Assembly: GCF_031085295.1 (NCBI RefSeq)
Contig: NZ_JAVFWO010000005.1
Coordinates: 1 to 64,000, forward strand
Source of the DNA: Microbacterium psychrotolerans
Lineage (GTDB): Bacteria; Actinomycetota; Actinomycetes; Actinomycetales; Microbacteriaceae
Direction of reading: 5' to 3'
Length of the DNA: 64,000 bases
Below the pieces are notes generated by a model that searched no databases, was not told the DNA's origin, and saw only the letters and a program-made list of their open reading frames with translations. This document shows, piece by piece, positions 1 to 64,000 of this stretch. The position numbers and the translations under genes were made by a program. Position 1 is the first letter of the stretch. Each line of letters opens with the position of its first letter.

Positions 1-155
1 GTCTGGTTGGGGGCGGGGGGGGGGCGGGGGGGGGCGGCGCTGCGGGGGGGGTGTGTTTTGTTGGTGGGGGGGGGGGGGCGGGGGGGGGGGGGGGGGGGGC
101 CGCCCCCCCCCCCCCGGGGGGGGGGGGGGGGCCCCCCCCCCCCCCACCGCCCCGA
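1..155. other. G/C homopolymer stretch, probable assembly or read artefact at contig end
   Basis: Almost pure runs of G, then C, then G, then C, with a few T and A, ending just before normal coding sequence. Open frames through it encode only poly-Gly/poly-Pro and are not believable. It most likely marks a low-quality contig end, so the promoter and binding-protein gene expected upstream of the first permease are missing. Confidence 0.8.
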
Positions 156-168
156 CCGAGGCAGGAAG

Positions 169-1131
169 ATGACCGCCACCGCCACCGCCATCCCCGTCCA
201 GAAGATCCGCCGCGGAGAACGGCCCCCCTCCCGGAAGATCCGGCACCCGCTCGCGGAGCGGATCGCGCCCTACGTCTACATCGCGCCCTTCTTCGTGCTG
301 TTCGCGATCTTCGGCCTGTTCCCGCTGCTCTTCACGTTCTACGTCGCGCTCTTCGACTGGAACCCGATCGGCGAGCAGACGTTCGTCGGGCTGGCGAACT
401 TCGAGCGACTGGTGCAGGATCCGCGGTTCTGGAACGCGTTCGTCAACACCTTCGGCATCTTCCTGATCTCGACGATCCCGCAGCTGCTGCTGGCGCTCGG
501 CCTCGCGCACCTGCTGAACCACGCGATGCTGAAGTTCGCGAACTTCTTCCGGATGGCCCTGCTGGTGCCCTACATCACCTCGGTCGCCGCGACCGCGCTG
601 GTGTTCGCGCAGATCTTCGACAAGAACTTCGGGCTGATCAACTGGGTGCTCGGATGGTTCGGCATCGGCGAGGTCAACTTCCTCGCGTCGCAGGTCGGCT
701 CGTGGATCGTGATCTCGTCGATGGTCATGTGGCGGTGGTTCGGGTACAACACCCTCCTCTACCTCGCCGGTCTCCAGGCGCTGCCGCGGGAGATGTACGA
801 GGCCGCCTCGGTGGACGGGGCATCGAGCTGGCAGCAGTTCATCCACCTGACGATCCCGTCGCTGCGCCCGATCATCATCTTCACGGTCATCATGTCGACG
901 ATCGGCGGGCTGCAGATCTTCACCGAGCCCCTGCTGGTCGCCCCGGAATCGGGTCTCACCTGCGGCGGCGGCCGGCAGTGCCAGACGCTCGCGCTCTTCC
1001 TGTACGAGCAGGGCTTCGGACAGTTCGAATTCGGTTACGGCTCCGCCATCGGCGTCGCGCTGTTCGTCATCGTCGTCGTGGTCTCGCTGATCAACTTCTT
1101 CCTCACCACCCGCACCCGGAGGGCACGCTGA
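169..1131 (+). CDS. carbohydrate ABC transporter permease, MalF/UgpA type
   Basis: A 320-residue inner-membrane permease of the binding-protein-dependent sugar uptake family (MalF-like, CUT1). After a basic N-terminus there is a long hydrophobic segment around residues 32-58, then five more membrane segments. The EAA loop that contacts the ATPase is visible as EMYEAASVDGASSWQQF. ATG at 169 is chosen because everything in frame before it is poly-Gly/Pro from the homopolymer run. The stop overlaps the next ATG (ATGA). It opens a five-gene operon with a second permease, GH3, ThuA-like and Gfo/Idh genes. A binding-protein gene would be expected upstream but lies outside or is lost in the contig end. 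The substrate is probably an oligosaccharide, inferred from the neighbours. Confidence 0.93.
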   Translation: MTATATAIPVQKIRRGERPPSRKIRHPLAERIAPYVYIAPFFVLFAIFGLFPLLFTFYVALFDWNPIGEQTFVGLANFERLVQDPRFWNAFVNTFGIFLISTIPQLLLALGLAHLLNHAMLKFANFFRMALLVPYITSVAATALVFAQIFDKNFGLINWVLGWFGIGEVNFLASQVGSWIVISSMVMWRWFGYNTLLYLAGLQALPREMYEAASVDGASSWQQFIHLTIPSLRPIIIFTVIMSTIGGLQIFTEPLLVAPESGLTCGGGRQCQTLALFLYEQGFGQFEFGYGSAIGVALFVIVVVVSLINFFLTTRTRRAR

Positions 1132-2039
1132 TGTCCGATGTCATCGACCAGGCCATTCCGCAGACACCGGAAGAGGCGTTCGCACGACCGGAGAAGACGC
1201 CGTCGCGCCGCGGCGGACGCCTGGGCCGCGTGCCGTGGCCCGTGTACGCCATGCTCATCATCGCGGTCGTGATCAGCGTCTTCCCGCTGTACTACATGTT
1301 CGTGATCGCGTCGGTCGGGGCCTCCGCGGTCACCTCGATCCCGCCACGGCTGTACCCGGGATTCAACTTCTTCGAGATCGCCGGCAAGGTGTTCGAGACG
1401 GTCCCGTTCTTCCAGTCCCTGCTCAACAGCGTGATCGTGTCGCTCGCGATCGCGGTGATCGCCTCGCTGCTGTGCGCGCTCGCCGGATTCGCGTTCGCGA
1501 AGATGCACTTCCCCGGCCGCAATGCCCTGTTCCTGATCGTGCTGCTGACGATGACGGTGCCCGCGCAGCTCAGTGTCATTCCGCAGTACCTGATCATCTC
1601 GTGGCTCGACTGGGTCGACACGCTGCAGGCGATCATCGTCCCAGGGCTCGCCAGCGCGTTCGGCATCTTCTGGATGCGCCAGCACATGGCCACGACGCTG
1701 AGTGACGAGCTCATGCAGGCGGCGCGGATCGACGGGGCGAACAGCTGGCAGATCTTCTGGCGCATCGGCTTCCCCGTGGTGCGGCCGGCCGCCTTCGTGC
1801 TGGGCCTCATCACCTTCACCGCGGTGTGGAACGACTTCATGTGGCCGTTCATCGTGCTCAAGTCGCCGGAGCTCTTCACGGTTCAGATCGCACTCAAGCA
1901 GCTGCAGGCGAACCGCACCATCGACCTGGCGCTGACGATGGGCGGGTCCTTCATGGCGACGCTGCCGCTGCTGATCGTCTTCTTCTTCGTCGGACGGCGA
2001 ATGGTCGCCGGGATCATGGACGGGGCGTTCAAGGGCTGA
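1131..2039 (+). CDS. carbohydrate ABC transporter permease, MalG/UgpE type
   Basis: The second permease of the sugar importer, 302 residues, MalG-like. A hydrophilic N-terminus of about 40 residues is followed by a membrane segment near residues 42-65 and about five more. The EAA motif reads ELMQAARIDGANSWQIFW. ATG 1131 overlaps the stop of the first permease by one base, and its own stop overlaps the ATG of the GH3 gene at 2039, indicating translational coupling. No ATPase gene follows, so the pair must borrow a shared ATPase encoded elsewhere, as is usual in actinobacteria (MsiK-type). Confidence 0.94.
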   Translation: MSDVIDQAIPQTPEEAFARPEKTPSRRGGRLGRVPWPVYAMLIIAVVISVFPLYYMFVIASVGASAVTSIPPRLYPGFNFFEIAGKVFETVPFFQSLLNSVIVSLAIAVIASLLCALAGFAFAKMHFPGRNALFLIVLLTMTVPAQLSVIPQYLIISWLDWVDTLQAIIVPGLASAFGIFWMRQHMATTLSDELMQAARIDGANSWQIFWRIGFPVVRPAAFVLGLITFTAVWNDFMWPFIVLKSPELFTVQIALKQLQANRTIDLALTMGGSFMATLPLLIVFFFVGRRMVAGIMDGAFKG

Positions 2040-4357
2040 TGAGCGCGCAAGCCGGCGTCATCGATCAGGGTCGATGGCGCGATACGACGCTGAGCGCACG
2101 CGAGCGCGCGCAGGCACTCGTCGACGAACTGACCCTCGAGGAGAAGGTCGCCCAGCTCGGCTCCGTCTGGCTGACGGATGCTGCCGACGACTTCGCCCCG
2201 ACTCTGGAGGACGGTCTCGCGCCGGACGGCGCCGATCCCTTCGCCCACGGGCTCGGTCAGCTGACGCGCGTCTTCGGCACCGCGCCTGTGAGCGTGCGCG
2301 AAGGCGTCGCCCGACTGCGCGAGCTGCAGCATCGCGTCGTGGCGAGCCAGCGGCTCGGCATCCCGGCCCTCGTCCACGAGGAATGTCTGACGGGCCTCGC
2401 GACGTTCGGAGCGACGGCCTTCCCGACGCCGCTGGCGTGGGCGGCGACGTTCGACGAGGATCTCGTGCGCGACATGGCCCGGGCCATCGGCGACGACATG
2501 CGCGCGATCGGCGTGCATCAAGGGCTCGCGCCCGTTCTGGATGTCGTGCGCGACTACCGGTGGGGCCGTGTCGAGGAGACCCTCGGAGAAGACCCCTACG
2601 TGGTCGGGCAGATGGGCGCGGCGTACGTCGCGGGTCTGGAGGGCGCGGGCGTGGTCGCCACCCTCAAGCACTTCGCCGGATACGCGGCGTCGCGCGCCGC
2701 GCGCAATCACGGGCCGGTGAGCATGGGACCGCGAGAGTTCGCCGACACCGTCCTGCCGCCGTTCGAGACGGCGCTGCGCCAGGGCGGTGCGCGCAGCGTG
2801 ATGACCTCGTACACCGATGTCGACGGCATCCCGAGCACCGCGAACCGGCAGCTGCTCGACGGTGTGCTGCGCACAGAGTGGGGCTTCGACGGGACCGTGG
2901 TCGCCGACTACTGGGCGGTGCCGTTCCTGGTGTCGATGCACCGCGTCGCCGCGGACGGCGCCGCGGCAGGCGCCCTCGCGCTCCGCGCCGGCGTCGACGT
3001 GGAGCTGCCCTCGACCGTCGCGTACGCCGCCCTGCCGCGCCTCGTGCGCGAGGGCGTCGTGGACGAGAGCGACATCGATCGCGCAGCGGTGCGCCACCTC
3101 CGCCACAAGATCGAAGCCGGCCTGCTCGATCGCGGGCCGGTCGTGCCCGACGGAGCGGAGGATGTGCTCCTGGACAGCCCACGCAACCGCGCCATCTCGG
3201 CCGCGCTCGCCGAGGAGTCGATCATCCTTCTGCGGGACGACGGGATGCTGCCGCTCACCGGTGCGCGGCGCATCGCGCTGATCGGTCCCGCCGCGACGGA
3301 GTACCGCAGTCTCCTGGGCTGCTACGCCTTCCCCAATCACGTGCTCACCAAGTACCCCGGACACGCGCCCGGTATCGACATCCCGACGATCGAAGACGCC
3401 GTGCGCGCCGAGTGGGGAGACGCCCGGGTCCGCTCGGAGCGCGGCTGCGAGATCGTCGGCGACGCGGGGGTGCGGATCGATGAAGCGGTCGCACTCGCCC
3501 GCCACAGCGACGTCGCGGTGCTCGTCGTCGGCGATGTCGCCGGCCTCTTCGGGGCCGGGACCTCCGGCGAGGGGTGCGACGCGCCGCACCTGCGGCTGCC
3601 GGGACGTCAGGACGATCTGGTCCGTGCGGTGCTGGCGACCGGGACACCCACCGTGCTCGTCGTCGTCTCGGGGCGCCCCTACGCGCTGGGCGACTACGCC
3701 GAGGCGGGAGCGATCGTGCAGGCGTTCTTCCCGGGTGCGGACGGTGCAGCGGCCGTCGCGGGCGTGCTCTCCGGCCGCATCGCGCCCAGCGGGCGGCTTC
3801 CCGTCCAGATCCCGCGCTCTGCCGAGGCGACCGGCACCTACCTGCAGCCGCCTCTCGGACGGCACAACCGCGGCATCACCGTCGCCGACCCCACGCCGCT
3901 CTTCCCGTTCGGCCACGGCGTGACGCCGGGCCGGATCGTCTACGAGAGCATCGAGACGCCGGCGGTGCTGTCCACCGGCGGCGCCGCGGAGGTGGCGGTC
4001 GTCGTGCGCAACGACGGTGCGGATGCGATCGAGGTCGTGCAGCTGTATGCGTCCTTCCCGTCCGGTCCGATCGTCCGCCCCGACGTCCAGCTGGTGGGTT
4101 TCGCGCGCATCCCGGTGCCCGCCGGGGCGCGACGCACCGTACGGTTCACCCTCGAGGCCGCCCGGCTCGCGGCGACGGGCCCGGACAGCAGGCTCGCCGT
4201 CGAGCCCGGCGTCGCGGTACTCTCGGCCGGCCCTTCGGCGGCGGAGCGTCCGGCAGAGACGCGTGTGCGTCTGGCGGGGCCTCGGCGCGTCCTGCTGGCC
4301 CGCGCCGGGCGGACAGCATGGGATGTAGACGCGACCGAAGCGAAGGAGACAGCATGA
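2039..4357 (+). CDS. glycoside hydrolase family 3 protein (beta-glucosidase/xylosidase-like)
   Basis: A 772-residue GH3 enzyme expected to hydrolyse terminal beta-linked glucose, xylose or arabinose from oligosaccharides. The order is an N-terminal TIM-barrel domain, an alpha/beta sandwich domain (about 390-620) and a C-terminal fibronectin III-like domain (about 660-740). The catalytic nucleophile should be Asp290 in FDGTVVADYW. The substrate-binding KHF motif is at about 210-212, and GEDPY precedes it. No signal peptide, so it acts in the cytoplasm on imported oligosaccharides. ATG 2039 overlaps the permease stop, and its stop overlaps the ATG of the ThuA-like gene. Exact sugar specificity cannot be read from sequence. 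Confidence 0.92.
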   Translation: MSAQAGVIDQGRWRDTTLSARERAQALVDELTLEEKVAQLGSVWLTDAADDFAPTLEDGLAPDGADPFAHGLGQLTRVFGTAPVSVREGVARLRELQHRVVASQRLGIPALVHEECLTGLATFGATAFPTPLAWAATFDEDLVRDMARAIGDDMRAIGVHQGLAPVLDVVRDYRWGRVEETLGEDPYVVGQMGAAYVAGLEGAGVVATLKHFAGYAASRAARNHGPVSMGPREFADTVLPPFETALRQGGARSVMTSYTDVDGIPSTANRQLLDGVLRTEWGFDGTVVADYWAVPFLVSMHRVAADGAAAGALALRAGVDVELPSTVAYAALPRLVREGVVDESDIDRAAVRHLRHKIEAGLLDRGPVVPDGAEDVLLDSPRNRAISAALAEESIILLRDDGMLPLTGARRIALIGPAATEYRSLLGCYAFPNHVLTKYPGHAPGIDIPTIEDAVRAEWGDARVRSERGCEIVGDAGVRIDEAVALARHSDVAVLVVGDVAGLFGAGTSGEGCDAPHLRLPGRQDDLVRAVLATGTPTVLVVVSGRPYALGDYAEAGAIVQAFFPGADGAAAVAGVLSGRIAPSGRLPVQIPRSAEATGTYLQPPLGRHNRGITVADPTPLFPFGHGVTPGRIVYESIETPAVLSTGGAAEVAVVVRNDGADAIEVVQLYASFPSGPIVRPDVQLVGFARIPVPAGARRTVRFTLEAARLAATGPDSRLAVEPGVAVLSAGPSAAERPAETRVRLAGPRRVLLARAGRTAWDVDATEAKETA

Positions 4358-5127
4358 CGCAGGCGCGGGGAATCCGGGTCCTGGTGTGGGGCGAGAACCA
4401 CCATGAGAAGCACGATGAGGTGCCACGCCGCCTGTACCCGGACAGCATGCACGAGACGATCGCCGCCGGGCTGCGCTCCCTCCTCGGCCCCGACATCGTC
4501 GTCGACACGGCGACGCTCGACGATCCGGAGCACGGCCTGAGCGCCGAGCGACTGGAGCAGACCGATGTGCTCTTCTGGTGGGGGCACGTGCGACACGACG
4601 CCGTCGACGACGCCGTGGTGGAGCGGGTGCATCGCGCGGTCCTCGCCGGCATGGGACTGGTGGTGCTCCACTCCGGGCACTTCTCCAAGATCTTCATCCG
4701 CCTGATGGGAACGACGTGCAGCCTCCGATGGCGCCAGGGGGATGACCGCGAACTGGTGTGGACGGTATCGCCCACCCATCCGATCGCCGCCGGCGTGCCG
4801 CATCCGATCGTCATCCCCGCACAGGAGATGTACGGAGAGTTCTTCGACGTGCCCGCCCCCGACGAACTGGTGTTCGTCTCGAGCTTCAGCGGAGGAGAGG
4901 TGTTCCGGTCGGGCATGACGTTCTCTCGCGGGCGCGGGCGCATCTTCTACTTCTCTCCGGGCGATCAGGACTATCCCGTCTATCACCAGCCGGAGATCCA
5001 GCGGGTGCTCGCCAATGCGGCCGGATGGGCGTTCCAGGACCGGCCCCGTGACCTTCCGCACCTGGCGATGCACCGCACGGGCGAGTTCGACACGCCTCGC
5101 GAGTGGAACGGCGAGGCGCTGGCATGA
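4354..5127 (+). CDS. ThuA domain-containing protein (trehalose utilization-like)
   Basis: A 257-residue protein of the ThuA family, a class I glutamine-amidotransferase-like fold associated with sugar catabolism (the name comes from rhizobial trehalose utilization). Visible family features are the N-terminal strand with the VWGENHHEK motif, the LVVLHSGHFSK segment near residue 100 and the RGRGRIFYFSPG strand near residue 195. It overlaps the GH3 stop by 4 bp (ATGA) and is overlapped by the oxidoreductase start. ThuA proteins pair recurrently with Gfo/Idh oxidoreductases in sugar operons, supporting a role in 3-keto-sugar metabolism. The reaction is not established. Confidence 0.88.
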   Translation: MTQARGIRVLVWGENHHEKHDEVPRRLYPDSMHETIAAGLRSLLGPDIVVDTATLDDPEHGLSAERLEQTDVLFWWGHVRHDAVDDAVVERVHRAVLAGMGLVVLHSGHFSKIFIRLMGTTCSLRWRQGDDRELVWTVSPTHPIAAGVPHPIVIPAQEMYGEFFDVPAPDELVFVSSFSGGEVFRSGMTFSRGRGRIFYFSPGDQDYPVYHQPEIQRVLANAAGWAFQDRPRDLPHLAMHRTGEFDTPREWNGEALA

Positions 5128-6206
5128 GAGAAGTCGTCCTCGTCGGCGCGGGAGGGATGGGCCGCGCCTGGATGGATGTGATCGAGCGACGCCCCGATCT
5201 GCGCGTGAGCGCGGTCGTGGACGTCTCGGTCGCCGCCGCGCAAGCGGCGGCCCGCGAGCGGGGCTGGGACGTCCCGTGCGTCGCCACGGTCGCCGAGGCG
5301 TTCGCCACAGTGGAGCCGCCGAGCATGCTGCTCAACGTCACGATCCCGGAGGCTCACCGGGGGGTCAGCGAAGCGGCACTGCACGCCGGAGTGCCCGTGC
5401 TCAGCGAGAAGCCGGTGACCCCGACGGTCGCGGACGCCCTCGCCCTCGCCGCCGTGAGCGAGCGCCTGGGGGTCCTTCTCGCGACGAGCCAGTCTCGGCG
5501 TCACCTGGCGGGCCTGCGCGCGTTCCGCGACGCCGTGGCGGCGTACGGCGGCGCGGCCCAGCTGGACGCCGCGTTCTTCCAGAATCCGCGCTTCGGCGGT
5601 TTCCGCGACGAGATGGACTCGCCGCTGCTCATCGACATGGCCATCCACACGTTCGATCAGGCGCGCTACGTCCTGGGCAGCGAGCCGGCGTCCGTCTACT
5701 GCGAGGAGTTCTCGCCGCCGTGGAGCTGGTACCGCGGCGGTGCCGCCGCCCAGGCGATCTTCCGTTTCGCCGACGGCGCGAGGTTCGCGTACTCCGGAAG
5801 CTGGTGCGCCGACGGCCTGACGACGTCGTGGAACGGCGCGTGGCGCGCGAGCGCGGCGGCAGGCTCGGTCGAGTGGGACGGCGAGCAGGCCGTCCGCGCG
5901 CAGGACGCCCATGGCGCCGCGCGGACGCTGCGGCCCGTCGAGCAGGCGGAAGGTCTCGACGCCGCGCTTGCCGAGTTCCTGCAGGCGCTGGACGGCGGAC
6001 CGACGCCGTCGGGCGAGATCCACGCCAACATCTGGAGCCTCGCGATGGTGGAAGCGTCCGTCGCGTCCGCGCGATCCGGCGCCCCGGTGCTCCTCGACGA
6101 CGTGTTCGCGCGCGCGGCGGAGACATGCGTGACCGAGGCGCGCAGCAATGGTGACGACGCCACAGCCGACCTCGTTGCGTCCTGGGGCGGCGCCCCACCC
6201 CGCTGA
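5124..6206 (+). CDS. Gfo/Idh/MocA family oxidoreductase
   Basis: A 360-residue NAD(P)-dependent sugar or inositol dehydrogenase-like protein. The N-terminal Rossmann fold starts with VLVGAGGMGRAW (about residues 4-15). The family EKP motif is SEKPVTP near residue 100, and the catalytic-region MAIHTFDQ lies near residue 176. ATG 5124 overlaps the ThuA-like stop by 4 bp and closes the operon. The next gene is convergent, 23 bp away. Together with ThuA it probably oxidises or epimerises the sugar released by the GH3 enzyme; the substrate is unknown. Confidence 0.9.
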   Translation: MREVVLVGAGGMGRAWMDVIERRPDLRVSAVVDVSVAAAQAAARERGWDVPCVATVAEAFATVEPPSMLLNVTIPEAHRGVSEAALHAGVPVLSEKPVTPTVADALALAAVSERLGVLLATSQSRRHLAGLRAFRDAVAAYGGAAQLDAAFFQNPRFGGFRDEMDSPLLIDMAIHTFDQARYVLGSEPASVYCEEFSPPWSWYRGGAAAQAIFRFADGARFAYSGSWCADGLTTSWNGAWRASAAAGSVEWDGEQAVRAQDAHGAARTLRPVEQAEGLDAALAEFLQALDGGPTPSGEIHANIWSLAMVEASVASARSGAPVLLDDVFARAAETCVTEARSNGDDATADLVASWGGAPPR

Positions 6207-6229
6207 CGTCGGACCGCGCCTCGTGACGC

Positions 6230-8410
6230 TCAGTCGTCCGCCCGCAGGTGCACCACGGCGGCGCGCTCCGGGTGGAAGGTGGGGAACTCCAGACCGACGC
6301 GGCTGAGGAGGCTGCCGCTGAGGACGGGAGCAGGACCGCCCTCGTCGAGACCCGGTGCCTTCAGCCATCCCGGCACCTGCCACGGAGGCCCGAGCGACTC
6401 CGGCGCGTCCACGGTGATGCGGTAGCGGCGTTCGGGATCGAGGCCGGTGAGCCGCACGCGCGCCAGGGTGTCCGCGCTGGTCGCGGGCGTGACGATCGTG
6501 TACAGGGCCTCCGCACCGTCCTGCGCGACGACTCCTCGCACCGCGGGCGCGGACGGGTCGGCGGGCCCGCCGACGGCGCGCCCCGTCGAGATGAGACGTC
6601 GGTGCCTGCGGTACAGCGAGATCCAGGACGAGAGCGACTCCCGATCGGCTTGCTCGAGGCCCCGGATGTCCCACTCGATCCCGAAGTGGCCGAGCAGCGC
6701 GACCGCGCATCGGTAGTGCAGGCTGGAGGTGCGCCCTGTCGTGCTGGACACCGCGGACGCGACGTGCGAGCCCATCATCTCGGGCGGCACCAGAAGCCCG
6801 GTCCACCGCAGGATGTGGAACCTGTCGATCGGGTCGTGGCTGTCCGAGGGATGGATGCGGTCGGTGCGCTCGAGGATGCCGAGATCGACGCGTCCGCCGC
6901 CCGAGGCGCAGCTCTCGATCTCGAGGTCGGGGTGGCGGGCGCGCAGCTCGTCGATGAGGCGGTAGACGGCAAGGGTCTGCTCGTGCACGGCGGGAGCGCC
7001 GCTCGCGGGGTGGCCGGCCTCGACGAGGTCCCGGTTGTGGTCCCACTTCAGATAGCTCACGTCGATCGAGGTGACGAGGTCGTCGAGCCGTTCCAGGATG
7101 TGGGCGTAGGCCTCGGGGTGCGTCAGATCGAGCACCTGCTGGAACCGGTAGCGTGGCGGAAGCTCGGGCCGGGCGCGGAGGATCCAGTCGGGGTGGGCGC
7201 GCGCGAGGTCGGAGTCCTCGTTGATCATCTCGGGTTCCACCCAGAGCCCGAACTCCATGCCGAGCCGGCGTACGCGGTCGGCCAACGGCCGCAGGCCGTC
7301 GGGCCAGCCCACCGGGTCGGGCGTCCAGTCGCCCAGCCCCGAGCGATCGTCGCGGCGGCCGCGGAACCAGCCGTCGTCGAGCACGTACCGCTCCACGCCG
7401 AGTTCGGCCCCGCGTTCGGCGAGATCGATGAGCGTCGCCGGGTCCTGGTCGAAGTACACCGCCTCCCAGACGTTGAGTGTGACCGGGCGCTCCCGCCGCG
7501 ATGAGCGCGACAGGGCGCGCAGGTGGTCGTGATAGCGCGCCGCCGCACTGTCGAGGCCGTCGCCGTAGCTGCCGTAGACCCAGGGCGTGGTGTATTCGTC
7601 ACCCGTCGCGAGCCTGATCTCTCCGGGCAGCAGCAGTTCGCCGCCCCGGAAGGCGAGGAAGCCGTCACCACGCTCGATGGCGTGCTCGTGGTTCCCGCTG
7701 AAGCCCACGTGACAGACCCACACCTCGCCGGCGTCCGACCCGAACCCGGGAACGCCGGCGGCGACGACCGTCGTGGCGTCCAGGCCCGTGCGTCCACGCC
7801 GGGAGGGCCGGGTGTGCAGGCCGCGGACGATCGGATGCCGCTGAGGGATCCGCTCGTGCGCCCAGCGCCCGGAGAAGTCGAGGATCTCGCCCGCACGAAG
7901 CGGCAGGGGCAGCGACAGCATCACCTCGGCGATCTCGAGCGGGGCCTCGTCCTGGCCGGTATTGCGGACGAGAGCACGCGTTCGCAGCAGCCCAGCCGGG
8001 CTGAGATCGATCTCCACACGCAGATCGATCCCGCCCCAGTCGTCGCGTGCATCGATGATGACGGTGTCCGCACCGCTGGTCGTCACACCCGTTTCGGCGG
8101 TGCCGCCGCCGACTCGGAGCGGCGTGGCACGGAAGCGAGGGGCCCAGGCCGAACCCGCTCGATGCGCGCTCAGCCCGGGCCGGCCGAACCAGCCGCGACT
8201 GTGTTCAGGCAGGATGCTCGCCTGGTAGGGAACGTCCGAATCAGCGGAAAGACCTGGCCTTTCCTCGGCGGTGACGAACGCGTGGAGGTCATCCGCGCTC
8301 GCGGCGATGCGAGCGCCCCAGTGGGCGATCCGGGGCAGGCTCGCTCCCTGCTGGGCCACCACGAGCGAAACGTCGCCGGCCGACAGGTGGACGATGCGCA
8401 CATCATTCAT
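6230..8410 (-). CDS. alpha-galactosidase, glycoside hydrolase family 36
   Basis: A 726-residue cytoplasmic GH36 enzyme that removes terminal alpha-galactose from raffinose-type or galactomannan oligosaccharides. It has an N-terminal beta-supersandwich domain, a central TIM barrel (about 300-640) and a C-terminal beta domain. The nucleophile is Asp457 in YLKWDHNRD. The acid/base Asp sits in the SDSHD motif (523-526) after CASGGGRVD. An in-frame ATG at 8419 is possible, but ATG 8410 has a CACAAT box seven bases upstream, matching the leaderless spacing seen elsewhere in the window. It is divergent from the GH127 gene, with 66 bp between. Confidence 0.93.
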   Translation of the reverse strand: MNDVRIVHLSAGDVSLVVAQQGASLPRIAHWGARIAASADDLHAFVTAEERPGLSADSDVPYQASILPEHSRGWFGRPGLSAHRAGSAWAPRFRATPLRVGGGTAETGVTTSGADTVIIDARDDWGGIDLRVEIDLSPAGLLRTRALVRNTGQDEAPLEIAEVMLSLPLPLRAGEILDFSGRWAHERIPQRHPIVRGLHTRPSRRGRTGLDATTVVAAGVPGFGSDAGEVWVCHVGFSGNHEHAIERGDGFLAFRGGELLLPGEIRLATGDEYTTPWVYGSYGDGLDSAAARYHDHLRALSRSSRRERPVTLNVWEAVYFDQDPATLIDLAERGAELGVERYVLDDGWFRGRRDDRSGLGDWTPDPVGWPDGLRPLADRVRRLGMEFGLWVEPEMINEDSDLARAHPDWILRARPELPPRYRFQQVLDLTHPEAYAHILERLDDLVTSIDVSYLKWDHNRDLVEAGHPASGAPAVHEQTLAVYRLIDELRARHPDLEIESCASGGGRVDLGILERTDRIHPSDSHDPIDRFHILRWTGLLVPPEMMGSHVASAVSSTTGRTSSLHYRCAVALLGHFGIEWDIRGLEQADRESLSSWISLYRRHRRLISTGRAVGGPADPSAPAVRGVVAQDGAEALYTIVTPATSADTLARVRLTGLDPERRYRITVDAPESLGPPWQVPGWLKAPGLDEGGPAPVLSGSLLSRVGLEFPTFHPERAAVVHLRADD

Positions 8411-8417
8411 GCGACCC

Positions 8418-8476
8418 ATTGTGGCGGGTGTGATGGCCTCGGGTACAGTCGGAGATCGATCTCACAGGAGTGGACC
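8418..8476. promoter_or_regulatory. divergent promoter region between GH36 and GH127 genes
   Basis: On the plus strand a TACAGT box (8444-8449) lies upstream of a perfect 12-bp palindrome GAGATCGATCTC (8452-8463), followed by AGGAG (8466-8470) and ATG 8477. On the minus strand a CACAAT box (8418-8423) precedes ATG 8410. The palindrome spans the expected GH127 transcription start and is a candidate operator. No binding factor is shown. Confidence 0.4.
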
Positions 8477-10327
8477 ATGACCATCGATACCTCCACCGCC
8501 ATCACCCTGGCTCCCGGGGCGGTGCGACTGACGCGCGGTGACGTCGACCGTCGCCGGCGGCGCAACCGCGACTATCTCGTCTCCCTCACCGAGCGCAACC
8601 TGGTGCAGAACCACCTCATCGAGGCGGGGATCGGCGACCAGCTGTGGCATCTGCATCCGTCGCGCGACGGGCATGGCGATCGTGGACTCGACCGTCACTG
8701 GGGGTGGGAGACGCCGGGGTCTCTCCTGCGCGGCCACTTCCTCGGCCACTGGATGTCGGCGGCCTCACGCGAGGTGGCGACGACGGGCGATGCCGTCCTC
8801 CGGGGCAAGCTCGACAACGTCATCCGCCTCCTGGCCGAGTGCCAGGAGGAGAACGGGGGCGCATGGGTCTTCGCCACACCGCGGTCGTTCCTGCGCCGGC
8901 TGGGGGAGGGGCGGGAGACCTGGGCGCCGCAGTATGCGATCCACAAGACCTTCATGGGCCTCGTCGACGTCTACCGCGACCTCGGTGACGAGCGCGCGCT
9001 CGCGATCGCGCATCGCGCCGCCGGGGAGATCGCCGCGTGGGCACGTGGCTTCGACAGGTCGCGGTTCCAGGAGATCCTCGACGTCGAGACGGGCGGGATG
9101 CTCGAGGTCTGGGCGGATCTGCTCGAGGCCACAGGCGACGTCCTCTATCGGGAGCTCCTCGATCGGTACTGGCACGCGTCGCTGTTCGATCCTCTGCTGG
9201 ACGGCCTGGACGTGCTGACCAACATGCACGCCAACACGACGATCCCTGAGGTGCTCGGCGCCGCGCGCGCCTACGAGGTGACGCGGGACGAGCGCTGGCG
9301 GCGCGTCGTGGAGGCGTACTGGGAGTGGGCGGTCGTCCGCAGGGGCACTTTCTGCACGGGTGGGCAGACGTCGGGTGAGATCTGGACCCCGCCGTTCGAG
9401 TTCGCCGCGCGCCGCGGATCGAAGACGCAGGAGCACTGCGTCGTGTACAACATGATCCGCCTGGCCGACGTGATGTTCCGCTGGAGCGGTGCCGCCGAGC
9501 CGCTCGATTACATGGAGACCAACCTCTACAACGGGCTGCTCGCTCAGCAGAACCCCGAGACGGGGATGGTGGCGTACTTCCTCCCGCTGGCGGGTGGGGG
9601 GCGCAAGGAATGGGGCGCGCCGACCGAGGACTTCTGGTGCTGTCACGGAACTCTCGTTCAGGCGCACACTCGTCACGCCCAGCTCGCGGTGTACGCCGGT
9701 GCGGACGGCGTCGTGACGGTGGCGCAGTACCTGTCGGTGCGCGCCGAGGCGGCCGCAGCCGGGCGTGCCGTCGGCATCGACATCCGACTTCTCGATGACG
9801 CCGGCTACGTCGGTCCGGACGCGAACGCCGGTCCCGGTGGCGACCGTCGCCGCCCACGAGCCCTGCGGACGCGCGTGACCGTGACTTCCGACGCGACCGA
9901 TGCCGTGCGTCTGAGGCTTCGCGTGCCTGCGTGGACCGTCGGCGAACCCGGGGTCCGCACGTCCGCGCGATGGCGTCGGGAGGGCTCTTGGCTCGAGGTC
10001 GACCACGCGGGCGGGGAGACCTGCATCGACCTCGAGTTCCCGATGGCGCTGCGCGCGGTGCCGATTCCCGACGAGCCTTCGACCATCGCCTTCCTCGAGG
10101 GGCCGGTCGTCCTCGCCGGTCTCGTCGACCGCGAAGTCGCCCTTCACGGGGATGCCGGCGATCCCACCACGATGCTCGCGCCCGACGACGAGCGTCAATG
10201 GACGCAATGGCTCGTGCGGTATCGCTCGATCGGCCAGGATGCCGCCATCCGGTTCCTGCCGCTGCACGAGGTGACCGACCAGCGGTTCTCGATCTACTTC
10301 CCGGTGCGCCCGGTGGTCAGTCGCTGA
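8477..10327 (+). CDS. beta-L-arabinofuranosidase, glycoside hydrolase family 127
   Basis: A 616-residue GH127 (formerly DUF1680) enzyme, expected to release beta-1,2-linked L-arabinofuranose from plant arabinooligosaccharides such as those of hydroxyproline-rich glycoproteins. The zinc/nucleophile cluster known from the Bifidobacterium enzyme is intact: Glu319 and Cys321 in QEHCVVYNM, and Cys388-Cys389 in FWCCHGT. An (alpha/alpha)6-barrel precedes C-terminal beta-sandwiches. ATG 8477 has AGGAG six bases upstream. There is no signal peptide, so it acts on imported sugars. Its 3' end overlaps the convergent LacI gene by 11 bp. Confidence 0.92.
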   Translation: MTIDTSTAITLAPGAVRLTRGDVDRRRRRNRDYLVSLTERNLVQNHLIEAGIGDQLWHLHPSRDGHGDRGLDRHWGWETPGSLLRGHFLGHWMSAASREVATTGDAVLRGKLDNVIRLLAECQEENGGAWVFATPRSFLRRLGEGRETWAPQYAIHKTFMGLVDVYRDLGDERALAIAHRAAGEIAAWARGFDRSRFQEILDVETGGMLEVWADLLEATGDVLYRELLDRYWHASLFDPLLDGLDVLTNMHANTTIPEVLGAARAYEVTRDERWRRVVEAYWEWAVVRRGTFCTGGQTSGEIWTPPFEFAARRGSKTQEHCVVYNMIRLADVMFRWSGAAEPLDYMETNLYNGLLAQQNPETGMVAYFLPLAGGGRKEWGAPTEDFWCCHGTLVQAHTRHAQLAVYAGADGVVTVAQYLSVRAEAAAAGRAVGIDIRLLDDAGYVGPDANAGPGGDRRRPRALRTRVTVTSDATDAVRLRLRVPAWTVGEPGVRTSARWRREGSWLEVDHAGGETCIDLEFPMALRAVPIPDEPSTIAFLEGPVVLAGLVDREVALHGDAGDPTTMLAPDDERQWTQWLVRYRSIGQDAAIRFLPLHEVTDQRFSIYFPVRPVVSR

Positions 10328-11351
10328 CCGCCGGCCGGGTGGACCCGCGCTCCACGAGCTCCGTCGGCATGACCACCGCCTCTGCCTCCACCGACTCGCC
10401 TGCCGCGGCGCGGGCCAGGATGTGCACCGCAGCGGCTGCCATCTCGCGGATCGGCTGGCGGATGGTCGTCAGCGGCGGATGCAGCCAGCGCGCGCCGCGC
10501 ACGTCGTCGAAGCCGATGACGAGGACGTCTCGGGGGATGCTCCGCCCGCTGTCGGAGATCGCGCGGTAGGCACCCGCCGCCATCTCGTCAGAACACGCGA
10601 ACACGCCGATCGGGCCTTCGCCGCCGAGCTCTGAGAGTGCGCGCGCGCAGGCGCGTCGGGCGTCCCATGCGCTCCAGTCGGCGCTCGTCCGCACGAACTC
10701 GGCGTCCGGGGCGACCCTCTGCAGCGCGCTCGCGAAGCCCTCGACGCGCGCGCGGCCGTAACGGTAGGAGGGGGCGCCTCCGATGACGATGAATCGGCGT
10801 GCGCCGCGCTCGACGAGGTGCTCGGCGGCGGCCTCGCCCCCGGCGCGATCAGTGGTCCGCACGCTCGGAAGCGGGCGGGACGCCTCGGAGGGCGGCTCCA
10901 TCAGCACGAGCGGGATGCCGGCGCGGCGCATCGCGGCGATCTGGGTGCTGGTCGGCACGATGAGTCCCACGATGACTCCGGCGGAGCCGCGCGACCGGAT
11001 CCGCTCGGGCCAGTCCTGGGCGGGATCCTCCCGCTCGCCCGTGAGTACGAGATCGAACCCGAGCTGCGACGCGGTCGTGCGCGCGCCGGCGGTGATCTCC
11101 TCGGTGTACGGGTCATGGAAGTGACCGAGCACGAGATCGAACATCAGCGACGTGCCGCGGCGCGGACGTCCCCGCACCTGCCCGGCGGGCCGGTATCCGA
11201 GCTCGGTCGCCGATCGCAGCACGCGTGCGCGGGTCTCGGCGGCCATCTCGCCGCGCGCGCGAAGGGCTCGGGACGCGGTGGCGATGCTCACCCCGGCACG
11301 CTCGGCCACGGCTGTGAGGGTGACGCGATCTCCGGTGGGCATGACTCCCAT
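10317..11351 (-). CDS. LacI family transcriptional regulator
   Basis: A 344-residue LacI/GalR repressor. The N-terminal helix-turn-helix contains VAERAGVSIATASRALRA (about residues 13-30), followed by the hinge and a periplasmic-binding-protein-like effector domain to the end. It ends tail-to-tail with the GH127 gene, overlapping 11 bp, and is divergent from the second ThuA gene. Starts at ATG 11351 and ATG 11342 are both possible and neither has a well-spaced ribosome site. A perfect palindrome abuts the 11351 start and may be its own operator. It probably controls the adjacent arabinose/galactose genes in response to a sugar. Confidence 0.9.
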   Translation of the reverse strand: MGVMPTGDRVTLTAVAERAGVSIATASRALRARGEMAAETRARVLRSATELGYRPAGQVRGRPRRGTSLMFDLVLGHFHDPYTEEITAGARTTASQLGFDLVLTGEREDPAQDWPERIRSRGSAGVIVGLIVPTSTQIAAMRRAGIPLVLMEPPSEASRPLPSVRTTDRAGGEAAAEHLVERGARRFIVIGGAPSYRYGRARVEGFASALQRVAPDAEFVRTSADWSAWDARRACARALSELGGEGPIGVFACSDEMAAGAYRAISDSGRSIPRDVLVIGFDDVRGARWLHPPLTTIRQPIREMAAAAVHILARAAAGESVEAEAVVMPTELVERGSTRPAVSD

Positions 11352-11361
11352 TTTGCGCAAA
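11352..11361. promoter_or_regulatory. candidate LacI operator, palindrome TTTGCGCAAA
   Basis: A perfect 10-bp palindrome immediately upstream of the LacI-family start codon, in the space divergent to the second ThuA-like gene. LacI/GalR operators are palindromes with a central CG, and autoregulation from such a position is common. Assignment to this regulator is inference. Confidence 0.45.
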
Positions 11362-11439
11362 TTGCGTTCGCCCGGCAACGCCTCGGTGGCATCGTTTGTC
11401 GACGTTGCACCTGCCCGTCGATGTGGAGGGATGAAGTCG

Positions 11440-11526
11440 ATGACGACGACACCGCGAACCGGACCGGCCGGAGCCCGCTGCACGGGCCGCCGGCACGGCA
11501 TCGCACGCACCGAGGTCCGGCCGTGA
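11440..11526 (+). CDS. possible 28-residue micro-ORF translationally coupled to ThuA-like gene
   Basis: ATG 11440 follows GGAGG (11425-11429) at good spacing. The frame ends in a TGA that overlaps the GTG start of the next gene (GTGA at 11523-11526). The product is basic and Arg/Thr-rich (starts MTTTPRTGPAG) with no recognisable domain. It may be a leader peptide that feeds ribosomes to the downstream start, or the relic of a longer gene. A start at ATG 11431 is also in frame but sits directly against the ribosome site. Confidence 0.35.
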   Translation: MTTTPRTGPAGARCTGRRHGIARTEVRP

Positions 11527-12230
11527 GCGCGCGGCGCGCCCTCATCGTCCGTGGTGGCGGCGAAGGGCATCGGCCCATCGAGGCGACCGAGATGTTCCGG
11601 TCGTTCCTCGACGACCACGGCTTCGACGTCAGGGTGGAGGAGTCCCACGCGATCTACGCCGACCGTGAGGAGATGGCGCGCATCGATCTGGTCGTGCAGT
11701 GCGTGACCGGCTGCGAGATCTCCGACGACGCGCTGCGCGGACTCCGCGAGGCGGTCGAGCGGGGCACCGGGCTCGCCGGCTGGCACCGTGGCATCGCCGA
11801 TTCCTATCGCAACAGCTCGGACTACCTGCAGCTGATCGGTGGCCAGCTCGCCACGCATCCGGCACCCGGCGCCGGTGCCCAGGACCAGGACGGCCCGGAC
11901 GAGACGGTCTGCTACACCGTCGACGTGACGGACATCGGCCGCTCGCACGAGATCATGTCGGGACTCGAGGACTTCACGCTGCGTACCGAGCAGTACTGGG
12001 TGCTCACGGACGACCTGAACGAGGTGCTCGCGACCAGCACGCTTCCCGTGCGGCCGCACCGACCGTGGCATCGGCCCGTCACCACGCCCGCGGTGTGGAC
12101 GCGCGAGTGGGGGCAGGGCCGGGTCTTCGTCGCCGCGCCGGGCCACAATCTCCGGGTCCTGCGCGACGTCAGCGTGCGCACGATCATCGAGAGAGGCATG
12201 CTCTGGGCCAGCCGCGGCGCCGCCGCCTAG
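11523..12230 (+). CDS. ThuA domain-containing protein, second copy
   Basis: A 235-residue ThuA-like protein, shorter and clearly different from the copy at 4354. It has the N-terminal strand ALIVRGGGEGHRPIEAT, the GLAGWHRGIADSYRNSSDY segment (about residues 80-100) typical of the ThuA fold, and a C-terminal GQGRVFVAAPGHN strand. GTG 11523 overlaps the stop of a small upstream frame. It is divergent from the LacI gene and probably under its control. A role in sugar catabolism is inferred from family and neighbours; the reaction is unknown. Confidence 0.85.
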   Translation: MSARRALIVRGGGEGHRPIEATEMFRSFLDDHGFDVRVEESHAIYADREEMARIDLVVQCVTGCEISDDALRGLREAVERGTGLAGWHRGIADSYRNSSDYLQLIGGQLATHPAPGAGAQDQDGPDETVCYTVDVTDIGRSHEIMSGLEDFTLRTEQYWVLTDDLNEVLATSTLPVRPHRPWHRPVTTPAVWTREWGQGRVFVAAPGHNLRVLRDVSVRTIIERGMLWASRGAAA

Positions 12231-12278
12231 GCATCCGTCTTCGGCGCTGTACCGAGCGCCCGATCTCAGGCAACTCCG

Positions 12279-12307
12279 GCAGACCCCATCCGCTTCCGGG
12301 GGTCTGC
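12279..12307. terminator. terminator-like hairpin after ThuA-like gene
   Basis: GCAGACCCC (12279-12287) pairs perfectly with GGGGTCTGC (12299-12307) around an 11-nt loop, 49 bp after the stop of the second ThuA gene. No strong T tract follows. Confidence 0.5.
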
Positions 12308-12407
12308 ACCCGGGTTCCGTTCATCCTTCTTTCGTAGCGTGGACTCGTCGCGCCGACCGGTCGCGGCCGCCGCCACCAGGTGCCGACGGACGGACGGGAT
12401 CCGACGA

Positions 12408-13088
12408 ATGACGACTGCGACGACGACCGACGGCTCGTGGCTGAGCACGCTCGCCGATGGGGCGGTCTCGCTCATGGACGTGATCGGACCGGCCGGCGCC
12501 GGCATCGCGATCGCGATGGAGAACCTGTTCCCGCCCCTGCCGAGCGAGGTGATCCTGCCGATGGCAGGGCTCGCCGCGAGCCGCGGCTCGTTCACCGTCG
12601 TCGAGGCCCTCGTGTGGACGACCGCCGGATCGGTGATCGGAGCGCTGCTGCTGTACGGCCTCGGTGCCTGGCTCGGCGTCGAACGGCTGCGCGCGATCGC
12701 GACGAAGGTGCCGCTGCTGAAGCCCGAGGACATCGACCGCACGGTCGCCTGGTTCCAGCGGCACGGCGGCAAGGCCGTGTTCTTCGGACGCATGATCCCG
12801 ATCTTCCGCAGCCTCATCTCGATCCCCGCCGGCATCACGCGCATGCCGGTGTGGCGATTCGCCCTCCTGACGGCGGCGGGCAGCCTGCTGTGGAACTCGA
12901 TCTTCGTGCTGTCGGGTTACTTCCTGGGGGAGTCCTGGCACATCGTCGAGCGGTACGCCGACATCCTGCAGTACGTCGTCATCGCCGTGGCGGCGGCCGC
13001 CGTCGTGTGGTTCGTCGCGGCCCGCGTGCGTGAGGCGCTCGCCGCGCACGATTCCCGCGACGGCCGCGGTGAGCCCGAGCTCGACTGA
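12408..13088 (+). CDS. DedA family membrane protein
   Basis: A 226-residue integral membrane protein of the DedA/SNARE-associated family, thought to move undecaprenyl phosphate or other lipids across the membrane. The family signature is seen as ENLFPPLPSEVILP near residues 37-50 and FFGRMIPIFRSLISIPAG near residues 124-141, with the conserved Glu, Arg and Pro residues. ATG 12408 gives a normal length and start; a GTG at 12339 in the same frame would add a non-conserved basic extension. It is monocistronic, since flanking hairpins lie on both sides. A TAGCGT box at 12335-12340 is a possible -10. Confidence 0.9.
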   Translation: MTTATTTDGSWLSTLADGAVSLMDVIGPAGAGIAIAMENLFPPLPSEVILPMAGLAASRGSFTVVEALVWTTAGSVIGALLLYGLGAWLGVERLRAIATKVPLLKPEDIDRTVAWFQRHGGKAVFFGRMIPIFRSLISIPAGITRMPVWRFALLTAAGSLLWNSIFVLSGYFLGESWHIVERYADILQYVVIAVAAAAVVWFVAARVREALAAHDSRDGRGEPELD

Positions 13089-13124
13089 GCCCGAGGGCGT
13101 TCGGGCCCGCTCGGGCCAGGCCCA

Positions 13125-13188
13125 GGAACCGCGAAAGGGCATGTCTCCGCAGCACGCCGCGTGCGGAGATCCACCCTTGCGCGGTTCC
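13125..13188. repeat. large interrupted inverted repeat between dedA-like and phosphatase genes
   Basis: Outer arms GGAACCGCG (13125-13133) and CGCGGTTCC (13180-13188) and inner arms TCTCCGCA (13144-13151) and TGCGGAGA (13162-13169) form a long stem with internal bulges around a 10-nt loop. AAGGG and CCCTT between the arms also pair. It could be a terminator for the DedA gene or a mobile palindromic element of REP/MITE type. Confidence 0.7.
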
Positions 13189-13251
13189 CGAGGCGCGGAC
13201 GCGGCTCGGAACCTGGGAGGACGCTCAGCCGGCCCATAGATGAGGCCCACG

Positions 13252-13263
13252 TAGACTGGGGCG
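13252..13263 (+). promoter_or_regulatory. leaderless promoter -10 box TAGACT for phosphatase operon
   Basis: TAGACT at 13252-13257 ends six bases before GTG 13264, placing the transcription start at or next to the start codon. The same layout recurs at many genes in this window. Confidence 0.6.
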
Positions 13264-13893
13264 GTGCCCGCAGCTCGCCTCCATCTCGTGCGCCACGGGG
13301 AGGTTCACAACCCCGCCCGCGTGCTCTACGGGCGACTCCCGGGATACGGCCTCAGTGCAGACGGCCGCCGGATGGCCCGGCAGGCGGCGGAGTACGTGAA
13401 GTCGCTCGACCGGCCCGTCTCGGCGCTGGTGTGCTCGCCGCTGCAGCGGACCCAGGAATCGGCCGAGCCGTTCGCCGAGATCTTCGGCATGGCGCCCGTC
13501 ATCGACGAGCGCGTCATCGAGCCGACCAACGTCTTCGAGGGCAAGCGCATGGCGATCGCCATGATCAACCCGTGGAACTGGCGCCATCTTCGCAAGCCCG
13601 CGCTGCCGAGCTGGGGCGAGCCGTACGCGGATGTCGTCGGGCGCATGAACGCGGCGATGACCCACGCATGGGATGCCGTGGACTCGGGCGACATCGTCAT
13701 CGTGTCGCACCAGCTCCCGATCTGGATCACCCACCTCGCGGTCGCCGGGCTGCCGCTGCGGCACGACCCCCGCGCGCGCCGCTGCGCGCTGTCGAGCGTG
13801 ACCAGCTTCGAGATGGTCGACAAGAAGTGGACCGAGACCGCCTACGCCGAGCCGGCGTCGACGGCCGGCGCGGTGGATGTGGGGGCGGTATGA
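13264..13893 (+). CDS. histidine phosphatase family protein
   Basis: A 209-residue phosphoglycerate-mutase-like phosphatase. The catalytic RHG motif is LVRHGEVHN with His11, and the second catalytic His lies in DIVIVSHQLPIWI near residue 150. SPLQRTQESA holds the phosphate-pocket Arg. Substrate unknown. GTG 13264 is leaderless by its TAGACT box. Its stop overlaps the TlpA-like start by 4 bp (ATGA), so it leads the cytochrome c maturation operon; this placement is common in actinobacteria. Confidence 0.9.
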   Translation: MPAARLHLVRHGEVHNPARVLYGRLPGYGLSADGRRMARQAAEYVKSLDRPVSALVCSPLQRTQESAEPFAEIFGMAPVIDERVIEPTNVFEGKRMAIAMINPWNWRHLRKPALPSWGEPYADVVGRMNAAMTHAWDAVDSGDIVIVSHQLPIWITHLAVAGLPLRHDPRARRCALSSVTSFEMVDKKWTETAYAEPASTAGAVDVGAV

Positions 13894-14528
13894 CCCGTCG
13901 GCGGTCGCTGGGCGAGCGGAGCGGGACGAGGCGCAGGACGCGGGCGGCGGCATCCGCTCTCCTGGTCGTCGGACTGATCGCCGGTCTCGCCGCGTGCACG
14001 AGCGACCCGCTGGCCGACCAGTACCGGTCCGGTGACAACAAGGGCTTCGTCGCCGCCGACGGCTTCCGCGTGGTCGAGATCTCGGCCGACGAGCGCAGCG
14101 AGCCGGTCGACTTCGAGGGTGTGCTCGACACCGGCGGTACGACCTCCAGCGCCGACTACGCCGGCGACGTGCTCGTCGTGAACTTCTGGTACGCCGGCTG
14201 CGCGCCGTGCCGTGTCGAGGCCCCCGAGCTCGCGGCCGCCGACGCCTCATTCGAGGGGCAGGATGTCGCCTTCCTCGGCGTGAACCTGTACGACGGCGCC
14301 GAGGCGTCGCGCGCGTTCGCCGACACGTACGGCGTCTCGTACCCGAGCGCCCTGGCGACCGAGGACGGGTCCATCAAGCTCGCGTTCGCGGGGGAGAGCC
14401 CGCTCAACGCGGTCCCCGTCACCCTCGTGCTCGACAAGGAGGGCCGCGTCGCCGCGCGCCTGGTGGGGCAGATCGAGGACGCGTCGATCCTCGAGACCAT
14501 CGTGCGCGAGACGCTGGAGGAGTCGTGA
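13890..14528 (+). CDS. TlpA/ResA-like thiol-disulfide oxidoreductase lipoprotein
   Basis: A 212-residue membrane-anchored thioredoxin-fold protein. A basic N-terminus and hydrophobic stretch lead to the lipobox LAAC, with Cys36 as lipidation site. The redox motif is CAPC (Cys104-Cys107) in FWYAGCAPCR. The cis-Pro is in AVPVTLVLD. It should reduce the haem-binding cysteines of apocytochrome c outside the membrane, receiving electrons from the CcdA protein encoded next. It starts 4 bp inside the phosphatase gene and is itself overlapped by ccdA. Confidence 0.93.
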   Translation: MTRRRSLGERSGTRRRTRAAASALLVVGLIAGLAACTSDPLADQYRSGDNKGFVAADGFRVVEISADERSEPVDFEGVLDTGGTTSSADYAGDVLVVNFWYAGCAPCRVEAPELAAADASFEGQDVAFLGVNLYDGAEASRAFADTYGVSYPSALATEDGSIKLAFAGESPLNAVPVTLVLDKEGRVAARLVGQIEDASILETIVRETLEES

Positions 14529-15367
14529 ACCTGGGCGCGCTGGTCGCCGACGGGTCGCTGCTCATCGCGATCCCGATCGCGATCCTCGCCGGTGCCATCT
14601 CGTTCCTCTCGCCCTGCGTGCTTCCGCTGGTCCCCGGCTACCTCGGCTTCATCGGCGGTGCCGTGAGCCCGCGTCCCGCCCGGGTCGCGGTGGGCGCTTC
14701 CACAGGCACGGCGACCACCGACGGCTCGACGACCGGCGACGCCTCGGCGGCCGGGAGCACTGGGAATCCCGAGTCCGTCGACGCACCAGGTCGCGGGCGC
14801 CTCGTCCTCGGGGTGCTGCTGTTCATCGCCGGCTTCACCGTGGTCTTCGTCAGCATGGCGATGCTGGGCGGCACGCTCGGGCGCTTCCTCCTCGAGTACG
14901 CCGACCTCATCACGCGCGTGCTCGGTGTCGTCATCATCGCGATGGGGCTCGTCTTCATCGGCTGGTTCGGCAGGGCGCAGCGCATCACGAGACCGCAGGT
15001 GCGGGGCAACCTCGGGCTGATCGGCGCGCCGCTGTTGGGGATCGCGCTCGGCATCGGCTGGGCACCCTGCATCGGACCCACCCTCGCCGTCATCCTCACC
15101 ATGGCGTTCGACTCCGGGTCGGCGGCGCGTGCGGCGCTGCTCGGCGTGGCGTACTCGCTGGGGCTCGGCATCCCGTTCCTCCTCCTCACACTCGGCTTCG
15201 GCTGGGCGACGCGCTCGGTGTCGTTCGTGCGCCGTCACATCCGCGTGGTGAATCTCATCGGCGGTGCGCTGCTCATCGTGCTCGGCCTCCTCATGGTGAC
15301 CGGCGTGTGGACCGCTGTCATGGCCCAGCTCCAGGGGGTGTTCTCCAGTGTCCCGGCCCCGCTCTGA
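14525..15367 (+). CDS. ccdA: cytochrome c biogenesis protein CcdA
   Basis: A 280-residue six-helix membrane protein that carries electrons from cytoplasmic thioredoxin to extracytoplasmic TlpA/ResA. The two essential cysteines are Cys31 in FLSPCVLPLVPGY and Cys182 in GWAPCIGP. Between the first two helices is a Ser/Thr/Gly-rich insert (about residues 55-90) that is not part of the core family. GTG 14525 overlaps the TlpA-like stop by 4 bp, and the resB start lies 20 bp inside its end, so the genes are tightly coupled. Confidence 0.95.
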   Translation: MNLGALVADGSLLIAIPIAILAGAISFLSPCVLPLVPGYLGFIGGAVSPRPARVAVGASTGTATTDGSTTGDASAAGSTGNPESVDAPGRGRLVLGVLLFIAGFTVVFVSMAMLGGTLGRFLLEYADLITRVLGVVIIAMGLVFIGWFGRAQRITRPQVRGNLGLIGAPLLGIALGIGWAPCIGPTLAVILTMAFDSGSAARAALLGVAYSLGLGIPFLLLTLGFGWATRSVSFVRRHIRVVNLIGGALLIVLGLLMVTGVWTAVMAQLQGVFSSVPAPL

Positions 15368-17132
15368 CGCTCCGGAAGGCTCGGCGACCGATGGGGCGGA
15401 CGTCTCCGACCCGGTCGAGGGGATGCTGCGTCCCGCCGATCACGCCGACTCCGCGGACGCCGCGGCCGCCCAGGAGGGCATCACCCAGCCCGCCCTCGGC
15501 GTCGTCGGCTGGCTCCGCTGGGGCTGGCGCCAGCTCACGTCCATGCGCACCGCGCTGGTGCTGCTGCTGCTCCTCGCGATCGCGGCGGTGCCCGGGTCGC
15601 TCGTGCCGCAGCGCAGCGCCGACCCCAACGGCGTGCGCCAGTACTTCGTCGACAACGCCGACCTCGCGCCGGTGCTCGACAAGCTGAGCCTGTTCGACGT
15701 GTACACGTCGCCGTGGTTCTCGGCGATCTACATCCTGCTGTTCATCTCGCTCGTCGGGTGCGTCATCCCGCGCACGAAGCACCACTACAAGGCGATGCGG
15801 GCACAGCCGCCGCGCACGCCTGCGCGCCTGTCGCGGCTGGAGGTGCACCGGTCCGAGATCCTCGAATGCCAGGACGAGTCGGATGCCGCGGCCGCCGCGG
15901 CGACGGCGGTCGAGGCCGCGCAGCAGCAGCTGCGCAAGGCCGGCTACCGCGTCGCGAGATACGACGGCGCCCGGTCGTTCTCGGTCTCGGCCGAGCGCGG
16001 CTACCTGCGGGAGACCGGCAACCTCGTCTTCCACGCGTCGCTCGTGGGCGTGCTGCTGGCCGTCGGCATCGGCGGGGGGTTCACCTACACCGGGCAGACC
16101 GTCATCATCGAAGGCCGCACGTGGGTCAACACGATGCTCGATTACACGTCGTTCAACCCCGGCCGGTTCGTGGACGAGGATGCCCTCACCCCGTACGCGC
16201 TCACGCTCGACGACTTCTCGCTGTCGTACGTGACCCCCGGCCAGCAGGGTGCGGGGCAGGCCGGCGACTTCGTCGCGCACCTCTCCACGCAGTTCCCCGA
16301 CGCCGACCCTGGAACGGGCGAGGTACGGGTCAACCACCCGCTGCAGATCGCCGGCGACAAGGTCTACCTGATGGGCAACGGCTACGCGCCGACCATCACG
16401 ATCCGCGACGATGCGGGCGATGTCGTGTTCTCCGAGCCCGTGCCGTTCCTGCCCCAGGACAACAACATGACGTCGCAGGGCGTCGTGAAGGTCCCGGACG
16501 GGCTGCGTGAGCAGGTGGGCCTGGTGGGCTTCTTCTATCCCACCGCCCAGGAGCTCTCCAACGGCGCGTTCACCTCGGTCTACGGCGACCTCGAGTATCC
16601 GATGCTCACCTTCTGGGTGTACGCCGGCGACCTCGGCATCGACGGCGGCATCCCGCGGTCGGTGTACACCCTCGACCCCGAGGGGATGACGCAGCTGGCC
16701 GGCGGCGATTCCGGCACGGAGTCGCTCGCGCTCAAGCCGGGCGAGACCGTGGACCTGCCCGACGGACTCGGCACCGTCACGTTCGAGAACGAGGCTCCCG
16801 AAGGCGCGGCAGGGTTCGAGGACTCGGTCAAGCGCTACGTGTCGCTGTCGGTCCACCGCGATGCCGCCGCCACCTGGGTGCTGTTGTTCGCAGTCCTCGC
16901 AACCGCGGGACTCCTGGCCGCGCTGTTCGTCCCGCGCCGGCGGATGTGGGTGAGGGCGACGCCGCAGGGGCACACCGTGCAGCTCGAGTACGCCGGCCTC
17001 GCCCGCGGCGAGGACCCCGCGCTCGAGGGTGCCGTCGCCCAGTTCGCGCAGCGGCACCTCGCGTCGCTCGCCGGCCGTGAATCCGGCGGCGACCGCCCCC
17101 TCCAGCCCCCTTCGACCCCCGACGTAGACTGA
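15348..17132 (+). CDS. resB: cytochrome c biogenesis protein ResB
   Basis: A 594-residue ResB (Ccs1) protein of the system II cytochrome c synthase, which with CcsB exports haem and attaches it to apocytochrome c. Three membrane helices are near residues 65-85, 118-138 and 225-245, with a large outer domain (about 250-500) and a last helix near 505-530. An N-terminal acidic extension of about 50 residues precedes the first helix. GTG 15348 is used, overlapping ccdA by 20 bp. Its stop overlaps the -10 box of ccsB. Confidence 0.94.
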   Translation: MSRPRSDAPEGSATDGADVSDPVEGMLRPADHADSADAAAAQEGITQPALGVVGWLRWGWRQLTSMRTALVLLLLLAIAAVPGSLVPQRSADPNGVRQYFVDNADLAPVLDKLSLFDVYTSPWFSAIYILLFISLVGCVIPRTKHHYKAMRAQPPRTPARLSRLEVHRSEILECQDESDAAAAAATAVEAAQQQLRKAGYRVARYDGARSFSVSAERGYLRETGNLVFHASLVGVLLAVGIGGGFTYTGQTVIIEGRTWVNTMLDYTSFNPGRFVDEDALTPYALTLDDFSLSYVTPGQQGAGQAGDFVAHLSTQFPDADPGTGEVRVNHPLQIAGDKVYLMGNGYAPTITIRDDAGDVVFSEPVPFLPQDNNMTSQGVVKVPDGLREQVGLVGFFYPTAQELSNGAFTSVYGDLEYPMLTFWVYAGDLGIDGGIPRSVYTLDPEGMTQLAGGDSGTESLALKPGETVDLPDGLGTVTFENEAPEGAAGFEDSVKRYVSLSVHRDAAATWVLLFAVLATAGLLAALFVPRRRMWVRATPQGHTVQLEYAGLARGEDPALEGAVAQFAQRHLASLAGRESGGDRPLQPPSTPDVD

Positions 17133-17137
17133 GGATC
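17125..17137 (+). promoter_or_regulatory. internal promoter -10 box TAGACT for ccsB
   Basis: TAGACT (17125-17130) overlaps the last codons of resB and lies seven bases before ATG 17138. It may give ccsB its own transcript as well as read-through from the operon. Confidence 0.45.
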
Positions 17138-18223
17138 ATGCCCGACGCCTCCCCTCTCACCCTCGACTCCGCCTCGGTGCTCCTGGTCTGGACGGCCATC
17201 GCGATCTACGCGCTCGCGTTCATCGCCTACGCGGTCGACCTGGCGCGTCGAGGCGCGGTCGCCGTAGAGGCGAAGGACGCCGCGGCCCAGACCGTGCGCA
17301 ACCGTGAGCTCGTCGCAGCAGGCGCCGGCGGGGCGTCGCCGCGCACCGGGATCATCGAGCAGATGCGTGCGCAGGAGACGGCATCCGAGCGGGCGCTGAA
17401 CGCCCCCGTCGGCAGCCGCGCGCGCCTGGTGTGGGCCCGTATCGGCACGTCGCTGACGGTGCTGGGCTTCCTGTTCCACCTCGGCGGAGACGTCACCCGG
17501 GGCATCGCCGCCGGCCGGGTGCCGTGGTCGAACATGTACGAGTTCGCCCTCACCGGAACCCTGCTGATCGTCGCGGTGTACCTGGGTGTTCTGTTCCGCT
17601 ACGACCTGCGGTTCCTCGGCACCTTCATCACCGGTCTCGTCGTCGTGCTGCTGGGCGGCACGGCCATCTGGTTCTACACCGACATCGTGCCGCTGATGGA
17701 CCCGCTGAAGTCCGTGTGGCTCGTCATCCACGTGTTCGTCGCATCGCTCGCGACCGCCTTGTTCGCGCTCGCCTTCGGCCTGTCGGTGCTGCAGCTGATG
17801 CAGGCGCGGCGAGAGGCGCGGATCTCCGCTGCGGCCCGCATCCAGGACGCCGACGCCCCCGCGGCGTCGACCGCCAAGACCGGGCCCGGATTCCTGCGGA
17901 CGCTGCCGAGCGCCGAGGCGCTCGAGTCGCTCGCCTACCGGTTCGCGATCCTCGGCTTCATCTTCTGGACGTTCACCCTCATCGCCGGTTCCATCTGGGC
18001 CAACGACGCCTGGGGCCGGTACTGGGGCTTCGACACGAAGGAAGTGTGGACCTTCGTGATCTGGGTGCTCTACGCCGGCTACATCCACGCGCGAGCGACG
18101 CGCGGGTGGCGCGGCTCGCGTTCGGCCTGGCTGTCGATCATCGGCTTCACCGCCGTGATCTTCAACTTCACGATCGTGAACATGTTCTTCAAGGGCCTCC
18201 ACGCCTACTCCGGCCTGAGCTGA
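17138..18223 (+). CDS. ccsB: cytochrome c biogenesis protein CcsB (ResC)
   Basis: A 361-residue haem-handling membrane protein and partner of ResB in cytochrome c synthase. Eight or so helices are predicted. The tryptophan-rich WWD-type haem motif is NDAWGRYWGFDTKEVW near residues 289-304. Conserved histidines flank it (LFHLGG near 111, VIHVF near 195, YIHA near 314). A cytoplasmic linker of about 45 residues sits between helices 1 and 2. The start is 5 bp after the resB stop. It ends the cytochrome c maturation operon. Confidence 0.94.
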   Translation: MPDASPLTLDSASVLLVWTAIAIYALAFIAYAVDLARRGAVAVEAKDAAAQTVRNRELVAAGAGGASPRTGIIEQMRAQETASERALNAPVGSRARLVWARIGTSLTVLGFLFHLGGDVTRGIAAGRVPWSNMYEFALTGTLLIVAVYLGVLFRYDLRFLGTFITGLVVVLLGGTAIWFYTDIVPLMDPLKSVWLVIHVFVASLATALFALAFGLSVLQLMQARREARISAAARIQDADAPAASTAKTGPGFLRTLPSAEALESLAYRFAILGFIFWTFTLIAGSIWANDAWGRYWGFDTKEVWTFVIWVLYAGYIHARATRGWRGSRSAWLSIIGFTAVIFNFTIVNMFFKGLHAYSGLS

Positions 18224-18265
18224 TCGGCTCCGGGCCGCTCACCGCCGCAGCCTCCTTCGGAACGA

Positions 18266-18283
18266 CATTCCGTGAACGGAATG
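18266..18283. promoter_or_regulatory. palindrome CATTCCGT-GA-ACGGAATG
   Basis: A perfect 8-bp inverted repeat with a 2-nt centre, 42 bp downstream of ccsB. It could be a short terminator stem for ccsB or a protein-binding site; the tight centre favours a DNA-binding site. Function is not known. Confidence 0.35.
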
Positions 18284-18528
18284 ACCGAGGCTGAGCGCGA
18301 GCCGGGGCGGGTTCCCGGACGACGCGGCGTCTCGCCGCGATGACGAGCGCAGCTCCCGTCCAGGTCGGCGACACTCTCGAGCGAGCGGAACACCGCCCCG
18401 ATGCGCTCGCGCTCGGCACCGTGCGATCTGCGGGTGACCGCGCCCGTCGCCCCCGGGCGGGTCCGCGGATGCCGTAGGCGGGGCCTGCGGGTCGAGCCTC
18501 CACGCCTGCAGCGCCGACGGGAACGGCT

Positions 18529-18558
18529 CGAGCCCGGTCGACGTGTCGACCGGGCTCG
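18529..18558 (-). terminator. strong terminator hairpin of the YhgE/MMPL operon
   Basis: CGAGCCCGGTCGAC (18529-18542) and GTCGACCGGGCTCG (18545-18558) form a perfect 14-bp stem, 12 bp downstream of the minus-strand stop at 18571. It could also stop ccsB read-through on the plus strand. No long T tract is present on either side. Confidence 0.75.
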
Positions 18559-18570
18559 AACTGTTCGGGA

Positions 18571-20586
18571 CTACGCGGTGGCGGGCGTCGCCCTCAGCAG
18601 GGCGCGCGCCGAGGTGCTGCGCCGGCGAGCCACGACGATCATCGTCGCGACGAGCGCGAGGACCGTCCAGATGATCAGCCCCGCGAATGCGGCCCCGAGC
18701 CCCGAGGTCGACGTGAGCGCGGCGAGCATGCCGTTGTATGCCGGGGCCGTCGGCATCAGCCCGGCGACGCTCGACAGCACACCGGGCACGGTGGAGACCA
18801 CGCCGGTCGCGACGGTGAGGACGCCGATGAGCGCCGAGATCCAGCGGCCGGCGCCGCCGAAGACGGCCACGAGGGCCTGGTTCACGGCAGCGAACGCGAT
18901 GCCCGCGACGACGCAGACGCCGGCGAGCGCCCACCATTCGCCCCAGCCGTACGACGCGGCCAGCTGCACGACGGCCGCGACGAGCGCGCCCTGCAGTGCA
19001 CCGAGGCCGGCCGCCGGGGCGAACGACCGCAGTGCGAGCACCGCGGACGGCTGCCGCGACGTGAGGGCGCGACGCGACACGGCCTGCAGCGCGATGAACG
19101 TGCCGAGCCCGCCGAACCACAGCGCGAGGGTCGCCAGCAGGGGGACCGCCGACGCGCCGAAGAGCGAGGTGCCCACGCCGTCGGCTTCGACCGGGTCGGC
19201 GACGACGGAGGCGAGATCGGTCGCCTCCTGGTCGGTATACGACGGAAGGGACTCGGATGCCGTCGTGAGGCCGCTCGCGAGTTCGGACGTGCCCGTCGCG
19301 AGCTGGGCGACACCGTCGGCGAGGGTCGTCGCACCGTCCGCCGCCTGCGTCGCACCGGAGGCGAGCTGCGTCGCACCGTCGGCGAGACCGTTGGCGCCGT
19401 CCTGGAGGCCCGTTACGCCGGTGGCGAGCTGGCCGGCGCCCGCGGCAGACTGGTCGATTCCGCCGGCGAGCTGGGTCAGTCCGCCGCCGAGTGCTGCGAC
19501 GTTGGTGCCGATGGTACGGAACTGAGCCGCAAGGTCGGCGGTACCCGCGGTGTCGAATGCAGTGAGTGCACCGGAGGTGCCCTGGGCGGCGGCCTTCGCG
19601 CCCGTGGCGGCGTTCACCAGCTTCGTGCAGTACTCCGCTGAACCGCCGTTGGCGACGCACTCATTCGCGAGGGCGAGGACCGAGCCGGCCGCCTGGACCG
19701 ACCCAGTCGCTGCGTCGTACACCGGATCGGGTACGAGCCCGGTTGCCTCGAGCTGTGCCGCCCCGCCGTTCACCCCGTCCGCGAGCTGCTGGGCTCCGCC
19801 AGCGGCCTCGCGCGTCTTGCCCGCGATCGTCGTCAGACCGGACTGCAGTGACGTCGCTCCACCGGCGACCTGCCCGGCGCCGTCGGCGAGCTGCGAGGCC
19901 CCATCCGCCAGCTGGATGTTGCCGTCCGCGAGCTGCGAGATGCCGTCGGGCAGCTGTGCCGCGCCGTCGGCGGCCTGGCCGGCGCCCTCGGCGAGCTGCG
20001 CGGCGCCGTCGGCCGCCGTGCCGAGCTGGTCGCCCAGCGTCGTGAAGCCCAGGAACACGTTCTCGAGGTACACGCTCGACAGTTGCGTGCCCATACTCGA
20101 CGCGGCGGCCGTGGCAACCTGCGCGGTGATGGCGTCGTCGACGATGAGGCTGTCGGGCGGGGTCGTGACCTCGATGGTCGCCTGCTCGGGGGTCGAACCC
20201 GGCGCCGTCGACGTCGCGGCGGCCGAGAAGTTCTCGGGGATCGTGATGACGGCGGCGTAGGTGCCGTCGGCGAGGCCTGCCTCGGCGTCGTCGGCGTTCG
20301 AGATCGTCCAGGTGAGGTTGCTGTCGAGCTCGTCCGATCCCTCGACGAGGCCGGCGGTGAGCTGACGGCCGAGCGGCACGGTCTGCCCGTCGATGGTGAC
20401 GGGCTCGTCCTCGTTCACGATCGCGGCGGTGAGGCTGTCGAGCCGCTCTACCGGGTTGTACAGGGCGGCGACCAGGATTCCGCCGATGACGACGGGCAGC
20501 AGCAGCACGCCGACGAGCGTCAGCCACGTGACGGGACGACGGGAGCGCGCGCGCTCGACGGCCGTGGTGATCCAGTTCGGGGTCAT
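18571..20586 (-). CDS. YhgE/Pip domain membrane protein
   Basis: A 671-residue protein of the YhgE/Pip family, related to phage-infection proteins and ABC-2-type permeases; many act in export or cell-surface functions. One helix lies near residues 20-42. A long extracytoplasmic region (about 45-450) follows, made largely of degenerate repeats of the form ADGAxQLADG, predicted to form a helical rod. Five C-terminal helices lie in about 460-660. ATG 20586 overlaps the MMPL stop by 4 bp, so the two are co-translated under the TetR regulator. Substrate unknown. Confidence 0.87.
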   Translation of the reverse strand: MTPNWITTAVERARSRRPVTWLTLVGVLLLPVVIGGILVAALYNPVERLDSLTAAIVNEDEPVTIDGQTVPLGRQLTAGLVEGSDELDSNLTWTISNADDAEAGLADGTYAAVITIPENFSAAATSTAPGSTPEQATIEVTTPPDSLIVDDAITAQVATAAASSMGTQLSSVYLENVFLGFTTLGDQLGTAADGAAQLAEGAGQAADGAAQLPDGISQLADGNIQLADGASQLADGAGQVAGGATSLQSGLTTIAGKTREAAGGAQQLADGVNGGAAQLEATGLVPDPVYDAATGSVQAAGSVLALANECVANGGSAEYCTKLVNAATGAKAAAQGTSGALTAFDTAGTADLAAQFRTIGTNVAALGGGLTQLAGGIDQSAAGAGQLATGVTGLQDGANGLADGATQLASGATQAADGATTLADGVAQLATGTSELASGLTTASESLPSYTDQEATDLASVVADPVEADGVGTSLFGASAVPLLATLALWFGGLGTFIALQAVSRRALTSRQPSAVLALRSFAPAAGLGALQGALVAAVVQLAASYGWGEWWALAGVCVVAGIAFAAVNQALVAVFGGAGRWISALIGVLTVATGVVSTVPGVLSSVAGLMPTAPAYNGMLAALTSTSGLGAAFAGLIIWTVLALVATMIVVARRRSTSARALLRATPATA

Positions 20587-23540
20587 GCGTTCACCTCTGC
20601 GGTGGGGGTGGTCAGGGGAGCGCCCGAGCGCAGCGTCAGCGAGGCCACGTCGGGGCGGTGCGCGTCGGCGAGCAGCGCGAGCGCGGCGCTCTCGCTGCGG
20701 GAGGTCACGACGAGCGTGAGCACGCCGTCGCCGCCGCGGCGCAGGGCGCTCGCCGCGTCGCGCAGCAGCGCACCCGCCTGGTCGCGCTCGGCGGCGTCGA
20801 GGGCGTCGACACCCTCGACGACGACGAGGGTCGCCTTGCCGGCGAGCGCTCGGCGGAGTGCGGGGAGCCGTTCGTCAGTGTCGCCGAGCAGCGCGAGCCC
20901 GACGTGGGCGCGCACCCAGACGGCGCGCTCAGGGAGCAGGTGGCCCGCGACGCGCAGCTTGCCGTCGGTGGGCGCGAGCCGCCCGGCCAGGGTGAGCGCG
21001 AAGGCTTGGGCGGCACGGGGGTCGCCGGTAGCGATCAGGGTGCCGCCGGGCTCGACGCGGAATGCGGCGTCCTCGAACAGCACGACCTCGCCGGCGGAGC
21101 CGCCGGCGTCGGCGCGGACGCCGACGCCCTCGCCGACGACCGCGGCGGTCGTGTTCGACTCGGGCCAGGCCTCGAGCGCGAGCTCGCGCTCGACGGCTTC
21201 GCCCTCGATGTCGAAGTGGGGGAGGATCCGGTCGAGCCAGCGCGGGATCCACCAGGCCTTGTCGCCGAGCAGCGCCATCACCGCCGGCACGAGCGTCATG
21301 CGCACGAGGAACGCGTCCACGGCGATGCCGACGGCGAGGCCCAGCGCGATCGGCTTGATCGACGAGTCGCCCTCGGGTACGAAGGCCGCGAAAACCGCGA
21401 ACATGATGATCGCCGCCGCCGTGACGACGCGTGCCGAGGCCGTGAAGCCAGAGCGGACGGCGCCGAGCGCGATGTCGCGACGGCCGCGCGTCGAGTGACT
21501 GGCGGCGGCCCGGCGGGCGTGCACATAGTCCTCGCGCATGCGGCTGACCAGGAACACCTGGTAGTCCATCGCGAGCCCGAACAGCACGCCCATCAGGATG
21601 ATCGGCATGAAGCTGATGACCGGTCCGGTGCGATCGACGTGCAGCAGCTCGGCGCCCCAGCCCCACTCGAACACAGCGGCGACGACGCCGAAGGCGGCGA
21701 GCACCGACAGCAGGTAGCCGACGGCGGCCTTGATGGGCACCCAGATCGACCGGAACACGATCATCAGAAGCACGAGCGACAGGCCGACGACGAAGACGCC
21801 GAACGGCAGCAGGGCGGCGCCGAGGCGGTCGGAGATGTCGATGCCCACGGCGGTGAAGCCGGTCACCTTCAGGTCGACGCCGTACTCGTCCTCGAGCTGA
21901 GGAGCGAGATCCCGCAGCGCTCGTACGAGCTCGGCGGTGGCGGGGTCGTCCGGAGCCGTCTCCGGCACGATCTGGATCAGGCCGGTGTCGGCGGTCTCGT
22001 TCGGCGTCGCGAGCGCGACCTCCTTGACGCCGGGGATCTTCTCGACCTCGTCGGCCAGGTCGGCCATCAGCCCGAGCGGGTCGGTCGAGGTGACGATCGT
22101 GCCGGTCATGATGAGCGGGCCGTTGGCACCTGGTCCGAAGTGCTCGGCGGTGAGGTCGTAGGCCTGACGCGCCTGGCTCGACTCGGGCTGCTGGCCCGCG
22201 TTGGGGAGGGCCAGGGCCAGGCTCGCCGCGGGGATCGCCATGACGCCGAGGGTCAGCACCACCGCGATGGTGGTGACGACGGGGTGCTTGGTGACCCACA
22301 GGACCCAGCGGTTGGTCTTCTTGACCGGAGCGTGGACGGCGTCGGCCGCATCGGGGGAGGGGGCGGTCTCGCCCGCCGCCGCGGCGTCTGCCGGCCGTTC
22401 TGCACTCCCGATCGGCGCGGGATCACCCGTGCCATGAACCGCCTTCTCGCGCTCGGCGGACGGTGCGATCGCACGGCGGCGGGAGAGCGGGATTCCTCGG
22501 CGCGTGCGGCCGTGACCCCAGCCGGCGACCCGGCCCTTCGCGAAGCCCAACAGGGCGGGCGTCAGAGTGATGGCGACCACCACGGCGATCGCGACGGCCA
22601 CGGCGGCGGCGATGCCCATCGTCGTCAGGAACGGGATGCCGGCGAAGCCCAGGCCGATGAGGGCGATGAGCACGGTGACACCGGCGAACACGACGGCCGA
22701 GCCTGCGGTGCCGGTCGCCCGCGCGGCGGACTCCTCGGGCTCGACCCCGGCGCGCACCTGGTCCTGATGTCGGGCGACGATGAACAGGGCGTAGTCGATG
22801 CCGACCGCGAGCCCCAGCATGATCGCGAGCATCGGCGTGGTGGACGAGATCGACGCGAACGCCGTCGAGACGTAGATGAGGGCGATCGCCAGGCCGACGC
22901 CGATCAGCGCCGACACCAGCGGGAACCAGGCGACCGCGAACGATCGGAACGTCACGATCAGCACGAACAGCGCAATGAGCACGCCGACAGCCTCGATCAG
23001 CGAGAGGGCCGGCACCGAGGTCGAGAACAGGTCGCCGCCCATGGCGACCTCCGAGCCCTCGGGGAGCGTCTCGCGCAGATCGTCGGCGACGTGTTCGAGG
23101 CCCGCCTTGGTCTCGTCCGACACGTCCGTCGCCTGCCCGTCGAACTGCAGGCGGATGATCGCGGCCGACTCGTCGTCCGAGACCATGCCCGTGACCATCT
23201 CGTTGAAGGGGTCGGTCACAGCGATCACACCGTCGAGGTCCTCGAGATGCGAGACCGTGTCGTCGATCGCCGACGCGTAGGGCTCCTCGTCGACCTGATC
23301 GCCGTCGGCGGCGACGATCACCAGCTGCGCGCTCGTGCCGCTGGCCTGCGGAAAACTGCGGTCCAGCAGCGCGATGCCTTCCTGGGCCTCGGTGCCAGGG
23401 ATCGAGAACGAGTTGTCGGTGCCCTTCATGAACAGGGCCGCGCCGCCGCCGGCGAGCGCGAGCAGCAGCAGCCACGAGACCAGCACCCGCCAGGGGTGGC
23501 GGTACGTCCAGCGGCCGAGCGCATACAGAAGGGTCGACAC
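20583..23540 (-). CDS. MMPL family exporter with C-terminal degenerate ABC-ATPase-like domain
   Basis: A 985-residue RND-superfamily MMPL transporter, the class that exports lipids or drugs in actinobacteria. It has two halves, each with one helix, a large outer loop and five helices. Conserved GIDYALFIV and AMDYQVFLVSRMRED carry the proton-relay Asp-Tyr pairs. After the normal MMPL end (LPHFDIEGE, about 780) there are about 190 extra residues resembling an ABC nucleotide-binding domain. Its P-loop is degenerate (ATGDPRAAQAF) and there is a Walker-B-like VVVEGVDALD, while a clear signature is lacking. GTG 23540 follows GGAGG. Operon with the YhgE gene; divergent tetR. Confidence 0.9.
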   Translation of the reverse strand: MSTLLYALGRWTYRHPWRVLVSWLLLLALAGGGAALFMKGTDNSFSIPGTEAQEGIALLDRSFPQASGTSAQLVIVAADGDQVDEEPYASAIDDTVSHLEDLDGVIAVTDPFNEMVTGMVSDDESAAIIRLQFDGQATDVSDETKAGLEHVADDLRETLPEGSEVAMGGDLFSTSVPALSLIEAVGVLIALFVLIVTFRSFAVAWFPLVSALIGVGLAIALIYVSTAFASISSTTPMLAIMLGLAVGIDYALFIVARHQDQVRAGVEPEESAARATGTAGSAVVFAGVTVLIALIGLGFAGIPFLTTMGIAAAVAVAIAVVVAITLTPALLGFAKGRVAGWGHGRTRRGIPLSRRRAIAPSAEREKAVHGTGDPAPIGSAERPADAAAAGETAPSPDAADAVHAPVKKTNRWVLWVTKHPVVTTIAVVLTLGVMAIPAASLALALPNAGQQPESSQARQAYDLTAEHFGPGANGPLIMTGTIVTSTDPLGLMADLADEVEKIPGVKEVALATPNETADTGLIQIVPETAPDDPATAELVRALRDLAPQLEDEYGVDLKVTGFTAVGIDISDRLGAALLPFGVFVVGLSLVLLMIVFRSIWVPIKAAVGYLLSVLAAFGVVAAVFEWGWGAELLHVDRTGPVISFMPIILMGVLFGLAMDYQVFLVSRMREDYVHARRAAASHSTRGRRDIALGAVRSGFTASARVVTAAAIIMFAVFAAFVPEGDSSIKPIALGLAVGIAVDAFLVRMTLVPAVMALLGDKAWWIPRWLDRILPHFDIEGEAVERELALEAWPESNTTAAVVGEGVGVRADAGGSAGEVVLFEDAAFRVEPGGTLIATGDPRAAQAFALTLAGRLAPTDGKLRVAGHLLPERAVWVRAHVGLALLGDTDERLPALRRALAGKATLVVVEGVDALDAAERDQAGALLRDAASALRRGGDGVLTLVVTSRSESAALALLADAHRPDVASLTLRSGAPLTTPTAEVNA

Positions 23541-23578
23541 AGCGCCTCCGTTTTACGGGTGAGAGGTAGGGGTTGCGT

Positions 23579-23613
23579 CGATACAGCGCTGTATCGGATA
23601 CATGAGTGTATCG
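23579..23613. promoter_or_regulatory. twin TetR-type operators
   Basis: Two inverted repeats of the same consensus GATACA-N4-TGTATC. The first, CGATACAGCGCTGTATCG (23579-23596), is a perfect 18-bp palindrome. The second is GATACATGAGTGTATC (23597-23612). Their centres are 17 bp apart. They lie between the divergent MMPL (start 23540) and tetR (start 23675) genes and are the likely binding sites of that TetR, controlling both directions. Confidence 0.75.
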
Positions 23614-23674
23614 TAAGGCGGGTTGGCCGCCCCAACCTGAGTAGTCCGTGTGAGACTGGCGGCAAGGAGGACCG

Positions 23675-24325
23675 ATGAGCGACACCCCCGTGGTCGAAGT
23701 GGCCGGCATGTCCCGCCGACGCGAAGCGACCCGGCAGAAGCTGCTGGATGCCGCGGCGCTGGTCTTCGCCGAAGTCGGCCTGGATGCGGCATCCGTGGAG
23801 GCGATCTGCGAGCGCGCGGGCTTCACCCGTGGCGCGTTCTACTCGAACTTCGAGACCAAGGACGAGCTGTTCCTCGAGCTCGCAGGCTCGGTCGCGCGCG
23901 GGCGTGTCGCCGTGGTGCGGGAGCGCGTGGCGGCGCTGGAGGGCGAGGGCGCTCTCGACCTCATGCCGACCAACGCGTTCGAGATCGTTCAGCAGATCCT
24001 CGACGTGTCGGCCGACGACCGCCTCGGCGTCCTGCTGATGAGCGAGATCCGCATCCGCGCCCTTCGCACGCCGGCGCTCGCCGTCGCCTACCTCGCACAG
24101 GACGAGGAGATGCTGCGCAACGTCGCGCAGATCATCTCCGACATCGGCGCAGCGCGCGCGCTGCGATTCCGGGTTCCCGCACACGAGGCTGCGCGGCTCA
24201 TGCTCACCGTGTGGGAGGCCGCGTCGGTGCGGGCCGTGATGGCGGGGCTCGGCGACGAGGAGATGCATCTGCGCATCAACGAGGAGCTCGCCCGCGTCGC
24301 GCAGATCATCATCGAACCTGTCTGA
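23675..24325 (+). CDS. TetR/AcrR family transcriptional regulator
   Basis: A 216-residue one-component repressor. The N-terminal helix-turn-helix spans about residues 17-62, with RQKLLDAAALVFAEVGLD, then AICERAGFTRGAFYSNF, then KDELF. The C-terminal ligand domain is all-helical and unassigned. AAGGAGG lies six bases before ATG 23675. It is divergent from the MMPL-YhgE exporter operon, with twin operators in the gap, so it most likely represses both until an exporter substrate binds. Confidence 0.92.
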   Translation: MSDTPVVEVAGMSRRREATRQKLLDAAALVFAEVGLDAASVEAICERAGFTRGAFYSNFETKDELFLELAGSVARGRVAVVRERVAALEGEGALDLMPTNAFEIVQQILDVSADDRLGVLLMSEIRIRALRTPALAVAYLAQDEEMLRNVAQIISDIGAARALRFRVPAHEAARLMLTVWEAASVRAVMAGLGDEEMHLRINEELARVAQIIIEPV

Positions 24326-24400
24326 GTCGGTCAGCGGGCCGAGCGCGCGGGCGAGCCGTACGGCCGTCGCCGCCGAAGTCGTGCCCCTTCGCTCGCCAGG

Positions 24401-25402
24401 TCAGCGGGCGGAGTCGAGCACCTTGTAGCACCGCGCCAGGCGGTCGAGCCACCAATCTCGGCGGTCGGCGGCGGCCGCGTGCGCGTCCAGGAGCGCCGCA
24501 TCGGGAGTGACCCGACCCACCGCGAGGAAGCCGTCGTGCGGCTTCAGCGGCGGTTCGACCACGTCGGCGGTGAACAGCGACGCCGTCCCGAGGCCGCAGT
24601 CGTAGTCGAGCTCGGGCAGCGCGGCAGCGAGCGCCACTCCCATCGACAGCCCGACCGACGTGTCGAGGGCGCTGGAGACGACGGCCGGGAGCCCTGCCTC
24701 CGCCACGATCTCGAGCGCCCGGCGCACGCCGCCGAGCGGCTGCGCCTTGACGACGAGCAGATCGGCCGCCCCCGCACGAGCCACGGCCAGCGGATCGGCG
24801 GCCTTGCGCACGCTCTCGTCGGCGGCGATCGGAATGCCCATGTATTTCACGCGCCGCCGCAGTTCGGCGAGCTCGTCGACGGTCGCGCACGGCTGCTCGG
24901 CATATTCGAGGTCGAACTCTGCGAGGGCGTGCAGCGCGCGCTCGGCCTCGTCCACGTTCCAGGCGCCGTTGGCGTCGATGCGCACGCGCCCCTCCGGGCC
25001 CATGGCCTCGCGGACCGCCCGCACGCGGGCGACGTCGTCGGCGAGCACCTGACCGGCCTCGGCGACCTTGATCTTCGCCGTCCGGCAGCCGTCGAATCGC
25101 GCCAGCACGGCGGGGACGGATGCCGCAGCCACGGCCGGCACGGTGGCGTTGACGCCGATGCTCCCGCGGCGGGCCTCGGGCCGCGGCATCCGCGAGTCCT
25201 CGATGGCTGCGGCGAGCCACGTCGATGCCTCTGCGTCGTCGTACTCCGGGAACGGCGAGAACTCGGCCCAGCCTTCGGGTCCCTCGAACAGGAGGGCTTC
25301 GCGCACGTCGATGCCGCGGAACCTGGTCGCCAGGTGCAGGGCGACGACGCGCGCCGTCGCCAGGACGTCGTCGAGCGGGGGGAGCGCGTGCGGGATCGTC
25401 AC
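24401..25402 (-). CDS. menC: o-succinylbenzoate synthase MenC
   Basis: A 333-residue enolase-superfamily enzyme dehydrating SHCHC to o-succinylbenzoate in menaquinone synthesis. Catalytic residues are present: the KxK pair Lys110-Lys112 (TAKIKVAE), metal ligands Asp143 (RIDANG), Glu169 (EYAEQP) and Asp195 (IAADES), and base Lys219 (LVVKAQPLGG). GTG 25402 is the start because the ATG just upstream runs into a stop. A CAGGAT box six bases before it suggests a leaderless transcript. It stands apart from the other men genes, which begin at 36156. Confidence 0.93.
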   Translation of the reverse strand: MTIPHALPPLDDVLATARVVALHLATRFRGIDVREALLFEGPEGWAEFSPFPEYDDAEASTWLAAAIEDSRMPRPEARRGSIGVNATVPAVAAASVPAVLARFDGCRTAKIKVAEAGQVLADDVARVRAVREAMGPEGRVRIDANGAWNVDEAERALHALAEFDLEYAEQPCATVDELAELRRRVKYMGIPIAADESVRKAADPLAVARAGAADLLVVKAQPLGGVRRALEIVAEAGLPAVVSSALDTSVGLSMGVALAAALPELDYDCGLGTASLFTADVVEPPLKPHDGFLAVGRVTPDAALLDAHAAAADRRDWWLDRLARCYKVLDSAR

Positions 25403-25427
25403 CGCTTCATCCTGCCCTGTCGGCGGA

Positions 25428-25592
25428 TCAGAATTGCCCCGCCTCGAAGCGCTGGTTGCGCAACTCGAGCTGAGCGCTCACGCGAGCGTCGTAGTAGTGC
25501 GACGCCTGCGCGTTGCGGTGTTCCTCGTAGGTCACGGGCTTTCCGAGAATCGCCCACTTCAGTCGGATCCAGCGGCTGGGCTTCTCTGACAT
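25428..25592 (-). CDS. small uncharacterised protein, 54 residues
   Basis: A short gene upstream of menC on the same strand. ATG 25592 is preceded by GAGAGAGGG. The product starts MSEKPSRWIRLKWAILGKPV and has a basic, Trp-containing N-terminus, then a charged stretch with HYYDARVSAQLELRNQRF predicted to be helical. Codon choice fits the surrounding genes. I do not recognise a family. The basic amphipathic start might let it sit on the membrane. It may be co-transcribed with menC, 25 bp downstream. Confidence 0.65.
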   Translation of the reverse strand: MSEKPSRWIRLKWAILGKPVTYEEHRNAQASHYYDARVSAQLELRNQRFEAGQF

Positions 25593-25653
25593 GGCCGGCC
25601 CTCTCTCGCGTTCCGGTCAGCATGACAGGTTGGTGTCCGACTTTAAAGTGTCA

Positions 25654-25690
25654 TTGACGATAGTGTGTGACACACAGTATGGTGTGAGGT
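25654..25690 (+). promoter_or_regulatory. promoter and operator of padR-like gene
   Basis: TTGACG (25654-25659) and TATGGT (25678-25683) are spaced 18 bp apart. The -10 box ends seven bases before ATG 25691, implying a leaderless transcript. Between the boxes is the inverted repeat TGTGTG-A-CACACA (25664-25676), a likely PadR autoregulatory operator that would block polymerase. Confidence 0.6.
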
Positions 25691-26035
25691 ATGAGCGAAA
25701 CCGAGATCCTCGAGACGCACCTGCAGGAGCTGCGGCGCGGCACCGTCGTGCTCGCCTGTCTGCGCCTGCTCGTCCACCCGGGGTACGGGTACGGACTGCT
25801 CGAAGAGCTGGGGGAGCGCGGCTTCCCCACCGATGCGAACACGCTCTACCCGTTGCTGCGACGCCTCGAGAAGCAGGGGTTCCTCACCAGCGAGTGGAAC
25901 ACCGACGAGTCGCGGCCGCGCAAGTTCTACCGCACCAGCGCCGCGGGCTCACGGCTCGCGGCATCCCTCACCGACGACTTCCGCGCGATCGCCGCAGCGA
26001 TCGACGACCTTCCCACCCCCGACGTCCCGCACTGA
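25691..26035 (+). CDS. PadR family transcriptional regulator
   Basis: A 114-residue PadR-type winged-helix regulator. GYGYGLLEELGERGF and TLYPLLRRLEKQGFL form the DNA-binding helices, with a beta-wing at ESRPRKFYRTSAAGS and a C-terminal dimer helix. It lies 29 bp upstream of a HAAS-domain membrane protein, a pairing repeated at 51178-52427. It likely represses its own operon through the TGTGTG-A-CACACA site. Confidence 0.9.
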   Translation: MSETEILETHLQELRRGTVVLACLRLLVHPGYGYGLLEELGERGFPTDANTLYPLLRRLEKQGFLTSEWNTDESRPRKFYRTSAAGSRLAASLTDDFRAIAAAIDDLPTPDVPH

Positions 26036-26064
26036 CCCACGATCCGCAACTGAGGAGAACCGAC

Positions 26065-27018
26065 ATGACAACCGCGACGCTCACCGACCGTTACGTCGAC
26101 GCCGCGATGCGCACCGTGCCCGAGGCGCAGCGCGACGACCTGGCCGCCGAGCTGCGCGGCTCGATCGACGACCAGATCGAGGCGCGCCTCGCCGAGGGGC
26201 AGGACCACACGTCCGCCGAACGCGCCGTCCTGACCGACCTCGGCGATCCTGACAAGCTCGCCGCCCAGTACACCGACCGGCCGCTGTGGCTCGTCGGCCC
26301 GCGCTACTTCCTCGACTGGTGGCGGCTGCTCAAACTGCTGCTCTGGATCGTCCCGGTGTGCGCCGCCTTCGGCGTCTCGCTCGCCATGGTGCTCAACGGC
26401 GCCACGTTCGGCGAGATCGTCGGGGCCATCGTGCCGCTGCTCATCTCGGTGGTCGTGCACATCGCGTTCTGGACCACCCTCGTGTTCGTGGTGCTGGAGC
26501 GTAGCGGGCACGAGACGATGACGAGCGGACCCTGGACGCCCGATCAGCTGCCCGAACCGCGCCAGCGCGGCGCCGGACTCGGCGACATGGTCGCCTCGCT
26601 CGCATTCCTCGCGATCATGGCCGGCGTCGTGCTGTGGGACCACTTCGTCGGACTGGTGCCCACGCAGCCCGGGCTGCCGTTCCTCGACCCGGGGCTGTGG
26701 CCGTGGTGGATCATCGGACTGTTCGTGCTGATGGCACTCGAAGCGGTGCTCGCCGTCGTCGTGTACGCCGTCGGCCGCTGGACTCCGGCGCTCGCCGTGG
26801 CCAACGGCATCCTGAATCTCATCGTCGCGGTTCCGGCGCTGTGGCTGCTGTTCGAGGGCCGGCTGATCAACCCGGAGTTCTTCCCGTCGATCATCGCCGA
26901 CGACGGCGCGAAGGTCGGTGTGATCGTCAACGTGGTGTTCGGATTCGTCATCGCCGGCATCGCGATCTGGGACACGGTGGATGCCGCGATGAAGGCCGCG
27001 CGGGCGCGCCGAGGCTGA
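26065..27018 (+). CDS. HAAS-domain (permease prefix) membrane protein
   Basis: A 317-residue protein. The N-terminal cytoplasmic helical domain of about 75 residues (with LAAELRGSIDDQIEARLAEG and LTDLGDPDKLAAQY) matches the HAAS/permease-prefix domain usually encoded next to PadR regulators. About six membrane helices follow. TGAGGAG precedes ATG 26065. The membrane part has no assigned activity. HAAS domains are thought to help control membrane or export systems; no transporter gene follows directly here, unlike at 51528. Confidence 0.82.
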   Translation: MTTATLTDRYVDAAMRTVPEAQRDDLAAELRGSIDDQIEARLAEGQDHTSAERAVLTDLGDPDKLAAQYTDRPLWLVGPRYFLDWWRLLKLLLWIVPVCAAFGVSLAMVLNGATFGEIVGAIVPLLISVVVHIAFWTTLVFVVLERSGHETMTSGPWTPDQLPEPRQRGAGLGDMVASLAFLAIMAGVVLWDHFVGLVPTQPGLPFLDPGLWPWWIIGLFVLMALEAVLAVVVYAVGRWTPALAVANGILNLIVAVPALWLLFEGRLINPEFFPSIIADDGAKVGVIVNVVFGFVIAGIAIWDTVDAAMKAARARRG

Positions 27019-27045
27019 GGCCGGCGTCCTCGACGGAGGAGGATC

Positions 27046-27107
27046 GCCGAGATGAGGACGCGCGGGTCACGGCGCGACCTCATCTCGGCAACCCTCGTCG
27101 AACGAGG
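27046..27107. repeat. two inverted repeats in HAAS/LLM intergenic space
   Basis: GCCGAGATGAGG (27046-27057) pairs perfectly with CCTCATCTCGGC (27078-27089) around 20 nt. CCTCGT (27093-27098) then pairs with ACGAGG (27102-27107). Together they sit 28-89 bp after the HAAS gene stop and just before the LLM promoter. The likely role is termination or a structured RNA end. Confidence 0.6.
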
Positions 27108-27128
27108 ATCACCCCCTCGCGGCGGCCC

Positions 27129-27140
27129 TAGTCTTTTTTC
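27129..27140 (+). promoter_or_regulatory. leaderless -10 box TAGTCT for LLM oxidoreductase
   Basis: TAGTCT (27129-27134) ends six bases before ATG 27141, and the gap is TTTTTC. This is the common leaderless layout of the window. Confidence 0.55.
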
Positions 27141-27938
27141 ATGCCCCTCCTCGATACTCCTGTGCGCCTCGGCGTGCAGCTGCAGCCCCAGCACGCCCCG
27201 TACTCCGCGTTCCGCGACGCCGTCCTGCGTCTCGAGGAGATGGGCGTCGACGTCCTCTTCAACTGGGACCACTTCTTCCCGCTGTCGGGCGACCCCGACG
27301 GCCTGCACTTCGAGTCGTGGACCATGCTCGCCGCCTGGGCCGAGCAGACCGAGCGCGTCGAGTTCGGGGCACTGGTCAACTGCAACAGCTACCGCAACCC
27401 CGATCTGCAGGCCGACATGGCCCGCACCGTCGACCACATCTCGGCGAAGGACGGCGTCGGCCGCTTCATCTTCGCGACGGGCTCGGGCTGGTTCGCCCGC
27501 GACTACGAGGAGTACGGCTACGACTTCGGCACCGCCGGCTCGCGGCTCGACGACCTCGCCTCGGGCCTCGAGCGCATCGAGGCGCGCTGGGAGAAGCTCA
27601 ACCCGGCGCCCACGCGCGAGATCCCGGTGATGATCGGCGGCAAGGGTGAGCAGAAGACGCTGCGCCTCGTCGCCCGGCACGCCGACATCTGGCACAGCTT
27701 CGTGCGCCCCGACGAGCTGCCGCACAAGCTCGACGTCATCGAGCGCTGGGCCGAGCGCGAGGAGCGCGACACGTCCGGCCTCGTGATCTCCAACGAGCTG
27801 CATCAGCGCGGCGAGGGCTTCGCCGACGAGCTGTACGACGCCGGCGTGCGCCTGTTCACGCTCGGTTTCCAGGGCCCCGACTGGGACTACGACCTCATCC
27901 GGTCGTGGCTGCGCTGGCGCGACTCGAAGAACGCCTGA
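27141..27938 (+). CDS. LLM class F420-dependent oxidoreductase
   Basis: A 265-residue luciferase-like TIM-barrel protein, probably using F420 or FMN. It is somewhat short for the family. Motifs include VDVLFNWDHFFPLSGDPDG near residues 37-55, the cofactor-region EFGALVNCNSYRNPDL, and IPVMIGGKGEQKTLRLVARHA near residues 155-174, which is typical of actinobacterial F420-dependent members. The substrate is unknown. It is monocistronic, bounded by inverted repeats on both sides. Confidence 0.88.
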   Translation: MPLLDTPVRLGVQLQPQHAPYSAFRDAVLRLEEMGVDVLFNWDHFFPLSGDPDGLHFESWTMLAAWAEQTERVEFGALVNCNSYRNPDLQADMARTVDHISAKDGVGRFIFATGSGWFARDYEEYGYDFGTAGSRLDDLASGLERIEARWEKLNPAPTREIPVMIGGKGEQKTLRLVARHADIWHSFVRPDELPHKLDVIERWAEREERDTSGLVISNELHQRGEGFADELYDAGVRLFTLGFQGPDWDYDLIRSWLRWRDSKNA

Positions 27939-27981
27939 CGCGCGGCGGTCCGCCCGCCCCGTTTCGCACCCGGCGTCCACC

Positions 27982-28054
27982 CCGCGAGAGTACATCTGGT
28001 CGCCGAGAGGCAGGCAACCGCCCGACCTCTCGTCCGCCAGTTGTACTCTCGCGG
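27982..28054. repeat. long imperfect inverted repeat (73 bp)
   Basis: Arms CCGCGAGAGTACA (27982-27994) and TGTACTCTCGCGG (28042-28054) are perfect. Inside them TCTGG pairs with CCAG and CGAGAGG with CCTCTCG, making a long cruciform-capable hairpin. It follows the LLM gene. It may be a terminator or a dispersed palindromic element. Confidence 0.75.
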
Positions 28055-28093
28055 ACGGGTGGGAGCGGCACTCGCGGACGGGTGGGAGCGGCA
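28048..28093. repeat. perfect 23-bp tandem duplication
   Basis: A 23-bp unit beginning CTCGCGGACGGG occurs at 28048-28070 and again at 28071-28093 without change. It starts inside the right arm of the 73-bp inverted repeat, 49 bp before the metH start codon. It is probably a replication-slippage product at the hairpin base. Confidence 0.85.
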
Positions 28094-28129
28094 TCCGTCA
28101 CGAACCGGGACACTCCCGAGCCGCGCGAC

Positions 28130-28141
28130 TAAAATCACGGG
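28130..28141 (+). promoter_or_regulatory. leaderless -10 box TAAAAT for metH
   Basis: TAAAAT (28130-28135) ends six bases before GTG 28142, so the metH mRNA should have no 5' leader. This leaves no room for a cobalamin riboswitch. Confidence 0.6.
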
Positions 28142-31100
28142 GTGACCGCTGCCTCGACCGCACCCCGCTTCGCCCTCGACATCGACGGCGTGCCGCGGCC
28201 CGAGCGTTCGCAGCGGCTGCTGGAAGGCGTGCGCGAGCGCGTCGTGATCGCCGACGGGGCGATGGGCACGATGCTGCAGCGCTACGACCTCTCGATCGAC
28301 GGCGACTTCCAGGGACTAGAGGGCTGCAACGAGATCCTCAACGTCTCGCGCCCCGACGTCGTCGCGGCGATCCATGACGCCTACCTCGAGGTCGGCGTGG
28401 ACGCGGTCGAGACCAACACGTTCGGCGCGAACTGGTCGAACCTCGGCGACTACGGCATCGACGACCGGATCACCGAGCTCGCCGCCGCGGGGGCGCGCAT
28501 CGCGCGCGAGCGGGTCGAGGCGGCCGAGGCCGCCGACGGCCGCGTGCGCTGGGTGCTCGGCTCTATGGGACCGGGCACGAAGCTGCCGAGCCTCGGTCAC
28601 ACGACGTACGACAACCTGAAGCAGACCTTCGCGCTGCAGGCCGAAGGGCTCATCGACGGCGGCGCCGACGCGTTCCTCGTCGAGACCTCGCAGGACCTGC
28701 TGCAGACCAAGGCCGCCATCAACGGCTGCCGCCAGGCGATCGTGAGCCGCGGCATCCGCCTGCCGATCTTCGTCGAGGTGACGGTCGAGACCACCGGCAC
28801 CATGCTCATGGGATCCGAGATCGGGGCGGCGCTCACCGCGATCGAGCCGCTCGGCGTCGACGCGATCGGCTTGAACTGCGCCACCGGACCCACGGAGATG
28901 AGCGAGCACCTGCGGCACCTGTCGAAGCACGCCACCGTACCGGTCGCGTGCATGCCGAACGCGGGGCTTCCGGTGCTCGGGGCGAACGGCGCGCACTACC
29001 CGCTCTCGCCCGGCGAGCTCGCGACGGCGCACGAGCAGTTCGTGCGCGAGTTCGGGCTGGGCCTCGTCGGCGGATGCTGCGGCACGACTCCCGAGCACCT
29101 GGCCGCGGTCGTCGAGCGGCTGAGCCCCTTCCGCCAGGGCGAGGGACGCGACGAGGTGCGGTCCCTGAGCCTGTCGAGTGGCCCGGAGGAGGACCCCGGC
29201 GTCGCGTCGCTGTACCAGCACGTCTCGTTCCAGCAGGACGCGTCGTATCTCGCGATCGGCGAGCGGACCAACGCGAACGGCTCGAAGGCGTTCCGCGAGG
29301 CCATGCTCGAGGAGCGGTGGGACGACTGCGTCGAGATCGCCCGCGATCAGATCCGTGTGGGCGCGCACCTGCTCGACGTCTGCACCGACTACGTCGGGCG
29401 CGACGGCGCCGCCGACATGCGCGAGGTCGTGTCGCGTCTGGCGAGCGCCTCGACGCTGCCGCTCGTCGTCGACTCGACCGAGCCGGCGGTCATCGCCGCG
29501 GGGCTCGAGCTGATCGGCGGACGCCCGGTCGTGAACTCCGTGAACTACGAGGACGGCGCCGGCCCCACCTCGCGCTTCGGCCGCATCATGCCGCTCGTGA
29601 AAGAGCACGGCACCGCGGTCGTGGCGCTGACGATCGACGAGCGTGGCCAGGCCCGGACGACCGAGGGCAAGGTGCAGATCGCGACGCGCCTCATCGACGA
29701 GCTCGTCGGCGAGTGGGGCCTGCGTGTCAGCGACATCATCGTCGACTGCCTGACGTTCCCCATCGCGACCGGCCAGGAGGAGACGCGCCGCGACGCCATC
29801 GAGACCATCGAGGCGATCCGGCAGATCACGGCGAAGTACCCCGGTATCAACACCACGCTGGGCGTCTCGAACGTGTCGTTCGGGCTCAACCCGGCCGCAC
29901 GCAGCGTGCTGAACTCGGCGTTCCTCCACGAGGCCGTCGAGGCCGGGCTCACGTCGGGCATCATCGACGCGGCGAAGATCGTGCCGCTCGCGTCGATCTC
30001 CGACGAGCAGCGCAAGGTCGCCCTCGACCTGGTGTGGGATCGCCGCGAGTACGACGCCGACGGCAACGTCACGTACGACCCCCTGGCACGCATGCTGGAC
30101 CTCTTCGCCGGGGTCGACACCGCGGCGCTGCGCAACCAGCGCGCCGCCGAGCTCGCCGCGCTGCCGGTCGGAGAGCGCCTCGAGCGCCGCATCATCGACG
30201 GCGAGGGGAAGGGCCTCGAGGCCGATCTCGACCTGGCTCGGGAGGGCGGGCTGACGCCGCTCCAGATCATCAACGACCACCTGCTCGAGGGCATGAAGAT
30301 CGTCGGCGAACGGTTCGGCGCGGGCGAGATGCAGCTGCCGTTCGTGCTGCAGTCCGCCGAGGTCATGAAGACCGCGGTCGCGCTGCTCGAACCGCACATG
30401 GAGAAGTCGGATGCCTCCGGCAAGGGCCGCATCGTGCTGGCCACGGTCCGCGGCGACGTGCACGACATCGGCAAGAACCTCGTCGACATCATCCTCACCA
30501 ACAACGGGTACGACGTCGTGAACCTCGGCATCAAGCAGCCGATCGCCGACATCATCGCCGCGGCCGAGGAGCACGACGCCGACGTCATCGGCATGTCTGG
30601 CCTGCTCGTGAAGTCGACGGTCGTCATGAAGGAGAACCTCGAGGAGCTCCGCTCCCGAGGGCTCGGCACGAAGTGGCCGGTGATCCTCGGCGGTGCGGCG
30701 CTCACCCGCGCCTACGTCGAGGACGACCTGGCCTCGCTGTTCGACGGCGAGGTCCGTTACGCCCGCGATGCGTTCGAGGGCCTGGCGCTCATGGAGCCGC
30801 TCGTGAAGATCGCCCGCGGCGCCGATCCGGCCTCGGTCGGACTCCCGGCGTTGAAGAAGCGCCGGCACGCGGCCGGCTCGAAGCTCACGCTCACCGAACC
30901 CGAGGCGATGCCGACGCGCTCGGATGTGGCATCCGACAATCCGGTGCCGGCGCCGCCGTTCTGGGGCACCCGTATCGTCCGCGGCATCGCACTGCACGAC
31001 TACGCCGCGTTCCTCGACGAGCGCGCGACGTTCATGGGCCAGTGGGGTCTGAAGCCCGGGCGAGGCGAGGACGGCGCGTCGTACGAGCAGCTCGTCGACA

Positions 31101-31804
31101 CCGAGGGACGGCCGCGGCTGCGCTACTGGCTCGACCGCATCCTCGGCGAGGGCATGCTCGACGCCTCCGTCGCGTACGGCTACTTCCCCGTCGTGTCGGA
31201 GGGCAACGACGTCGTCGTGCTGCACCACGGCGACGATGCGTCCGGCGTGCTGGGCGCAGCGGGTCTGCTCGCGCCCGACGGCGGCTCCGGCGGCGAGATC
31301 GGCGCCGACCGCCTGCGCTTCCACTTCCCGCGCCAACGCCGCGACCGTCACCTGTGCCTCGCCGACTTCGTCCGCTCGCGCGAGTCGGGCGCCGTCGACG
31401 TGCTGCCCGTGCAGCTCGTGACGGCGGGCGCCCACATCGACTCGGTGACCGCGAAGCTGTTCGCCGAGGACAAGTACCGCGACTACTACGAACTCAACGG
31501 GCTCGTGATGCAGCTGACCGAGGCGCTCGCCGAGTTCTGGCACGCCCGCATCCGCTCCGAGCTCGGCTTCTCGGGGGAGGACCCTGCCGAGACCGCGGGG
31601 CTGTTCAAGCTCGAGTACCGCGGTGCCCGCTTCTCACTCGGCTACCCCGCCTGCCCCGACATGGAGGACCGCCGCAAGGTCGTCGAGCTGCTCCGCCCCG
31701 AGCGCATGGGCGTCGAGCTCAGCGAGGAGCTGCAGCTGCACCCCGAGCAGTCCACCGACGCCTTCGTCTTCCACCACCCCGAGGCGAAGTACTTCTCGGT
31801 CTGA
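28142..31804 (+). CDS. metH: B12-dependent methionine synthase MetH
   Basis: A full-length 1220-residue methionine synthase that moves the methyl group of methyltetrahydrofolate to homocysteine through cobalamin. Domains in order are homocysteine-binding (about 20-330) with zinc ligands in GLNCATGP and GGCCGTTPEH; pterin-binding (about 360-620); cobalamin cap and Rossmann domains (about 660-890) with the DVHDIGKN motif carrying the cobalt-ligating His774; and the C-terminal reactivation domain that binds AdoMet (about 900-1210). GTG 28142 is the start. The gene ends at a bidirectional terminator. A candidate corrinoid ECF importer follows on the other strand. Confidence 0.97.
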   Translation: MTAASTAPRFALDIDGVPRPERSQRLLEGVRERVVIADGAMGTMLQRYDLSIDGDFQGLEGCNEILNVSRPDVVAAIHDAYLEVGVDAVETNTFGANWSNLGDYGIDDRITELAAAGARIARERVEAAEAADGRVRWVLGSMGPGTKLPSLGHTTYDNLKQTFALQAEGLIDGGADAFLVETSQDLLQTKAAINGCRQAIVSRGIRLPIFVEVTVETTGTMLMGSEIGAALTAIEPLGVDAIGLNCATGPTEMSEHLRHLSKHATVPVACMPNAGLPVLGANGAHYPLSPGELATAHEQFVREFGLGLVGGCCGTTPEHLAAVVERLSPFRQGEGRDEVRSLSLSSGPEEDPGVASLYQHVSFQQDASYLAIGERTNANGSKAFREAMLEERWDDCVEIARDQIRVGAHLLDVCTDYVGRDGAADMREVVSRLASASTLPLVVDSTEPAVIAAGLELIGGRPVVNSVNYEDGAGPTSRFGRIMPLVKEHGTAVVALTIDERGQARTTEGKVQIATRLIDELVGEWGLRVSDIIVDCLTFPIATGQEETRRDAIETIEAIRQITAKYPGINTTLGVSNVSFGLNPAARSVLNSAFLHEAVEAGLTSGIIDAAKIVPLASISDEQRKVALDLVWDRREYDADGNVTYDPLARMLDLFAGVDTAALRNQRAAELAALPVGERLERRIIDGEGKGLEADLDLAREGGLTPLQIINDHLLEGMKIVGERFGAGEMQLPFVLQSAEVMKTAVALLEPHMEKSDASGKGRIVLATVRGDVHDIGKNLVDIILTNNGYDVVNLGIKQPIADIIAAAEEHDADVIGMSGLLVKSTVVMKENLEELRSRGLGTKWPVILGGAALTRAYVEDDLASLFDGEVRYARDAFEGLALMEPLVKIARGADPASVGLPALKKRRHAAGSKLTLTEPEAMPTRSDVASDNPVPAPPFWGTRIVRGIALHDYAAFLDERATFMGQWGLKPGRGEDGASYEQLVDTEGRPRLRYWLDRILGEGMLDASVAYGYFPVVSEGNDVVVLHHGDDASGVLGAAGLLAPDGGSGGEIGADRLRFHFPRQRRDRHLCLADFVRSRESGAVDVLPVQLVTAGAHIDSVTAKLFAEDKYRDYYELNGLVMQLTEALAEFWHARIRSELGFSGEDPAETAGLFKLEYRGARFSLGYPACPDMEDRRKVVELLRPERMGVELSEELQLHPEQSTDAFVFHHPEAKYFSV

Positions 31805-31818
31805 GACGTGAAGGAGAT

Positions 31819-31843
31819 CGGATGCCGCGGCCTGCGGCATCCG
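31819..31843. terminator. bidirectional terminator between metH and small membrane protein gene
   Basis: CGGATGCCGC (31819-31828) and GCGGCATCCG (31834-31843) form a perfect 10-bp stem with a 5-nt loop, 15 bp after metH and 4 bp after the convergent minus-strand stop. Confidence 0.7.
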
Positions 31844-31847
31844 TCAG

Positions 31848-32276
31848 TCATTCCGTGGTGATCTCGACGCTGACGTTCGGAGGCGGCGTGGTGTGCACCC
31901 AGAAGGCCGGATCGGCGGTGAAGAAGGTCAGGAGGCCGATGACCGCCGCGAGGAGCGGGAGGGCCCACAATGCGGTGGCGGCGCGCCGGAGCACCCGCGT
32001 GACGACGGTGGTGTCGGTGGCCCGAGACGCTCGACCCAGCGAGACGACGAAGACGACCGCCATCGCGAGCCACACCACCGGCGACGGATCGAGCGTCGCG
32101 GTGTAGCAGCTCGTTGCGGCGTCGGCGACGCTTATGCAACCGCCGCGTGAGCCGCGCGCGAACAGCCCGTAGAGGACCGCCCAGAACAGTCCCCGCTTCG
32201 CGAGCGAGATGATCTCGGGCACGTAGGCGCCGATGGGATTCGTCGGCGTCAGGGTCGAGGGTATCGCTGTGGTCAC
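31848..32276 (-). CDS. small membrane protein downstream of ECF importer
   Basis: A 142-residue protein with four predicted helices (about 22-40, 62-80, 90-110 and 112-125) and a short outer segment with two Cys between the first two helices (RGGCISVADAATSCYTA). GTG 32276 follows AGGAGGA. It lies 25 bp after the ECF gene on the same strand and so is probably the last gene of that operon. I do not recognise the family; it may be unrelated to transport. Confidence 0.7.
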   Translation of the reverse strand: MTTAIPSTLTPTNPIGAYVPEIISLAKRGLFWAVLYGLFARGSRGGCISVADAATSCYTATLDPSPVVWLAMAVVFVVSLGRASRATDTTVVTRVLRRAATALWALPLLAAVIGLLTFFTADPAFWVHTTPPPNVSVEITTE

Positions 32277-32301
32277 GTTGGCTCCTCCTGGCGCGTGAAC
32301 C

Positions 32302-35300
32302 TCACGATAGGGCAGACGCCCGTTCTCGCGGAGCGGAGGCGGGCTGCCGGTGCGGCGCCAGCGGCTTGGCGCGGCGCAGGGCGGCGAGGATGGGCCGGCC
32401 TACCACGATCAGGCCGACGACGGTCGTGATCGCGCGGAGAGTGTCCCAGCTGAGCGTCGACGTCACGAGCGAGTAGAGCAGGAAGCTCGACAGGTTGACG
32501 TCGAACGGCGCGGCGCCGTCGTACGAGATGCCGGTGCCGTAGCCCACGGCGAACGGCCAGAACCACAGGTTCATCAGCAGGCCGAAGACGTACGAGGCGA
32601 CGACGCCGTAGACGCAGAGCATGGCGATCTCGGCGGCTGACGAGCGAGCCCATGCCCCCGGCGGCTGCGGGCGATGCGTCAGCGACGCCCGGAGGGCGCG
32701 TGGCGATCGGCGCGGCAGCAGCCCGGCGACGGCACCGACCCACGCGCACGAGAACATCTGGAAGGGCGTCCACGGCCCGAACGTGCCCGTGATGACCGTG
32801 GACAGCACGATGGTCGCCATGCCGAGGAGCATGCCGAAGCGCGCTCCGTACGCCCGCCCGGCGAGGATCAGCAGGATGAAGACCGCCTCGACTCCGCCGA
32901 CCCCGGTGCCGGCGATGCGCACCGCCGCCCCGATCGCGGCGAGCGTGCCGAGAAGGGCCAGCATATGGGCCGAGCGCACCGTGCCGTCGAGCGTCGCCAC
33001 CACCACGAGCATCGCCAGCGGCGCCAGGGCGAGGGCCGCGATCGGCACCGCGGCGTATGCCTGCTCCGGCACGGCGGTCGCGACGAGCGGCCAGCAGAAC
33101 GCCCCGAGCGCGACGAGGTTGGCTGCGAGGAGGGCGATCAGCGGAAGCCGGGCGACGCGAGCCCGGGCGACGCGGGCGTGAACACCGGTCGCAATGAGCG
33201 CGTCGGAGCCGGGGCCTGCGAGCGCCGTCGGTGCCGCGGTGCGGCGGTTACTGCGCCCCTGAGCCGCAGCAGCGGCGGCCGCGGGGCCGGCGATGTCGAC
33301 CAGCGCGGGAGCGCCGGCGCCCCCGGGATGACGCGCCTGCGCCCGTACGAGGTCGGCATGCAGGGCGACACCGCGCACAGCGCCATCGGCGCGCGCCGCC
33401 TGCGCGCCTCCCGCACGCAGCACGCCGCCATGCATCTCGAGCACCCGATCGGCGAGATCGGCGATCTCGGGCTCGTGCGACGCCACGAGCACCGCCGTGC
33501 CCGCGTGGGCGAGCGTGAGCAGAGCCGCCCAGACCATCGCGCGCGCGGTGGGGTCCAGCCCGCGCGTCGGCTCGTCGATGAGCAGCACGTCGGGAGCGCC
33601 GGCGAACTGGATGGCGAGGGCGAGGCATCGTCGCTCGCCGACCGACAGATCGCGCGGATGCCGCGCCAGGCGCGACGTGAACTCTGGTCCATCGGGGTCG
33701 AGGCCGAGGAAACCGGCGAACCTTGCTGCGGTCGATTCCTCACCGGCGGCTGGGTGTCGCCCCGTCGTGCTCCCCGTTCCGCCCCAGGCGGACGCTTCCG
33801 AGCCTGAGGCAACGATCCCGTGCCCGCCGTGCGCGGCACGTCGTGACGCGCGCCGGTCGGCGCGGCGGCACTCGGCGGCGACGGTGTCGGAGACGAAGAG
33901 GTCGTCGGAGGCATCCGGCACGAGCGCGACGCGCCCCGACGCCTCGACCCGCATCCAGCGATCGGGCAGCGCCAGCGCCGCGAGCAGGCTCGACTTGCCG
34001 GCGCCGTTGGGCCCGACGAGTGCGACGATTTCGGCGGCGTCTAGGTCGAGATCCGCCGCCGACACGGCCACGGTCTCGCGGTGGCTCAGGGTGATGCCGC
34101 GGGCGCTCAGCACCGGCTCCGAGCCCGACGGCTCGCGCACCGAGAGCGTCCCCGAGTCTCGGGGTTCGGGGCGCGCGCCGTGCGTCTGGGACGTCAGCGG
34201 CGCGCCCCGAACGCCTGCGGAGCGCCCCAAACCAGATGCGCCACCCGCCGGCGACGACGAATCATCCCTGGCGGCATCCGATGCGACGACCGCACGGCCG
34301 GGCCACCTCTCCTCGTCGGCGGTATCCACGATGACGACCGCACCACCGTCGATCCGCAGGACGGTGTCGGCGATGCGCGCGAGGGGCGTGGTGCGGTGCT
34401 CGGCCACGACCACGCACATCTCCGCCTCGTGCGCCAGGGCGTCGAGCAGCCGCGCGATGCGCGTGCGCGCGCCGGCGTCGAGGTCGGCCAGCGGCTCGTC
34501 GACCAGCAGGAGTATCGGGTGCTCCACGATCGCCGCCGCAATGGCGACGAGCGTCGCCTCGCCCGCCGACAGGCCGCGCGTCGGCCGGTCGAGCAGCCCG
34601 GTCACTCCGACGCGGCCGGCGACCTCGGCCACACGCGCCGCCGCGACCACCGGCGCGACACCCCGCAGCTCGAGCGACAGGCCGATCTCGTCGCGGACGC
34701 GCTCCGTCGCGAACGCCTCACGCGGATGCTGCAGCACCACGCCCACGCGCTGCGCCACGTCGCGGGGCGGCACCGCGGTGCGGTCGTGGCCCACCACACG
34801 CAGCGACCCCGCGATCCAGCCGCCGTCGGTGTGGACGTGCAGACCCGCGATCCCGCGCAGCAGGGTGGACTTGCCCGAACCCGTCGCCCCCGCCACGAGT
34901 GTGAGCGTGCCGGCCTCGAGCGCCAGCGCGGGAGGAAGGCGGATGCCGGCATCCGCCCGCCCGCCGTAGCCCATCTCGACGTCACGAGCCTCGACGGGAG
35001 CGAGGCAGTCGCCGTCGAGCCCGCGCCCCGCGAAGCCGCGCAGCTCGAGGGCCGCGGCCACGTCACCGGCGCGTTCGAGGGTGCGCTCGAGCAGGGGCAG
35101 CAGCATCCGTGGACCGGCGCGCTCGCCGCGGAGCCGCTGGGCGAAGCGCACCGCGCGGGCGCCGTCGGCGAGCGAGGGGAGGGTCGCCGCCGCGATCGCG
35201 AGTGCCCGCGCGATGCCTCGGAGCGGTCCGCGGCGCGAAGCCCGCGCGAACACGCGATTGAGGTCGACGACGGCGTTCAGGACGCCGAAGGCGAGGATCG

Positions 35301-35532
35301 CGAGGGCGATCGGCAGTGCGCTGGCCGCGGCATCCCACAGTCCGTCGATGGTGACCTGGCCCAGCAGCACGACGTGCGCGAACGGCGGCGGCAGCCGCAC
35401 CGCTGGAAGGTCCAGCAGTACGAAACCGTCGCCGTCGGCCCCGTGGAAGAGGATGCGGTAGACGACCCGGGCCGCCACGAACCCTGCGGCGAGGATCGCC
35501 GCGGCACGCAGGGGACCGGGTCGGAACGTCAT
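32302..35532 (-). CDS. single-chain ECF importer: EcfT + two ATPases + S component fused
   Basis: A 1076-residue fusion of all parts of an energy-coupling-factor vitamin importer. Residues 1-180 are the T transmembrane component, with an ALELRGF coupling helix near 161-167. ATPase 1 has Walker A GATGSGKST (215-223), LSAGE (321-325) and LLVDEP (342-347). After a disordered linker (about 410-470), ATPase 2 has GPNGAGKSS (507-515), LSVGE (629-633), LLIDEP (650-655) and H-loop His686. Residues about 795-1045 form an S-component-like membrane domain with GPWTPFQMF. The start is 1 bp after the lipoprotein stop. The substrate is unproven; corrinoid is suggested by the neighbours. Confidence 0.9.
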   Translation of the reverse strand: MTFRPGPLRAAAILAAGFVAARVVYRILFHGADGDGFVLLDLPAVRLPPPFAHVVLLGQVTIDGLWDAAASALPIALAILAFGVLNAVVDLNRVFARASRRGPLRGIARALAIAAATLPSLADGARAVRFAQRLRGERAGPRMLLPLLERTLERAGDVAAALELRGFAGRGLDGDCLAPVEARDVEMGYGGRADAGIRLPPALALEAGTLTLVAGATGSGKSTLLRGIAGLHVHTDGGWIAGSLRVVGHDRTAVPPRDVAQRVGVVLQHPREAFATERVRDEIGLSLELRGVAPVVAAARVAEVAGRVGVTGLLDRPTRGLSAGEATLVAIAAAIVEHPILLLVDEPLADLDAGARTRIARLLDALAHEAEMCVVVAEHRTTPLARIADTVLRIDGGAVVIVDTADEERWPGRAVVASDAARDDSSSPAGGASGLGRSAGVRGAPLTSQTHGARPEPRDSGTLSVREPSGSEPVLSARGITLSHRETVAVSAADLDLDAAEIVALVGPNGAGKSSLLAALALPDRWMRVEASGRVALVPDASDDLFVSDTVAAECRRADRRASRRAAHGGHGIVASGSEASAWGGTGSTTGRHPAAGEESTAARFAGFLGLDPDGPEFTSRLARHPRDLSVGERRCLALAIQFAGAPDVLLIDEPTRGLDPTARAMVWAALLTLAHAGTAVLVASHEPEIADLADRVLEMHGGVLRAGGAQAARADGAVRGVALHADLVRAQARHPGGAGAPALVDIAGPAAAAAAAQGRSNRRTAAPTALAGPGSDALIATGVHARVARARVARLPLIALLAANLVALGAFCWPLVATAVPEQAYAAVPIAALALAPLAMLVVVATLDGTVRSAHMLALLGTLAAIGAAVRIAGTGVGGVEAVFILLILAGRAYGARFGMLLGMATIVLSTVITGTFGPWTPFQMFSCAWVGAVAGLLPRRSPRALRASLTHRPQPPGAWARSSAAEIAMLCVYGVVASYVFGLLMNLWFWPFAVGYGTGISYDGAAPFDVNLSSFLLYSLVTSTLSWDTLRAITTVVGLIVVGRPILAALRRAKPLAPHRQPASAPRERASALS

Positions 35533-35533
35533 G

Positions 35534-36079
35534 TCAGGTCGCCGGCGCGGCCGGCTCGCCGTTCAGCGTGAAGAGCAGCTCGAGCGACTCGCCGGGTTCG
35601 AGCTCGAGGGTCGACAATCCCTCCTCGGCATAGGCCCACTCGCCGTCCGCAGGCTTGATCCAGATCGACCAGTACGCGAACGCGGCGGGCATCGACTCGC
35701 ACGTCTCGAAGTAGTCCGTGCCGTCCGCGGCGGGGATCGCGACGTCTTCCGCGGGCACGCCGTTGACGCGGCACACGACCTCGTCGCCGTACTCGTCGGT
35801 GCCCTCGGTCGTCACATTCACGAGGGTGAGGGCGTCGGCCGCGGCGAGCGTCTCGTCTGTGCCGATGCACCATTCCTTGCTGTCGCCGTCCTCCAGGCTC
35901 GACGCGTCCACGGCGACGGTGATGCCTTCGTCGTCCCCGCAGGCGCTGTCGAGGATCGCGAGGGTCTTGGTCTCCGCGGGCGTGGGGGTGGCGTCGGGCG
36001 CGCCGGTGCAGGCGACGAGGGTGAAGAGCAGGGCAGCGGATGCCGCGGCGGCCGCCACGGTGCGAAGAGTCGAGGTCAC
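35534..36079 (-). CDS. lipoprotein with transcobalamin-like (DUF4430-type) domain
   Basis: A 181-residue secreted lipoprotein with lipobox LVAC (Cys24), followed by a Thr/Pro-rich spacer. The mature part ends with VVCRVNGVPAED, FAYWSIWIKPADGEWAY and LELEPGESLELLF. This pattern of a Cys-containing NGVPA turn and a YWS-W strand is typical of the transcobalamin-like/DUF4430 fold found with actinobacterial ECF importers. Several paired Cys fit disulfides. It probably binds ligand or docks it at the ECF chain encoded 1 bp downstream. GTG 36079 has TAGCCT six bases upstream. Confidence 0.8.
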   Translation of the reverse strand: MTSTLRTVAAAAASAALLFTLVACTGAPDATPTPAETKTLAILDSACGDDEGITVAVDASSLEDGDSKEWCIGTDETLAAADALTLVNVTTEGTDEYGDEVVCRVNGVPAEDVAIPAADGTDYFETCESMPAAFAYWSIWIKPADGEWAYAEEGLSTLELEPGESLELLFTLNGEPAAPAT

Positions 36080-36091
36080 CGATCCAGGCTA
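36080..36091 (-). promoter_or_regulatory. leaderless -10 box TAGCCT for lipoprotein-ECF operon
   Basis: On the minus strand TAGCCT (36086-36091) ends six bases before GTG 36079. Confidence 0.55.
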
Positions 36092-36143
36092 GTTGGCGGG
36101 CAGTGGTGTCCGGTGGCGGATGACGCCCGCCGACGCGCCGCCG

Positions 36144-36155
36144 TAGGCTGGCCGG
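36144..36155 (+). promoter_or_regulatory. leaderless -10 box TAGGCT for menB
   Basis: TAGGCT (36144-36149) ends six bases before GTG 36156. Confidence 0.6.
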
Positions 36156-37076
<921 letters not shown>

Positions 37077-37173
37077 GGGCTGCCGTGCACGAACTCCTCA
37101 AGATCGCGCGACGGGGCGATGAGCACGGCGAAACCCGCCCGTGCCGATGCTTTCTGGAGGAGTTGATGTCCGC
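37077..37173 (+). promoter_or_regulatory. structured menB-menE spacer that can mask the menE ribosome site
   Basis: AACTCCTC (37092-37099) is exactly complementary to GAGGAGTT (37157-37164), which contains the menE Shine-Dalgarno. Inside, GCACGG (37123-37128) pairs with CCGTGC (37139-37144). Folding would hide the ribosome site, so translation of menE may be regulated or tied to menB translation. Whether a ligand or protein is involved is unknown. Confidence 0.4.
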
Positions 37174-38328
37174 ATGAAGCTCCAATCCGTCGTCGGCGAC
37201 GATCCGCGCGAGATCCTCCGAGCCCTGCGCGGAGCGCTCCACGGTGCCGGTCCCGCGCTGGGCGTCGGGCTCGTGAGCGGGCTGCCGAGCGAGGTGCCCG
37301 CCGGCACCGCCGTGGTCGTCACGACGTCGGGGTCCACCGGCATCCCCAAGAGCGTCGTGCTCAGTCGCGACGCGCTCACCGCGAGCGCGCTGGCGACCGC
37401 CGACCGCATCGGCGACGGCGCCTGGCTGCTGGCGCTGCCGGCGAGCTACGTCGCCGGGCTCCAGGTGCTGGTCCGCTCGCTCGTCACCGACCGCGAGCCG
37501 GCGATCCTGTCCGGCGCCTTCACGCCCCAGTCCTTCGCCGCCGCCGCCCTGCTGATGGTGTCGACGGACCGCGGCGAACGGATCCCGACGTACACGTCGC
37601 TGGTGCCGGCCCAGCTGTCGAGGCTGCTCGACGCTGCGGAGCACGACAGCTCCGTTCTCGCCGCCGTGCGGTCGTTCGAGACGATCCTCATCGGCGGCCA
37701 GGCGCTGCCCGCCGCGACGCTCGAGCGTGCCGAGGCGGCGGGGGCGAGGATCGTCCGCACCTACGGCTCGACCGAGACCAGCGGCGGCTGCGTCTACGAC
37801 GGCGTGCCCCTCGCGAACGTGCGGCTGCGCATCGAGCGCGGCGAGGTGCAGGTGTCGGGACCGACGCTTGCGGAGGGCTACCTGGGCGACCCCGTGCGGA
37901 CGGACACCGTCTTCCTCCGCGAGCGCGACGGCACGCGGTGGTATCGCACCGGCGACGCGGGCCTGTTCGACGACGGCGTCCTGCGGGTGCGCGGACGCAT
38001 CGACAACGTCATCGTGTCGGGCGGCATCAACGTCTCGCTCGACCGCGTCGAGCGGATCGTGCGGGGGATACCCGGACTCGACACGGCCGTCGTCGTCGGG
38101 ATTCCCGACGAACGCTGGGGCGAGGCATCCGTCGTCGTCGCCTCTCGCGGTGAGGCGCTGCGCCGCAGCGAAGCGGTCCAGCTGCAGGAGGCGCGTGCCG
38201 CCGTGCAGGCCGAGATCGGCGCGCACGCGCGTCCGTCGCGCCTCGTGCTGGTCGACGAGCTGGCGACGCTGCCGTCGGGGAAGCCCGACCGCGAGGCCAT
38301 CCGCCGCGCCGTCCTCGCCCTGCACTGA
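37174..38328 (+). CDS. menE: o-succinylbenzoate-CoA ligase MenE
   Basis: A 384-residue adenylate-forming enzyme that activates o-succinylbenzoate with CoA. The phosphate loop is TTSGSTGIPKS (50-60). YGSTETSGGCVYDG (about 206) is the A5 motif, YRTGDAGLFDDG (about 260) the A7 region, and LPSGKPDREA holds the catalytic C-terminal Lys. It is shorter than typical MenE (about 450-490) because the N-terminus is compact, as often seen in actinobacteria. ATG 37174 follows GGAGGAG; an in-frame GTG at 37141 lies inside the leader hairpin and is less likely. Confidence 0.93.
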   Translation: MKLQSVVGDDPREILRALRGALHGAGPALGVGLVSGLPSEVPAGTAVVVTTSGSTGIPKSVVLSRDALTASALATADRIGDGAWLLALPASYVAGLQVLVRSLVTDREPAILSGAFTPQSFAAAALLMVSTDRGERIPTYTSLVPAQLSRLLDAAEHDSSVLAAVRSFETILIGGQALPAATLERAEAAGARIVRTYGSTETSGGCVYDGVPLANVRLRIERGEVQVSGPTLAEGYLGDPVRTDTVFLRERDGTRWYRTGDAGLFDDGVLRVRGRIDNVIVSGGINVSLDRVERIVRGIPGLDTAVVVGIPDERWGEASVVVASRGEALRRSEAVQLQEARAAVQAEIGAHARPSRLVLVDELATLPSGKPDREAIRRAVLALH

Positions 38329-38375
38329 TCCGGCTCGTCTGCCGCTCGAGGCTCCGGCGGCGATTCCGGCGGGCG

Positions 38376-38759
38376 TCAGCCCTGCGGATACGGCCCGGTC
38401 TGCACGACGCAGAACCTGTTGCCCTCGGTGTCTTCGAGCACGACCCAGTCGGCGTCGTCGGGGTAGTCGTCCCAGTCGACTTCGCGGGCGCCGAGATCGA
38501 GCAGGCGCTGGATCTCGGCCGCCTGGTCTTCGGCGTACAGGTCGAGGTGGATGCGCGGCGGATAGTGCTGGGGATATCCGGTGACCGACAGGGCGAGGCT
38601 CGCGCCCGGCGCAGCCCAATGGGTCTTGCCGGGCGGGTCGAGGATCACCCAGTCGTCGCTGGGCTCACCGCGGCTCTCGTAGCCGAGGGCCGCGCGCCAG
38701 AAGTCGCCGGCGCGGTCGATGTCTTCCACGGTGAGGACCGTGGATCCGATGCTCAACAT
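38376..38759 (-). CDS. VOC (glyoxalase/bleomycin resistance) superfamily protein
   Basis: A 127-residue protein with two beta-alpha-beta-beta-beta modules of the vicinal oxygen chelate fold. It begins MLSIGSTVLTVEDIDRAGDFW and includes RIHLDLYAED (about 75) and a C-terminal WVVLEDTEGNRFCVV. Metal-ligand residues are plausible (His, Glu) but substrate and reaction cannot be assigned. ATG 38759 is chosen; ATG 38768 would add three residues. It lies between convergent menE and divergent menA and shows no link to menaquinone synthesis. Confidence 0.85.
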   Translation of the reverse strand: MLSIGSTVLTVEDIDRAGDFWRAALGYESRGEPSDDWVILDPPGKTHWAAPGASLALSVTGYPQHYPPRIHLDLYAEDQAAEIQRLLDLGAREVDWDDYPDDADWVVLEDTEGNRFCVVQTGPYPQG

Positions 38760-38836
38760 GGCCTCCATGATCCGTGCCGCGCCCGACATCCGGCGAGGGG
38801 CTTGACGGCCGCGCGGGTCTTCATCGGCTGGACCCC

Positions 38837-38850
38837 TATGATGTGCATTC
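38837..38850 (+). promoter_or_regulatory. leaderless -10 box TATGAT for menA
   Basis: TATGAT (38837-38842) ends eight bases before GTG 38851. Confidence 0.5.
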
Positions 38851-39834
38851 GTGGCAGCAACCTCCAGCAAGAAGCGCGGCGCCCCGGGCGCGAAGAAGCG
38901 GCAGCCCCGCGGCAACCCCCAGAAGCCGAACGTCTCGCGCAGCCCTGCGCGCGTGGCGAAGCCCACGGCCGCTGACTGGGTCGGCGCGGCACGGCTGCGC
39001 ACCCTGCCGCTGGCGGTCACTCCGATCCTCGTCGGCACGGGCGCTGCGATCCTGGTGACGGACGTCTTCCACTGGGTGATCGCGCTGTTCTGCCTCATCG
39101 TCTCGGTGTCGCTGCAGATCGGCGTCAACTACGCGAACGACTACAGCGACGGCGTCCGCGGCACCGACGACCACCGCGTCGGGCCGGCGCGCCTGACGGC
39201 GTCGCGCAAGGTCAAGCCGCGCACGGTGCTGATCGTGGCACTGGTGTTCTTCGCGATCGCGGCCCTCGCCGGTCTGGCCATCACGATCCGAACGCAGCAG
39301 TGGTGGCTCCTGGCCGTCGGCGCGGTCTGCATCCTCGCGGCGTGGTTCTACACCGGCGGCAAGCGCCCCTACGGGTACTACGGGCTCGGCGAGCTCTTCG
39401 TCTTCGTGTTCTTCGGCCTCGTCGCCACTCTCGGCACGACGTGGGTGCAGGCGCTCGCTCTGCCGCAGGAGGCCTGGTTCGGCGCGGTCGGCGTGGGACT
39501 CCTCGCGTGCGCGGTGCTCCTGGCCAACAACCTCCGCGACATCGACCAGGACCGCGTCGCGGGCAAGAAGACGCTCACAGTGCTCATCGGCCGCACGGCC
39601 ACGCGCTGGCTGTTCACGGTGTTCGTGCTGGTGGCGTTCCTGATCGCCGCCTTCCTCGCCTGGATCGGCTACCCGATCGCGTGGCTCACGCTGCTCGCCC
39701 TGCTGGCGGGGCTGCCCGCGATCCTCATCGTGTGGACCTACCGTGATCCCCGCGAGCTGGTGGTGGCCCTCGGGCTCACCTCGCTCACCTCCGTCGCGTA
39801 CGGCGCCTTCCTCATGTGGGCCTTCATCGGCTGA
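38851..39834 (+). CDS. menA: 1,4-dihydroxy-2-naphthoate polyprenyltransferase MenA
   Basis: A 327-residue membrane prenyltransferase of the UbiA superfamily that joins DHNA to a polyprenyl diphosphate. The first Asp motif is NYANDYSDGVRGTD (about residues 92-105) and the second is NNLRDIDQDRVAGK (about 227-240). Eight to nine helices are predicted. An extra basic N-terminal extension of about 40 residues (Lys/Arg/Gly/Pro-rich) precedes the first helix. GTG 38851 has a TATGAT box upstream. Confidence 0.95.
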   Translation: MAATSSKKRGAPGAKKRQPRGNPQKPNVSRSPARVAKPTAADWVGAARLRTLPLAVTPILVGTGAAILVTDVFHWVIALFCLIVSVSLQIGVNYANDYSDGVRGTDDHRVGPARLTASRKVKPRTVLIVALVFFAIAALAGLAITIRTQQWWLLAVGAVCILAAWFYTGGKRPYGYYGLGELFVFVFFGLVATLGTTWVQALALPQEAWFGAVGVGLLACAVLLANNLRDIDQDRVAGKKTLTVLIGRTATRWLFTVFVLVAFLIAAFLAWIGYPIAWLTLLALLAGLPAILIVWTYRDPRELVVALGLTSLTSVAYGAFLMWAFIG

Positions 39835-39852
39835 GACCGGATGCCGAGCAGC

Positions 39853-41655
39853 CTAGTCTGCGCCGCCGGTCACGGCGGCACGGATCCTCTCGATGGGAAA
39901 CTTCGGCGACCGGTCAGCGAACAGCAGACCGTTCGTCTCCTGACCGGTGTCGGTGAGTTGCGTGTAGCAGAATCCGGCCAGCGGTGAGGACCGGCGGACT
40001 GCGCGCAGGATCGCGGTGACCTTCTCTTCGAAAGCGGCGGGATCGCTCGCCGAGGAGTATCCCCAGTCATCTGCCCCGTCCGTCTCCAGGCTCACTCCTC
40101 CGAACTCGGACAGGATGACGGGCGCGCCCCCGTCCTGCGCACCGATCGTCATGCGCCTGCCGGCAGGTCCGAAGCCCGCGAGCATCTCGCGTAGCGGGGT
40201 CTCCTCGCCGTAGCGCTCGGCGAGCACATCGGGATCTGATTCGTAGTCGTGGATCGTCAGGATGTCGGAGGCCGTGTGCTCCCAGCCGTCATTCGAGATC
40301 ACCGGCCGCGAACCGTCGAGCGCGCGGGTCAAGTCGCTGATGGATCGGCTGAATGCCGCCTGCCGCGGGTCGTGCGAGATGTGCTGAACACCCCAGCTCT
40401 CGTTGAGCGGCACCCAGACCACCACGGACGGGTGCGACTGGTCGCGTCGCACGAGCGCGCTCCACTCTCCGACGAGATTGACGATCGCCCGTTCGTCGAA
40501 GGCGTAGGCGTTCGCGGTCTCCGCCCAGATCATGAGCCCCAGCCGATCGGCCCAGAACAGGAAGCGAGGATCCTCGGCCTTCTGGTGCACTCGCGCCGTG
40601 TTGAAGCCGAGTTCGAGGATGAGCTCGACCTCGCGCCGCAGGGTCTCGGCCGTCGCGGCCAGGTGCGTCTCCGGCCAGTAGTTCTGCGCGAGCACGGCGC
40701 GAACCTGCAGCGGACGGTCGTTGAGCAGGAAGTTCCCGCCGGCCACGGACACCGAGCGGAGCCCCACATAGCTGGCCACGACATCCATGACGGAGCCCGA
40801 CTCGCGCTCCAGCGTCACCGATGCCGACAGCAGTGTCGGTCGCGCCGGACTCCAGAGCAGCTCCTCGTACTCCTGGCCGTTGAGCTGACGCGGTATGACC
40901 AGCCGAACGGTGCCGTGCTGCAGACCTCCCGTCCGCACGCGCCCCTCCGCCAGCGTCTGATCGTCATGCGAAAGCGCGACCCGCAGCCACGCGTCGACGG
41001 GGACCGGTCCCGAGAGCTCCACGTCGACCTCGACGGTCGCGGTCGGAAGGTCCGGCCGCCAGGTGAGCGATCGGACCGCGGACTCGGGGATGCACTCCAG
41101 CCACACGGGCTGCCAGATGCCGGTGGTGCGGTGGTACCAGATCGAGTGGGGCCGTTCACGCCAGTCCTGTTTGCCACGCAGGACGGAGACGTCATCCGGC
41201 ACGTCGACGGCCCGCACGGTGAGCACGTTGTCGCCCTGCGAGGCGAGGGCGTCGGTGATGTCGACCTGGAACGGCGACTGTCCTCCGGAGTGGCTCGCCA
41301 CCAGACGGCCGTTCACCCAGACATCGGCCGTGTGATCCACCGCTCCCAGGTGCAGCACCACGCGAGGCCGCTCGGGGCCGTATCCCGCATCGAGCAGCTC
41401 TGCGTGCCCGAAGGAGCGGCGGTACCAGACGCAGGGGGTGAAGCGGGTGTCTCCGATCCCGGATGCCGGGGACTCCGGCGGAAACGGAACCTCGATGCGG
41501 CGGTCGAACACGATGCGGTCCACCTGAGCGATCATCATGTCGTCCCGGGCGAAGTCCCACACACCCGACAGATCATGCCAGCAGGGTCGTACGAGCTGCG
41601 GCCTCGGATACGTGCCGTCCTGCGCCGTGGCGTCCGCTGTTGCGTCGCTGGTCAT
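39853..41655 (-). CDS. glycoside hydrolase family 2 (beta-galactosidase/glucuronidase-like)
   Basis: A 600-residue GH2 enzyme with an N-terminal jelly-roll sugar-binding domain (about 20-190), an immunoglobulin-like domain (about 195-300) and a catalytic TIM barrel. The acid/base is Glu419 in WVPLNESWG and the nucleophile Glu517 in VILSEFGG. The size is like beta-glucuronidases and small beta-galactosidases; specificity is not clear. No signal peptide. ATG 41655 overlaps the LacI stop by 4 bp, so regulator and enzyme form one operon divergent from the ABC importer. Confidence 0.92.
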   Translation of the reverse strand: MTSDATADATAQDGTYPRPQLVRPCWHDLSGVWDFARDDMMIAQVDRIVFDRRIEVPFPPESPASGIGDTRFTPCVWYRRSFGHAELLDAGYGPERPRVVLHLGAVDHTADVWVNGRLVASHSGGQSPFQVDITDALASQGDNVLTVRAVDVPDDVSVLRGKQDWRERPHSIWYHRTTGIWQPVWLECIPESAVRSLTWRPDLPTATVEVDVELSGPVPVDAWLRVALSHDDQTLAEGRVRTGGLQHGTVRLVIPRQLNGQEYEELLWSPARPTLLSASVTLERESGSVMDVVASYVGLRSVSVAGGNFLLNDRPLQVRAVLAQNYWPETHLAATAETLRREVELILELGFNTARVHQKAEDPRFLFWADRLGLMIWAETANAYAFDERAIVNLVGEWSALVRRDQSHPSVVVWVPLNESWGVQHISHDPRQAAFSRSISDLTRALDGSRPVISNDGWEHTASDILTIHDYESDPDVLAERYGEETPLREMLAGFGPAGRRMTIGAQDGGAPVILSEFGGVSLETDGADDWGYSSASDPAAFEEKVTAILRAVRRSSPLAGFCYTQLTDTGQETNGLLFADRSPKFPIERIRAAVTGGAD

Positions 41656-42656
41656 TCGGTCGGTCCTTTCGTGCTCGCCCGGTGCGCGACGGTGAAACCC
41701 ACCGTGTGGATTCCCGGCGTCGGTGGTGCTTCATAGAGGAGGTCGATCGCGAGTCGGGCGAGCGCTCGCGTGTCGGGCGAGATAGAACTGAGCGCCGGCG
41801 TGCTGTAGCGGGACTCCTCGATGTCATCGAAGCCGATGATCGCGATGTCGTCCGGCACTCGGACACCCGCCGTGATGAGGACGTGCATTGCGCCGAGCGC
41901 GAGGAGATCGTTGAAGGCGAAGACGCCGTCCGGTCTGACGCCTGAATCCAGCATCCGGTGAGCCGCGGCGGCGCCGTCGGCGCGATGGAATTCATCGACC
42001 TCGAACACCAGCCGCTCGTCGTACTCGACTCCGGCTGCTTCCAGCGCCGCACGATAGCCGGCCAGACGCAGCACCGCGGTCTCGTTCGGACCGGTGGTCT
42101 GGGCACCGATCGCGGCGATTCGTCGACATCCGAGCGAGAGCAGATGCTCCGTCGCGCGCGCGGCGGCCGCAGTGTTGTCGACCGTGACGTGCGCGAAGCC
42201 CGCGTCGCCGATGTGCTCGCCGAGCAGAACCAGGGGTGTGGGATCGATACGTGTGTCGAGCTCCTTCGCGCCCAGGGCCAGCGGGCTCATGATGAGTCCG
42301 TCCATGACAGGTGCGTCGATGCCGTCGCTGATGCGCCGCTCGGTCTCGGCACGACCATCGGTCTGATGGACCAGCACGGTGATGGACCGTTCCTGGGCAG
42401 CACGCACGAGTTCGGAGGCCAGTTCGGCGAAGTAGGGCTGGCTGAGTTCCGGGAGGGCGAGTGCGATCATGCGGCTCCGCCCGCTGCGCAGCTGCCGTGC
42501 GGCGACGTTCGGCCGGTAGCCGAGTTCGCTGATGGCCTCGCGCACGCGGGCCGCCAGCTCATCGGTGACCCATCCCGTGCCGTTCACGACGTTCGACACG
42601 GTCTTGGCGGAGACGCCGACCCGCGCTGCGACGTCCTTGAGCGTCGTCCGCGTCAT
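41652..42656 (-). CDS. LacI family transcriptional regulator
   Basis: A 334-residue LacI/GalR repressor. The helix-turn-helix starts TLKDVAARVGVSAKTVSNVV (residues 4-23), followed by hinge LRSGRSRMIALALPE and the effector domain. The start at ATG 42656 is supported by AGGAAAGG upstream; an ATG at 42692 would add 12 residues. It is divergent from the SBP-permease-GH1 operon and has a perfect operator-like palindrome in the gap. It probably controls both arms in response to the imported oligosaccharide. Confidence 0.93.
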   Translation of the reverse strand: MTRTTLKDVAARVGVSAKTVSNVVNGTGWVTDELAARVREAISELGYRPNVAARQLRSGRSRMIALALPELSQPYFAELASELVRAAQERSITVLVHQTDGRAETERRISDGIDAPVMDGLIMSPLALGAKELDTRIDPTPLVLLGEHIGDAGFAHVTVDNTAAAARATEHLLSLGCRRIAAIGAQTTGPNETAVLRLAGYRAALEAAGVEYDERLVFEVDEFHRADGAAAAHRMLDSGVRPDGVFAFNDLLALGAMHVLITAGVRVPDDIAIIGFDDIEESRYSTPALSSISPDTRALARLAIDLLYEAPPTPGIHTVGFTVAHRASTKGPTE

Positions 42657-42712
42657 CGCCACCGCCCTTTCCTGCGTTCCGGCGTCGCTCACACTCTCAC
42701 GAGACGCCTGTC

Positions 42713-42772
42713 TTGTTCAACGATTACCGGTCATGTATAACAGTATTCGATCCCATCGTTCAACGTTGAACG
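42713..42772 (+). promoter_or_regulatory. promoter with two LacI operators upstream of sugar importer
   Basis: TTGTTC (42713-42718) and TATAAC (42736-42741), spaced 17 bp, form a good vegetative promoter. The perfect 16-bp palindrome CGTTCAACGTTGAACG (42757-42772) lies just downstream of the expected start. A degraded copy of the same site, GTTCAACGATTACC, overlaps the -35 box (from 42715). The centres are about 42 bp apart, four helical turns. Confidence 0.7.
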
Positions 42773-42793
42773 GCACTCGAAGGAGAAAGATCG

Positions 42794-44125
42794 ATGAACA
42801 CACAGCACACGCTCCGCAGCGCCCGCCCCCGTCGCCCGCGCGTCGTGATGGCGACGGCGGCAGCACTCGCCATCTCGGCTCTGACGCTCGCGGGATGCGC
42901 CGGCCAGGGGTCCGGCGGCAATGATGAGGCGACCGGCGACGGGAAGATCGTCCTGGACTTCTGGAACGGCTTCACCGGTCCGGACGGGCCCGCACTGCAG
43001 CAGGTCGTCGATGATTTCAACGACTCCCAGGACGAGATCGAAGTCAAGACGAACATCATGCCGTGGGACACGCTCTACCAGAAGGTGCTCACGTCGGTCG
43101 CGGGCAACAACGGCCCCGACATCATCGCCATGTCGGCGTCCCGCATCCCGCAGTTCGCCGACGAGGGCATGTTCATGCCTGTCGACGACTACTACGAAGA
43201 TGAGGCCAACGACGCCGCCGCGCTCACCCCGGCCGCCGTCGAGGCGTCGATGTACGACGGCGAGAATTACGGCGTCCCCGTGAACTACGCCACCATGATG
43301 ATGTACTACAACAAGGACCTCTTCACCGCGGCGGGGCTCGACCCCGAGGCACCGCCGACCACGTGGGACGAGTTCGCCGCGATGGTGCCGCAGCTGTCTA
43401 CCGATGACAACGGTGACGGCAAGCCCGACGTGTACGCGATCGCGCTCGCCGATCACGAGACTGTGCCGATCTTCCCCTCACTGCTGTGGGGGACAGGCGG
43501 GGGCATCGTGTCGGAAGACGGCACGACGTCGATGCTCGGCGACCCCGAGTCGATCGAGGCGCTCGAGTTCTGGGTCGACCTGGTCACCGAGCAGAAGGCA
43601 GCCCCCGTCGGGCTTTCCGGGGCCGACGCCGACAAGCTCTTCCAGACGGAGAAGGCGGCCATCGAGATCGTCGGGCCATGGATGACGACCGGCTTCGACG
43701 AGGCCGGCATCAACTACGGCTTGGCGAAGCCGTTCGCGGGGCCTGCCGATGACGCGGTGCTTGCGGACGTCGTGTCGATGGGCATCCCGTCCAACGCGAG
43801 CGACGAGGTCAAGGAGGCGGCGTACAAGTTCTTCGCGTACTGGAACTCGCCGGAAGGCCAGATCACGTGGGCGAACGGATCCGGCTTCCCGCCCACGCGC
43901 GCGGATGTCGCCGACCAGATCACCGAGAGCCCGTACCCGGCCATCTTCGGCGCTCCCGACGTCGCCGACAGCGCGCGCGTGCTCATGCCGGGTGTTGCGG
44001 CAGGCGGGCCGATTCTGGAGACGGTGTTCACGCCTGCCCTGCAGCGGGCGCTCAACGGAGAGGGGACCGTCGAGGAGATCTTCACACAGGCGTCCGAAGA
44101 GGCTCAGGCCGAACTCGACAAGTGA
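42794..44125 (+). CDS. sugar ABC transporter substrate-binding lipoprotein
   Basis: A 443-residue extracellular binding protein of the MalE/UgpB family (CUT1). The lipobox is LAGC with Cys35, followed by a Gly/Ser-rich spacer. The fold has an N-lobe with FWNGFTGPDGPALQQVVDDF and repeated aromatic residues in the cleft (MYYNKDLF, WGTGGG, VGPWMTTGF). GAAGGAGAAAG precedes ATG 42794. It is the first gene of the importer operon. The ligand is probably a beta-linked oligosaccharide, inferred from GH1 and GH2 neighbours. Confidence 0.95.
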   Translation: MNTQHTLRSARPRRPRVVMATAAALAISALTLAGCAGQGSGGNDEATGDGKIVLDFWNGFTGPDGPALQQVVDDFNDSQDEIEVKTNIMPWDTLYQKVLTSVAGNNGPDIIAMSASRIPQFADEGMFMPVDDYYEDEANDAAALTPAAVEASMYDGENYGVPVNYATMMMYYNKDLFTAAGLDPEAPPTTWDEFAAMVPQLSTDDNGDGKPDVYAIALADHETVPIFPSLLWGTGGGIVSEDGTTSMLGDPESIEALEFWVDLVTEQKAAPVGLSGADADKLFQTEKAAIEIVGPWMTTGFDEAGINYGLAKPFAGPADDAVLADVVSMGIPSNASDEVKEAAYKFFAYWNSPEGQITWANGSGFPPTRADVADQITESPYPAIFGAPDVADSARVLMPGVAAGGPILETVFTPALQRALNGEGTVEEIFTQASEEAQAELDK

Positions 44126-44183
44126 CCGGATGTGAGGCGGGTGGTGCGCGTGGCGCCACCCGCCCCCCACGGGAAGGCTCTTC

Positions 44184-45125
44184 ATGACCACCACGATCGC
44201 CGCAGCCCCTGCGACCGGAACGAGCTCCGCGGCCCCTCGTCGCCGTCTGCGCGCGGGCGGACGCCGCGCGCTCACCGCTTGGCTGTTCCTGGCACCGTCG
44301 CTCATCATCCTGACCGCGTTCACGCTGTACCCCATGATCCAGGCCGTGTACCTGTCGTTCACGGACTACAACCTCATCCGCGCGGCCGAGTTCATCGGCC
44401 TGTCGAACTACGTCGAGCTGTTCCAATCGGCGCCCTTCTGGAACGCGTTCACCAACACGGTGGTCTACGCGCTGGTGGTCACTCCGGTGACCGTGATCCT
44501 CGCTCTTCTCTTCGCCATCATGCTCAACCAGGCGTTCCACGGTCGGGCGTTCGCACGCACGGCCATCTTCCTGCCGTTCATCGTGTCGCTCGGCATCATC
44601 GCGATCGCGTGGGCCTTCCTCCTGGACCCCAACATCGGTCTGCTGTCCTACTGGCTCGGCTTCGTCGGCATCGTGCCGGAGCAGGGATGGCTCAGCGATC
44701 CGCGCTATGCCATGGGTGCCGTCATGCTCGTCGGCGTGTGGAAGAACGTCGGCTTCTACATGGTGATCTACCTGGCGGGGCTGCAGTCCATCCCGGTGGA
44801 CATGTACGAGGCCGCGCGTCTGGACGGCGCCGGCCCCTGGCAGCGGTTCCGGAGCATCACGCTGCCCTTGCTCTCGAACCAGACCCTTCTCGTGATGGTG
44901 CTGGCCCTCATCTCGACCCTGCAGGCGTTCGATCAGATCTACGTCATGACGCGAGGCGGACCGTTCTTCCGCACCGAGACGCTTGTCATGCTCATCTATC
45001 GCGAGGGGTTCCAGGAGCTGCGCTTCGGCTATGCGTCGGCCATCTCGTTCGTCTTGCTGATCTTCGTGTTCATCCTGTCGATGATCCAGTTCGGCTACCT
45101 TCGCCGGAAGCAGGTGACTTACTGA
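44184..45125 (+). CDS. sugar ABC transporter permease, MalF/UgpA type
   Basis: A 313-residue permease with six helices; the N-terminal 30 residues are basic and cytoplasmic. The EAA loop reads DMYEAARLDGAGPWQRF. The start is 58 bp after the binding-protein gene, and the stop shares one base with the next ATG. It forms the channel with the following permease. Confidence 0.95.
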   Translation: MTTTIAAAPATGTSSAAPRRRLRAGGRRALTAWLFLAPSLIILTAFTLYPMIQAVYLSFTDYNLIRAAEFIGLSNYVELFQSAPFWNAFTNTVVYALVVTPVTVILALLFAIMLNQAFHGRAFARTAIFLPFIVSLGIIAIAWAFLLDPNIGLLSYWLGFVGIVPEQGWLSDPRYAMGAVMLVGVWKNVGFYMVIYLAGLQSIPVDMYEAARLDGAGPWQRFRSITLPLLSNQTLLVMVLALISTLQAFDQIYVMTRGGPFFRTETLVMLIYREGFQELRFGYASAISFVLLIFVFILSMIQFGYLRRKQVTY

Positions 45126-46021
45126 TGGCTGTGACCGCTCTTCCCACCGTCGAGGATGATCGTGCCGCGGCGGCTCGTCGCCCTGCGCGGGGGCGCGCCG
45201 CGCGCCTGCAGCGCACCACGAGCTGGCTGCTCGCGATCGTGTCCACCATCATCGGGCTGCTCATGCTGCTGCCCATCATCTGGATGGTGTTCACCGCGTT
45301 CAAACCCGAGGCGGACATCGTCAGCTACCCGCCCACTCTGTGGCCGCGGGAGCTCACGCTGGACCACTTCATCGACGTGTGGAACCGGATCCCGTTCGCC
45401 AGGCTCTACGTCAACACGATCATCTTCGCCGGCGGAGTCACGCTCATATCGTTGCTCTTCGACTCGATGGCGGCGTATGCCCTGGCACGGATCCCGTTCA
45501 GGGGGCGGGGCGTCGTCTTCGTCGGCATCCTGCTCCTGCTCATGCTGCCGTTCCAGGTGACGCTCATCCCCCTCTACGACATGCTCAACGGGATGGGGCT
45601 GACGAACACCCTGCCGGGTCTCATCATCCCGAGGATGACCAACGCGTTCGGCATCTTCTTCCTGACGCAGTTCTTCCTGTCTCTTCCCAAGGATCTGGAA
45701 GAGGCGGCGCGCGTCGACGGGGCGTCGGAGTGGCGCATCTACTCGGGCATCATCATGCCGCTCGCCAAGCCTGCGCTGCTCACGCTGGGCCTGTTCCACT
45801 TCCAGTACAACTGGAACGACCTGCTCTGGCCGCTGGTGATGTCGTCGGAGGTGCAGACGTCCACGCTCCCCGCCGGGCTGGCGCTGTTCATGGGACAGCA
45901 CGTCGTCGAGTACGGACTCCTGATGGCGGGCTCGCTTCTCGCGCTCCTCCCCGTCATCGTGTTCTTCCTCCTCATCCAGAAGAGCTTCGTCGCCGGCATC
46001 GCCACGACGGGCCTGAAATGA
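45125..46021 (+). CDS. sugar ABC transporter permease, MalG/UgpE type
   Basis: A 298-residue second permease with six helices. The EAA motif is DLEEAARVDGASEWRIY. ATG 45125 overlaps the previous stop by one base. There is no ATPase gene in the operon, so a shared MsiK-type ATPase is needed. It is followed 46 bp later by the GH1 gene. Confidence 0.95.
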   Translation: MAVTALPTVEDDRAAAARRPARGRAARLQRTTSWLLAIVSTIIGLLMLLPIIWMVFTAFKPEADIVSYPPTLWPRELTLDHFIDVWNRIPFARLYVNTIIFAGGVTLISLLFDSMAAYALARIPFRGRGVVFVGILLLLMLPFQVTLIPLYDMLNGMGLTNTLPGLIIPRMTNAFGIFFLTQFFLSLPKDLEEAARVDGASEWRIYSGIIMPLAKPALLTLGLFHFQYNWNDLLWPLVMSSEVQTSTLPAGLALFMGQHVVEYGLLMAGSLLALLPVIVFFLLIQKSFVAGIATTGLK

Positions 46022-46067
46022 CCTGTTCCGCTGACACAGCGGCACCACGCTCGAGAAAGGACGCCGA

Positions 46068-47282
46068 ATGAGCGGCACCCCCTGGTATCGCGACGGCCGG
46101 CTGCGCTACGGCGTCGGCATCGAAGACACCTTCATTCCGCAGGAGCGGATCGGTCACCGCAAGCTCGACGAGTACGAGCTCACCCAGCACTATGCGCGCT
46201 GGTCGGACGACCTCGAGCTGGTGGCCGAGAGCGGTGCCGAGTTCCTGCGGTGGGGCATTCCCTGGTATCTCGTCGAGCCGGCTCCGGGCGAGTTCGACTG
46301 GGCGTGGGTCGACCGGGTCGCCGCAAAGATGCAGGATCTGGGGCTGCGGTGCATCGTCGACCTGATGCACTACGGAACGCCGCTGTGGCTCGAGAACTCG
46401 TTCCTCAACGCGGACTATCCGGAACGGGTCGCCGCGTACGCCCGGGCCGTCGCCGAGCGCTATCGCGATGTCTGGTCCGATTTCACGCCCCTGAACGAGC
46501 CGGTTGTGAACGCCGAGTGGTGCGGGCAGAACGGCGCGTGGCCGCCCTACCTCGTCGGTGATGACGGCTTCGTGAAGGTCACCACGCAGCTCGCGCGCGG
46601 CATGGTGCGCACGCAGCAAGAGATCGCAGACGTGCACCCGGACGCGGTGTTCGTTCACGTCGATGCCGGCTTCCGCTACGAGGGCGAGACGACGCCGGTG
46701 CCGCGCGACTTCCTGGAGGAGCGGAGGTTCGTGGCCCTCGATCTCATCACCGGGCGGCTGGAGTCCGACTCCGTGCTCGGACGGTGGCTGGCGGCGCATG
46801 GCGTCTCGAGCGACGAGCTTCAGTGGTTCCGTGACAACGCTGTCACGCCCGACGTCATCGGCATCAACTATTACCCGCGCTTCACGACCGTGCGCATCGA
46901 GGATGGCGTCATGACGCCGGAGCGCTCGGATGCCGCAGGCCTGCGGGATCTCGTCGAGCTCTACTCCGCGCGTTACGGCGGCCCGCTGGCGATCACCGAG
47001 TCATCGCTCGTGGGCACGCCGGACGAGAAGCTCGAATGGCTGCGTGACTCGGCGCAGGAACTGGGCTCGCTGCGGTCCGAGGGGCATGACATCGTCGCAT
47101 TCACGTGGTTCCCGTTCTTCACCCTCGTCGACTGGCTCTACCGGTACGACCAGAAGCAGCCCGATGAGTGGTTCCGCGAGTTCGGGCTGGTCGATCTCGT
47201 CCGCGGCGCCGATCAAGGTCTGGAGCGGGTGCCGAACAGATCGTTCCAGGCCTTCCGGGAGCTGGCGCTGCGCGGGCGCTGA
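46068..47282 (+). CDS. glycoside hydrolase family 1-like beta-glycosidase
   Basis: A 404-residue TIM-barrel glycosidase. The acid/base is Glu144 in TPLNEPVVNAEW and the nucleophile should be Glu311 in LAITESS. It is shorter than usual GH1 (about 450), and the second motif lacks the standard TENG, so it belongs to a divergent branch or a neighbouring clan GH-A family. GAAAGGA lies near ATG 46068. It ends the importer operon and likely cleaves the imported disaccharide in the cytoplasm. Confidence 0.83.
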   Translation: MSGTPWYRDGRLRYGVGIEDTFIPQERIGHRKLDEYELTQHYARWSDDLELVAESGAEFLRWGIPWYLVEPAPGEFDWAWVDRVAAKMQDLGLRCIVDLMHYGTPLWLENSFLNADYPERVAAYARAVAERYRDVWSDFTPLNEPVVNAEWCGQNGAWPPYLVGDDGFVKVTTQLARGMVRTQQEIADVHPDAVFVHVDAGFRYEGETTPVPRDFLEERRFVALDLITGRLESDSVLGRWLAAHGVSSDELQWFRDNAVTPDVIGINYYPRFTTVRIEDGVMTPERSDAAGLRDLVELYSARYGGPLAITESSLVGTPDEKLEWLRDSAQELGSLRSEGHDIVAFTWFPFFTLVDWLYRYDQKQPDEWFREFGLVDLVRGADQGLERVPNRSFQAFRELALRGR

Positions 47283-47299
47283 TCAGACGGCGCGGTTGA

Positions 47300-47641
47300 T
47301 CAGGCGCGGGCGTCCGGTGCGTCGGACTCGGGTGCGGCCGGCGCGGTGGGCGTCGCGGCATCCGGCCCAGCGGGCGTGGCGGCGTCGGCGGCGGCATCCT
47401 CGGCCTGCTCGTCGGTGACCGCGCTGCGCGACCGGGCACGGCGCTCGGCGAGCCCTGCCGTCGCATCCTCGAGCGGCTTACGCAGGAAGAGCACCGACAG
47501 GCTCAGGCCGATGAGCGCTGCGAAGATGGCGGCGAGCCAGTAGTACTCCTGCATGATCGGGAACAGCATCAGGATGCCGAACGGCACGAGGAACGCCAGC
47601 AGCCGCAGCACCGAGTAGACGATGGCCGAGCGCGCTTTCAC
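47300..47641 (-). CDS. DUF4229 domain membrane protein
   Basis: A 113-residue protein of the actinobacterial DUF4229 family. Two helices (about 8-28 and 36-52) are followed by LRKPLEDATAGLAERRARSR and an acidic, Ala/Pro-rich tail. Function unknown; the family is often found close to menaquinone genes in actinobacteria, as here. GTG 47641 has TAGGAT six bases upstream on its strand. Convergent with the GH1-like gene. Confidence 0.85.
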   Translation of the reverse strand: MKARSAIVYSVLRLLAFLVPFGILMLFPIMQEYYWLAAIFAALIGLSLSVLFLRKPLEDATAGLAERRARSRSAVTDEQAEDAAADAATPAGPDAATPTAPAAPESDAPDARA

Positions 47642-47653
47642 CCGTCCATCCTA
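47642..47653 (-). promoter_or_regulatory. leaderless -10 box TAGGAT for DUF4229 gene
   Basis: On the minus strand TAGGAT (47648-47653) ends six bases before GTG 47641. Confidence 0.6.
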
Positions 47654-47730
47654 CGTTCGCCCCGCCGGCCGGTTCGGCGACGGTTGCGTCACGGAGCGAC
47701 CGCGCACGCCCACGCCGGGCCCCGCCCGCC

Positions 47731-47742
47731 TAGGATGGGAAG
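47731..47742 (+). promoter_or_regulatory. leaderless -10 box TAGGAT for PLDc_N gene
   Basis: TAGGAT (47731-47736) ends six bases before ATG 47743. It is the divergent partner of the DUF4229 box, 77 bp away. Confidence 0.6.
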
Positions 47743-48237
47743 ATGCCTCGGGTGCTGTTGATACTGGCCCTGGTGGCGACCGCGTTCTGGGTCTTCACCA
47801 TCGTCGATTGCGCGGTCCAGCCCCCGAGCCGCCACCGCGGTGTGAGCAAGCCCGTTTGGATCCTCATCGTCGTCCTCCTGCCGGTCCTCGGCGGCCTTCT
47901 CTGGCTCGTCGTCGGACGCGTGCGGGCATCGACGGTCGCCGCTCGCCGCGCGCCGGACGACGACCCCGAGTTCCTCGGTCGCATCGGCACGATCAGCGAT
48001 CAGGACGAGCGCATCCGCCGCCTCGAAGAGGAGCTGGCGCAGCTCGACGCCGAGAGCGACGACCCACGCTGGAGCCCTCCGCTGGGGCCGGCGGCATCCG
48101 ACGACACCACTGCTCCGGGCGGAACGGCCGCCGCAGGCGGCACGGCCGCGCCGGGCACCCCGCCGCAGCCGAAGCCCCCGATCCGGCCCGCCGAGGGCGA
48201 TGACGACGCCCGCGGCCAGCGCGGGGCCATCGGCTGA
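47743..48237 (+). CDS. PLDc N-terminal domain membrane protein
   Basis: A 164-residue protein. Two helices (about 3-24 and 38-58) match the phospholipase-D-nuclease N-terminal (PLDc_N) domain, with FWVFTIVDCAVQ and PVWILIVVLLPVLGG. A charged helix with DQDERIRRLEEELAQLDAES follows, then a low-complexity Gly/Ala/Pro tail. No nuclease domain is present. It lies 1 bp upstream of the menD start, so the two are co-transcribed. Function unknown. Confidence 0.85.
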   Translation: MPRVLLILALVATAFWVFTIVDCAVQPPSRHRGVSKPVWILIVVLLPVLGGLLWLVVGRVRASTVAARRAPDDDPEFLGRIGTISDQDERIRRLEEELAQLDAESDDPRWSPPLGPAASDDTTAPGGTAAAGGTAAPGTPPQPKPPIRPAEGDDDARGQRGAIG

Positions 48238-48238
48238 C

Positions 48239-50062
48239 GTGACCGACACCCGCCGCGCCGCGGGCGCGCTCGACTCCGCGCCCGCGACCGACGCCGCCGC
48301 GGCGCTGCTGTGCCGCCTCGTGGAGCTCGGCCTGCGCCATGTCGTGCTCAGTCCCGGTTCGCGCTCGCAGTCGCTGGCGCTCGTCGCCGCCGAGCTCGAG
48401 CGCCGCGGCGCGATCCGTCTGCACGTGCGCATCGACGAACGCGTCGCCGGCTTCACGGCGCTGGGCATCGGGCGGGAGACTCGGATGCCGGCGGCCGTGG
48501 TCTGCACCTCCGGCACGGCGGTCGCGAACCTGCTGCCCGCCGCGCTCGAAGCCCACCACGCCGGGGTGCCGCTGCTGCTGCTCACCGCCGACCGCCCGCC
48601 CGAGCTGCGCGGCGTCGGCGCCAACCAGACCACCCGTCAGCCGGGGATGTTCGCTCCCACGGTGCGGCTCGAGGCCGATGTGCCGGTGCCGGAGGCGGTC
48701 GATCCGGACGGCACGCACGAGCAGAGCGCGATGCTGCGGGCGCTGGCCGACGAGGCCGTCGCCGCCGCACTCGGCGCCGGCACCCGCGCCCCGGGGCCTG
48801 TGCACCTGAACCTGCCGTACCGCGAACCACTGGCCGGAGCGCTCCCCGCATGGATGGGTGTGCCCGCGGCAGAGCTCGACACCACCGTCGACGACGACCC
48901 CGACGGGCCGCCCGTCGACGCCGAAGCCGAGGACGAGGCATCCGGAGCGCTCTACCAGGGGGGCGGCGGGATCGGCGAGTCCGACGTTCCGACCGAACCC
49001 GAGGATGCGCCGCTCGTCCTCGAGCGCGGACCCCGCACGATCGTGCTCGCCGGAGCGGACGCCGGCCCCGATGCCGAGGAGCTCGCGCACGTCGGCGGGT
49101 GGCCGCTCGTCGCCGAGATCGTGAGCGGTGCGCGCTTCGGGCGCCACCTCGTGCACGGCTACCGGGAGCTGCTGCGCGACCCCCAGCTCGGCGGGCGCAT
49201 CGAGCGGGTGGTCGTGCTGGGCCATCCGACGCTCAGCCGCGAGGCTGCGGCGCTCCTCGCCGACGCCGATGTCGAGGTCGTCGCCGTACGGGGCCCCGGC
49301 GAACCCCTCAACCTCAACGGCGTCACGTTCGCCGCCGACCGCATCGCCGTCGCGACCGGCGACCCCGACCGCGCCTGGCTCGGGGAATGGCTCCAGGCGT
49401 CGCGCGCGGCATCCGTCGATCTCACACCTCCGGCTCCCGACGCCGACGGCCTCTCGTCGGCGGTGCCGGGGGAGCGGCTGGGCGCGATCGCCGCGGAGCT
49501 CGAGGTGATTCGCGCGCCGATCGATCGCGCCGCACTCGTCGACGCCGTCTGGCGGGCCTCCTGGCCCCACGACCGCCTCATGTTCGGCTCGTCGCGGCTG
49601 GTGCGGGTGGCCGACCAGGTGCTGCCGGGCAAGAAGGTGCCGGTGCATGCGAATCGCGGGCTCGCGGGCATCGACGGCACGATCGCCACGGCGACCGGCA
49701 TCGCGCTGGCGAGCCAGTCGGCCGGCGTCGCAGGCGTCACGCGCGTGCTGCTGGGCGATCTTGCTCTGCTGCACGACGTCGGCGCGCTGCTGCTGCCTCC
49801 GCATGAACAGCAGCCGCGCATCCAGCTCGTGGTCGGCAACGACGGCGGCGGCACCATCTTCGACGGGCTGGAGGTGGCGGCCGTGGCAGGCTCCGACGTG
49901 ATGGATCGCGTGCTCTACACGCCGCACGCGGTGAGCCTCGAGCAGCTCGCGCTCGCATACGGGTGGGAGTACCGGCGGGTCACCACCCGGTCGGCGCTCG
50001 ATCAGGCGCTCACGTCGCCGGTCGAGGGTCGTCAGCTCATCGAAGTGCCGCTGGAGCGCTGA
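48239..50062 (+). CDS. menD: SEPHCHC synthase MenD
   Basis: A 607-residue thiamine-diphosphate enzyme that joins 2-oxoglutarate and isochorismate in menaquinone synthesis. The pyrimidine-domain Glu is in VRIDERVAGFTALG near residue 65. HVVLSPGSRSQ and HANRGLAGIDGTIATATG are family motifs, and the ThDP/Mg site is VVGNDGGGTIF (about 535). GTG 48239 is taken because it starts 1 bp after the upstream stop; ATG 48200 in the same frame would overlap that gene by 38 bp. A Pro/Asp-rich insert lies near residues 215-250. Confidence 0.94.
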   Translation: MTDTRRAAGALDSAPATDAAAALLCRLVELGLRHVVLSPGSRSQSLALVAAELERRGAIRLHVRIDERVAGFTALGIGRETRMPAAVVCTSGTAVANLLPAALEAHHAGVPLLLLTADRPPELRGVGANQTTRQPGMFAPTVRLEADVPVPEAVDPDGTHEQSAMLRALADEAVAAALGAGTRAPGPVHLNLPYREPLAGALPAWMGVPAAELDTTVDDDPDGPPVDAEAEDEASGALYQGGGGIGESDVPTEPEDAPLVLERGPRTIVLAGADAGPDAEELAHVGGWPLVAEIVSGARFGRHLVHGYRELLRDPQLGGRIERVVVLGHPTLSREAAALLADADVEVVAVRGPGEPLNLNGVTFAADRIAVATGDPDRAWLGEWLQASRAASVDLTPPAPDADGLSSAVPGERLGAIAAELEVIRAPIDRAALVDAVWRASWPHDRLMFGSSRLVRVADQVLPGKKVPVHANRGLAGIDGTIATATGIALASQSAGVAGVTRVLLGDLALLHDVGALLLPPHEQQPRIQLVVGNDGGGTIFDGLEVAAVAGSDVMDRVLYTPHAVSLEQLALAYGWEYRRVTTRSALDQALTSPVEGRQLIEVPLER

Positions 50063-50144
50063 CCTCCGGCACATCGCCGCGGAACCGGGCGGCGTGGCAC
50101 GTCAATCCTGGTCGCCGCGCGCCGAAGCAGGCCATGATGGCTCC

Positions 50145-51008
50145 ATGATCGCCTCGAGTCAGAAGCACTGGATCGGCGACGTCGCCGATCTCCTCCGGGT
50201 CGGTGACGGGTTCGTCCTCGCCGACGTCGACACCCGTTCCACGCCTGGGTACGCGAAGGACAAGGTGCAGGCCGCGGAAGACCTGAGCGCCGGCGCGGCG
50301 CAGCTCGACGAGTACCAGGAGCGGCTCTACGCGCGCAGCCGCGTCGACGCGACGGATGCCGCGGTCCTGCTGGTGCTGCAGGCGATGGACTCCGCGGGCA
50401 AGGGCGGCATCATCCGGCACGTGGTGGGGTCGGTGGATCCGCAGGGCATCGTGCTCTCGGCGTTCAAGAAGCCGACGCCCGAGGAGCTCGAGCACGACTT
50501 CCTGTGGCGGGTCGAGCAGCGACTGCCCGTGTCGGGCCTCATCGGAGTCTTCGATCGCTCGCACTACGAGGACGTGCTGATCGGGCGCGTGCGACAGCTC
50601 GCCCCGGCCGAAGAGATCGAGCGCCGCTATGGCGCCATCAACGAGTTCGAGAAGCGCCTGACCGACACCGGCACCCGGGTGGTCAAGGTGATGCTGCACA
50701 TCTCTCCCGACGTGCAGAAGAAGCGACTGATGGAGCGCCTCGAGCGCCCCGACAAGCACTGGAAGTACAACCCGGGCGACGTCGACGAGCGGGAGCTCTG
50801 GCCGTCGTACATGGCCGCGTACCAGACCGTCTTCGACCGCACCTCGACCGAGCACGCACCGTGGCACGTCGTGCCCGCGGACCGCAAGTGGTACGCGCGC
50901 CTCGCCGTGCAGCACCTGCTTCTCGAGGCGCTCGAAGACATCGACCCGCATTGGCCCGCGGCGACCTTCGACGTCGAGGCCGAGAAGAAGCGGCTCGCCG
51001 CGAGCTAG
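50145..51008 (+). CDS. polyphosphate kinase 2 family protein
   Basis: A 287-residue PPK2-type phosphotransferase that moves phosphate between polyphosphate and nucleoside (di)phosphates. The P-loop is QAMDSAGKGG with Lys87, the lid module includes FDRSHYEDVL (about 142-151), and VMLHISPDVQKKRLMER follows. The short HWKYNPGDVDERELWPSY segment is characteristic of the polyP:AMP/ADP branch. ATG 50145 has CATGAT six bases upstream (leaderless layout). It does not appear to share an operon with menD. Confidence 0.92.
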   Translation: MIASSQKHWIGDVADLLRVGDGFVLADVDTRSTPGYAKDKVQAAEDLSAGAAQLDEYQERLYARSRVDATDAAVLLVLQAMDSAGKGGIIRHVVGSVDPQGIVLSAFKKPTPEELEHDFLWRVEQRLPVSGLIGVFDRSHYEDVLIGRVRQLAPAEEIERRYGAINEFEKRLTDTGTRVVKVMLHISPDVQKKRLMERLERPDKHWKYNPGDVDERELWPSYMAAYQTVFDRTSTEHAPWHVVPADRKWYARLAVQHLLLEALEDIDPHWPAATFDVEAEKKRLAAS

Positions 51009-51036
51009 CCTCGCGCGCACGCACGGACTTCGCGGA

Positions 51037-51089
51037 ATCGCGCGAATCTCGCAGGCTCCTCGCCGGACCCTCCGAGGCTCGCGCGATTC
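51037..51089. repeat. inverted repeat downstream of PPK2 gene
   Basis: AATCGCGCGA (51037-51046) pairs with TCGCGCGATT (51080-51089), and flanking CTTCG/CGAAG and an inner GAGG/CCTC extend the fold. It probably terminates the PPK2 transcript or is a palindromic element. Confidence 0.6.
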
Positions 51090-51149
51090 TGCGCGGTTCA
51101 CGAAGGGGCCGCGGTATGACATGGGCCAGACAGAGTAGTTGATGCTCTG

Positions 51150-51177
51150 GAGTACTTGATCTGATAAAGTACTCGAC
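51150..51177 (+). promoter_or_regulatory. operator and leaderless promoter of second padR gene
   Basis: GAGTACTT (51150-51157) and AAGTACTC (51167-51174) are a perfect 8-bp inverted repeat. TAAAGT (51165-51170) overlaps the right arm and ends seven bases before ATG 51178. A PadR bound here would cover the -10 box. The site differs from that at 25664, so the two PadR paralogues probably do not cross-regulate. Confidence 0.6.
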
Positions 51178-51531
51178 ATGACACAAGACGACGCGTTCGC
51201 GGCCGACCTGCTGCGCGGTCATACCGACACGATCGTGCTCGGCGTGCTCCGCCGCGGCGACGCGTACGGCTTCGAGATCTACAAGGCGATCCGCGATGCG
51301 ACCGGCGGCGACCACGAGATCAAAGAGGCGACGCTGTACGCCACCTACCGCCGCCTCGAGAAGGACGGGCTCGTCGAGTCCTACTGGGGCGACGAGTCGC
51401 AGGGCGGCCGTCGCAAGTACTACCGCATCACCGACGCGGGCCGCGCCGTCTTCCGCGGCAACGTCGCGGCCTGGACCGCGACCCGGCGCATCATCGACGC
51501 ACTGCTCGACGTGAAGGAGAGCCAGCAATGA
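51178..51531 (+). CDS. PadR family transcriptional regulator, second copy
   Basis: A 117-residue winged-helix regulator. DAYGFEIYKAIRDATG and TLYATYRRLEKDGLV bind DNA, and GGRRKYYRITDAGRA forms the wing. Its stop overlaps the ATG of the HAAS protein by 4 bp, and a drug-type ABC exporter follows, so it likely represses a four-gene exporter operon through the GAGTACTT-N9-AAGTACTC site. Confidence 0.93.
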   Translation: MTQDDAFAADLLRGHTDTIVLGVLRRGDAYGFEIYKAIRDATGGDHEIKEATLYATYRRLEKDGLVESYWGDESQGGRRKYYRITDAGRAVFRGNVAAWTATRRIIDALLDVKESQQ

Positions 51532-52427
51532 ACACCGACATCCACCGTCTCCTCGACGAGGCCTTCCAGGGCATCGATATGACGCCCGATGCCCAGGACC
51601 TGAAAGAAGAGGTCCGCGCGAACCTCGTCGCTCGCGTCGACGAGCTCGAGTCGGCCGGCGTCGCGCCGGCCGAAGCCGCCCGCCAGGCCATCGCGGAGCT
51701 CGGCGACGTCCGCGCCCTGCTGGAAGAGACATCGGATGCCTCGCCCCGCGCTCTCGCGAACGACTACGCGGCGCTCCAGCAGCGCCACCGGGTGCGACCG
51801 CAGCCGGCGTTCGTCGCCAGGATCGTGGCCTGGTCGGCTGTGGCGGTTGCGGCCATCGCGCTCGGCATCCTCGGCGCCGTCGGGGTCCTGGCGATCCCGG
51901 TCGGTGCCCAGATCGGGATCTTCGGTCTGGCGTCGACCGCCCTGGCGCTCATCGTGGGCGACTCGCTCTCGCAGGAGACGACGACGAACCACCCGATGCC
52001 GCAGAACCGGGCCGCCTCCTACGCGCTGGCCACGTTCCTCGGCGCCTACGGGCTCGGGTTCGCAGGGCTCGTGATCGCGGGCGCGTTGCCGGTGTGGGGC
52101 GTCGTGTTCGCCGCTCTCGGCGTGATCGCGTCGATCGTCCTGTTCGCGTTCCTCGGCGCGACCCAGACCAACCGCCACAAGGCCTGGACGCGCGAGGCGC
52201 TGCGGAACGAGCCGCCCAACCGGTTCGAACGCGAGCCCGAGACGGCTGCCCGCTTCGGCGTCTACACGGCCGTCATCTGGCTCGTGACGTTCGCCGTGAT
52301 CGCCGTGCTCGTCTTCACGGTGGGCTGGTGGTGGGCGCCGGTCGCCTTCGTCGCCGGCTTCGCCCTCATGATGCTCGTACTCGCGCGCATGCTGTTCACC
52401 CCGGGCAGCGTCGACAAGAAGTCCTGA
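51528..52427 (+). CDS. HAAS-domain (permease prefix) membrane protein, second copy
   Basis: A 299-residue protein. The N-terminal helical domain (about 1-75, with LKEEVRANLVARVDELESAG and AIAELGDVRALLEE) is the HAAS/permease-prefix domain. Six membrane helices follow in about 95-285. The layout repeats 26065-27018, although the membrane parts are little alike. It is translationally coupled to padR and precedes the exporter ATPase by 65 bp. It may sense or tune the exporter; unproven. Confidence 0.82.
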   Translation: MNTDIHRLLDEAFQGIDMTPDAQDLKEEVRANLVARVDELESAGVAPAEAARQAIAELGDVRALLEETSDASPRALANDYAALQQRHRVRPQPAFVARIVAWSAVAVAAIALGILGAVGVLAIPVGAQIGIFGLASTALALIVGDSLSQETTTNHPMPQNRAASYALATFLGAYGLGFAGLVIAGALPVWGVVFAALGVIASIVLFAFLGATQTNRHKAWTREALRNEPPNRFEREPETAARFGVYTAVIWLVTFAVIAVLVFTVGWWWAPVAFVAGFALMMLVLARMLFTPGSVDKKS

Positions 52428-52492
52428 AAACGTCGGGCGGCGAGCGTCGCCCGACCCCTCAACAACCCATTCGCAGGAAGGGATGCTTCGCC

Positions 52493-53542
52493 ATGCCTGA
52501 AAACTCCACCGCCGATGGCACCGCCATCGTCGCCCGTGACCTGATCAAGGTCTACCCGGGTCGCGGCCGCAAACCCGGCGTCCGTGCGCTCGACGGTCTC
52601 GGATTCGAGGTTCCGGCCGGCCGCGTGTTCGGGCTGCTCGGACCGAACGGCGCGGGCAAGTCCACCACCACCAAGATCCTCACGACGCTGTCGCGCCCGA
52701 CGAGCGGCTCCGCCCTCGTCGCCGGTCATGACGTCGCGACCGAGCCCGCAGTCGTTCGCGCCGCCATCGGCTACGTGTCGCAGGGGGCGAGCACGGATCC
52801 GCTGCTCACCGCCCGCGAGAACCTGGAGATCGCCGCGCGACTGCGCGGGGTCGCGCCGCGGGACGCGCGCCGCGGTGCGCTGCGGCTGCTCGACGAGTTC
52901 GGCCTGGCCGACGCCGTCCGGCGCCCGGTCGGCACCTTCTCGGGCGGCATGCGCCGGCGCCTCGACGTCGCCGCGGCCCTCGTCCACCGGCCGCGCGTGC
53001 TCTTCCTCGACGAGCCGACCACGGGCCTGGACCCCGAGGCGCGCGCCACGATGTGGGCCGAGATCCGGCGGCTCGCGGGGGAGGAGGCGCTCACCGTGGT
53101 GCTGACCACCCACTACATGGAAGAGGCCGACCGCCTGGCCGACGAGCTGCTCCTGGTCAATCGCGGCCGCGCAGTCGTGCAGGGCACGCCCGGCGAGCTC
53201 AAGGCCGCGCTGCACGGCGACTCGGTGCGCGTCTCGCTCGTCGAGCCCGACCCCGCGGCCGTGCGCGCCGCGATCGGGCGCGTGCCGGGACTCCGCGACG
53301 TCGTGATCGAGGCTGCCGGTGTCGACGGCGTCCTCGCCGCGCGCACCGACGACGCCTCCGCGGCCGTCGGCGCGGTGATCGCCGCGCTGGATGCCGCAGG
53401 AGTCCGCTTCGGGCAGGTCGCGGCATCCCACCCCACCCTCGACGACGTGTACCTGCACTTCGTCGGGCACACGTTCGGCCCGTCGACAGGCGCAGGGACC
53501 GCAGACTCGACGGACGCTCTCACGACAGGAGCCGCAGCATGA
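52493..53542 (+). CDS. ABC transporter ATPase, DrrA-type
   Basis: A 349-residue ATPase of the daunorubicin-resistance (DrrA) type. Walker A is GPNGAGKST (50-58), the signature SGGMRRRLD is near residue 154, Walker B is VLFLDEPTTGLDP near residue 171, and the H-loop is TTHYMEEADRLADE. The C-terminal DrrA-like domain spans about 240-330. GGAAGGG precedes ATG 52493. Its stop overlaps the permease start by 4 bp. It likely exports a hydrophobic compound or drug. Confidence 0.94.
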   Translation: MPENSTADGTAIVARDLIKVYPGRGRKPGVRALDGLGFEVPAGRVFGLLGPNGAGKSTTTKILTTLSRPTSGSALVAGHDVATEPAVVRAAIGYVSQGASTDPLLTARENLEIAARLRGVAPRDARRGALRLLDEFGLADAVRRPVGTFSGGMRRRLDVAAALVHRPRVLFLDEPTTGLDPEARATMWAEIRRLAGEEALTVVLTTHYMEEADRLADELLLVNRGRAVVQGTPGELKAALHGDSVRVSLVEPDPAAVRAAIGRVPGLRDVVIEAAGVDGVLAARTDDASAAVGAVIAALDAAGVRFGQVAASHPTLDDVYLHFVGHTFGPSTGAGTADSTDALTTGAAA

Positions 53543-54342
53543 CCCTCGTACTCACCCCCGCCGCCTCACGCGCGGGATGGCTCACGCAGGCCGGACAGGT
53601 GCTGCGCCGATGGCTGATCTCCACCATGCGCCAGGTGTGGGGACCGGTGATGTCGCTGATCCAGCCGGTGATCTGGATCGTGCTGTTCGGCGAGGTGTTC
53701 CAGTCGCTCGGAGCGTTGCCGCAGTTCGGCGGCGAGGGGTACATCGACTATCTCGTGCCCGGCATCCTCATGATGACGGTGCTGTACTCCGGCGCCTGGG
53801 CGGGAACCGGCTACATCGACGACATCAACTCCGGTGTCATGGACCAGTACCTGACCTCGCCGGTGCACCGGTCGGCGATCATCACCGGGCAGCTGGTGCA
53901 GCAGCTGATCATCAACCTCGCCCAGTCGTTGGTGGTGCTGGGAATCGGCTGGTTGGCAGGCGCCCGGTACCCCGGCGGGATCGGCGGCATGCTCGTCGCG
54001 CTCGGCGTCGCGACGCTGCTGGCGACCGTGTTCTGCTGCGCGTCGACGGCCGTGGCGCTGACGGCGCGCAGCCAGGTCGCGCTCATCAGCCTGTCGCAGC
54101 TCATCGTGCTGCCGGCGACGTTCCTGTCGACCACGATGATGCCCGCCGACCTGATGCCCGAATGGGTGCAGGACGTCTCGCGCTGGAACCCGATGACGTG
54201 GGCGGTCGAAGTCGGCCGTGGCGGGCTCACCGGCGACTACCCGGCGAACAGCTGGTGGCAGGTCGGCGGCCTGGCGCTGCTCGCGGCGCTGGCCTTCTTC
54301 TGGGCCCTGCGCTCGATCCGCGCCTACCAGCGCTCGGTGTGA
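53539..54342 (+). CDS. ABC-2 type transporter permease, DrrB-type
   Basis: A 267-residue permease with six helices and the ABC-2 motif around MPADLMPEWVQDVSRWNPMT (about 196-215). It starts inside the ATPase stop (ATGA) and closes the PadR operon. It is convergent with menF, 25 bp away. Confidence 0.94.
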   Translation: MTLVLTPAASRAGWLTQAGQVLRRWLISTMRQVWGPVMSLIQPVIWIVLFGEVFQSLGALPQFGGEGYIDYLVPGILMMTVLYSGAWAGTGYIDDINSGVMDQYLTSPVHRSAIITGQLVQQLIINLAQSLVVLGIGWLAGARYPGGIGGMLVALGVATLLATVFCCASTAVALTARSQVALISLSQLIVLPATFLSTTMMPADLMPEWVQDVSRWNPMTWAVEVGRGGLTGDYPANSWWQVGGLALLAALAFFWALRSIRAYQRSV

Positions 54343-54367
54343 CGAGGTCCGGCCGTCGGCGCCTCGC

Positions 54368-55675
54368 TCAGGCGAGCGCGTCGACGATCGGCCGGAACTT
54401 CACACGCGTCTCGAGCAGCTCCGTCTCGGGGTTGCTCTGCGCGACGATGCCGGCGCCGGCGTGGGCCACCACGGGAATGGTGTCGCGGTCGGCCGCTTCC
54501 TCCGGCGCCGGTTCGTGAGCCGGTCGGGGTGTCGCGCCGATCTGCGCGCAGCGCAGGGCGATGGCCCACTCGCCGTTCCCGTCGCCGTCGACCCACCCGA
54601 CCGGACCGGCGTACCGGCGGCGGTCGAACGGCTCGAGCCGGCGGATGAGGTCGACTGCGGCATCCCGCGGCGTCCCCGCGACGGCCGCCGTCGGGTGCAG
54701 CGCCGCCACCAGGTCGAGCGCCGAGGCGTGGTCGGCGAGGTCGCCCGCGACATCCGTCGCCAGATGCCAGAGGTTCGGCAGCTTGAGCGTGAAGGGCTCG
54801 GGATCGGCGCTCAGGTGGCTCACGTGCGGGCCGAGCGTCGCAAGAACGCTCTGCACGGCGTAGCGGTGCTCGTCGAGGTCCTTCCCGCTGTGCGCGAGGG
54901 AGGTGGATGCCTCGGTGTCATCGTGCGCGTCGGTGCCGCGGGGGATCGTCCCCGCCAGCACGCGTGCGGTCACGACGCCGCGCGAGGCCGTCACGAGGGT
55001 CTCGGGGCTGGCGCCGATGAGGCCATCGACGGCGAAGGTCCAGGTGTCGGGGTAGTCGTCGGCCAGGGCGCGGACAAGCCTGCGCAGGTCCGCGCCGGCG
55101 GGGATCGTGCCGACGAGATCGCGGGCGAGCACCACCTTCTCGAGTTCGCCGCGGACGATCGCGTCCACGGCCTGCCGTACGGCGGACTGATACCCAGCGG
55201 GGTCGAGCGTGCCGGGGCCGAGGGTCGCCGACCAGTAGGGGCCGTACGGCGTCGGCTCGACGACGGGGTCCGGAAGCTCGGTGTCGGCCGGGCGCACGCG
55301 GGTCACCCATGACCGCCCGCGATGACGACCGACGACCGTCTGCGGGATCACGAGGCGGCTCGTGCCCGAAGAGCGGTCGTCGAAGACGAACGTGCCGAAG
55401 GCGACGAGACCCGTGCCGGGCAGTCCCACCGGATCGTCGACGTCAGCCGCCTCGGCGATCCGACGCCACGTATCGGCCGGAGTGACAGGGTCCGGGCCCC
55501 AAGTGCTCTGCGGTCCCCGCTCGTACCCGCCGACGTTTCCGATGCCGACGATGCCGTCGCCGCGGCGCAGCCACGCGAGCGGCTCATCGGGCGAGGCGTA
55601 CGTGAGGAGGTCGTCGACGTGCTCGATCTCGCGGGTCTCGACCACCAGCGCGGGTGGTCGGTGCGCAGATGTCAC
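54368..55675 (-). CDS. menF: isochorismate synthase MenF
   Basis: A 435-residue chorismate-binding enzyme making isochorismate for menaquinone. Conserved pieces are VLARDL (with the catalytic-base Lys upstream in GELEKVVLAR), IGASPETLV near 225, VLAGTIPRG near 240, and the Mg-site regions ALHPTAAVAGTPRDAA near 323 and HAGAGIV near 410. GTG 55675 is preceded by TAGGCT-GGAGGG, so it has both a leaderless box and a possible ribosome site. It could also serve siderophore synthesis, but the menaquinone neighbours favour MenF. Confidence 0.93.
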   Translation of the reverse strand: MTSAHRPPALVVETREIEHVDDLLTYASPDEPLAWLRRGDGIVGIGNVGGYERGPQSTWGPDPVTPADTWRRIAEAADVDDPVGLPGTGLVAFGTFVFDDRSSGTSRLVIPQTVVGRHRGRSWVTRVRPADTELPDPVVEPTPYGPYWSATLGPGTLDPAGYQSAVRQAVDAIVRGELEKVVLARDLVGTIPAGADLRRLVRALADDYPDTWTFAVDGLIGASPETLVTASRGVVTARVLAGTIPRGTDAHDDTEASTSLAHSGKDLDEHRYAVQSVLATLGPHVSHLSADPEPFTLKLPNLWHLATDVAGDLADHASALDLVAALHPTAAVAGTPRDAAVDLIRRLEPFDRRRYAGPVGWVDGDGNGEWAIALRCAQIGATPRPAHEPAPEEAADRDTIPVVAHAGAGIVAQSNPETELLETRVKFRPIVDALA

Positions 55676-55697
55676 CCCTCCAGCCTAGACTCGCGGG
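55676..55697. promoter_or_regulatory. bidirectional promoter of menF and DUF402 gene
   Basis: AGCCTAGACT (55682-55691) contains TAGGCT on the minus strand (55682-55687) and TAGACT on the plus strand (55686-55691), sharing one TA step. Each box ends exactly six bases from its GTG start (55675 minus, 55698 plus). Confidence 0.65.
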
Positions 55698-56351
55698 GTG
55701 ACCGCCGACGCCCACCAACAGCTCCTTCCCGGCGCCGCCGACCGCCCTGTGCCCGGTGCACCGCTGCAGTTCCGCTGGACGAAGTGGGACACGAGCGCCC
55801 ACTGGGTGAACGACGGCATCTACCTCGGCAGCGACCGATGGGGCGACTGGATCGGGCAGCCCGACGGCTGGCGCAACGTCCGCCCGGGGCTGGAGTTCCT
55901 CGCCGACGGCCCGAACGTGACGCTTCTCCCGCCGAGCGGGGACTACGCGATGACCGTCCACGGCTCACCCCGCCGCGTGCGCACCTACATCGACATCGCG
56001 TGGGACATCCGGTGGGAGAATCGCGAGCCGCGCGGGATCGACATGGACCTCGACGTCGTGAAGGCCATCGACGGCCGCGGGCTCTTCATCGACGATCGCG
56101 ACGAGTGGGACGAGCATCGCGTCGTCTACGGCTACCCGCTCGACCTCGTAGAGAGGCTGGAGGCGCTCGCGGTCGACCTCGAGCGTCGCGTCGCCGCGGC
56201 CGAAGCGCCCTTCGACGACGCGACGCCCGACAGCTGGCTCGCGCGCCTCTCCGCGTACGACGCCGTCGCACCCCCGCCGCCGGTGTCCTTCGCCGGTGCC
56301 GCGGGACCGGCCGAGACCTCCGGCCCCGCTCGCCCGGGCAGCGCCGCCTAG
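55698..56351 (+). CDS. DUF402 domain-containing protein
   Basis: A 217-residue protein with the DUF402 beta-barrel: RVRTYIDIAWDIRWENR, then DMDLDVVKAIDGRGLFIDDRDE near 110-135, including the acidic metal-binding cluster, then a helical C-terminus. Relatives include nucleoside phosphatases and RNA-binding barrels; the specific activity is unknown. GTG 55698 is leaderless. The end is 10 bp before the menG start and carries its -10 box. Confidence 0.87.
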   Translation: MTADAHQQLLPGAADRPVPGAPLQFRWTKWDTSAHWVNDGIYLGSDRWGDWIGQPDGWRNVRPGLEFLADGPNVTLLPPSGDYAMTVHGSPRRVRTYIDIAWDIRWENREPRGIDMDLDVVKAIDGRGLFIDDRDEWDEHRVVYGYPLDLVERLEALAVDLERRVAAAEAPFDDATPDSWLARLSAYDAVAPPPPVSFAGAAGPAETSGPARPGSAA

Positions 56352-56361
56352 ACTCGAAGCC
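56349..56361 (+). promoter_or_regulatory. leaderless -10 box TAGACT for menG
   Basis: TAGACT (56349-56354) overlaps the stop of the DUF402 gene and ends seven bases before GTG 56362. Confidence 0.6.
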
Positions 56362-57144
56362 GTGGCAGCTCACCCCTCCGATCACGAGCCGAATCGCGCA
56401 GACCTGCACAAGGATCCCTCGCGCGTGAGCGGGATGTTCGACCAGGTCGCCGCCGGCTACGACCGCACCAACACCGTGCTCAGCATGGGCAACGACCGGT
56501 TCTGGCGGGCTGCCACCACGCGTGCCGTCGACCCTCGTCCCGGCCAGCGCATCCTCGACCTCGCCGCCGGCACCGGCGCGTCCAGCGTCGCGCTCGCCGG
56601 GCGCGGCGCCGACGTCGTCGCGGCCGACTTCTCGCCCGGCATGATCGCCGAGGGCGAGCGCCGCCACGGGGCCGGTGCGCCGGGCGGCGGCATCCGGAAT
56701 CTGTCATTCGTGCAGGCAGACGCGACCGCGCTCCCGTTCGGCGACGACGAGTTCGACACCGTCACGATGTCGTTCGGGCTGCGCAACGTCAACGAGCCCA
56801 AGAAGGCGCTGCGCGAGTTGCTGCGCGTCACGAAGCCCGCAGGGCGGCTCGTGATCTGCGAGTTCTCGCACCCGCCGTCGAAGGCCTTCAACGGCCTGTA
56901 CCGCTTCTACAACGACCGTGTGCTGCCGGTCGTCGCGAAGACAGTGAGCTCGAACGCCGAGGCGTACGACTACCTGAACGAGTCGATCCGCGACTGGCCG
57001 GACCAGCACACGCTGGCGGCGTGGATCCGTGAGGCGGGGTGGACCGACGTCGCCCACCGCAACCTGTCGATGGGCATCGTCGCGCTGCACCGAGCCACGA
57101 AGCCCGCGGCAGGCGTGGGACGAGTGCAAACGCGCCCCCGGTAG
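56362..57144 (+). CDS. menG: demethylmenaquinone methyltransferase MenG/UbiE
   Basis: A 260-residue SAM-dependent C-methyltransferase that performs the last step of menaquinone synthesis. SAM motif I is ILDLAAGTGASS (about 64-75). The UbiE signatures FDQVAAGYDRTN (about 26-37) and ALRELLRVTKPAGRLVICEF (about 152-171) are present, as is SMGIVALHRA at the end. GTG 56362 is chosen by the box spacing and the usual N-terminal length; the frame is open upstream. The polyprenyl synthase gene follows 9 bp later. Confidence 0.95.
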   Translation: MAAHPSDHEPNRADLHKDPSRVSGMFDQVAAGYDRTNTVLSMGNDRFWRAATTRAVDPRPGQRILDLAAGTGASSVALAGRGADVVAADFSPGMIAEGERRHGAGAPGGGIRNLSFVQADATALPFGDDEFDTVTMSFGLRNVNEPKKALRELLRVTKPAGRLVICEFSHPPSKAFNGLYRFYNDRVLPVVAKTVSSNAEAYDYLNESIRDWPDQHTLAAWIREAGWTDVAHRNLSMGIVALHRATKPAAGVGRVQTRPR

Positions 57145-57153
57145 GCTGGGCGT
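57142..57153 (+). promoter_or_regulatory. leaderless -10 box TAGGCT for polyprenyl synthase
   Basis: TAGGCT (57142-57147) overlaps the menG stop and ends six bases before GTG 57154. Confidence 0.6.
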
Positions 57154-58209
57154 GTGACACCGACAGCGCCGGGCTCGCACATCGCGGGCAAGCTGGGCCT
57201 GACCGACCGCATCTTCGCGGGCGCGCGATCGCGCAGCCTGCTCAAGACCGTCGAGGCGGGGCTCAAGCGCGTCGACAGCGCCCTCGAGCGCGAGCTGCGT
57301 GTCGCCGACACTCTCGCCGATGCCACCAGCCGCTACCTGTACGACGCCGGCGGCAAGCGGGTGCGCCCGATGCTCGCGCTGCTGACCGCCCAGCTGGGCG
57401 AGGGTGCGACCGACGAGGTCATCCAGGCCGCCACGGCGCTCGAGATGACCCACCTCGGCTCGCTCTACCACGACGACGTGATGGATGCCGCCGACAAGCG
57501 CCGCGGTGTGCCCAGCGCCCACGCGGTGTGGGGCAACAACGTCGCGATCCTCACCGGTGACCTGCTGTTCTCGCGTGCGAGCCAGATCATGGCCCGCCAC
57601 GGCGAACGCGCGATCCGGATGCAGGCAGACACGTTCGAGCGGCTGGTGCTGGGCCAGATGCACGAGACCGTGGGCCCGTCCGAAACCGACGACCGCGTCG
57701 AGTTCTACCTGAAGGTGCTCTCCGACAAGACCGGGTCGCTGATCGCCGCCGCCGCGCAGTCGGGCGTGATCTTCTCCAACGGTCCTGCGGAGTTCGAAGA
57801 GCCGATGGTGACGTTCGGCGAGAAGGCCGGCGTGGCGTTCCAGCTGCTCGACGACGTGATCGATCTGTCCGCCGACCCCGTCGAGACCGGCAAGGTTCCC
57901 GGCACCGACCTGCGCGCCGGCGTGCCGACGATGCCGTACCTCGTGCTGGGCGAGCGGAAGGATGCCGCATCCGTCGAGCTGCGCGCGCGCATCGACGACG
58001 GCGTTGCGCGCATCGCCGACGGCGCAGACCCCTCGATCCTCGACGAGCCGCTCGCGCAGCTCCGCGATCACGAGGCGACCGAGGCCACCCTCGACCTCGC
58101 GCACGCGTGGTCGACCCAGGCGATCGAGGCGCTCGCACCTCTCCCGGACGGCGCCGTGCGCGAAGCCCTCACCCGTTTCGCGCAGGCTGTCGCCGACCGC
58201 TCCAGTTAG
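57154..58209 (+). CDS. polyprenyl diphosphate synthase (menaquinone side chain)
   Basis: A 351-residue all-helical prenyltransferase. The first Asp-rich motif is LYHDDVMDAADKRRG with Asp107, Asp108 and Asp111; the second is QLLDDVIDLSAD near residue 230. Small residues before the first motif (MTHLGS) fit a long-chain product. Its place right after menG points to the menaquinone tail (hepta- to decaprenyl); the exact chain length is not readable. Confidence 0.94.
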   Translation: MTPTAPGSHIAGKLGLTDRIFAGARSRSLLKTVEAGLKRVDSALERELRVADTLADATSRYLYDAGGKRVRPMLALLTAQLGEGATDEVIQAATALEMTHLGSLYHDDVMDAADKRRGVPSAHAVWGNNVAILTGDLLFSRASQIMARHGERAIRMQADTFERLVLGQMHETVGPSETDDRVEFYLKVLSDKTGSLIAAAAQSGVIFSNGPAEFEEPMVTFGEKAGVAFQLLDDVIDLSADPVETGKVPGTDLRAGVPTMPYLVLGERKDAASVELRARIDDGVARIADGADPSILDEPLAQLRDHEATEATLDLAHAWSTQAIEALAPLPDGAVREALTRFAQAVADRSS

Positions 58210-58217
58210 ACGTTCCC

Positions 58218-58274
58218 GGTCCCTGAGCCTGTCGAAGGGCTCGGGCTTCGAGCCCTTCGACAAGCTCAGGGACC
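58218..58274. terminator. 26-bp near-perfect hairpin between polyprenyl synthase and fprA-like gene
   Basis: Arms 58218-58243 and 58249-58274 match at 25 of 26 pairs around a 5-nt loop. The core CTGAGC(C/T)TGTCGAAGG is a palindromic element that I recognise from many high-GC genomes. It lies 9 bp after the stop, so it probably terminates; no T tract is present. Confidence 0.75.
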
Positions 58275-58311
58275 AGCCCCCGTGCGGGGCGCGCTTCCCG
58301 AAAGGACCCCC

Positions 58312-59685
58312 ATGACCAAGCTCCGGCTGGCGATCGTCGGTGCAGGACCGGCAGGCATCTACGCCGCCGACATCCTGCTGAAGGCCGAGCGCAAGTTCGA
58401 CGTGTCGATCGACCTGTTCGAGCAGCTGCCCGCTCCGTACGGGCTGGTCCGCTACGGCGTCGCGCCCGACCACCCGCGCATCAAGGGGATCATCACGGCG
58501 CTGCGCGAGGTGCTCGACCGGGGGGACATCCGCATCTTCGGCAATGTGCGCTTCGGCGAGGACATCACCCTCGACGACCTCAAGCACCACTACCACGCCG
58601 TCATCTTCGCCACCGGCGCCATCCGCGACACCGACCTCGACATCCCGGGCATCGAAGCCGCAGGATCGTACGGCGCTGCAGACTTCGTGAGCTGGTTCGA
58701 CGGGCACCCCGACGTGCCGCGCGAATGGCCGCTGGACGCGGCATCCGTCGCCGTCCTCGGCAACGGCAACGTCGCGCTGGACGTGTCGCGCATGCTGGCC
58801 AAGCACGCCGAGGATCTGCTGCCCACCGAGATCCCCGACAACGTCTACGAGGGCCTCGCCGCGTCGAAGGTGACCGACGTGCACGTGTTCGGCCGCCGCG
58901 GACCCGCGAACGTCAAGTTCACGCCGCTCGAGCTGCGCGAGCTCGGCGAGCTGCGCGACGTCGACATGGTCGTCTACGACGAGGACTTCGACTACGACGA
59001 CGCGGCGCGCGCCGCCATCGCGAGCAACAAGCAGGTCATGGTCATCGACCGCGTGCTGCAGTCGTGGCGCAAGCGGGACTCGGTCAACAACGCCGGGGGC
59101 ACGGCTTCCCGCCGTCTGCACCTGCACTTCTACGCGAAGCCGGTGGAGGTCAAGACGGACGCCGAGGGCCGGGTGTCCGCACTCGTCTACGAGCGGACGC
59201 GCCCCGACGGCGAGGGTGGCGTGGTCGGCACCGGAGAGATGCGCGAGCTGCCGATCCAGGCGCTGTACCGCGCCGTCGGCTACTTCGGATCGCCGCTGCC
59301 CGGCGTCCCCTTCGACAAGCGGCATGGCGTGATCCCGAACCGCGAGGGGCAGGTGCTGAGCAAGGACTCGAACCAGCGGGTCAACGGCGTGTACGCCACC
59401 GGCTGGATCAAGCGCGGACCGGTGGGCCTCATCGGTCACACCAAGTCCGACGCGATGGAGACCATCCGTCACCTCATCAACGATCAGGGAACGTGGTGGC
59501 AGCCGGCAGACCCGTCGGAGGCGTCGATTCCCGCCCTCCTGGCCGAGCGCGGCGTGAAGTGGACCGATCTCGACGGCTGGCACCGCCTCGATGAGCACGA
59601 GATGGCGCTCGGCGTCCCGCACGAGCGGGCGCGCGTCAAGGTCGTGCCGCGCGACGAGATGGTGACGATCTCGCGCGGCGAGTAG
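58312..59685 (+). CDS. fprA: ferredoxin--NADP+ reductase, FprA/adrenodoxin-reductase type
   Basis: A 457-residue FAD enzyme passing electrons between NADPH and ferredoxin. The FAD-binding motif is AIVGAGPAGIYAADIL (residues 6-21). PAPYGLVRYGVAPDHP is diagnostic of the adrenodoxin-reductase branch, and the NADP-binding motif is VAVLGNGNVALDVSRML near residue 147. GVYATGWIKRGPVGLIG near residue 365 closes the FAD site. ATG 58312 follows AAAGGA; an in-frame GTG further up lies next to the hairpin and is less likely. Confidence 0.94.
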   Translation: MTKLRLAIVGAGPAGIYAADILLKAERKFDVSIDLFEQLPAPYGLVRYGVAPDHPRIKGIITALREVLDRGDIRIFGNVRFGEDITLDDLKHHYHAVIFATGAIRDTDLDIPGIEAAGSYGAADFVSWFDGHPDVPREWPLDAASVAVLGNGNVALDVSRMLAKHAEDLLPTEIPDNVYEGLAASKVTDVHVFGRRGPANVKFTPLELRELGELRDVDMVVYDEDFDYDDAARAAIASNKQVMVIDRVLQSWRKRDSVNNAGGTASRRLHLHFYAKPVEVKTDAEGRVSALVYERTRPDGEGGVVGTGEMRELPIQALYRAVGYFGSPLPGVPFDKRHGVIPNREGQVLSKDSNQRVNGVYATGWIKRGPVGLIGHTKSDAMETIRHLINDQGTWWQPADPSEASIPALLAERGVKWTDLDGWHRLDEHEMALGVPHERARVKVVPRDEMVTISRGE

Positions 59686-59762
59686 CCGGCTCCGTCATCG
59701 CGCCTGTCCGCACGCCGGGCCCACACTCCGACCGCTGAACAGGGCGGCGCGCGCCGCCCCCG

Positions 59763-59774
59763 TAGGCTGAGCGC
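59763..59774 (+). promoter_or_regulatory. leaderless -10 box TAGGCT for alpha/beta hydrolase
   Basis: TAGGCT (59763-59768) ends six bases before ATG 59775. Confidence 0.6.
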
Positions 59775-60830
59775 ATGGCCGGGCCATCCCAGACGTGGGT
59801 CCCCGATGTCCTCGGGGAGCCGTTCGAGCAGCTGACGCTGTCCCTCGGCGTGGCCGGGGAGCACGGGGACCTCGTCGCCACTCTCGTCCGCAGCATCCCG
59901 AACCCGGTGATGACCGCCTTCGCGCCGCTGCGCGACGTCGACGTGCTGTACGTGCACGGCTGGTCCGACTACTTCTTCCAGCGTGAGCTGGCGCGTTTCT
60001 GGACCCACCGCGGCGCGCGGTTCTATGCCCTCGACCTGCGCCGCTACGGCCGCAGCCTGCGCGACGGACAGTCTCCGGGCTACATCGATTCGCTCGACGA
60101 CTACGACGTCGACATCGAGGCCGCGCTGCGGGCCATGGGCCACCACCCCGCCCCGGGCGGCAACGGACGCGGGCCGCACGCCGCGGCCAAACCGGACAGG
60201 GCCTCCACGCGCAACGGACGGCGGCTCGTGCTCATGGGCCATTCGACCGGCGGTCTCACGCTCACCCTCTGGGCCGCGCGTCATCCGGGCCGCGCCGACG
60301 CGCTCGTGCTGAACAGCCCGTGGCTGGAACTGCAGCTCGGCCCGCTGGGGCGTCAGGCACTCGCACCCCTGGTCGACATGCGTGCCCGCCTCGATCCGCG
60401 CGGCACGCAGCCGGCCGTCGACTTCGGGTTCTACACGCGCGCCCAGGATGAGATCGGCAGCCTCCCGAACGGCGAGCATCGGGCGCTGTGGCGCCCCGAC
60501 CGGGGATTTCCGACGGCGCCGGGCTGGCTGTCCGCGGTCATGGCGGGCCATCGCCGGGTCGCGTCGGGAATCGACGTCGGATGTCCCGCGATGGTGCTGC
60601 TGTCGACGGCCTCCACGCCGCCGCTCGCGTGGCGGGAGTCGATGACGTCGACGGACTCGGTGCTCGTCGTCGACGACATCGCCCGCGCCGCGACGAAGGT
60701 CGGTGAGCTCGTGACGATCGCACGCATCGAGGGTGCGATCCACGACGTATTCCTCTCGCGTGACGTCCCGCGCGGGCAGGCGTACGATGCTCTGGACCGT
60801 TGGGTGAAGGGGTACGTCGTACCGGACTGA
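59775..60830 (+). CDS. alpha/beta hydrolase
   Basis: A 351-residue serine hydrolase, probably of the lysophospholipase/monoacylglycerol lipase branch. The nucleophile elbow is LMGHSTGG with Ser157. VLYVHGWSDYF (about 58-68) forms the oxyanion region, DLRRYGRSLRDGQSPGYI follows the first strands, and the catalytic His is probably in GAIHDVFLSRD near residue 324. A short basic insert of about 20 residues sits before the elbow. It is monocistronic, followed by a TGTCCCC/GGGGACA hairpin. Substrate unknown. Confidence 0.88.
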   Translation: MAGPSQTWVPDVLGEPFEQLTLSLGVAGEHGDLVATLVRSIPNPVMTAFAPLRDVDVLYVHGWSDYFFQRELARFWTHRGARFYALDLRRYGRSLRDGQSPGYIDSLDDYDVDIEAALRAMGHHPAPGGNGRGPHAAAKPDRASTRNGRRLVLMGHSTGGLTLTLWAARHPGRADALVLNSPWLELQLGPLGRQALAPLVDMRARLDPRGTQPAVDFGFYTRAQDEIGSLPNGEHRALWRPDRGFPTAPGWLSAVMAGHRRVASGIDVGCPAMVLLSTASTPPLAWRESMTSTDSVLVVDDIARAATKVGELVTIARIEGAIHDVFLSRDVPRGQAYDALDRWVKGYVVPD

Positions 60831-60842
60831 TAGACCTGGAAA

Positions 60843-60862
60843 TGTCCCCCGAAGAGGGGACA
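60843..60862 (+). terminator. hairpin after alpha/beta hydrolase
   Basis: TGTCCCC (60843-60849) pairs with GGGGACA (60856-60862) around a 6-nt loop, 12 bp after the hydrolase stop. It has no T tract, so it may end the hydrolase mRNA or belong to the regulation of the small RNA that follows. Confidence 0.5.
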
Positions 60863-60884
60863 GCGGACACCTAGGTGCCGGGGT

Positions 60885-60896
60885 TAAGCTGTAGGG
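60885..60896 (+). promoter_or_regulatory. -10 box TAAGCT of candidate small RNA
   Basis: TAAGCT (60885-60890) resembles the TAGGCT boxes of this window. Six bases downstream is 60897, the first base of the first RNA hairpin. Confidence 0.45.
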
Positions 60897-61036
60897 GAGA
60901 TGTCCCCAGCATCTCAGGGAAGGCCCTCCCCAAGAATCCTTCCCAAACCGTCGTCCAGCGCCGCTAACCGGGGGGTTGGTGAGCGAGAGCAGACGACGAC
61001 AGGCCCCGGGTGTCCCCAGCACCCGGGGCCTTTATC
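60897..61036 (+). ncRNA. candidate small RNA with C-rich loops (6C-like)
   Basis: A non-coding stretch with ordered hairpins. Hairpin 1 is GAGATG/CATCTC (60897-60915) with loop TCCCCAG. Hairpin 2 is GGGAAGG/CCTTCCC (60917-60944) with loop CCCTCCCCAAGAAT. A longer stem is closed by GTCGTC/GACGAC (60950-60955 with 60992-60997). Last is a terminator, GGCCCCGGGTG/CACCCGGGGCC (61002-61030), with loop TCCCCAG and TTTATC after it. Two hairpins with C-rich loops followed by a terminator is the plan of the actinobacterial 6C RNA, whose C loops pair with G-rich ribosome sites. Loop 1 and the terminator loop are the same heptamer. The family call is tentative. Confidence 0.55.
61002..61036 (+). terminator. 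intrinsic terminator of candidate small RNA
   Basis: A perfect 11-bp GC-rich stem (61002-61012 with 61020-61030), loop TCCCCAG, then TTTATC. It is the best-formed intrinsic terminator in the window, and no coding gene ends near it on this strand. Confidence 0.75.
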
Positions 61037-61090
61037 GTTGCCCGGGCGCCCCACCGGCAGCGTGGCGAGTCGCCGGACGCGGCGGAGTGC

Positions 61091-61567
61091 TCAGTCGGCG
61101 CGGCGGGCGAGCACGCGGATGAGCAGCACGTAGGTCGTGAGCGACAGGACGTATCCGAGCAGGTAGACGACGAGCTCCTGCGCGAGGAAGCGGCTGTAGT
61201 CGAGCACTCCGTCGGTGAGCGCGGGTGAACTCTGAGCGAGGAAGTACGCCGCGGTCTGGCCGGCGGCGAAGATTCCCAGGAGCGCGAGGACCGCCAGGAG
61301 CGCGAGCCAGATGCGGGTGCGCCACACTCGTGCGGTCGCTGCCATCGCCGTGGTCGCGGTCCACGCCGGCACCTCGGGGTCCAGCCAGCCGTTCACCTTG
61401 GGGATCAGGATGATCGCGGCGATGAACGCGGCGTTGAGAAGGGTGCCGCCGACGCCGCTGAATGCGGCGATGCCGGTGTCACCGCGCACGAGCGTCGGGA
61501 TCAGCAGGATGACGAGCACCGGCAGCGTCGCGACCACGGCCGACATCGCGGCCCGGAGAAAGCGCAC
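61091..61567 (-). CDS. membrane protein, four helices, unknown function
   Basis: A 158-residue protein. Predicted helices lie at about 7-27, 38-57, 80-103 and 130-152. Between helices 2 and 3 a cytoplasmic loop holds a WLDPEVPAW segment. I do not recognise a family. GTG 61567 gives a plausible N-in start; ATG at codon 8 is an alternative. It faces the small-RNA terminator tail to tail and may be preceded in the same transcript by a 42-residue basic frame. Confidence 0.7.
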   Translation of the reverse strand: MRFLRAAMSAVVATLPVLVILLIPTLVRGDTGIAAFSGVGGTLLNAAFIAAIILIPKVNGWLDPEVPAWTATTAMAATARVWRTRIWLALLAVLALLGIFAAGQTAAYFLAQSSPALTDGVLDYSRFLAQELVVYLLGYVLSLTTYVLLIRVLARRAD

Positions 61568-61573
61568 GGGGCG

Positions 61574-61702
61574 TCAGCGTTCGTCCGCGAGCCGCGCCGC
61601 GATGGCGGTGCTGCGTCGTCTGGTCGTGTCGGCGAAGACGCGATTCCGAGGGCGGCGGGGGGTCACGGTCGCGGATCGCCGGTCCGGCTGAGGAGTGGCC
61701 AT
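61574..61702 (-). CDS. possible small basic protein, 42 residues
   Basis: A short frame ending 6 bp before the membrane protein start. The product begins MATPQPDRRSATV and is Arg-rich, ending IAARLADER. On the minus strand a TACCAT box (61708-61713) lies five bases before ATG 61702, which resembles the leaderless layout. There is no homology I recognise; it could be non-coding. Confidence 0.3.
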   Translation of the reverse strand: MATPQPDRRSATVTPRRPRNRVFADTTRRRSTAIAARLADER

Positions 61703-61861
61703 GGGGCATGGTATCGCCCGGCGAACCGGCCCGGACCGAGCCGCCTCGAGGAGTCGCTCTGAACGCCGCACGGCCACCGGCGACCTCGGTCAGGGCGCGG
61801 CACCCAGAATTCATCTGATGGTGCATGGACCGTCGCTGCGAGGTGTGTGACACTTGCGCGC

Positions 61862-62137
61862 ATGGGCATGGAGCAGATCTGGGCGCGCCTGTCCGCGGAG
61901 ACGCGCGACTGGCTGATTGCGAACAACGGCGATGCGGTCCCGGTCGACATCGCTGCCGAGATCGACGAGCTCGTCGAGGCGGCTGACGCGGAAGACGTGT
62001 GGGCGATCGAGCCGGGAGCCGCGCCCGCTGTATCGGAGCCGGAGGACGAGATTCAGGATGCCGACGAGGATCCCGGAGCCCGCTACCTCGCCGAGGACGC
62101 CATCGACTGGATCGAAGAGACCGCGAACGACGAATAG
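61862..62137 (+). CDS. small acidic protein, 91 residues
   Basis: The product begins MGMEQIWARLSAETRDWLI, with a predicted amphipathic helix and then a very acidic remainder rich in Glu, Asp and Ala, ending IDWIEETANDE. No membrane segment, signal or known domain. GACACT lies seven bases upstream of ATG 61862; ATG 61868 is also possible. The third position is GC-rich as in neighbouring genes, supporting a real gene. It is probably followed in the same transcript by the mannosyltransferase-like gene. Confidence 0.6.
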   Translation: MGMEQIWARLSAETRDWLIANNGDAVPVDIAAEIDELVEAADAEDVWAIEPGAAPAVSEPEDEIQDADEDPGARYLAEDAIDWIEETANDE

Positions 62138-62186
62138 CGGATCTGCTCGGGGGTCTCTCTGGCGTCCCTCGTGGAACGCACCCGCG

Positions 62187-63347
62187 GTGCGGATCGCGGT
62201 GATCTACCTGGCCTCGCGGCTCGTCACGACCTCGTTCTTCCTCCTCGCCGCACGACTGTCGCCCCCGGGGTCCCGGTTCGGTCCCGGTGCGGACCTGGCC
62301 ACCTATGTCGTCGCGTGGGACGCGCAGTACTACCACCGCATCGCATCGGAGGGGTATCCGGTCGAGCTCCCGCTCACGGCGGCAGGCGACGTCGCGCAGA
62401 ATGCCTGGGCATTCATGCCGTTCTTTCCGTGGGCGGCCGGCGCGGCCGGATGGCTCCTCGGCTCCTGGACGGCGGGCGCGGTGGCGCTGGCACTCATCGC
62501 CGGCTACCTGTGCTGCCTGGTTCTCCGCAGCATCCTGAAGCCCGGGATCGGTGAGACCGCGGCGCTATGGGCGGTCGGGTTCTTCGCCTCGGCTCCGCTG
62601 GCCGCGATGTTCCAGGTCGGCTACGCCGAGGCGCCGTTCCTGCTGCTGGTCCTGCTCGGTATCCGCGGCCTGCAGCGACGGCAGTACGGCATGCTGTACG
62701 CGATCATCCCCGCGATGGCGTTCACACGACCGGGCGTGCTCGCGTTCGCATTGTTCCTCGGCCTCTTCGGCGTCCGTCGATGGCTGACGCGATCGCGCGA
62801 GCCGTTCGCGCCGCGCGAGGTGGTGCACGTCGTCGCGCTCGCTGGCATCGCGACCGTGCTCGGATTCTCCTGGCAGGTGATCGCCGGACTGGTGACCGGT
62901 CGCGACGACGCCTATCTCGCGACCGAACTCTCGTGGCGGCGGCTGTGGGTCGGTGACGCGGGCGGATTCGTGCCCTTCGAAGGCTGGCTGCAGGCGGCGG
63001 ACTACTGGTTCCGGTCGTGGGGTCTCGCTCCGGTCTGGGGTCTCCTCGGCCTGGGACTGCTCGTCGTCGCCACCGGCGCCGTGCTGGCGTTCAGCCCACA
63101 TGTCGCCCGTCTGGGACCCGAGATCCGGCTGTGGGCGGCCAGCTATGTCATCTACCTGCTGGCGGTCTTCCTCCCGCAGTCGAGTGTGTTCCGGATCCTC
63201 TTCCCGCTCTCACCGCTCTGGGGTGCTGTGGCCGCCCCGCGGAGCCTGCCCTGGCGGCTCGCCGTTCTGGCCGCCTGCCTCGTCGGTCAATGGTGGTGGA
63301 TCTGGAACATGTACGGGCTCGGAACCGAGTTCTGGCACATTCCCTGA
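62187..63347 (+). CDS. PIG-V-like mannosyltransferase family membrane protein
   Basis: A protein of about 386 residues with around ten helices, resembling the bacterial PIG-V/mannosyltransferase group that uses polyprenyl-phosphate mannose outside the membrane. The key early loop is VVAWDAQYYHRIASEGYP, where WD and the Tyr-His pair match the catalytic-loop pattern. MFQVGYAEAPFLLLVLLG follows near residue 143. The start is uncertain: GTG 62187 sits right at the first helix and no good ribosome site is seen; the frame is open far upstream. Likely role: glycosylation of a cell-envelope component. Confidence 0.75.
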   Translation: MRIAVIYLASRLVTTSFFLLAARLSPPGSRFGPGADLATYVVAWDAQYYHRIASEGYPVELPLTAAGDVAQNAWAFMPFFPWAAGAAGWLLGSWTAGAVALALIAGYLCCLVLRSILKPGIGETAALWAVGFFASAPLAAMFQVGYAEAPFLLLVLLGIRGLQRRQYGMLYAIIPAMAFTRPGVLAFALFLGLFGVRRWLTRSREPFAPREVVHVVALAGIATVLGFSWQVIAGLVTGRDDAYLATELSWRRLWVGDAGGFVPFEGWLQAADYWFRSWGLAPVWGLLGLGLLVVATGAVLAFSPHVARLGPEIRLWAASYVIYLLAVFLPQSSVFRILFPLSPLWGAVAAPRSLPWRLAVLAACLVGQWWWIWNMYGLGTEFWHIP

Positions 63348-63431
63348 CCGCTCGGGGCACGGTTCCGATCTCGAGTCCGGCCGGCGGCGCTGACACCGCC
63401 GTGCGCGTCGATCCGGCAGCCATCGCCAGCT

Positions 63432-63449
63432 GTTCACCGGGCGTTCCAT
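63432..63449 (+). promoter_or_regulatory. PHO-box-like direct repeat
   Basis: GTTCACC (63432-63438), a 4-nt spacer, then GTTCCAT (63443-63449): two 7-mers at 11-bp periodicity, matching the actinobacterial PhoP-binding consensus (direct repeats of GTTCACC). It lies 94 bp upstream of a phosphonate/phosphate-type binding protein gene, so phosphate control is likely. Confidence 0.55.
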
Positions 63450-63543
63450 TCGCGGTCCGGCGGTCTCGTAATTCGTGGTCACCTCGCGGAGTTTGCATAC
63501 CGGTGTTCTCGAAATCTCCCGAATCCCCGGAAGGAACATCCTC

Positions 63544-64000
63544 ATGCGCCGCGTCGCACCCCCCGCCCTCGGTCTCCTCGGCATCGCCGCTCTCACTCTC
63601 ACCGGATGCGCGGGCACCGCGTCCGCATCGGACGCGGACGGCGCCGCCGATGCTCCCATCACCATCGCGACGATCCCGCTCGGTGACGACCCGTCGGCCG
63701 AGAACCCGATCGAGGCTTTCGCAGAGCTGCTCGAGGCCGAGACGGGTCGCACCGTCGAGGTCACCGACGTTCCCGACTACCTCAGCGTCGTCGAGGCGAT
63801 CCGCGCCGACCACGTGGACATCGGCATCATGAGCGGTTTCCCCTCTGCCCTCGCCGTCAACACCGGAGAGGTCGACGCCCTGCTCGGCTGGAAGGGCGAC
63901 GACACCCCGGTCTCCACCTGCGTCGTGCTGCAGGACTCACCCATTCAGGAGGTCGAAGACCTTGAGGGTGCGACCGTCGCGTTCGCCGACCAGGCCTCGA
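63544..64000 (+). CDS. phosphate/phosphonate-type ABC binding lipoprotein, PhnD-like (partial)
   Basis: The first 152 codons; the gene runs past the window end. The signal region ends in lipobox LTGC (Cys22). The mature part has ITIATIPLGDDPSAENPIEA, VTDVPDYLSVVEAIRADHVD and IGIMSGFPSALAVN, the PhnD/PtxB pattern of periplasmic binding proteins for phosphonate, phosphite or phosphate. GGAAGGA precedes ATG 63544. Permease and ATPase genes are expected just beyond the window. Confidence 0.85.
   Translation, partial: MRRVAPPALGLLGIAALTLTGCAGTASASDADGAADAPITIATIPLGDDPSAENPIEAFAELLEAETGRTVEVTDVPDYLSVVEAIRADHVDIGIMSGFPSALAVNTGEVDALLGWKGDDTPVSTCVVLQDSPIQEVEDLEGATVAFADQAS

Follow-up and report, generated by a model that had tools for sequence, protein, structure and literature searches.

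The start codons of two divergent genes, menF on the minus strand and a DUF402 gene on the plus strand, are separated by 22 bp in the window (the whole stretch of DNA that was analysed, 64,000 nucleotides long), which raises the question of how two genes could be transcribed in opposite directions from so little DNA, and whether doing so would tie their expression together. The initial annotation had read two -10 boxes in this gap, TAGGCT facing menF and TAGACT facing the DUF402 gene, overlapping by TA and each 6 bp from its GTG, and we were able to confirm this reading to the base (Table 1). On both sides the first T of TANNNT lies 12 bp upstream of the start codon, and on both sides that codon is GTG. 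The pair had also been described as the most compact divergent arrangement in the window, which was borne out in a crude gene call with 11 divergent pairs; the sole closer pair, a -54 bp overlap of ORFs read from their first possible starts, is probably an artefact. The divergent pairs at 35534-36156 and 47300-47743 have TANNNT boxes at leaderless spacing on both sides, there as separate boxes across gaps of 76 and 101 bp.

Profile searches identified the product of the minus-strand gene (P0001) as an isochorismate synthase (TIGR00543, 229.3 bits, cut-off 224.75), which also passes the Pfam profile PF00425, and the product of the plus-strand gene (P0002) as a DUF402 protein (PF04167, 29.3 bits, cut-off 23.9). 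The gene next after DUF402, beginning at 56362, is the demethylmenaquinone methyltransferase gene menG (NF001241, 327.4 bits, cut-off 327). Here the TAG stop of the DUF402 gene forms the first three bases of a menG -10 box, TAGACT (56349-56354), 7 bp before the GTG at 56362; a menG box at 5-8 bp is found in 76 of 79 loci, and the stop coincides with it in 41 of the 79, the window's own included. On the minus strand, GGAGGG (55676..55681) directly adjoins the menF GTG, and because it lies too near to that codon we judge it not to be a Shine-Dalgarno site. No Shine-Dalgarno-like sequence was seen by eye in the DUF402 spacer (55692..55697).

Table 1. Positions of the genes and promoter elements at the menF/DUF402 locus, numbered from the first letter of the window.
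Feature	Position	Strand	Details and basis
menF-type isochorismate synthase gene	54368..55675	-	GTG 55675-55673 (CAC 55673-55675); ORF and profile matches
DUF402 gene	55698..56351	+	GTG 55698-55700, TAG stop 56349-56351; ORF and PF04167
Pseudo-palindrome AGCCTAGACT	55682-55691	both	sequence
menF -10 box TAGGCT	55682..55687 (read 55687-55682)	-	ends 6 bp from GTG; sequence and conservation
DUF402 -10 box TAGACT	55686..55691	+	ends 6 bp from GTG; sequence and conservation
TA step common to both -10 boxes	55686..55687	.	T55686/A55687; sequence
Conserved 12-bp core AGCCTAGACTCG	55682..55693	.	alignment of 29 shared-form loci
Spacer from menF -10 to start, plus-strand CCCTCC	55676..55681	-	sequence
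Spacer from DUF402 -10 to start, CGCGGG	55692..55697	+	sequence
Predicted leaderless menF start site, first base of GTG	55675	-	from -10 spacing
Predicted leaderless DUF402 start site	55698	+	from -10 spacing; 23 bp from the menF one

Of 149 genomes of the genus (Microbacterium), 132 carry the DUF402 gene, whereas sampling across the bacterial family yielded this DUF402 family in only 2 of 85 genera (3 of 120 genomes). We took 130 of the 132 loci, leaving out two at contig ends; 12 of the 130 have no menF in the stretch examined, and the other 118 have menF divergent to DUF402. Conservation in relatives had been suggested as a check on the two boxes, and the boxes are indeed kept: TANNNT lies 6 or 7 bp before an in-frame menF start in 118/118 loci and 5-8 bp before the DUF402 start in 116/118, the two exceptions (L024 and L027) having CAGACT instead, although kinship among the genomes inflates such counts. 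Control windows at 12-15, 16-19, 20-23, 30-33, and 40-43 bp gave 0-5 matches in 118 loci for DUF402 and 2-21 for menF, and with control counts this low we take the boxes to be real and at leaderless spacing. A Microbacterium-like DUF402 gene was also met on a contig titled Stenotrophomonas maltophilia (L202), where it is probably assembly contamination.

A TA common to both boxes, hereafter the shared form, occurs in 29 of the 118 loci; the two starts are 23 bp apart in 22 of these, 24 bp apart in 5, and 25 bp apart in 2. The arrangement is split in 87 loci, where the starts stand 35-356 bp apart (median 68); since both genes there have a box of their own, these loci amount to a natural test that each gene needs one, and since boxes without a common TA occur in 89 of the 118 loci, sharing of the TA is not required. 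An overlapping set, made up of 77 named loci and the window's own (3 of 81 DUF402 loci lacked menF), has the shared form in 31 of 78 loci, of which 23 have an implied start distance of 23 bp, 7 of 24 bp, and 1 of 25 bp; its named loci were the best 80 of 183 candidates and thus lean to near relatives. M. hibisci (L169), M. jejuense (L207), and M. kyungheense (L173) are among the named species with the shared form. In this set the menF -10 box is found in 108/108 loci, 30 of which are without DUF402, and in 15 loci from other genera it is found in 15, with menG in 13 and the split arrangement usual. When the 29 shared-form sequences, all distinct, are aligned, the core AGCCTAGACTCG has 10 invariant columns out of 12, and the other two agree in 28/29; the TA is invariant in 29/29, but the shared form is defined by it. 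The flanks of the core vary: the menF start codon aside, the commonest base of most columns reaches 30-90%. Sequence comparison thus strongly supports the reading of the two boxes as real -10 elements with a TA in common.

As such, we consider it highly probable that the locus holds a bidirectional promoter of the 23-bp class, read by the primary sigma factor and leaderless in both directions. Each strand of the pseudo-palindrome AGCCTAGACT would offer one TANNNT -10 element, with the overlap confined to the central TA, and RNA polymerase, presumably with the primary sigma factor, would bind the site either way round. A TANNNT ending 6 bp before GTG would set the start site on the G of that codon, the menF and DUF402 mRNAs would have their 5' ends on the start codons, at a distance of 23 bp, and both would be translated without a leader. 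What lies upstream of each -10 element would be the first codons of the opposite gene. Only one polymerase could occupy the site at a time, and at low firing rates the two genes need not be coupled. A literature search for start-site data for Microbacterium turned up nothing usable; related Actinobacteria provide the background for these steps. Leaderless genes of actinobacteria have TANNNT about 12 bp upstream (PMC3160421), promoters of M. tuberculosis have TANNNT and no conserved -35 element (PMC3898074), 79% of promoters in M. smegmatis have ANNNT between -13 and -6 (PMC6448022), and in mycobacteria an ATG or GTG at the 5' end is enough for leaderless translation (PMC4633059).

The initial annotation went further and held that two polymerases cannot use both boxes at once, so that expression of the two genes must be competitive. 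The first half of this stands, since PMC12825309 states for bidirectional promoters as a class that opposing polymerases are mutually exclusive. The second half is unsupported, though competition is possible, because the same paper reports that at five tested E. coli promoters basal activity was too low for substantial competition, which arises on strong activation. Carried to its end, the claim would make the 22 bp a competitive switch, with menF and DUF402 regulated against each other through polymerase exclusion, and the repression of one direction by strong activation of the other, as described for E. coli in that source, gives it a precedent. Nevertheless, we regard such a switch as unlikely, with so little basal competition at the five E. 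coli promoters and with the boxes unshared in 89/118 loci, so that coupling is not generally kept. Competition between the two directions would, by the same comparison, probably be weak.

A second alternative is that only menF uses the site, with TAGACT as a by-product of its symmetry and DUF402 expressed from elsewhere, e.g., from a promoter inside menF. The presence of the menF box in every locus of the overlapping set, including those without DUF402, agrees with this, as does the occurrence of the symmetric motif beside menF where no DUF402 start follows. The form A...TAGACTCG is found in this situation in five loci, of which L165 and L241 carry DUF402 and L247, L249, and L252 do not. The looser pattern ANNNTANNNT coincides with the menF box, and no DUF402 start lies at promoter distance from it, in 6 of the 89 non-shared loci of the 118, and in the overlapping set it does so in 7 of 47 split loci and 6 of 30 DUF402-less loci (two of them from other genera); symmetry is therefore possible without a second gene. 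In a quick tree of menF + menG with 101 rows (10 of 111 rows were left out, and 29 of 98 inner branches are open), however, L247 and L165 are sister to shared-form rows and L249/L252 adjoin one, so that the motif in these four looks like a relic of the shared form; L241 is not beside any such row. Relics were counted here by A...TAGACTCG alone; the looser ANNNTANNNT is found in more of the non-shared loci, some perhaps by chance. The DUF402 gene, moreover, has TANNNT at leaderless spacing in 116/118 loci, even far from the menF box, and use of the site by menF only is in our estimation improbable.

The same design occurs a second time in this genome, where a 22-bp promoter stands between rsmI and a gene for a PMT-family mannosyltransferase (L002, contig 12, 164993-165020). 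The shared pattern at rsmI/PMT is found in 20 of 30 genomes with our own included (19 of 29 relatives), a match having been obtained in 57 of 59 genomes searched and the best 30 taken; the plus-strand start is in the PMT frame in 20/20, and the A, TA, and T are kept as the inner bases vary. At this locus L321 has two TAGACT boxes about 36 bp apart, a split form among fused ones, with the first still symmetric beside rsmI and the second near the PMT start. This second site bears on the idea that a dimeric regulator binds the near-palindrome AGYCTAGRCT, which would then be an operator instead of or besides a promoter. Eight of its 10 positions are self-complementary, and the menF/DUF402 core is more constant than TANNNT needs, the DUF402 box reading TAGACT in 29/29 shared loci vs 27/89 others (the Fisher test of this difference ignores relatedness). 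Against it, rsmI/PMT keeps the geometry with other inner bases, and split loci retain a single box at the promoter position, which makes an operator a very unlikely explanation of the symmetry.

As to the role of chance, the 64-kb window contains 8 copies of ANNNTANNNT where shuffled sequence predicts 12.0, and the bare motif is therefore not significant. When a start codon is also required 6 bp away on each side, the 4.54-Mb genome has 2 sites, compared with an expectation of about 0.8 from a background of 0.174 per Mb; this rate (22.5 in 129.2 Mb) is a family average over mixed base compositions, and the excess is weak on its own. One genome cannot decide the matter, and the significance of the motif comes instead from its conservation in relatives. 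In 100 genomes of the family the 23-bp pattern was found 238 times where about 52 were expected, and the 18-bp pattern 110 times where the expectation was about 26. Both classes are thus roughly fourfold enriched over a background from 40 sampled stretches, of which only the rate per Mb was used, applied to the 298 Mb that the 100 genomes comprise. The own ratios of the 40 genomes (5.6 and 5.0) are inflated, since these were picked among genomes with matches and not randomly. A reversed-pattern control in the 100 genomes gave 238 vs 69 for the 23-bp pattern and 110 vs 117, i.e., no excess, for the 18-bp pattern; we set it aside in favor of the sampled stretches, judging it biased because reversal makes TA into AT, which is 2.4 times commoner (25,999 AT vs 10,972 TA in the 40 stretches). 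Several pattern matches open short frames only, meaning that not all matches are gene pairs. With 6-bp spacers, simple arithmetic shows that among overlaps of two TANNNT elements only the 18- and 23-bp registers need four fixed bases rather than six. That the two boxes at menF/DUF402 are juxtaposed by chance, with no function in common, would fit the genome count and the lack of enrichment in the window but is scarcely credible with the core kept in the genus while its flanks vary and a second conserved site at rsmI/PMT.

On the menF + menG tree the shared and separate states need 10 changes, and in a two-rate model the gain rate is 0, all changes are losses, and the DUF402-bearing genus starts out in the shared form (lnL -25.38 vs -27.30 for one rate; -24.43 vs -26.58 with relics counted as shared). 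The case for the shared form being ancestral in the DUF402-bearing genus is thus marginal. Tentatively, the promoter may have been captured by DUF402 at the menF -10 element, the fused form being ancestral and repeatedly split and the design recurring elsewhere, though we would give this history somewhat less than even weight. The start of the narrowly spread DUF402 gene would have come to lie 12 bp past the TA of an existing menF -10 element, and one added T would convert ANNNTA to a two-way promoter. The 22-bp doubly leaderless design would have arisen also at rsmI/PMT and, in other genera, at dut/DUF3093 and DUF3000/hydrolase, where the pattern lies between the two genes (one locus each checked by Pfam). 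If true, this would be a cheap and recurrent way to equip new divergent genes with promoters in these Actinobacteria. At the present locus, GCCTAGACTCG is present in two exact copies, one at either end of the DUF402 gene (55683-55693 and 56346-56356), and each copy includes a -10 box. Loss of DUF402 by recombination between such copies was considered and rejected, as no simple single-copy junction was seen by eye in 15 DUF402-less loci of the genus.

Whatever the history of the promoter, the genus provides a natural series at one locus, where fused promoters occur along with split and relic ones, and a fused promoter at a second locus as well. This series would allow one to test whether a common -10 element couples two genes and how new genes gain promoters. 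If the start sites are as predicted, the 23-bp bidirectional class also fits gene pairs without any leader.

Judged from its sequence and conservation, the menF/DUF402 promoter most likely belongs to the known bidirectional promoters, as a well-conserved, leaderless example from the Actinobacteria, with no new mechanism. That class was reportedly founded by a 2021 paper. No earlier report of leaderless bidirectional promoters with this pairing was found in the open literature, as far as the accessible portions of it go. The locus resembles the bacterial symmetric -10 bidirectional promoters (PMC12825309, PMC10268837) in having overlapping -10 elements on opposite strands. For E. coli, PMC12825309 gives 18 bp as the commonest start distance, with 10 and 23 bp also common; if both starts are leaderless, the 23 bp of menF/DUF402 would be among these common distances, unlike the commonest 18-bp form. 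Its site between two divergent protein genes is shared with 24% of the E. coli bidirectional promoters in that source. A likely difference from the E. coli class is that both predicted start sites fall on start codons, so that the whole intergenic region would be promoter core. With the actinobacterial leaderless genes (PMC3160421, PMC3898074, PMC4633059) the locus has in common TANNNT, the 6-bp spacing to GTG on both sides, and, by eye, no Shine-Dalgarno sequence at the usual spacing. The usual leaderless promoter serves one gene, whereas those of menF and DUF402 have two base pairs in common. A likeness is found in prpD (Rv1130)/Rv1129c of M. tuberculosis, a divergent pair in which both genes are leaderless (PMC3898074); the same source describes divergent promoters in close juxtaposition as common.
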